A stretch of 20,270 nucleotides of DNA, taken from IMG/VR virus record IMGVR_UViG_3300013233_000165, positions 1 through 20,270 of that record; one strand, 5' to 3'. This DNA comes from a virus. Made by a program: the position numbers and the translations under genes. How positions within the stretch are numbered: position 1 is the first letter of the stretch; the number at the start of each line of letters is the position of its first letter. Below, piece by piece: positions 1 through 20,270 of this stretch. Below the pieces are notes generated by a model. That model was not told the origin of the DNA, ran no database searches, and was given only the letters and a program-made list of their open reading frames with translations.

Positions 1-850
1 CTTCTATTATAATCCGTAATTAATTTGATTCTGACAGTCACTTTCCTATAAAATTAAAGTCGTTTTCTTCATATTATAACCACTTAAATATTTTTCAGTT
101 ATGATGAGTCACTTTCCTATAAAATAAAGTCGTTTCCTTATATTATAACCACTTAAATATTTTTCAGTTATGATGAGTCACTTTCCTATAAAATAAAGTC
201 GTTTCCTTATATTATAACCACTTAAATATTTTTCAGTTATGATCAGTCACTTTCCTATAAAATTAAAGTCGTTTCCTTCTATTATAATCCGTAATTAATT
301 TGATTCTGACAGTCACTTTCCTATAAAATAAAGTCGTTTTCTTCATATTATAATCCGTAATTAATTTGATTCTGACAGTCACTTTCCTATAAAATAAAGT
401 CGTTTCCTTCTATTATAATCCGTAATTAATTTGATTCTGACAGTCACTTTCCTATAAAATTAAAGTCGTTTTCTTCATATTATAACCACTTAAATATTTT
501 TCAGTTATGATGAGTCACTTTCCTATAAAATAAAGTCGTTTCCTTCTATTATAATCCGTAATTAATTTGATTCTGACAGTCACTTTTCTATAAAATTAAA
601 GTCGTTTCCTTCTATTATAATCCGTAATTAATTTGATTCTGACAGTCACTTTCCTATAAAATAAAGTCGTTTCCTTATATTATAACCACTTAAATATTTT
701 TCAGTTATGATGAGTCACTTTCCTATAAAATAAAGTCGTTTCCTTATATTATAACCACTTAAATATTTTTCAGTTATGATGAGTCACTTTCCTATAAAAT
801 AAAGTCGTTTCCTTCATATATGACCACTTAAATATTTTTCAGTTATGACA
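1..850. repeat. Tandem array of ~12 copies of a 65-71 bp non-coding repeat (left array)
   Basis: The conserved core AGTCACTTTCCTATAAAA starts at about 36, 107, 176, 245, 311, 377, 442, 513, 578, 644, 713 and 782, with a decayed end copy at 850. Each core is followed by AAAGTCGTTT and a TATTATAA block. Between that block and the next core sits one of two alternative segments. Type A is CCGTAATTAATTTGATTCTGAC and precedes cores 1, 5, 6, 7, 9 and 10. Type B is CCACTTAAATATTTTTCAG plus TTATGA and precedes cores 2, 3, 4, 8, 11, 12 and 13. There is no convincing ORF. On the minus strand each unit reads TTATAAT, a good -10 hexamer, so the array could be a bank of leftward promoters; no clear -35 is seen. 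Each core also has a short inverted repeat, ACTTT...AAAGT. The array starts before the window begins. Confidence 0.95.
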
Positions 851-866
851 GTCATTATATTGACTG

Positions 867-892
867 TTGACCTTTTGATGTAAGTGTATAGA
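867..892 (+). promoter_or_regulatory. Putative phage promoter, first cassette copy
   Basis: TTGACC (867-872), a 14-bp gap, then TATAGA (887-892) followed by GTTCC. Nearly the same sequence recurs at 954 and 1146, and a related one at 15074. The spacing is short for a sigma-70 promoter, so it may be recognised by a modified or phage-encoded factor. It lies between the repeat array and the decayed small ORF at 918. Confidence 0.45.
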
Positions 893-917
893 GTTCCTCA
901 TATAATGAGTCATCATT

Positions 918-965
918 ATGGAACAATTGATACTTACTAAGACAAATAAATTGTTGACCTTTTGA
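918..965 (+). pseudogene. Decayed copy of the small-gene cassette (15-codon ORF)
   Basis: The sequence upstream (TGTTGACC...TATAGAGTTCC...AATGAGT) is the same leader that precedes the two intact small genes at 1005 and 1197. Here the ORF reads MEQLILTKTNKLLTF and stops at TGA inside the next leader. Only the first two residues (ME) match the paralogues, and the Shine-Dalgarno is AATGAG rather than AAGGAG. It is probably the remnant of a third tandem cassette. Whether the peptide is made cannot be told from sequence. Confidence 0.4.
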
Positions 966-979
966 TGTAAGTGTATAGA
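954..979 (+). promoter_or_regulatory. Putative promoter for the 45-aa gene
   Basis: TTGACC (954-959), a 14-bp gap and TATAGA (974-979), followed by GTTCC, lie 26 bp before the ATG at 1005. The leader is almost identical to the one at 867. AAGGAG (991-996) is the ribosome binding site. TCCT (982-985) could pair weakly with AGGA (992-995) and mask it. Confidence 0.5.
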
Positions 980-1004
980 GTTCCTCATATAAGGAGTACT
1001 GATC

Positions 1005-1142
1005 ATGGAATACTTAAACGAATTTGTTGAAAATATGGATGAGTCTGATTTGTCAGTTGACGAATTGAAGGAATTAATTGAACATAATGATGATCTGACT
1101 TCATCTGAAATTGATTATGTTCTTAGTTTGTTGGAGTCATAA
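1005..1142 (+). CDS. Small acidic protein, tandem paralogue 1 (45 aa)
   Basis: This 45-aa ORF begins at ATG 1005, eight bases after AAGGAG, and ends at TAA 1140-1142. The protein is acidic and probably helical, with no cysteine and no membrane segment. About 33 of 44 aligned residues are identical to the next gene, including the N-terminus MEYLN and the C-terminal half TSSEIDYVL.LLES. The difference pattern (conservative changes, a single-codon indel, frame preserved) says both copies are translated and under selection. The family is not recognised. Its position directly after the promoter array suggests an early, strongly expressed phage protein that may bind a host target; that role is inference only. 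Confidence 0.8.
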   Translation: MEYLNEFVENMDESDLSVDELKELIEHNDDLTSSEIDYVLSLLES

Positions 1143-1145
1143 CTG

Positions 1146-1171
1146 TTGACCTTTTAGATTAAATGTGTAGA
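1146..1171 (+). promoter_or_regulatory. Putative promoter for the 44-aa gene and topoisomerase operon
   Basis: TTGACC (1146-1151), a 14-bp gap and TGTAGA (1166-1171), followed by GTTCC, form the third copy of the leader. It immediately follows the stop codon of the 45-aa gene. No other promoter-like sequence is seen before the topoisomerase gene at 1332, so it may also drive that operon. Confidence 0.45.
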
Positions 1172-1196
1172 GTTCCCAATATAAGGAGTACTGATT

Positions 1197-1331
1197 ATGG
1201 AATACTTAAACGACTTAGTGAAAAACATGGATATGTCTAATTCTTCTAATGAATTGAAGGACTTAATTGAACGTAATGTTGATTTGACTTCATCTGAAAT
1301 TGATTATGTTCTTGACTTGTTGGAGTCGTAA
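1197..1331 (+). CDS. Small acidic protein, tandem paralogue 2 (44 aa)
   Basis: ATG 1197 follows AAGGAG (1183-1188), and the ORF ends at TAA 1329-1331. It is the second intact member of the tandem cassette, with the same MEYLN start and the same TSSEIDYVL.LLES end as the 45-aa neighbour. The middle has diverged and lost one codon. Its last codons (TTGGAGTCG) contain GGAG at 1322-1325, which is the ribosome binding site for the TTG start of the topoisomerase gene at 1332. The two genes are therefore probably translationally coupled. No family is recognised; function unknown. Confidence 0.8.
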   Translation: MEYLNDLVKNMDMSNSSNELKDLIERNVDLTSSEIDYVLDLLES

Positions 1332-3038
1332 TTGACACACAACATTAAAACTCTATCTGACCGAGAACATATATTATTGCGAAGTGCAATGTATATCGGA
1401 TCTGTAGATCAAACAGAAACGAGTGATTATGTACTCAAGGGTAACGTTATTGAGTATGACACGTTCAACTATGTTCCTGGATTATGTAAGATCATCAACG
1501 AAGTGATTGATAATTGTGTTGATGTCGCTATTAAGACGCAATTCCAAAGCGCTAATCAGATATCCGTGAAGATTACATCTGACTACGTTGAAGTGAAGGA
1601 TAACGGTACTGGTATTCCAGTTGTGAAAAACAATGATGGGGATTACATTCCTATGATTTGTTGGAATCGTTCTAAAACTGGTTCCAATTTTGATGATAAT
1701 GATAATCAAGCTCAGATAGGAATGAATGGAGTCGGATCATTCGCTACTAACTGTTTCTCATCCAAATTCATCGGTAGAACATGTGACGGAATCAACGAAT
1801 ATACAATCACATTCAAGGATAACGCGGAATCGTACAAAGAATCGGTTAAACCATCGACGGTAATGGGTACAACAGTTAAATTCTACCCTGATTTGAATAG
1901 ATTCTCCTTAACCTCCATTGATGATATTCACATGTCCATCATTCGTCAACGATTGATCAATTTGAGTTTGTCGTATCCTGACATTAAATTCAAGTTCAAC
2001 AATAAATTGGTCAATGTCGGATCATTCAAGAAATACATTTCAATGTTTTCACCATCACACGAAATATACGAATCTGATGATTATAGATTTGCCATCTTAC
2101 CAAATAGTTCTGAGGATTTCCGTCAATTTTCATATGTAAACGGTCTCAAAATCCCTGATGGTGGCACTCACATTGATATCATCACTAAATCAATCGTGAA
2201 TGGTTTGCGTGACAAGTTAGTCCGTAAATACAAAAGTATCAAACCTGGTGACATCAAGAATAAATTGATGGTTGTCATGTTCATGAAGAACTTCAAGAAC
2301 GCTAAGTTCAATTCCCAAACCAAAGAAAAAATAGCAAACTCAGCTAAAGAAGTTAATGCGTTCCTTGGAAATGTTCCATTCGACTCGATCGTCGATAAAC
2401 TATTCAAAAATAAGGACATTATTGATCCTATTACTGAAATTTACCGAATTCGTGAGGAATTCAAGCGTCGTCAAGAGTTAAGTAGTTTAGGTAGTGTCAA
2501 GAAGCGTATTAAATCGGACAAATATTATCCTAGTACTGACACCAAGAAGTATTTAATACTCGTTGAGGGGGAATGTTTATCAGAGGATACGCCAATCACG
2601 ATGAGCGATCTAACGACCAAACCACTAAAGGATGTTGACATTGGTGACAGTATTCTGTCTGGGGATTTAACGACTCAAGTTGTCAAAGCGAAGACTAAAT
2701 TGTTGAAGGAGACCTTGACATTCACCAGTAGTGTTGGAGAATTTGTATGTGGTTATAAACATAAGATGTTCGTATTGGACACCAAGAACAATAAATTTGT
2801 ATATTTAACTGCAGAAACAATCAAAAACGACTTGAAACGATATAAGTTAGTCAAATCAAGGATCGACTCGAATACCAACGGATTATTGGTAACTTCTAAT
2901 GATAACGGTGTAATCGAATTAGGTACTGAGAACATAACATATACACAAGACGATTACTTCGTAGTTATGAGAAGCGATGTGATATCTAAAGTACACGGAT
3001 CTGACGTATCTCCGAATGACGTCATTATTCTTGGGTAA
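1332..3038 (+). CDS. 39: Topoisomerase II large subunit, N-terminal part, with N-half of split intein
   Basis: Residues 1-414 are a T4 gp39-like type II topoisomerase ATPase. A GHKL fold is shown by NEVIDN (E57, N61), DNGTGIP (D90) and GMNGVG (130-135). The transducer domain has NGLKIPDGGTH (270-280) and the QTK loop (329-331). The reading then enters the TOPRIM domain (LILVEGE, 408-414), where the glutamate of the catalytic E motif lies. At residue 415 the topoisomerase stops matching and an N-intein of 154 residues begins, ending at TAA 3036-3038. The start is TTG 1332, with GGAG six bases upstream inside the previous gene; the MTHNIKTLSDREHILLRSAMYIG beginning lines up with the gp39 N-terminus. 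The ATPase opens or closes the enzyme gate during strand passage in phage replication. The polypeptide should be inactive until joined to the product of the next gene. Confidence 0.93.
   Translation: MTHNIKTLSDREHILLRSAMYIGSVDQTETSDYVLKGNVIEYDTFNYVPGLCKIINEVIDNCVDVAIKTQFQSANQISVKITSDYVEVKDNGTGIPVVKNNDGDYIPMICWNRSKTGSNFDDNDNQAQIGMNGVGSFATNCFSSKFIGRTCDGINEYTITFKDNAESYKESVKPSTVMGTTVKFYPDLNRFSLTSIDDIHMSIIRQRLINLSLSYPDIKFKFNNKLVNVGSFKKYISMFSPSHEIYESDDYRFAILPNSSEDFRQFSYVNGLKIPDGGTHIDIITKSIVNGLRDKLVRKYKSIKPGDIKNKLMVVMFMKNFKNAKFNSQTKEKIANSAKEVNAFLGNVPFDSIVDKLFKNKDIIDPITEIYRIREEFKRRQELSSLGSVKKRIKSDKYYPSTDTKKYLILVEGECLSEDTPITMSDLTTKPLKDVDIGDSILSGDLTTQVVKAKTKLLKETLTFTSSVGEFVCGYKHKMFVLDTKNNKFVYLTAETIKNDLKRYKLVKSRIDSNTNGLLVTSNDNGVIELGTENITYTQDDYFVVMRSDVISKVHGSDVSPNDVIILG
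2574..3035 (+). other. N-terminal half of split intein (IntN, 154 aa)
   Basis: The segment starts with Cys1 (CLSEDTPI) directly after LVEGE. Block A features follow: TPITMSDLTTKPLKDVDIGDSIL. Block B is the GEFVCGYKHKMFVL region (about intein residues 55-68) with the conserved-type histidine. The first ~95 residues look like an ordinary Hint-fold N-half. The last ~55 are extra, without recognisable LAGLIDADG or HNH motifs, and may be a remnant of a lost endonuclease region or an association domain. The insertion point lies inside the TOPRIM active-site motif. The block assignment is from motif knowledge, not an alignment. Confidence 0.85.
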
Positions 3039-3064
3039 GTTCGGTCCAGTCAATAGGAGAACTA

Positions 3065-3211
3065 ATGATAGAAGATAAAGAATACTTCGGAATGTGTTAC
3101 GAATTAGTTGACATCGACTCCGTTGAGGATAGTGGATACAAGAATGTTCAAGACATAACGGTATCAGGAAATAATTCATTCGTATTGGGTAACGGATTAG
3201 TATCACATAAT
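3065..3211 (+). other. C-terminal half of split intein (IntC, 49 aa)
   Basis: The 49 residues end in the canonical His-Asn, followed by Ser of the C-extein (splice point 3211/3212). SGNNSFVLGNGLVSHN matches the usual blocks F and G. All residues needed for splicing are visible across both halves: Cys1 and the block B His in IntN, and the penultimate His, terminal Asn and Ser+1 here. No endonuclease gene lies between the halves. Confidence 0.85.
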
Positions 3212-3502
3212 TCAGCATTTGGTGGTCTTTCACCAGTATTAGGCAGGAAGGATTGTGGATATTATATCCTAAAGGGTAAACCACTCAATTCATACAGGGC
3301 CAAACATAGTGACTTCGTTAAGAACAAGGAATTGACTGAATTATTCAGTATAATCCGATCAGAATGTAAGTTTGCTGATAAACCGAATGGTGATTATTAT
3401 GAAATTGATGTAGATGGAGTACCGACAATTATCAATGAAAACGATTTAATCGAAGTAAACGATCAATGGATAACATTCGATCAAATGGTTGGTGATTTAT
3501 GA
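3065..3502 (+). CDS. 39: C-half of split intein plus C-terminal part of gp39-like topoisomerase subunit
   Basis: ATG 3065 has a clear AGGAG (3055-3059) and starts a 145-aa protein. Residues 1-49 are a C-intein: block F DITVSGNNSFVLGNG (about 30-44) and block G VSHN, followed by Ser as the +1 residue. Residues 50-145 resume the topoisomerase at SAFGGLSPVLGRKDCGYYILKGKPLN. They end with NEND...WITFDQMVGDL, which resembles the C-terminus of T4 gp39 (NEND...WITVGELRKNL). It is in a different frame from the upstream gene and separated from it by 26 bp. Trans-splicing with the 568-aa product would restore EGE-SAFGG, a complete TOPRIM E motif. The stop overlaps the ATG of the gp60-like gene (ATGA). 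Confidence 0.9.
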   Translation: MIEDKEYFGMCYELVDIDSVEDSGYKNVQDITVSGNNSFVLGNGLVSHNSAFGGLSPVLGRKDCGYYILKGKPLNSYRAKHSDFVKNKELTELFSIIRSECKFADKPNGDYYEIDVDGVPTIINENDLIEVNDQWITFDQMVGDL

Positions 3503-3990
3503 AAAAGTTAAAGATGACGCCCGATTTATTGAAACGATACAACAACCAAAAGAACACCAAACGTGGGAAAAAGATTGTATCTGGTTACACTCACATCGTA
3601 TACGGAACCGATCAGGATTTGGACGGATTTCATATCCGTGGATTATTATCAGGATTCTTTCATCGATATATGATTGATTGTATTGATCATATTGGTATCC
3701 TACAAACGCCTGTTATTGCTGTATCTAAGAATAAGTCATTACAACGTTGGTACTATAATTCAAGTGATGATGTTGTTGTGAAACGTGGTGAACATCCTAA
3801 GTGGATGAAGGGATTGGGTACTTGGAACGAGAAGGACCTTCGACATATTGTTGAAGTAGATGGGTTAGGTAAGATGATTCAAAAGGTTGAATTCGATTCA
3901 GCCAAAATTATAGATGAATGGTTGGGTGATGATTCAGCACCCAGAAAGTCATACATTGTTGAAAATGACTTCAACATAGCCAAATCATAA
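3499..3990 (+). CDS. 60: Topoisomerase II large subunit, distal part (gp60-like)
   Basis: This 163-aa protein is similar in size to T4 gp60 (about 160 aa). It carries the second half of the TOPRIM metal site, TDQDLDGFHIRGLL (D38, D40, D42). Further on are TPVIAVSK, then WMKGLGTW, the counterpart of the KGLG segment found in gyrase B and T4 gp60, and a C-terminal DDSAPRKSYI stretch. In T4 the large subunit is also divided at this point into gp39 and gp60. The ATG at 3499 overlaps the upstream TGA (ATGA), so translation is probably coupled. It should assemble with the spliced gp39-like protein and gp52-like subunit. No coding gap like that of T4 gene 60 is visible, because the ORF is continuous. 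Confidence 0.9.
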   Translation: MKKLKMTPDLLKRYNNQKNTKRGKKIVSGYTHIVYGTDQDLDGFHIRGLLSGFFHRYMIDCIDHIGILQTPVIAVSKNKSLQRWYYNSSDDVVVKRGEHPKWMKGLGTWNEKDLRHIVEVDGLGKMIQKVEFDSAKIIDEWLGDDSAPRKSYIVENDFNIAKS

Positions 3991-4000
3991 AGGACATACA

Positions 4001-4276
4001 ATGAAAATTTTAAAATTAACCAAACCAAAAAGAAGTCGGAAACCAATATCAATTCCTAAAGAAATTTGTATGTGGCACGTAGATTCGATCTTTCCACATA
4101 TCATCACGAAGAGTGACAATCCGTCAGATTTCATGGACATTCACACAGCGTTCAAACATCGCAGACAAATCAGTAGTTTATATGAAAACGCTCATTTTGC
4201 TGCTAATGAATTCCAACGATGGAGAGACATGGTATTGGAACGTGAATTGAATACGTTGAAACCAAAGAATAAATGA
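4001..4276 (+). CDS. Hypothetical basic protein between topoisomerase genes (91 aa)
   Basis: ATG 4001 follows AAAGGA, and the stop TGA overlaps the ATG of the gp52-like gene (ATGA at 4273). The first 20 residues are very basic (KPKRSRKP), followed by a mixed helical region with HTAFKHRRQISSLYENAHFAANEFQRWRDMVLERE. There is no signal peptide or membrane segment. I do not recognise the family. Location inside the topoisomerase operon, coupling to gp52, and the basic start make a DNA- or topoisomerase-associated role plausible, but this is inference. Confidence 0.75.
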   Translation: MKILKLTKPKRSRKPISIPKEICMWHVDSIFPHIITKSDNPSDFMDIHTAFKHRRQISSLYENAHFAANEFQRWRDMVLERELNTLKPKNK

Positions 4277-5586
4277 AATTAACAGATTTCTTCAATACTG
4301 ATTACGTCGATCACGCCAGTTACGACAATCTCAGGAAGATTGCATCTGTTGTTGATGGACAAAAGAACGCTGCTCGTAAAGTATTATATACTATTATGAA
4401 CAAGAATATTCATGAAGAAATCAAGGTTTCTCAATTGGATAGTAAAGCAGCTGAATTTGCTGAATACTTACATGGTTCGATGGCAAGTGTTATTGTCAAC
4501 TTAGCGCAAGATCACATTGGTACCAACAATATTGCGTTATTACAATCATCTGGTAACTTTGGTACACGATTTTGTCCAGAGGCATCTGCACCGAGATACA
4601 TTTACACGTATGGTTCTGATAGGTTCTTCGAATTATTCGATAAAAACGACAATGTAAACCTCACAGCTCAAACATTCGAGGAGAACAACATTGAGCCTGT
4701 GTTCTATGTACCGAATCTTCCATTATTGTTAGTAAATGGTTCAGACGGATTGAGTTCAGGATTTGCTCAGAAGATTCTTCCACGAAGTGTTGATTCTATA
4801 ACTCAATACATTGTTGATTTTATAAATAAGAAACCAGCGGATGTTAGTTTATTGATTCCACATTATGATGGATTCATGGGAACGATTGTTCAAGGCAAAA
4901 CATCCAAACAATGGGAAATGTCGGGAGTTGCGAAGAAAATCGGAGTAAATAAGGTCGAGATTTCTGAACTCCCAATAGGATACGATCTTCGGAGTTACTT
5001 GAAGACGTTGGATACATTGGAAGATAAGAAAGTGATTCATTCTTATGATGATAAATCTGATCAGGATAAATTCTCATTTATTGTCAGAATTAACAGTAAA
5101 GACCTGAGTAAATGGTCCCATGATGATATTATCACCAAACTCAAACTCAGAAAAGTAGTGTCTGAGAACTACACAGTCATCGATGAGAATAATAAGATTT
5201 GTGTGTATGAGACAATCAAAGACGTTATTGATCATTACATCCGAATTAAAATGGAGTATATGGATAAACGCAAAACGTCATTATTGTCAGAATATTCCTA
5301 TCAAATTGATTTAGCTATGAGTAAAACGATATTTATTCAATCCATTCTTGATGACGTTCTTCGTATAAATAAACGAAAGAAAAAAGATATTGTGGAAGAC
5401 CTGTCTGACATTGATGGTATTATTAAAGTTGATGGTGACTATGATTATTTATTGAATATGTCGATCCAATCTCTTACTGTTGAAAGGGTGAATGTATTGA
5501 CTAAGAACACAAACGAACAAAAACGAACAAAGAAACGTTTGGAGAAGACGACAATCGAACAACTATGGTTGAACGATATTACATGA
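4273..5586 (+). CDS. 52: Topoisomerase II medium subunit (gp52-like)
   Basis: The 437-aa product has the length and layout of T4 gp52 (about 440 aa), the GyrA/ParC-type breakage-reunion subunit. VVDGQKNAARKVLYTIM (about 26-42) matches the DG.KPVQRR-type winged-helix segment. SSGNFGTR...EASAPRYIYT contains the likely catalytic tyrosine Y109, preceded by R108. LLVNGSDGLSSGFAQKILP (about 154-172) matches the conserved NG..GIA.G....P region, and a coiled-coil-rich C-terminal part ends the protein. It forms the transient covalent link to DNA during double-strand passage. The start overlaps the previous stop. TATAAATA occurs twice inside this gene (4821, 5364); these are explained by coding sequence and are probably not promoters. 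Confidence 0.95.
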   Translation: MKLTDFFNTDYVDHASYDNLRKIASVVDGQKNAARKVLYTIMNKNIHEEIKVSQLDSKAAEFAEYLHGSMASVIVNLAQDHIGTNNIALLQSSGNFGTRFCPEASAPRYIYTYGSDRFFELFDKNDNVNLTAQTFEENNIEPVFYVPNLPLLLVNGSDGLSSGFAQKILPRSVDSITQYIVDFINKKPADVSLLIPHYDGFMGTIVQGKTSKQWEMSGVAKKIGVNKVEISELPIGYDLRSYLKTLDTLEDKKVIHSYDDKSDQDKFSFIVRINSKDLSKWSHDDIITKLKLRKVVSENYTVIDENNKICVYETIKDVIDHYIRIKMEYMDKRKTSLLSEYSYQIDLAMSKTIFIQSILDDVLRINKRKKKDIVEDLSDIDGIIKVDGDYDYLLNMSIQSLTVERVNVLTKNTNEQKRTKKRLEKTTIEQLWLNDIT

Positions 5587-5882
5587 TAGACACCTACAAC
5601 AACTTCGTTTATTTCAACGTGTTGTGCTTGGTGTGTGTGTGGGTGTGTCAGGAGACAATCATTACATGTTTACCAACAAAACCTAAACAGTTTTTGTTGG
5701 CGTTGATAGAATCATTACCGAAAAAAACAGTGTACGACCATATGTCCTTGTTGTTTCCTATACACTCAGTGTATTTGTTGGGAGTATTTGTATATTTGTG
5801 TGTCAAACACGGTACATTTAAAGGAGTATGTATGTATAACTTATCTATGAACAAATTAATGGTGATTAGAAAATGTTCGTAA
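5583..5882 (+). CDS. Hypothetical cysteine-rich hydrophobic protein (99 aa)
   Basis: ATG 5583 overlaps the gp52 stop (ATGA), the same junction style as neighbouring genes, and the ORF runs to TAA 5882, ten bases into the next gene. An upstream in-frame start at 5565 exists but would overlap gp52 more. The protein is rich in Cys, Leu and Val, with two hydrophobic stretches (about VYFNVLCLVCVWVC and LLFPIHSVYLLGVFVYLCV), so it may be membrane-associated. Composition differs from neighbours: a GTGTGTGTGTGGGTGTGT run and two strong hairpins (5590-5634 and 5673-5700). A structured non-coding RNA with an incidental ORF cannot be excluded. An in-frame ATG at 5832 follows AAGGAG (5821-5826), so a 16-residue product is also possible. 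Confidence 0.5.
   Translation: MIDTYNNFVYFNVLCLVCVWVCQETIITCLPTKPKQFLLALIESLPKKTVYDHMSLLFPIHSVYLLGVFVYLCVKHGTFKGVCMYNLSMNKLMVIRKCS
5590..5634 (+). other. Potential RNA hairpin within the 99-aa ORF
   Basis: ACACC (5590-5594) pairs with GGTGT (5630-5634), ACAACA (5596-5601) with TGTTGT (5620-5625), and CGTT (5606-5609) with AACG (5616-5619), forming one coaxial stem with small internal loops. A second hairpin pairs CCAACAAAA (5673-5681) with TTTTGTTGG (5692-5700). Neither has a T-tract, so they are not standard terminators. Chance is possible. Confidence 0.3.
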
Positions 5883-6532
5883 CTATTGATCCGTACTACG
5901 ACACCAACTTCTTCAATATGACGAAGGAGACATTGGCCAATAATGACATCGATTACGACTTATTTATTACGACAAAACCACCATACGATTGGTATTTCCG
6001 AGTTGACTCCAAACCAATCATGGTTAATTATGACGAGCTCAAACACGGAAGTGACCGATTTTTAGTTAGTTTGGTCAAACCATTACGTCCTGATGAGGAA
6101 TATAAGATGGTCAGACGGAACTCTGACGTCGGAATGAATGCGTTATCTAAGTTCATTAATAATTCTCCAATGTTAGAATCGACAAAGTCGTCATATTCAG
6201 TATTCTTTCATATTAATAGTCGTGGAGTTGGCGAAAAACTATCCAAGGAATACCCTGGCAAGATATGGTTTATGGGACGATACTTTGATAGTAGATATAA
6301 TGTGTGTTTAGTCAATAATATGTCAGTATTGGCGTTCTTAGACGATAAAGATATTATTTTAGAGAAAACGTCAGTTGGGCACATTGGGGAATTCGAAACT
6401 GAATTCAACTATAGGATACTCAAAGGACGAGAATACTTAGTTAAATTCACTGACACTCCTTATTTCTTAGGGGGAACATATCATAAACCTAAGATTCGTG
6501 GTGATATGTCTAAAAAATTCACACTGACATAA
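5873..6532 (+). CDS. Hypothetical protein (219 aa)
   Basis: The ORF begins at ATG 5873, overlapping the end of the preceding ORF, and ends at TAA 6530-6532. The ribosome binding site is weak (GGTGATTAG), so translation may be coupled to the upstream ORF, whose reading frame carries an AAGGAG at 5821. The product is soluble and mixed alpha/beta in appearance, without a signal peptide, membrane segment or nucleotide-binding motif. Features such as KPPYDWYFRVD, KPLRPDEEYKMVRR and GKIWFMGRYFDSRYN do not identify a family to me. It is followed by another unrecognised gene behind AGGAG. Function unknown. Confidence 0.75.
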   Translation: MFVTIDPYYDTNFFNMTKETLANNDIDYDLFITTKPPYDWYFRVDSKPIMVNYDELKHGSDRFLVSLVKPLRPDEEYKMVRRNSDVGMNALSKFINNSPMLESTKSSYSVFFHINSRGVGEKLSKEYPGKIWFMGRYFDSRYNVCLVNNMSVLAFLDDKDIILEKTSVGHIGEFETEFNYRILKGREYLVKFTDTPYFLGGTYHKPKIRGDMSKKFTLT

Positions 6533-6545
6533 TAGGAGAAACAAG

Positions 6546-6995
6546 TTGATTGACAACGAACTCGAACAATTATTCAAAATAGCTCAAATAGAAAGTAGCA
6601 ATAAATTAATTCAACAAATCGAATGGGGTCCAAGTAATTATGACGCACTACGAGAACTGTTGTTGAGTGATGCAATTGAGTGTGCTGTGGTGTTTTGTGA
6701 GTATGGCTCAGTTAATGTATCTAGTAAAGAAGTACAACTATTATATAATTTTTGTGTATTGGAAATTGTTAGACTCGATCAAATTGAAGAGTCCATGGGA
6801 ATATATAATGACAGTATGAATATGTTCACTAATCTATCTGAGTCCGTAAAAAAACATAAATCCACAAAATCTTTAGGGACTATGTGTGAGATTCCGTTAT
6901 ATTCAAAAGTAGAAATCGAGTTGTATTGTTTACAATCTGAGTTGTCGTTTTGTGTACGAATATTGAAAAATTTAATTGACCGAATTGTCCATTAG
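6546..6995 (+). CDS. Hypothetical acidic helical protein (149 aa)
   Basis: The start is TTG 6546, supported by AGGAG at 6534-6538 with a 7-base gap; no better ATG lies nearby. The protein is mainly helical and rich in Glu, Leu and Ile, with several cysteines (for example AIECAVVFCEYG and LYNFCVLEIV). The C-terminal third is VEIELYCLQSELSFCVRILKNLIDRIVH. There is no recognisable catalytic motif. Its neighbours are also unknown, but the block leads into replication genes. Function unknown. Confidence 0.75.
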   Translation: MIDNELEQLFKIAQIESSNKLIQQIEWGPSNYDALRELLLSDAIECAVVFCEYGSVNVSSKEVQLLYNFCVLEIVRLDQIEESMGIYNDSMNMFTNLSESVKKHKSTKSLGTMCEIPLYSKVEIELYCLQSELSFCVRILKNLIDRIVH

Positions 6996-7003
6996 GAGAA
7001 AGT

Positions 7004-7225
7004 ATGATTATAGAATTAAGGGAATTTCCTGTTGGTTCAAAGTTGAAGAAATTGAACGTCGAACTCACATTCGACAACGATGGTCCGACATTAGAACAAA
7101 CATTCGAAGTGTCTGACGAAACATTAGATGCTCCAGTGCAAACAGTATACGAACCAGAAGTGGTAACTGAAACAGTAGATAATGCACCAGAAGTGCCCGA
7201 AGAAATGCGCGATATTACATTCTAA
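7004..7225 (+). CDS. Small acidic protein with SSB-like C-terminal tip (73 aa)
   Basis: ATG 7004 follows AGGAG (6994-6998), eight bases after the previous stop. The 73-residue product begins with a short beta-rich segment (IIELREF...KLKKLNVELTF) and then becomes strongly acidic. It ends EVPEEMRDITF, with a terminal Phe after an acidic run. Its stop overlaps the start of the next gene (TAATG). The next protein has a similar opening (KLNIE...LHIVF) and a similar ending (EELQNLDF), so the two may be distant paralogues. Acidic tails ending in a hydrophobic residue are known in bacterial SSB and in T4 clamp-binding proteins; which applies here, if either, is not shown. Confidence 0.75.
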   Translation: MIIELREFPVGSKLKKLNVELTFDNDGPTLEQTFEVSDETLDAPVQTVYEPEVVTETVDNAPEVPEEMRDITF

Positions 7226-7551
7226 TGTTCAAACTCAACATCGAATGTTCAAGAGATTTTGACGAATTACATATTGTATTTTCTGACGGAACTGGTGTGA
7301 GCATCGACTCTAAGAAACAATCAGTATCTAAGAAACAATCAGTATCTAAGAAACAATCAGTATCTAAGAAACAATCAGTATCTAAGAAACAATCAGTATC
7401 TAAAACAACTAATGTTAAACAACAACCAATGTTAGACACCTCAATCGATTACAATCATACAACTGACGTTGAATCGATTGAATTGCCAATCATCGAAGAC
7501 CATCATCGGAAACCTAATGTTGCTGAGGAACTTCAAAATTTAGACTTCTAA
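7225..7551 (+). CDS. Hypothetical protein with five SKKQSV repeats (108 aa)
   Basis: ATG 7225 overlaps the previous stop (TAATG). Residues 1-28 are a short beta-rich start (FKLNIECSRDFDELHIVF). Residues about 29-58 are five exact tandem SKKQSV hexapeptides, encoded by five perfect 18-bp repeats at 7309-7398. The remainder is an acidic stretch (VESIELPIIEDHH) ending AEELQNLDF. The basic Ser/Lys repeat is probably a flexible linker whose length can change by replication slippage. The ends resemble those of the 73-aa neighbour. It is followed by the promoter region of the actin-like gene. Function unknown. Confidence 0.75.
   Translation: MFKLNIECSRDFDELHIVFSDGTGVSIDSKKQSVSKKQSVSKKQSVSKKQSVSKKQSVSKTTNVKQQPMLDTSIDYNHTTDVESIELPIIEDHHRKPNVAEELQNLDF
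7309..7398 (+). repeat. Five perfect 18-bp tandem repeats
   Basis: The unit TCTAAGAAACAATCAGTA occurs five times without a change (7309, 7327, 7345, 7363, 7381), followed by a partial TCTAAAACA. It is in frame and encodes SKKQSV. Perfect identity at every base suggests recent expansion. Confidence 0.97.
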
Positions 7552-7570
7552 TTAATAATCACAAGTGTAG

Positions 7571-7590
7571 TATAATCAATTTATCGGAGG
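7571..7590 (+). promoter_or_regulatory. Possible -10 element and ribosome binding site before the actin-like gene
   Basis: This is a 46-bp intergenic stretch after TAA 7551. TATAAT lies at 7571-7576, preceded by the AT-rich AATTAATAATC; no good -35 is at the usual spacing. GGAGG at 7586-7590 is the ribosome binding site, 7 bases before ATG 7598. This is one of the few real gaps in the gene block, consistent with a promoter for the actin-like gene and clamp. Confidence 0.45.
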
Positions 7591-7597
7591 ATAGACA

Positions 7598-8560
7598 ATG
7601 AAACAAATATTAGGTGTAGACATTGGATTTGGTGATGTGAAGGTCACATTAGCCTCATCTGAAGGATCGATCACCAAACAATTCAAATTCCCATCAGCTA
7701 TTGGGATTACAGCGCGTAACGAACATGTGACAGATTCAAGAATCTATGATTTCTTAGATCATAGTTATTATGTTGGAGAATCAGCTTTAAATCTTCCAAG
7801 TGAAAATTTAATTGATATCACTGACTATAAGAACCTTGAATATTACGCACCATTATTCTTATATCACGTACTTCAATTAATTGAAACTACCCCTGATGTA
7901 ATCGTGAGTGGATTATCAAAGGCTCAAATTGAGAATTCAGGACACTTCAAGGAAAAACTCATGAACTTCGTAGTAAATGACACTACATTCAAGTTCGATG
8001 ATGTTTACGTTCTTCCACAAGGTGCTGGATCCAAATTGTGTATCGATAAGTATGGTGATAATTTTCCCCATCTACAACAGGAATTTCTTGGAACGACTTC
8101 ATTTGTTGGGTGTGATATCGGTTTCAATACGTTAGACATGTTCTTAGTTACTGACGGCAAAACATCACCGAATCTATTCGAAGGAATTGAACGTGAGGGT
8201 GTTATGAAAATTGCCACTGAAGTAGCCAAGAAAGTCAAGGAACTACACGACCGTGATATTTCACTACACGAAGCCAAAGAAATTTTAGATAGCGGAATCT
8301 ACAAGTTGCGTGGTCAGAAATATCCATTCGATGAGTATATCCAAACAATCAAGAAGACGTATCTGAAGGGATTGTTGGAGTTAATTGAAGCCAAATACGG
8401 AAAGATCATTGATAAATGCGATTTCATTTCACTTTCTGGCGGTGGATCAACTATTTTTAAGAGCACTGAAGACCAATTCATTAGAGTGCCGAAGACTAAA
8501 CACGAATATTATAACTCCATCGGTTTTGCTGAATGGGGTGTAGTTAAATCGAAACAATAG
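7598..8560 (+). CDS. ParM/actin-like ATPase
   Basis: The 320-aa product matches the layout of the ParM/StbA/Alp branch of bacterial actins, usually about 320 aa. Phosphate-1 loop: ILGVDIGFGDVKV (D8). Phosphate-2 loop: VGCDIGFNTLDMFLV (about 170-184, D173). Adenosine motif: ISLSGGGSTIF (about 277-287). The segment DVYVLPQGAGSK (135-146) resembles the ParM region VMPESIPAG-like. Such proteins polymerise with ATP into filaments that move or position DNA. No obvious adaptor gene (ParR-type) or centromere array is next to it, unless the small genes upstream or the window's repeat arrays act so. It sits directly before the clamp gene. Function in phage DNA positioning is inferred. Confidence 0.87.
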   Translation: MKQILGVDIGFGDVKVTLASSEGSITKQFKFPSAIGITARNEHVTDSRIYDFLDHSYYVGESALNLPSENLIDITDYKNLEYYAPLFLYHVLQLIETTPDVIVSGLSKAQIENSGHFKEKLMNFVVNDTTFKFDDVYVLPQGAGSKLCIDKYGDNFPHLQQEFLGTTSFVGCDIGFNTLDMFLVTDGKTSPNLFEGIEREGVMKIATEVAKKVKELHDRDISLHEAKEILDSGIYKLRGQKYPFDEYIQTIKKTYLKGLLELIEAKYGKIIDKCDFISLSGGGSTIFKSTEDQFIRVPKTKHEYYNSIGFAEWGVVKSKQ

Positions 8561-8570
8561 AGGATATACT

Positions 8571-9275
8571 ATGTTAAACAAAGATACAATTGAAATTTTA
8601 CAACAAATGAACAAGATCACTAACTCAGTCATTTTGAAATACCCAAAAACAGTCGCTATTTCTGAATCACAAGATATTCAGATGTTATTGGATTTATCTG
8701 TTTTGGATCCAGATTCATTCGAACCAATCGGATTGAAGGATTCTCTTTGTGACTTATTAGGACTAATCAAGTTGTTTCCGGATTCAAGGAACATCACATA
8801 CGAAAACAACACAATCAATATTAATAGTGACGACGCTAATTCAACGTACATCACTACTAATTTGGCATTGATGGATGTCTACGATAAACCATCTGATCAA
8901 TTCGACAAAACAAATCAAGCACCAAGTGTTTGTGAATTCCATCTATCTGTATCTGACATCAAACGGATTAAGTCAAGTTCTGGTGTATTGAAAGATTTGA
9001 GTGAAGTGATTTTTACTAGTCGAGATGGGGATATGGTAGTATCTCTTGGAGCGACCAATCGATTCAACGCAAGAAGTAACACATACAGTATCAATAAACC
9101 AGATACATGTTCAAAGGAATTCGAATTGAAGATTCCTGTGGATAACTTCAAGAAGTTGCCTGATTCTGAATATACATTCAAAATCAAGTATAATTCAACT
9201 CAGGACTCGTATAGAATCATTCTAAGTTCTGACTCATTGGAAGGAATGGAGATCATGATGAGTGTCAAAGTATAA
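8571..9275 (+). CDS. 45: DNA polymerase sliding clamp (gp45-like)
   Basis: The 234-aa protein is close to the length of T4 gp45 (228 aa). It opens like it (MLNKDTIEILQQMNKITNSVILK; T4 has a KDTTALLKNFATINSGIMLK-like start). Two repeated clamp-fold domains are suggested by alternating beta segments, with CEFHLSVSDIKRIKSSSG near the inter-domain region and ELKIPVDNFKKLPDSEYTFKI in the second domain. The trimeric ring tethers the polymerase to DNA and, in T4, also activates late transcription. ATG 8571 follows GAGGATATACT, ten bases after the actin-like gene, so they are probably co-transcribed. Similarity is low outside the start, so the call rests on layout and context too. Confidence 0.87.
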   Translation: MLNKDTIEILQQMNKITNSVILKYPKTVAISESQDIQMLLDLSVLDPDSFEPIGLKDSLCDLLGLIKLFPDSRNITYENNTININSDDANSTYITTNLALMDVYDKPSDQFDKTNQAPSVCEFHLSVSDIKRIKSSSGVLKDLSEVIFTSRDGDMVVSLGATNRFNARSNTYSINKPDTCSKEFELKIPVDNFKKLPDSEYTFKIKYNSTQDSYRIILSSDSLEGMEIMMSVKV

Positions 9276-9278
9276 ATA
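9271..9278 (+). promoter_or_regulatory. Putative T4-type late promoter upstream of gene 32
   Basis: TATAAATA is the exact T4 late promoter consensus and overlaps the clamp stop codon (TAA 9273-9275). It is the only exact copy I found that sits at the edge of a true intergenic gap before a gene; other copies (4821, 5364) are deep inside the gp52-like gene. It would give a roughly 95-base leader for gene 32. AT-rich sequence makes chance occurrence possible. Confidence 0.45.
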
Positions 9279-9323
9279 GGAATATCGATTTTATGACCGC
9301 AATGTCATTAAACTATTGAAATA

Positions 9324-9372
9324 AGTCCACCGAGACTATAAACTAGAAGAACTGACACAGTTCAATTCGGAG
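9324..9372 (+). promoter_or_regulatory. Possible gene 32 translational operator (pseudoknot/hairpin in leader)
   Basis: AGTC (9324-9327) can pair with GACT (9334-9337). The loop bases CCGA (9330-9333) can pair with TCGG (9367-9370), which partly overlaps GGAG (9369-9372), the ribosome binding site. A separate hairpin GAACTG (9349-9354) and CAGTTC (9358-9363) lies between. T4 gp32 represses its own mRNA by binding a leader pseudoknot, so an equivalent is expected here. The stems are only 4-6 bp, so this remains tentative. Confidence 0.3.
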
Positions 9373-9380
9373 ATAGAAGT

Positions 9381-10298
9381 ATGACTATGGATGTAAACGC
9401 ATTTAATTTTGAAGCAATGAAACAATCAATGGGTGGCACAGACCCATTCGCAACACAAACGAAAAAGTACGCAAAAGACGAACGTTTTTATACACTAGCA
9501 AAGGACAAAGATGGTAACGGTGCAGCTTTAATCCGTTTCTTACCTGATTCCGAACGCGGAATGATTCAACAAATGTTCAAAATCAACACAACAGTAACAA
9601 AGAATGGCAAAAAACGTTTTGTATCTGAGTTTTCACCAGCTACAATCGGAGCGGCGTGTCCATTCCAAGAGAAATGGCAAGATAAGTGGAACGCTGGTGA
9701 TAAAGATACTGCTCGTTTATACAGCAGAAGTGTCCGATTCATTACCAACATCAAAGTACTAAAGGACCCAGCCAATCCTGAAAATGAAGGTAAGATCTTC
9801 ATGTACGAAATCTCTAATTCCATGAAAGACAAGTTGCAAGCGGCTATTGATCCATCAGAACAAGATCGTAGTTTAGGTGCACAACCAAAAGAATTATTCA
9901 ATCCATTGGCTGGTAATTCATTCCGATTGGTCGCTAAGAAAGGAGCGAACAATCAAATCAACTACGATAGTTCAGAAGTAATCAATGAAGTATCTTCTAT
10001 CTACGACACTGTCGAATTGGCGTTGGAGGATATTAAAGCTAATACGTATAAACTGTCTGATTTATTGAAACCTGAGTCGTTTATGACATATGACGAATTA
10101 GTAGCTAAAATGGCGTGGGTCGAATTCGCTGATCAAACTCCTAATCCACTACAAGCTAGTGTGGCTACAGTAACACCAACAGTTCAAGAAATTCAACCAG
10201 TTGAAACTCAACCAGTTGATACACAACCTGTTGACGTATCCAAACCTGTTGTTACACCTGCATCGAATTTAGATGATCTATTGTCTGGTTTAGTGTAG
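9381..10298 (+). CDS. 32: Single-stranded DNA-binding protein (gp32-like)
   Basis: The 305-aa product is near T4 gp32 length (301 aa). The central OB-fold part contains ALIRFLPD, ACPFQEKW, NIKVLKDPANPENEGKIFMYE and NPLAGNSFRLVAKK, closely matching the T4 pattern (KDPAAPENEGKVFKY). The C-terminus has a Pro/Thr/Gln linker with TQPVD repeats, then the acidic tip NLDDLLSGLV, as in T4 (DLDDLLNDL), which recruits other replication proteins. Only one cysteine (C93) is present; the His/Cys3 zinc site of T4 gp32 is missing. The start at ATG 9381 follows GGAG by 8 bases; an in-frame ATG at 9387 is also possible. It coats ssDNA in replication, recombination and repair. Confidence 0.95.
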   Translation: MTMDVNAFNFEAMKQSMGGTDPFATQTKKYAKDERFYTLAKDKDGNGAALIRFLPDSERGMIQQMFKINTTVTKNGKKRFVSEFSPATIGAACPFQEKWQDKWNAGDKDTARLYSRSVRFITNIKVLKDPANPENEGKIFMYEISNSMKDKLQAAIDPSEQDRSLGAQPKELFNPLAGNSFRLVAKKGANNQINYDSSEVINEVSSIYDTVELALEDIKANTYKLSDLLKPESFMTYDELVAKMAWVEFADQTPNPLQASVATVTPTVQEIQPVETQPVDTQPVDVSKPVVTPASNLDDLLSGLV

Positions 10299-10308
10299 TA
10301 ATTATTAA

Positions 10309-11409
10309 ATGATACTTGTAGATTATTCAAGTATCCTTCATAGAATGATTCATTATTCTATATCTCAAATCAAACCAAAGAAGAACTCGGATGGTCAGTA
10401 TATTACATCCGAGTTCATCGGTCTAACCAAACATAATATAATTAGTAACTTGTTTAGTGTTAAACAGGAATTCGGTAACAAGTTTGGGGATATGGTGATT
10501 TGTTTAGATCAATCCCGTGGAGGATATTGGAGAAGTGATGTGTGGCCTAGTTATAAAGCCACTCGTAAAACTGATAGAGCTAAATCACCTATTGTGTTTC
10601 AAGAAGTATTCTCAGAACTTGATAAGTTCACTGATCAAATGATAAATAATTTACCATGGAAAACGTTAGCAGTTCCACGAGCTGAGGCTGATGATATTAT
10701 GTTAGTATTAGCGTCGGAGTTTCACAATTCTGACAATATTCTTATACATAGTCCTGACAAGGATATGATTCAGGCTCAACGTAACCCCAACGTAAGTCAA
10801 TATTCATCATTAACAAAGAAATGGCTCACAGGAACATCTAAGTCGTCTGATATGGACCGATGGATACACGAACATTGTATATTGGGTGATGTATCTGATA
10901 ATGTACCGAAAGTAGTCGATGGTACTGAGTTCACTGATACATTCAGGGAACACTTACTAAATAATAAACGTATTAGCATCACAACACCGATGGATTTCAG
11001 ATTCTTGGATACAAATATCCAACGTGATTTAATTGAGTCTTTTGATGTCATGAGAACTAATAGGTTAAACGAATCGACTGGAGTGAAGGATATATTCAAG
11101 AAGATTCGATTTGGACCGAAGACACTAATTAAAATGGAAGAACTACACGGTTCCGTTGATAATTGGTTGGATTCTAATCCTCTTTATAGAGAACATTATA
11201 ATAGAAATTTCACATTAGTCATGGAGGAAGGAATTCCTGATTATATACGTGAAGCAATATTAGATGACTTTAAAACGGCTTCTGTTGAATATAATGCTGT
11301 TGAGTTCGAACAGTATCTCAAAGATAATGGACTCAGTTCAATTATATTAGAGTTGTCAGGAGTGTTCCCAATTCAACGAGAGTTGAATGCTAGTGATTTT
11401 GGATGGTAG
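10309..11409 (+). CDS. rnh: T4 RNase H-like 5' nuclease (flap endonuclease family)
   Basis: The 366-aa protein carries the acidic motifs of the FEN/T4 RNase H family: LVDYSSILHR at the N-terminus, CLDQSRGGYWRSDVWPSYKATRK (about 64-86), PRAEADDIMLVLA (about 123-135), HSPDKDM and LGDVSDNVPKV. In T4 this enzyme removes RNA primers and short DNA flaps from lagging-strand fragments and is stimulated by gp32, which is encoded just upstream here. The length is somewhat above T4 RNase H (305 aa). ATG 10309 lies 10 bases after the gp32 stop without a clear Shine-Dalgarno, so translation may depend on readthrough of ribosomes from gene 32. Confidence 0.92.
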   Translation: MILVDYSSILHRMIHYSISQIKPKKNSDGQYITSEFIGLTKHNIISNLFSVKQEFGNKFGDMVICLDQSRGGYWRSDVWPSYKATRKTDRAKSPIVFQEVFSELDKFTDQMINNLPWKTLAVPRAEADDIMLVLASEFHNSDNILIHSPDKDMIQAQRNPNVSQYSSLTKKWLTGTSKSSDMDRWIHEHCILGDVSDNVPKVVDGTEFTDTFREHLLNNKRISITTPMDFRFLDTNIQRDLIESFDVMRTNRLNESTGVKDIFKKIRFGPKTLIKMEELHGSVDNWLDSNPLYREHYNRNFTLVMEEGIPDYIREAILDDFKTASVEYNAVEFEQYLKDNGLSSIILELSGVFPIQRELNASDFGW

Positions 11410-11422
11410 AAAAGGAGAAAAC

Positions 11423-11653
11423 ATGAGAAGCATGTTGTTGAAAGTAGGTTTGTATTTGTTACACCAAGAATGGTTTAGATTTCAATTAGTTAAACTGACC
11501 ACTTCCGTAATGGAGAATTCTGTTGAGGGAGAATTGGCTGACTTTATTAAACGTCATAAACGGTCAATTGTCACAATTGTCAATAAAGAAGTAGTTCTAG
11601 CTGAATCAGTTATTGATGAACGGATTCAAGCAGCACTTAAAGAATACAAGTAA
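11423..11653 (+). CDS. Hypothetical small protein (76 aa)
   Basis: I choose ATG 11423 because AGGAG (11413-11417) lies five bases upstream; the longer reading from 11387 would overlap the nuclease gene and lacks a site. The protein starts with a short hydrophobic helix (MLLKVGLYLLHQEWFRFQLV). It continues with a basic middle (FIKRHKRSIVTIVNKEV) and a helical end (ESVIDERIQAALKEYK). The stop codon is directly followed by the primase ATG. The family is not recognised. Its place between lagging-strand nuclease and primase is suggestive but not proof of a replication role. Confidence 0.7.
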   Translation: MRSMLLKVGLYLLHQEWFRFQLVKLTTSVMENSVEGELADFIKRHKRSIVTIVNKEVVLAESVIDERIQAALKEYK

Positions 11654-12646
11654 ATGTCCATCGACCGCGTGAATAAGAAGTTTTTCTTGCGTGCTGTCAG
11701 TGGATCGTTAATTGGTAAATCCACAGATGTAGACATTGCAGTAAGATGTCCCATCTGTGGAGATTCTAATAAAAAAAAGAATAGCGCACGACTCCACATC
11801 TATCATAAAGAAGGTGTTGATTTCATTAAATGTTTTAATGGTGATTGTCCTGTTCAGAATAAATCACCGTATTCATTCCTTAGAGATTTCTTTCCTAGTA
11901 TTTTATCTGAATACAAGAGAGAAACATTCACTGGCACTATGAGTAAATTAGCGAATGGTGATGTGTTCGAACGATTCAAACCAAAGAAACAAATTATCAA
12001 AGATCCAGTAATTACTCAAGATTTATCCATGTATATGACCGACTTAGTGGACAATCCTGAAGCGATGAATTACATTAAAAACAGAGGAATCGAATACGAT
12101 CCAGCGTTACATGGAAAGTGGTATTATGGTCACCAAGATCTCAAAATAGGAGATGTTTTATATCATATAACTGGAAGTGTCATTATTCCATTGTATTATA
12201 ATAATGTAATGTATGGATTTTATTCAAGATCAATAAAACAAAAGTCGTTTATTACTTATATGAATGACGCTAACATTGGTTATAAAGTGTTTAATTTCTT
12301 TAATATAGACAACACTAAACCAGTATACATAATGGAAGGCATATTTGATGCATTATCCATTAATTGCAACAACGTCATAGCACTATTGGGAGCTAAACTG
12401 TCCGACACAGTGCTCAAATCAATAAAACACCCAGTGTTCGTGTTAGATAATGATCGAACTGGCATATTGAACTCAATAGACTATGCAAATAAAGGATATT
12501 CAGTGTTTGTTCAACCAAATACTTATTCAGAAAAAGATATGAACGAATTAGCTCTAAATCATAAAGATATTGATGTGTCCAATTTAGTAACCGACAATAT
12601 TTTTAATGGGATATCAGCGACAATTAGACTACAGCAAAAGTTATAG
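11654..12646 (+). CDS. 61: DNA primase (gp61-like)
   Basis: The 330-aa product is close to T4 gp61 (342 aa). An N-terminal zinc-ribbon has CPIC (C32, C35) and CFNGDC (C60, C65). The C-terminal half is a TOPRIM domain with YIMEGIFDALSI (glutamate motif) and VFVLDNDRTG (D-x-D motif) about 45 residues later. Such primases make short RNA primers on the lagging strand in association with the gp41-type helicase, which is not in this window. The ATG at 11654 follows directly on the TAA of the 76-aa gene, so translation is probably coupled. Confidence 0.92.
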   Translation: MSIDRVNKKFFLRAVSGSLIGKSTDVDIAVRCPICGDSNKKKNSARLHIYHKEGVDFIKCFNGDCPVQNKSPYSFLRDFFPSILSEYKRETFTGTMSKLANGDVFERFKPKKQIIKDPVITQDLSMYMTDLVDNPEAMNYIKNRGIEYDPALHGKWYYGHQDLKIGDVLYHITGSVIIPLYYNNVMYGFYSRSIKQKSFITYMNDANIGYKVFNFFNIDNTKPVYIMEGIFDALSINCNNVIALLGAKLSDTVLKSIKHPVFVLDNDRTGILNSIDYANKGYSVFVQPNTYSEKDMNELALNHKDIDVSNLVTDNIFNGISATIRLQQKL

Positions 12647-12656
12647 GAGAAGAAGG

Positions 12657-13112
12657 ATGTTTATAAAAACAAACGATAGATTGGTTAACCTCAAAAATGT
12701 GAGTGATATTAAGTTCATCAGTAAACAAAATCGCATTGTTTTCAATATGACATATAGTGTGTCATTTGGAAAGGATAGTAAGTTAATTAGCGATTACGTT
12801 TATTGGGATAGTTCTAATAGTTACGAATTCGAAGCGAAGATTGATCAAATATCAAAGAACAGTTATGTGTGTTCTAACTATATCGATCGACGTGATAATG
12901 GATTCGTTAATATCGATGAAATTAGTTCTATTAAGACCATTGATTTCAAGAAACGCGTCATTTTCAATTTGAGTCATCCTGTTACGTTTAGAGCAGCTAA
13001 TGGTGAGTCAAATATTACATCAGAATTCATTTATTTGAATTTCGACACTACTGAAGAATATCAAGTATATATTGATCGTATGAATGTCATATTGGGAAGT
13101 AAGGAATCATAA
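12657..13112 (+). CDS. Hypothetical protein with an internal domain duplication (151 aa)
   Basis: AGGAG (12645-12649) selects ATG 12657; an upstream in-frame start at 12606 lies inside the primase. The protein seems to be two copies of one beta-rich domain. Copy 1 is LVNLKNVSDIKF...NRIVFNMTYSVSF...YVYWDSS..EFEAKIDQI, and copy 2 is FVNIDEISSIKT...KRVIFNLSHPVTF...FIYLNFDTTEEYQVYIDRM. The 79-aa protein at 18076 starts (MFI..N..V..L) and ends similarly and may be a single-domain relative. No family is recognised. It overlaps the next gene at TAATG. Confidence 0.75.
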   Translation: MFIKTNDRLVNLKNVSDIKFISKQNRIVFNMTYSVSFGKDSKLISDYVYWDSSNSYEFEAKIDQISKNSYVCSNYIDRRDNGFVNIDEISSIKTIDFKKRVIFNLSHPVTFRAANGESNITSEFIYLNFDTTEEYQVYIDRMNVILGSKES

Positions 13113-13396
13113 TGGAAATCAAATCATCAGATGACGCAAAAAAGAATATCATTGAGTTTAGTTCGAGATTGTTGAACCTATTGAAAGATCGGAAATCAAT
13201 CGATGAAGACATCAAAGCACTCAAACAGGAATTCAAAGAAGAAGGAGTACCAGTCGGTGTTGTAAATAAAATGATCAACAAGATTAAAGCAGAAGCCAAA
13301 CAATCAACCACCGAAATCTTTGAACAAGAAACAATTAAAGAATGGTTGGAGTCCGATACAACAATTTCTGATAAAATTGGTCAATTGGTAGACTAA
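13112..13396 (+). CDS. GapR-like DNA-binding protein (DUF2312-type), 94 aa
   Basis: The segment LLNLLKDRKSIDEDIKALKQEFKEEGVPVGVVNKMINKIKAEAK (about 20-63) has the pattern of the GapR/DUF2312 coiled-coil domain: an N-terminal helix, 'DIKxxxxEAKxxGFDVKAL'-like turn, and a second basic helix. The protein length also fits. In Caulobacter GapR binds overtwisted DNA and stimulates type II topoisomerases. A partner role with the phage topoisomerase encoded in the same window is therefore attractive but inferred. The start overlaps the previous stop (TAATG) and its own stop is directly followed by the nuclease ATG. Confidence 0.7.
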   Translation: MEIKSSDDAKKNIIEFSSRLLNLLKDRKSIDEDIKALKQEFKEEGVPVGVVNKMINKIKAEAKQSTTEIFEQETIKEWLESDTTISDKIGQLVD

Positions 13397-14071
13397 ATGA
13401 AATACTCACCGTATAGTTTCTCCAAATTGAGTAGTCACGAACAATGTAATCGAAAATTCAAGTATAACTACATCGATAAGGTGAAACGCGGTGAGTTTGA
13501 TAAAACTCCACTATTAAAGGGTGTAGCAATTCACTCTATTCTTGAAAACTTACCAAATAAATCTACTCATAAATTGGCCCATAAATACCAATATATTGTT
13601 GATTCGTTTATGGAATCACCATTAGGTACGAAATACCTATCTATTGACAACTCAAGAGAATTTAGATTCGGATTGACCAAAGATCTTAAACCAACAGAAT
13701 ACAAAGATAAAAACGCAATGTTTCGCGGAGCTATCGATCTTATCGGTATGGATAATGACATATTGTACCTATGCGATTGGAAAAGCGGTAAATACAAAGA
13801 TCAAAAATATCAGAATTATGACCAATTGATGTTCTATGCTATCTATTTCTTCGTGAAATACCCAAAAGTATCAAATATATCAATAAGTTATGTGTACGTC
13901 GAACATAATATTGAGAATTCGTTATTATTAAGTCGTGACAATTTAGATGTGTATGTATCGCAATTATCTAACCAGATTATTAGTTCGGAGACAGATGTGT
14001 TGTTTGCTAAGTCGTATTCTAAATTATGTGATTGGTGTCCGTATAAGGAACATTGCGATAATGATAAATAA
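13397..14071 (+). CDS. PD-(D/E)XK nuclease, Cas4/RecB-like, with probable Fe-S cysteines
   Basis: This 224-aa protein shows the RecB/Cas4 nuclease order: YSFSKLSSHEQCNRKFKY (C17), GVAIHSILE (H46), FRGAIDLIG (D114), LYLCDWKSGK (D127, K129), and YDQLMFYAIY (Q143 region). It ends with CDWCPYKEHC (C211, C214, C220). C17 plus these three make the four-cysteine set that holds a 4Fe-4S cluster in Cas4 and AddB-type enzymes. It probably trims DNA ends in recombination or repair. There is no CRISPR array or cas1/cas2 here, so an adaptation role is not supported. The ATG directly follows the GapR-like stop. Confidence 0.88.
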   Translation: MKYSPYSFSKLSSHEQCNRKFKYNYIDKVKRGEFDKTPLLKGVAIHSILENLPNKSTHKLAHKYQYIVDSFMESPLGTKYLSIDNSREFRFGLTKDLKPTEYKDKNAMFRGAIDLIGMDNDILYLCDWKSGKYKDQKYQNYDQLMFYAIYFFVKYPKVSNISISYVYVEHNIENSLLLSRDNLDVYVSQLSNQIISSETDVLFAKSYSKLCDWCPYKEHCDNDK

Positions 14072-14089
14072 TAACAAAGAGGAATAATA

Positions 14090-15070
14090 ATGACAGCACT
14101 TAATGAGAATCTAACAGGACCAGCCGATCCTAATATTGCCACCACCGATGAGAACTTATCGATTAAGGATATGTTTCAACAAGCTAGTGTTCCGTCGTTA
14201 GCTAGACAAATCTTGCCAGTCGTCCAGATGCATGGTCCGACTGCAGCTTTATTTAACATCCGTCCAACACCAACATCACTATTGAATGTTCCTGGTGCTA
14301 ATGAGATTCAGTTGTTACGTCAAGAAGTAGTTATGGTTTCACCATCTGTTCCGATTCCAACAGTCATCACTGATGAAGTTGTTCAGGATATGAAGAATGT
14401 TTATGGTAAACGTGCTTCGGACATTATTGGGAAATTATTGAGAGGATTGACTAACGAAGTAGAAAACACAGATTGTTTGAGTTTCTTGTCTACTAATAGC
14501 GTTGTATATACGACACCGACCCTCACTTTATCTGCTCCAACTAATACCCGTACTACTTACTACGAAGTAACTCAAATGGTTCAAGAAATTGTTTTGCATA
14601 TGAATTCTAATCACTTCAAGACGTATGAATCATTTTGCGTTCTACCATTCAGACAAGCTAGTGCGTTCACGTCAGTATCTAAGTTGTTCCGTTCTGACGA
14701 TTCTAATGGTCACGATGGTCTATTTTTAGCTAAGATTGGTAGCACTAGTTATTATGTTAGTCCAGATCCGACAACAACTGTAGCATATGTTGGTATTTGT
14801 GACTTAAATGATCCAAGTAAGTCGTGTGGAGTATTTTCACCATACATGGATGATGTTGTGGAAGCAACCAACTTCAATTCTGGTGTGATCACATACAACA
14901 TCTATAATAGATACGCGTTCGGCATTTCACCTCTTCATACTGGTGGTCAATTCAATCCTACTGTAGTTCAGGCTACAACTGGTGTAGCCCCATCCGTCGC
15001 TTATACTGCGTTGAACGGTGTTGGCGGAGCGAATAACCACGTAATGTTGTCAAACTTTAGTATAATTTAA
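14090..15070 (+). CDS. Short T4-like capsid protein (gp23/gp24 family, HK97 fold)
   Basis: ATG 14090 follows AGAGG. Three parts match my recollection of T4 gp23. These are ARQILPVVQMHGPTAALFNIRP (gp23 has VRRAIPNLIAF...SPTGQVFALR), VVQDMKNVYGKRASDIIGKLL..LTNEVENTDCLSFLST (gp23 LAQDLRAVHGMDADAELSGILATEI..EINREVVDWIN), and FSPYMDDVVEATNFNSG...YNRYAFGISPL (gp23 YAPYVALTPLRGSDP...KTRYGIGINPF). At 326 aa it is much shorter than gp23 (521) or gp24 (427). It lacks the ~65-residue cleaved N-terminus and the insertion domain. It is surrounded by replication genes, not the usual prohead cluster. It could be the main capsid protein, a vertex protein, or a second copy with another role. Confidence 0.82.
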   Translation: MTALNENLTGPADPNIATTDENLSIKDMFQQASVPSLARQILPVVQMHGPTAALFNIRPTPTSLLNVPGANEIQLLRQEVVMVSPSVPIPTVITDEVVQDMKNVYGKRASDIIGKLLRGLTNEVENTDCLSFLSTNSVVYTTPTLTLSAPTNTRTTYYEVTQMVQEIVLHMNSNHFKTYESFCVLPFRQASAFTSVSKLFRSDDSNGHDGLFLAKIGSTSYYVSPDPTTTVAYVGICDLNDPSKSCGVFSPYMDDVVEATNFNSGVITYNIYNRYAFGISPLHTGGQFNPTVVQATTGVAPSVAYTALNGVGGANNHVMLSNFSII

Positions 15071-15073
15071 TAG

Positions 15074-15122
15074 TTGACTAATACGATGGGATTGTGTAGA
15101 CTTCCTACTATATCCCATCGTA
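15074..15122 (+). promoter_or_regulatory. Putative promoter with overlapping 11-bp palindrome
   Basis: TTGACT (15074-15079), a 15-bp gap, and TGTAGA (15095-15100) followed by CTTCC resemble the leaders at 867, 954 and 1146. The -10-like part sits in the loop of an 11-bp inverted repeat, TACGATGGGAT (15082-15092) and ATCCCATCGTA (15112-15122), with an inner GTAG/CTAC stem (15096-15099, 15105-15108). There is no T-tract, so a regulator site or RNA structure is more likely than a terminator. Confidence 0.45.
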
Positions 15123-15144
15123 CAACTCACACAAAGGATATATA

Positions 15145-15390
15145 ATGAAAAACTTCACAGAAGTTCTACGTGAAAACGTACCGCCTGTTAAACAATCTTC
15201 ATCAGAAAAGTCACAAGAAAAGTCACCTGAGAAATTACTCAGAGCTGCAAACATTAAAATTAAACTCATTATTCCAACAAAATTTGGTACTCAAATTGAT
15301 TTAATTCGTGACTATGATGAGAAAGAAATCAAATCAATCTTGAAAGGATTTGACATAAAAGTGAAGGGCAAATCAGTGTTTGTTCTATAG
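15145..15390 (+). CDS. Hypothetical small protein (81 aa)
   Basis: ATG 15145 follows AAAGGA, 23 bases after the palindrome, making this the first gene of the putative new transcription unit. The N-terminal ~30 residues are polar and Ser/Lys/Glu rich (SSEKSQEKSPEKLL), probably flexible. The remainder, NIKIKLIIPTKFGTQIDLIRDYDEKEIKSILKGFDIKVKGKSVFVL, looks like a compact alpha/beta domain. The family is not recognised. A 33-bp gap separates it from the large helicase gene. Confidence 0.7.
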   Translation: MKNFTEVLRENVPPVKQSSSEKSQEKSPEKLLRAANIKIKLIIPTKFGTQIDLIRDYDEKEIKSILKGFDIKVKGKSVFVL

Positions 15391-15423
15391 TACACCAACA
15401 GTTTAGAAAATGACGAGGCAGGA

Positions 15424-18072
15424 ATGACGAATAGAACGATGACTGTGTTCCACGCAAATGATACGTACGGTAAGATGCCATTGTCTCCATTTAAGGACAA
15501 GACATTCGTATTTGAGAATTTCGTGTGTTCAACTCTAAAGGAATTATATCAAATAATGGTGTCCAATTTCATTTTGAATATTCCGATTGCACTTGAACAA
15601 CCAATTAGAACGTATAGACGGAAAGTCAATCTTAAACCGTATTATAACGATACAATCAACTACTTAATCATCGATGTCGATAAAGTGTATAACGTCGAAT
15701 CGAAACGAGCAGTCCTTAAATATTTCCAACCATACCAATGTATACTTGGAGCGTCTAAGTCGTATAACGGAATAGATAACTTCAACATGAAAGGAATTTT
15801 GTGTGTGGACGAGTTGAAGATATCTGACGCTAAATCTGTCATATCTCGTATTCATCATGAGTTGACTCAGTATTGTACAATCGATGAGGCTGTTTCAAGG
15901 TTAGTATCACTCAACGCTCCAATAGGAAAGAATGACGTTTTCTATTATAATGAATTGGGTGTTCCATTCGCATTCGAACACACACAAACCGAATCAGTTA
16001 TCCGATCAATCAAGAAAGAATACATAAGTCCTACTAGATTCAAGAACATTGAAGCTGATAATATCATTCACTTGTGTCTTCAAGCGTTCAATACTATGGG
16101 ATTCGAAGCAGTTTCACCGAACGCAAACGACTCAATCTCATTCAAACATCCAGATGAAGTGAAAACACCTGGTGGATACTTTTGGTTCGATAGTAGTCCA
16201 TTCACCATGCATCACGGAAATAGTGTCAAATCTGTCAATATATTCGACGCACTGTCAAAACTACCCCAAACAAAAGAACTACTCAAAAAGAATATCGATT
16301 ATGATGGCGAGTTGAAACAATTCAACACAAATACTAAAATAATCAACGTGAATGAACCGTATCTGATATGTACCGAAGAAATCGAACAATCCATTAGTGA
16401 GTTCCTTACTGAAGATGACGGATTGTTCAGTATCCGTTCTCCAATGGGAACTGGCAAATCAACTATCATTAAATCGTGCATCAATGACGCTCATAATCAG
16501 GATATGAAGGTCCTAATCATAACCAACAGGATATCAGTAGCAGAGGATTTCTCCAAGAAATATAACATCAAGCTATACAATAAAGATCAATATAATTATG
16601 GCGACTCGTTAGTGTGTCAATTCGACTCATTGTGGAGATTCGACATTAAAACATTCGATGTTGTCATAATGGATGAATTCATATCGTTGATGATGCATAG
16701 TAGAAATACATTAAATAATTCGAACATAAATGTAGCGAAGTTCTTCGCAGCATTCAATAAGAAATTAGTTATTGCTGACGCATTTCTGACTGGATTTGAG
16801 AATTTCTTGTTGGATCATAAGAAAACAAACATTCATATGGTGAATAACCACTACAGAGACGAAACACGGTTATTGGACTACAGTAATTGTAATAAATTCG
16901 TTCAAACTATATTGGATGTAGCGCAAAGAGAAAAGGTAACGGTGTCAGGTACGTCATTATCGTTTATCCAATCTCTTCAGTTATTGTTAGAAAATAAAGG
17001 ACTTAAAGTTGTGACTCTCACAGCTACTACACCCAAATCAACAAAAGAATTGGTGTACAATCTTTTCGAACTTGACGATCACGATAAGTGGGATGTCCTA
17101 ATTTATAGTCCAACACTAACAGTCGGAGTTAGCAATCTGAATAAAATAGACAACCACTTCCATTATGATGGATCAATGTCTACTGATGTGATAAGTTCGA
17201 TTCAGATGATGAAAAGAACAAGAAAAGCAAAAAATATACATATGTTTATAAGAAAACGACATAATTACTTGAAAACAACGTACAACGACATCCGAGATGA
17301 CTACATGTGCAATTTGAACAACAATATCAATGGAAGTTTGTTGTTTGAGATAGATGACTATGGTGAACCTAGATTGTCAAAGATTGGAAAGAAATCAATT
17401 AAAATAGACACATTTAAGAATATTCTAGAGTTCGATCATTATAATGCGTTGGTGTGGATGACTAAATATCATTTCTCCTCAGATCCAGTCATTATTGATT
17501 CAAAATTCGATGGTGATGTACTTAGAAAATATAAAATGATTCTTCGTGAGAATAAAGAAGCTCTATTAGATAGTAACATAGATCAATTCCTACGACTCAA
17601 CGAAATACAAAAAAACGACATTCTCACTCAATCGTGTTCCGATAAACTTATGACGATTATCGCAGAAATAAATGAAGACATTAAACATTGTGATAATGAC
17701 ATTAAAACCAAAATCATTGAGTTATCCATAAGAGATATTCGGTTCTTGGATAAATGCAAACACTTCGATGTCGTTGATAAATTCATCAATAAAGAATATG
17801 ACTCGAATGATATTAAAGTGTTGGTGAATAAATCCGTATCTAGTGGAGATAATGACGATCTTCGATTCTTTAACTCTGTGTTGAATAGAGGTCAAATTAA
17901 ACTGAACCATGTAGTGTCCATACGTTCAGTGACTAATGATAAGAATCTTAGAAATATCGTAGATAAATGCGGTTACAACAAACAAACAAATAAAAACGCT
18001 ACTATGCCAGGTCAACGATTCTATGTGATCGATGATAACGTATTGAAATATCACAAGTTTATTAAGGAGTAG
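15424..18072 (+). CDS. Large UL9-like SF2 helicase with possible primase-polymerase N-terminus
   Basis: The 882-aa product has an SF2 helicase core: SPMGTGKST (Walker A, 339-347), LIITNRISVAEDF (motif Ia), VVIMDEFIS (motif II, D417-E418), VIADAFL (motif III), VSGTSLSF (motif IV), PTLTVGVS (motif V) and QMMKRTRKAKNIHMFI (motif VI). This arrangement resembles herpesvirus UL9 origin-binding helicases and their phage relatives. Residues 78-175 have features of an archaeo-eukaryotic primase: LIIDVDK (D84, D86), SKSYNGIDNFNMKG in the place of the S-x-H motif, and TIDEAVSRLVSLNAPIG (D154). The usual histidine is absent, so activity is doubtful. It may act in origin opening or restart. ATG 15424 follows GAGG; ATG 15439 is an alternative. 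Confidence 0.75.
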   Translation: MTNRTMTVFHANDTYGKMPLSPFKDKTFVFENFVCSTLKELYQIMVSNFILNIPIALEQPIRTYRRKVNLKPYYNDTINYLIIDVDKVYNVESKRAVLKYFQPYQCILGASKSYNGIDNFNMKGILCVDELKISDAKSVISRIHHELTQYCTIDEAVSRLVSLNAPIGKNDVFYYNELGVPFAFEHTQTESVIRSIKKEYISPTRFKNIEADNIIHLCLQAFNTMGFEAVSPNANDSISFKHPDEVKTPGGYFWFDSSPFTMHHGNSVKSVNIFDALSKLPQTKELLKKNIDYDGELKQFNTNTKIINVNEPYLICTEEIEQSISEFLTEDDGLFSIRSPMGTGKSTIIKSCINDAHNQDMKVLIITNRISVAEDFSKKYNIKLYNKDQYNYGDSLVCQFDSLWRFDIKTFDVVIMDEFISLMMHSRNTLNNSNINVAKFFAAFNKKLVIADAFLTGFENFLLDHKKTNIHMVNNHYRDETRLLDYSNCNKFVQTILDVAQREKVTVSGTSLSFIQSLQLLLENKGLKVVTLTATTPKSTKELVYNLFELDDHDKWDVLIYSPTLTVGVSNLNKIDNHFHYDGSMSTDVISSIQMMKRTRKAKNIHMFIRKRHNYLKTTYNDIRDDYMCNLNNNINGSLLFEIDDYGEPRLSKIGKKSIKIDTFKNILEFDHYNALVWMTKYHFSSDPVIIDSKFDGDVLRKYKMILRENKEALLDSNIDQFLRLNEIQKNDILTQSCSDKLMTIIAEINEDIKHCDNDIKTKIIELSIRDIRFLDKCKHFDVVDKFINKEYDSNDIKVLVNKSVSSGDNDDLRFFNSVLNRGQIKLNHVVSIRSVTNDKNLRNIVDKCGYNKQTNKNATMPGQRFYVIDDNVLKYHKFIKE

Positions 18073-18075
18073 GAC

Positions 18076-18315
18076 ATGTTTATAACCCCAAATCAATCAG
18101 TTGTTGAGTTGAAAGACGGCAAAGTATTTTCAAATAGGAGTGTGAATAACGTCAATATTGAGTCAGCGGAACGACCAATTAGCTATCCGTACCACCACAA
18201 TGGTAGGAAATATTCGTACTATGTTATCAGGATGCATATGGTTAGTGGACAAGTTGTTGAGTGGGCATTTACTACTATGACGAACGCAGAAATAGCGTAT
18301 CAGTTGTTTCGTTGA
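18076..18315 (+). CDS. Hypothetical small beta-rich protein (79 aa)
   Basis: ATG 18076 lies behind AAGGAG (18064-18069), three bases after the helicase stop. The sequence has FITPNQSVVELKDG, then YSYYVIRMHMVSGQVVEWAFTTMTNAEIAYQLFR, a likely beta-hairpin plus C-terminal helix. The pattern resembles each half of the duplicated 151-aa protein at 12657 (MFI..N..V..L at the start and .Y.W/.A......E......L at the end), though identity is low. Its TGA overlaps the TTG start of uvsW (TTGA), indicating translational coupling. Function unknown. Confidence 0.75.
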   Translation: MFITPNQSVVELKDGKVFSNRSVNNVNIESAERPISYPYHHNGRKYSYYVIRMHMVSGQVVEWAFTTMTNAEIAYQLFR

Positions 18316-19871
18316 AAATAACTAGATTAAATGAGTCATATTCACAATTAGACGGATCGATTAATGAGTTGAAGTCAGTTAGTGACTTCCTTAAAGTAGA
18401 ACGTCCGAATGCGTTTTTTGATCCGTTAGTGAAATCAGGGTTTAAATCACCATACGAATACTTCACAGTTCCACATAATGACGGATTGGTCGTGTTGAAC
18501 GGACATGTTCCTTTATTAGGAGTACATGTCGAACCTGAATTGTCAGATTATACAGAAAAGGATGTTGATGACTTCATCGAGTCCATAGATCTTCCATTCG
18601 AACCGTACGACTTCCAAATTAAGGCTTTCAAGGAATCGGTTATGGGGTGTAAACAAATCAATAAATGTTGCACTGGTTCAGGTAAGAGTTGTATAATCTT
18701 TTTGTTGTGTATGTTCTTCCGTCAACACAATATGAAAGGCATTATTTTGGTTCCTACTATATCTTTACTTAATCAGATTTATTCTGATATGGAAGATTAT
18801 TTGCAATTGAGCCTATATAATAAACAATTGGAAGAAAGTCATTCTATTGAATTGTCGGATAAAATCGAACACATCGAATCTATTATGAACGACATTCATT
18901 TAATTGGTGGTGGTAATGTAGATATGAACTTAGATTCCAGCATTACTATATCTACATGGCAATCGATGAAAAATTATGACGGAAGTATTGATGTTGTGGA
19001 TTTCGTTATATGTGACGAATGTCATAGATTTGCGTCTGAAGTGACATCCGACATTGTATCCAAAACAGTCAATTGTAAGTATAAATTCGGATTCACTGGA
19101 ACATTACCAGAGGATCCAACATACAAGATGCAATTAGTCGGATTATTCGGCATGCCAAAAACATACATAACAAGTAGAGAATTAATAGATCGTGGTCTAG
19201 GAACACCAGTGAACATCCACGCAGTCACATTGACTTACGGTTCAGACGATAAGAATATGTTCAAGGGAGTAGGAACGCATCCCAAGAAACTTCAATTTGT
19301 TAAAGAACACATACAAAGAAATGAGTTCATTGTTAATTTGGGTTGTAAACTGATGAATGTCGGAAATACTTTATTGTTATTTCAACATACCAATCACGGG
19401 AAAGAACTATTCACTATTGTAATGAAACAACTGTTTCCTGATGTAATTATTAAAAACAAAGATATTGTCGGCAAGAAGTCGTTTGAATTCCAACAACAAT
19501 ATCATGTGTATTTTATTAACGGTGAAGATGACTCAGTAACTAGAGAAAAAACAAGGTGTATATTAGAAGAAGACACTAAAGCACTTCTTGTCGCTAATTA
19601 TGCGATCTTGTCGACAGGTGTCAATATTAAACGACTACATAATATGATTCTTGGGTCACCATTGAAGTCATATACTACAGTGACTCAATCAATCGGTCGT
19701 TTAATGAGATTGCATAAGGATAAAAAAGAGGCGAATGTGTTTGATTTGATTGACGACTTCTCTGTTAAAGGTGGATCAGGTCCATTCGTCCGTCAATATA
19801 AACACAGAGTAAATACGTCATATAATCCTGAAGAATTCCCAATAAGAGAAATAACTATCCAACTCACTTAA
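18312..19871 (+). CDS. uvsW: UvsW-like SF2 DNA helicase
   Basis: Helicase motifs are CTGSGKS (Walker A, 120-126), LVPTISLLNQIYSDM, TWQSMKNYDGS, ICDECHRF (DECH, 235-238), GFTGTLPED, LLFQHTNHGKELF, YAILSTGVNIKRLHNMIL and QSIGRLMRLHKDK (motif VI). They correspond closely in order and wording to T4 UvsW. The 519-aa length is similar to T4 UvsW (about 500), with a short insertion near residues 170-195. I choose TTG 18312 because it gives MKITRLNESYSQLDGS, which lines up with the UvsW N-terminal domain, and overlaps the previous stop as TTGA. A GTG at 18261 would add 17 residues. UvsW unwinds R-loops and branched DNA, switching replication from origins to recombination. Confidence 0.93.
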   Translation: MKITRLNESYSQLDGSINELKSVSDFLKVERPNAFFDPLVKSGFKSPYEYFTVPHNDGLVVLNGHVPLLGVHVEPELSDYTEKDVDDFIESIDLPFEPYDFQIKAFKESVMGCKQINKCCTGSGKSCIIFLLCMFFRQHNMKGIILVPTISLLNQIYSDMEDYLQLSLYNKQLEESHSIELSDKIEHIESIMNDIHLIGGGNVDMNLDSSITISTWQSMKNYDGSIDVVDFVICDECHRFASEVTSDIVSKTVNCKYKFGFTGTLPEDPTYKMQLVGLFGMPKTYITSRELIDRGLGTPVNIHAVTLTYGSDDKNMFKGVGTHPKKLQFVKEHIQRNEFIVNLGCKLMNVGNTLLLFQHTNHGKELFTIVMKQLFPDVIIKNKDIVGKKSFEFQQQYHVYFINGEDDSVTREKTRCILEEDTKALLVANYAILSTGVNIKRLHNMILGSPLKSYTTVTQSIGRLMRLHKDKKEANVFDLIDDFSVKGGSGPFVRQYKHRVNTSYNPEEFPIREITIQLT

Positions 19872-19918
19872 TTGTTATTTTCTGATTATGTGGTTAAATG
19901 TGTACATATTTGACGTGC

Positions 19919-20270
19919 AGTCATAACTGAAAAATATTTAAGTGGTTATATTAGAAAGAAAACGACTTTAATTTTATAGAAAAGTGACTGATCATAACTG
20001 AAAAATATTTAAGTGGTTATAATAGAGGAAAACGACTTTAATTTATAGAAGAGTGACTCATCATAACTGAAAAATATTTAAGTGGATATAATAGAGGAAA
20101 ACGACTTTTATTTTATAGAAGAGTGACTCATCATAACTGAAAAATATTTAAGTGGTTATAATAGAGGAAAACGACTTTAATTTATAGAAGAGTGACTCAT
20201 CATAACTGAAAAATATTTAAGTGGATATAATAGAGGAAAACGACTTTTATTTTATAGAAGAGTGACTCAT
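19919..20270. repeat. Right array of the same repeat family in inverted orientation
   Basis: TCATAACTGAAAAATATTTAAGTGG starts at 19921, 19992, 20061, 20131 and 20200 (period 69-71 bp), and the last unit runs off the window. Each unit is the reverse complement of a type B unit of the left array: after TATAAT (TATATT in the first) comes AGAGGAAAACGACTTTA, TTTATAGAAGAGTGACT. On the + strand TATAAT reads outward, away from the genes. The 47 bp between uvsW and the array (19872-19918) hold nothing recognisable. Confidence 0.95.

What the first reader, a model, noticed from the sequence alone, without database searches (positions are those of the whole stretch)
2574..3211. Split intein inside the TOPRIM motif of a T4-like topoisomerase
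Seen: the gp39-like reading runs to LVEGE, then an intein-like CLSEDTPI start with blocks A and B, then a stop. A separate gene 26 bp on, with AGGAG and ATG in another frame, ends in block F/G (VSHN) followed by SAFGGLSPVLG, which resumes the topoisomerase. All usual splicing residues are present. Known: phage split inteins interrupt active sites of replication and nucleotide genes ('fractured genes'). I do not recall one in a phage topoisomerase, so this may be new. The intein would keep the topoisomerase inactive until both halves meet.
Basis: partly seen in the sequence, partly recalled or inferred. Interest (0 to 1): 0.92.

Follow-up and report, generated by a model that had tools for sequence, protein, structure and literature searches.

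The report
Split intein in phage topoisomerase gene
A T4-like phage makes its DNA topoisomerase as separate protein pieces, two of which carry the halves of a self-splicing element that should weld them together inside the enzyme's active site; about two dozen other uncultured phages carry the same split element at the same place, so it is real and not a sequencing error.

Summary
Confirmed and strengthened. The T4 gp39-like reading runs to LVEGE, continues into a 154-aa IntN, stops at 3036-3038, and resumes after 26 nt with its own AGGAG/ATG as a 49-aa IntC followed by SAFGGL. Intein-less relatives carry LVEGD-SAFGGL in one uninterrupted ORF, which fixes the splice junction. Twenty-five contigs, window included, have a split intein at this TOPRIM site and none has a cis one; 95 sampled homologues have an empty site. 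Most split loci keep a free homing-endonuclease gene between the halves ('fractured gene'). The window has lost it; other contigs show decayed endonucleases, overlapping halves, or halves 79 kb apart. A frameshift artefact is therefore very unlikely. Cys1, the block-B His, the penultimate His, the terminal Asn and Ser+1 are conserved, so trans-splicing is probably active, though it was not measured. The site lies four residues from the known bacterial GyrB intein site. IntN also carries an extra block-B-like module (154-171 aa instead of about 100). The gene is broken a second time, at T4's gp39/gp60 split. I found no report of a split intein in a phage topoisomerase, but the key paper (Dassa 2009) was not readable here.

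The parts
1332..2573 (+). N-extein: gp39-like topoisomerase II large subunit, residues 1-414 (GHKL ATPase, transducer, start of TOPRIM up to LVEGE)
   Evidence: Pfam DNA_gyraseB E 1.6e-13; NCBIfam gyrB 1.7e-26; 62% identity to the intact homologue L002
2574..3038 (+). IntN, 154 aa, plus stop codon; Cys1 2574-2576, block-B His 2760-2762
   Evidence: AlphaFold2 model pLDDT 86 matches intein structures in segments
2895..3035 (+). extra block-B-like module at the end of IntN (about residues 108-154)
   Evidence: hhalign module 1 vs module 2: prob 97%, E 6.7e-11, score 50.3 vs at most 10.6 in 30 column shuffles; repeated strand order in the model
3039..3064 (+). 26-nt gap between the halves (place of the homing endonuclease gene in most relatives), containing AGGAG at 3055-3059
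   Evidence: relatives
3065..3211 (+). IntC, 49 aa, own ATG start; penultimate His 3206-3208, terminal Asn 3209-3211
   Evidence: NCBIfam intein_Cterm 29.4 bits vs cut-off 15.6; family alignment
3212..3502 (+). C-extein, 96 aa plus stop: Ser+1, SAFGGLSPVLG..., with the T4/Campylobacter-phage type gp39 C-terminal tail
3499..3990 (+). gp60-like third piece of the large subunit (DxDxDG as GTDQDLDGFH), overlapping the previous stop by ATGA
   Evidence: NCBIfam gyrase B family matches, best E 4.9e-14; homologous to the C-terminal part of L002 and to T4 gp60
4273..5586 (+). gp52-like topoisomerase small subunit, intact
   Evidence: Pfam DNA_topoisoIV E 1e-65

Best explanation
This is a naturally split class-1 intein in the large subunit of a T4-like type II topoisomerase. 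Two separately started chains are made: gp39-N (414 aa)-IntN and IntC-gp39-C (96 aa). Their intein halves associate, Cys1 and Ser+1 carry out the usual acyl shifts, Asn cyclisation frees the intein, and a 510-residue gp39 is sealed at LVEGE-SAFGG, two residues after the TOPRIM catalytic Glu. Spliced gp39 then assembles non-covalently with the gp60-like piece (3499-3990) and gp52, as in T4. Historically it is a 'fractured gene' whose free-standing homing endonuclease, still present in most relatives, has been lost. Shown by sequence: anatomy, empty allele, homologous fractured loci, conservation of catalytic residues, patchy distribution. Inferred: that splicing occurs, and that the enzyme is inactive before it.
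For: Empty site in one ORF: L002 LVEGDSAFGGLSPVFG, with 95 intact homologues in the sample. Same site, same two halves, endonuclease between: L004/LR756500.1, L008, further loci. 25 contigs carry the split intein and none a cis one. The halves are 79 kb apart in one 158-kb contig. Endonuclease-loss intermediates: decayed remnants in L228/L229, overlapping halves in L207. The block-B His is invariant in 24/24 IntN; Cys1 is at every IntN start and HN-S at every IntC end, although IntN identity to the window is only 17-38%. Profiles hit gp41-1 and DnaE inteins; the model matches intein segments. AGGAG with good spacing before the IntC ATG.
Against: No splicing measurement. Single-sequence Hint matches for IntN are below curated cut-offs. 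The block-B Thr is Gly and the block-F His is Asn in the window. Whole-model Foldseek matches are weak (E 0.015 or worse) and pTM is 0.47, because only half the intein was modelled. The window is a 20-kb uncultured contig without reads.
Confidence: 0.92

Rival explanations
1. It is a cis-splicing mini-intein, and the stop and frame change are a sequencing or assembly error near 3020-3036.
For: The IntC frame is open from 3020, so one indel would join the two frames. The gap is only 26 nt.
Against: The stop falls where the relatives' IntN ends, and IntC has its own AGGAG/ATG. All 25 contigs with this intein are split and none is cis, including one with the halves 79 kb apart.
Confidence: 0.03
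2. The intein halves are dead remnants; the topoisomerase pieces assemble non-covalently without splicing, as gp39 and gp60 do in T4.
For: T4 topoisomerase works with its large subunit in two unspliced pieces (PMC2988022), and the same gene in the window is already broken that way at 3499.
Against: Cys1, block-B His, penultimate His, Asn and Ser+1 persist although IntN sequences share only 17-38% with the window, and the exteins are intact. Unspliced, about 200 residues would sit two residues from the catalytic Glu.
Confidence: 0.05
3. The split is a regulatory device kept by selection: halves made at different times or levels so that topoisomerase activity is switched on only when both are present.
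For: The split is kept where the endonuclease has gone (window, L207, L228, L229) and in one contig the halves lie far apart in the genome. Compatible with the best explanation.
Against: In the window both halves sit 26 nt apart in one apparent operon, so timing control is unlikely there; persistence may only mean that precise rejoining is rare.
Confidence: 0.1

Closest known systems
Fractured genes with split inteins and free-standing homing endonucleases (Dassa et al. 2009, NAR 37:2560; gp41-1, NrdJ-1, IMPDH-1 types)
   Same: Phage replication gene broken by a split intein, with a free-standing Vsr-like (EDxHD) or HNH endonuclease between the halves in most relatives; IntN profile nearest to gp41-1 in the PDB
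   Different: Host gene is the type II topoisomerase large subunit, TOPRIM EGx|SA site; the window has lost the endonuclease; IntN carries an extra block-B-like module. The 2009 list of eight enzyme types could not be read here
Bacterial and archaeal GyrB inteins (Synechocystis GyrB type)
   Same: Intein in the TOPRIM motif of a type II topoisomerase B-type subunit, Cys1, HN-S
   Different: All 40 examined loci are inserted at VEGxSAGG|SAK, four residues downstream of the phage site, and the 36 measured inteins are contiguous
T4 gp39/gp60 (MobA) split of the topoisomerase large subunit
   Same: The window's second break (3499) is at the same place with the same gp39 C-terminal tail and gp60-like piece
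   Different: No intein at that break; the first break in the window has one. No bypass element in the window's gp60
Natural split inteins of T4-like PolB (Aes123, CP21; PMC12707363)
   Same: T4-like phage replication protein joined by a split intein
   Different: Different gene and site; those are cysteine-less with IntN of 115-120 aa, here Cys1 and 154 aa

Membership tests
Class-1 split intein | Nucleophile Cys/Ser at position 1 directly after the N-extein | tested here: met
   LVEGE|CLSEDT; empty allele fixes the junction
Class-1 split intein | Block-B His | tested here: met
   His63, invariant in 24/24; the companion Thr is Gly here
Class-1 split intein | Penultimate His, terminal Asn and Ser/Thr/Cys at +1 | tested here: met
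   ...SHN|SA; intein_Cterm above cut-off
Class-1 split intein | Two halves encoded by separate genes | tested here: met
   Stop at 3036, own RBS/ATG at 3065; halves 79 kb apart in a relative
Class-1 split intein | Hint fold | tested here: inconclusive
   IntN model matches intein segments 1-45 and 45-93 (Z about 5-6, rmsd 1.2-1.7), whole-model matches weak
Class-1 split intein | Trans-splicing activity | not testable with these tools
   needs co-expression
Fractured-gene arrangement (split intein plus free endonuclease gene) | Endonuclease gene between the halves | tested here: not met
   Only 26 nt in the window; present in most relatives
GyrB intein (Synechocystis type) | Same insertion site | tested here: not met
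   SAGG|SAK, four residues away, in 40/40 loci
T4-type gp39/gp60 split topoisomerase | Break before DxDxDG with the characteristic gp39 tail and gp60-like piece | tested here: met

The most novel reading that the evidence does not exclude
A previously undescribed family of natural split inteins at a new TOPRIM site of phage type II topoisomerases. It has an extra block-B-like Hint module in IntN and includes phages whose topoisomerase large subunit is assembled by trans-splicing from halves encoded far apart, and one contig whose large subunit would be joined from three chains by two different split inteins.
Probability: 0.55. Interest if true: 0.72.

Novelty: new variant of a known kind. Interest (0 to 1): 0.62.

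Why it matters
Type II topoisomerase is a classic replication enzyme, and here its TOPRIM site is formed only after two chains are joined, apparently with a third chain added non-covalently. The family shows a graded series: empty site, split intein with endonuclease, decayed endonuclease, no endonuclease, halves dispersed in the genome. That makes the origin and fixation of split inteins, long argued from cyanobacterial DnaE, directly testable within one gene. It also offers new Cys1/Ser+1 split inteins with an unusually long IntN for protein ligation work.

Tried and rejected
A joint alignment of IntN and IntC fragments misplaced the fragments because Hint halves resemble each other; separate alignments were used. 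A scan with the gp52-like protein alone found nothing. Vibrio phage hits that seemed to include intein residues look continuous and intein-less by their coordinates. The sequencing-error and dead-remnant readings were considered and put low. The idea that this is the known GyrB intein was rejected by insertion site. Dassa et al. 2009 is not in the library; open papers searched did not show a phage topoisomerase split intein in titles, abstracts or the passages read, which is not proof of absence.

Full report
Observation. The window (a 20,270-base IMG/VR virus record) encodes a T4-like topoisomerase cluster. ORF 1332-3038 is a gp39-like protein for 414 residues and then turns into CLSEDTPI... 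for 154 residues before a stop at 3036-3038. After 26 nt, AGGAG (3055-3059) and ATG (3065) start a second ORF in another frame that begins with 49 residues ending ...NGLVSHN and continues SAFGGLSPVLG. The 3' end of that ORF overlaps by ATGA a third ORF (3499-3990) with the TOPRIM DxDxDG motif. A gp52-like gene follows at 4273-5586.

Junction. A 62%-identical relative, L002, encodes the whole large subunit as one 599-aa ORF with LVEGDSAFGGLSPVFG. This is the empty allele and fixes the insertion exactly between E/D and S. In the survey, 95 loci have intact intein-less ORFs (a few are near-duplicates).

Family. A tblastn hit in an unannotated 462-kb phage genome (LR756500.1) showed the same site split as IntN, a 373-aa free ORF, and IntC. 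A profile scan found L008, a closer relative, with a 430-aa endonuclease-like ORF between the halves. Wider scans bring the total to 25 contigs with the window, all split and none cis. This sample is enriched for intein carriers because one scan used the IntC profile, and two of the contigs (L118, L120) are near-identical. IntN starts with Cys in every case, the block-B His is invariant in 24/24, and IntC ends HN followed by Ser. IntN identity to the window is 17-38%.

Not an artefact. In one 158-kb contig the gp39N-IntN gene lies about 79 kb from the IntC gene on the same strand. In L207 the two ORFs overlap by a few bases; in L228 and L229 the gaps of about 315 and 190 nt still encode the tail of a decayed endonuclease. 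The window fits this series as an endonuclease-free member. A single-base error is therefore an unlikely account of the split.

Endonucleases. Six of the free ORFs share an N-terminal CxxC...C...C region and a C-terminal E...G...H...K pattern. Their profile's only PDB matches are three Vsr entries, at weak E values (0.1-0.15), and one member hits DUF559 (E 2.6e-6), consistent with the Vsr-like (EDxHD) family described for fractured genes. Those of L004, L101 and L118/L120 instead end in an HNH-like stretch, by reading of the sequence.

Evolution. On a tree of 105 gp39 N-exteins the intein's presence needs at least 12 changes, so it is patchy; the window's nearest exteins lack it. The window's IntN is closest to that of L057 (38%), whose extein is only 38% identical, whereas L237 and L008, with exteins 57% and 53% identical, have IntN only 29-30% identical. 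This points to horizontal movement, but long branches and sampling limit it.

Structure. IntN is 154-171 aa in 23 of 24 family members and 101 aa in L230. The extra length is a second copy of the block-B module: hhalign 97% probability, E 6.7e-11, score 50.3 against at most 10.6 for 30 column-shuffled controls and 6.3 for the reversed profile. The Hint fold has internal pseudo-symmetry, so some self-similarity is expected; what is unusual is a further copy at the end of IntN. The AlphaFold2 model (pLDDT 86, pTM 0.47) shows the repeated strand pattern; residues 1-45 and 45-93 each align to known inteins, and 111-154 to part of the P. horikoshii PolII mini-intein (Z 4.8). These Z values are modest.

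Known relatives. The second break of the window's large subunit is the T4 gp39/gp60 break: the gp39 tail (YYEIDVDG...INENDLIEV...) aligns with T4 and Campylobacter phage gp39 tails. The review PMC2988022 ascribes the T4 break to the MobA endonuclease. Natural split inteins are known in T4-like PolB (PMC12707363). I could not read Dassa et al. 2009, which reports eight enzyme types with fractured genes (known to me from memory of its abstract), so priority for topoisomerase is unverified.

Mechanism. By the established chemistry of class-1 inteins, the two chains should associate and splice to a 510-residue gp39, comparable with 516 aa in T4 and 504 aa in Campylobacter phage WX1, and then assemble with the gp60-like piece and gp52. 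Splicing itself, and inactivity before it, are inferred.

Noticed in passing
L056 3500-4135 and 4286-4873 (IMGVR_UViG_3300014838_001158): A second split intein in the same topoisomerase gene, inside DxDxDG...LANDAD|CLYENTEI (IntN, 91 aa; Hint_2 E 2.8e-7) and ...EYVLSHN|CDGAHI (intein_Cterm above cut-off). The large subunit would be joined from three chains by two split inteins.
   Followed up: partly
L008 6440-6540, L025 7640-7760, L048 7600-7700, L061 8880-8975: T4 gene-60-like translational bypass sites at the same DxDxD(G) position of gp60: take-off codon, stop, short hairpin, matching or synonymous landing codon (GAC/GAC, or GGT/GGC in L061), gaps of 37-45 nt. In L008 a GIY-YIG-like endonuclease gene lies just upstream.
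   Followed up: partly
L004 4726-7448 (LR756500.1): The gp52-like subunit is also fractured: IntN (HHGD|CGDYDTP), a free 300-aa endonuclease-like ORF, IntC (VVHN|SALNQA). Both topoisomerase subunits of this phage would need trans-splicing; L209 shows a similar IntC in gp52.
   Followed up: partly
window 35-854 and 19921-20270: Arrays of a 69-nt repeat at both ends of the contig, in opposite orientation (about 12 and 5 copies); the contig ends inside the right-hand array.
   Followed up: no
window 952-1331: Two tandem 192-nt units, each encoding a similar short peptide (MEYLNEFVENMD... and MEYLNDLVKNMD...), just before the gp39 gene.
   Followed up: no
window 7309-7403: Five perfect 18-nt repeats giving a KKQSVS repeat inside a small ORF.
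   Followed up: no
L039 7210-7280: An in-frame TAG stop shortly before the TOPRIM EG.SA motif of an otherwise intact gp39 homologue.
   Followed up: no
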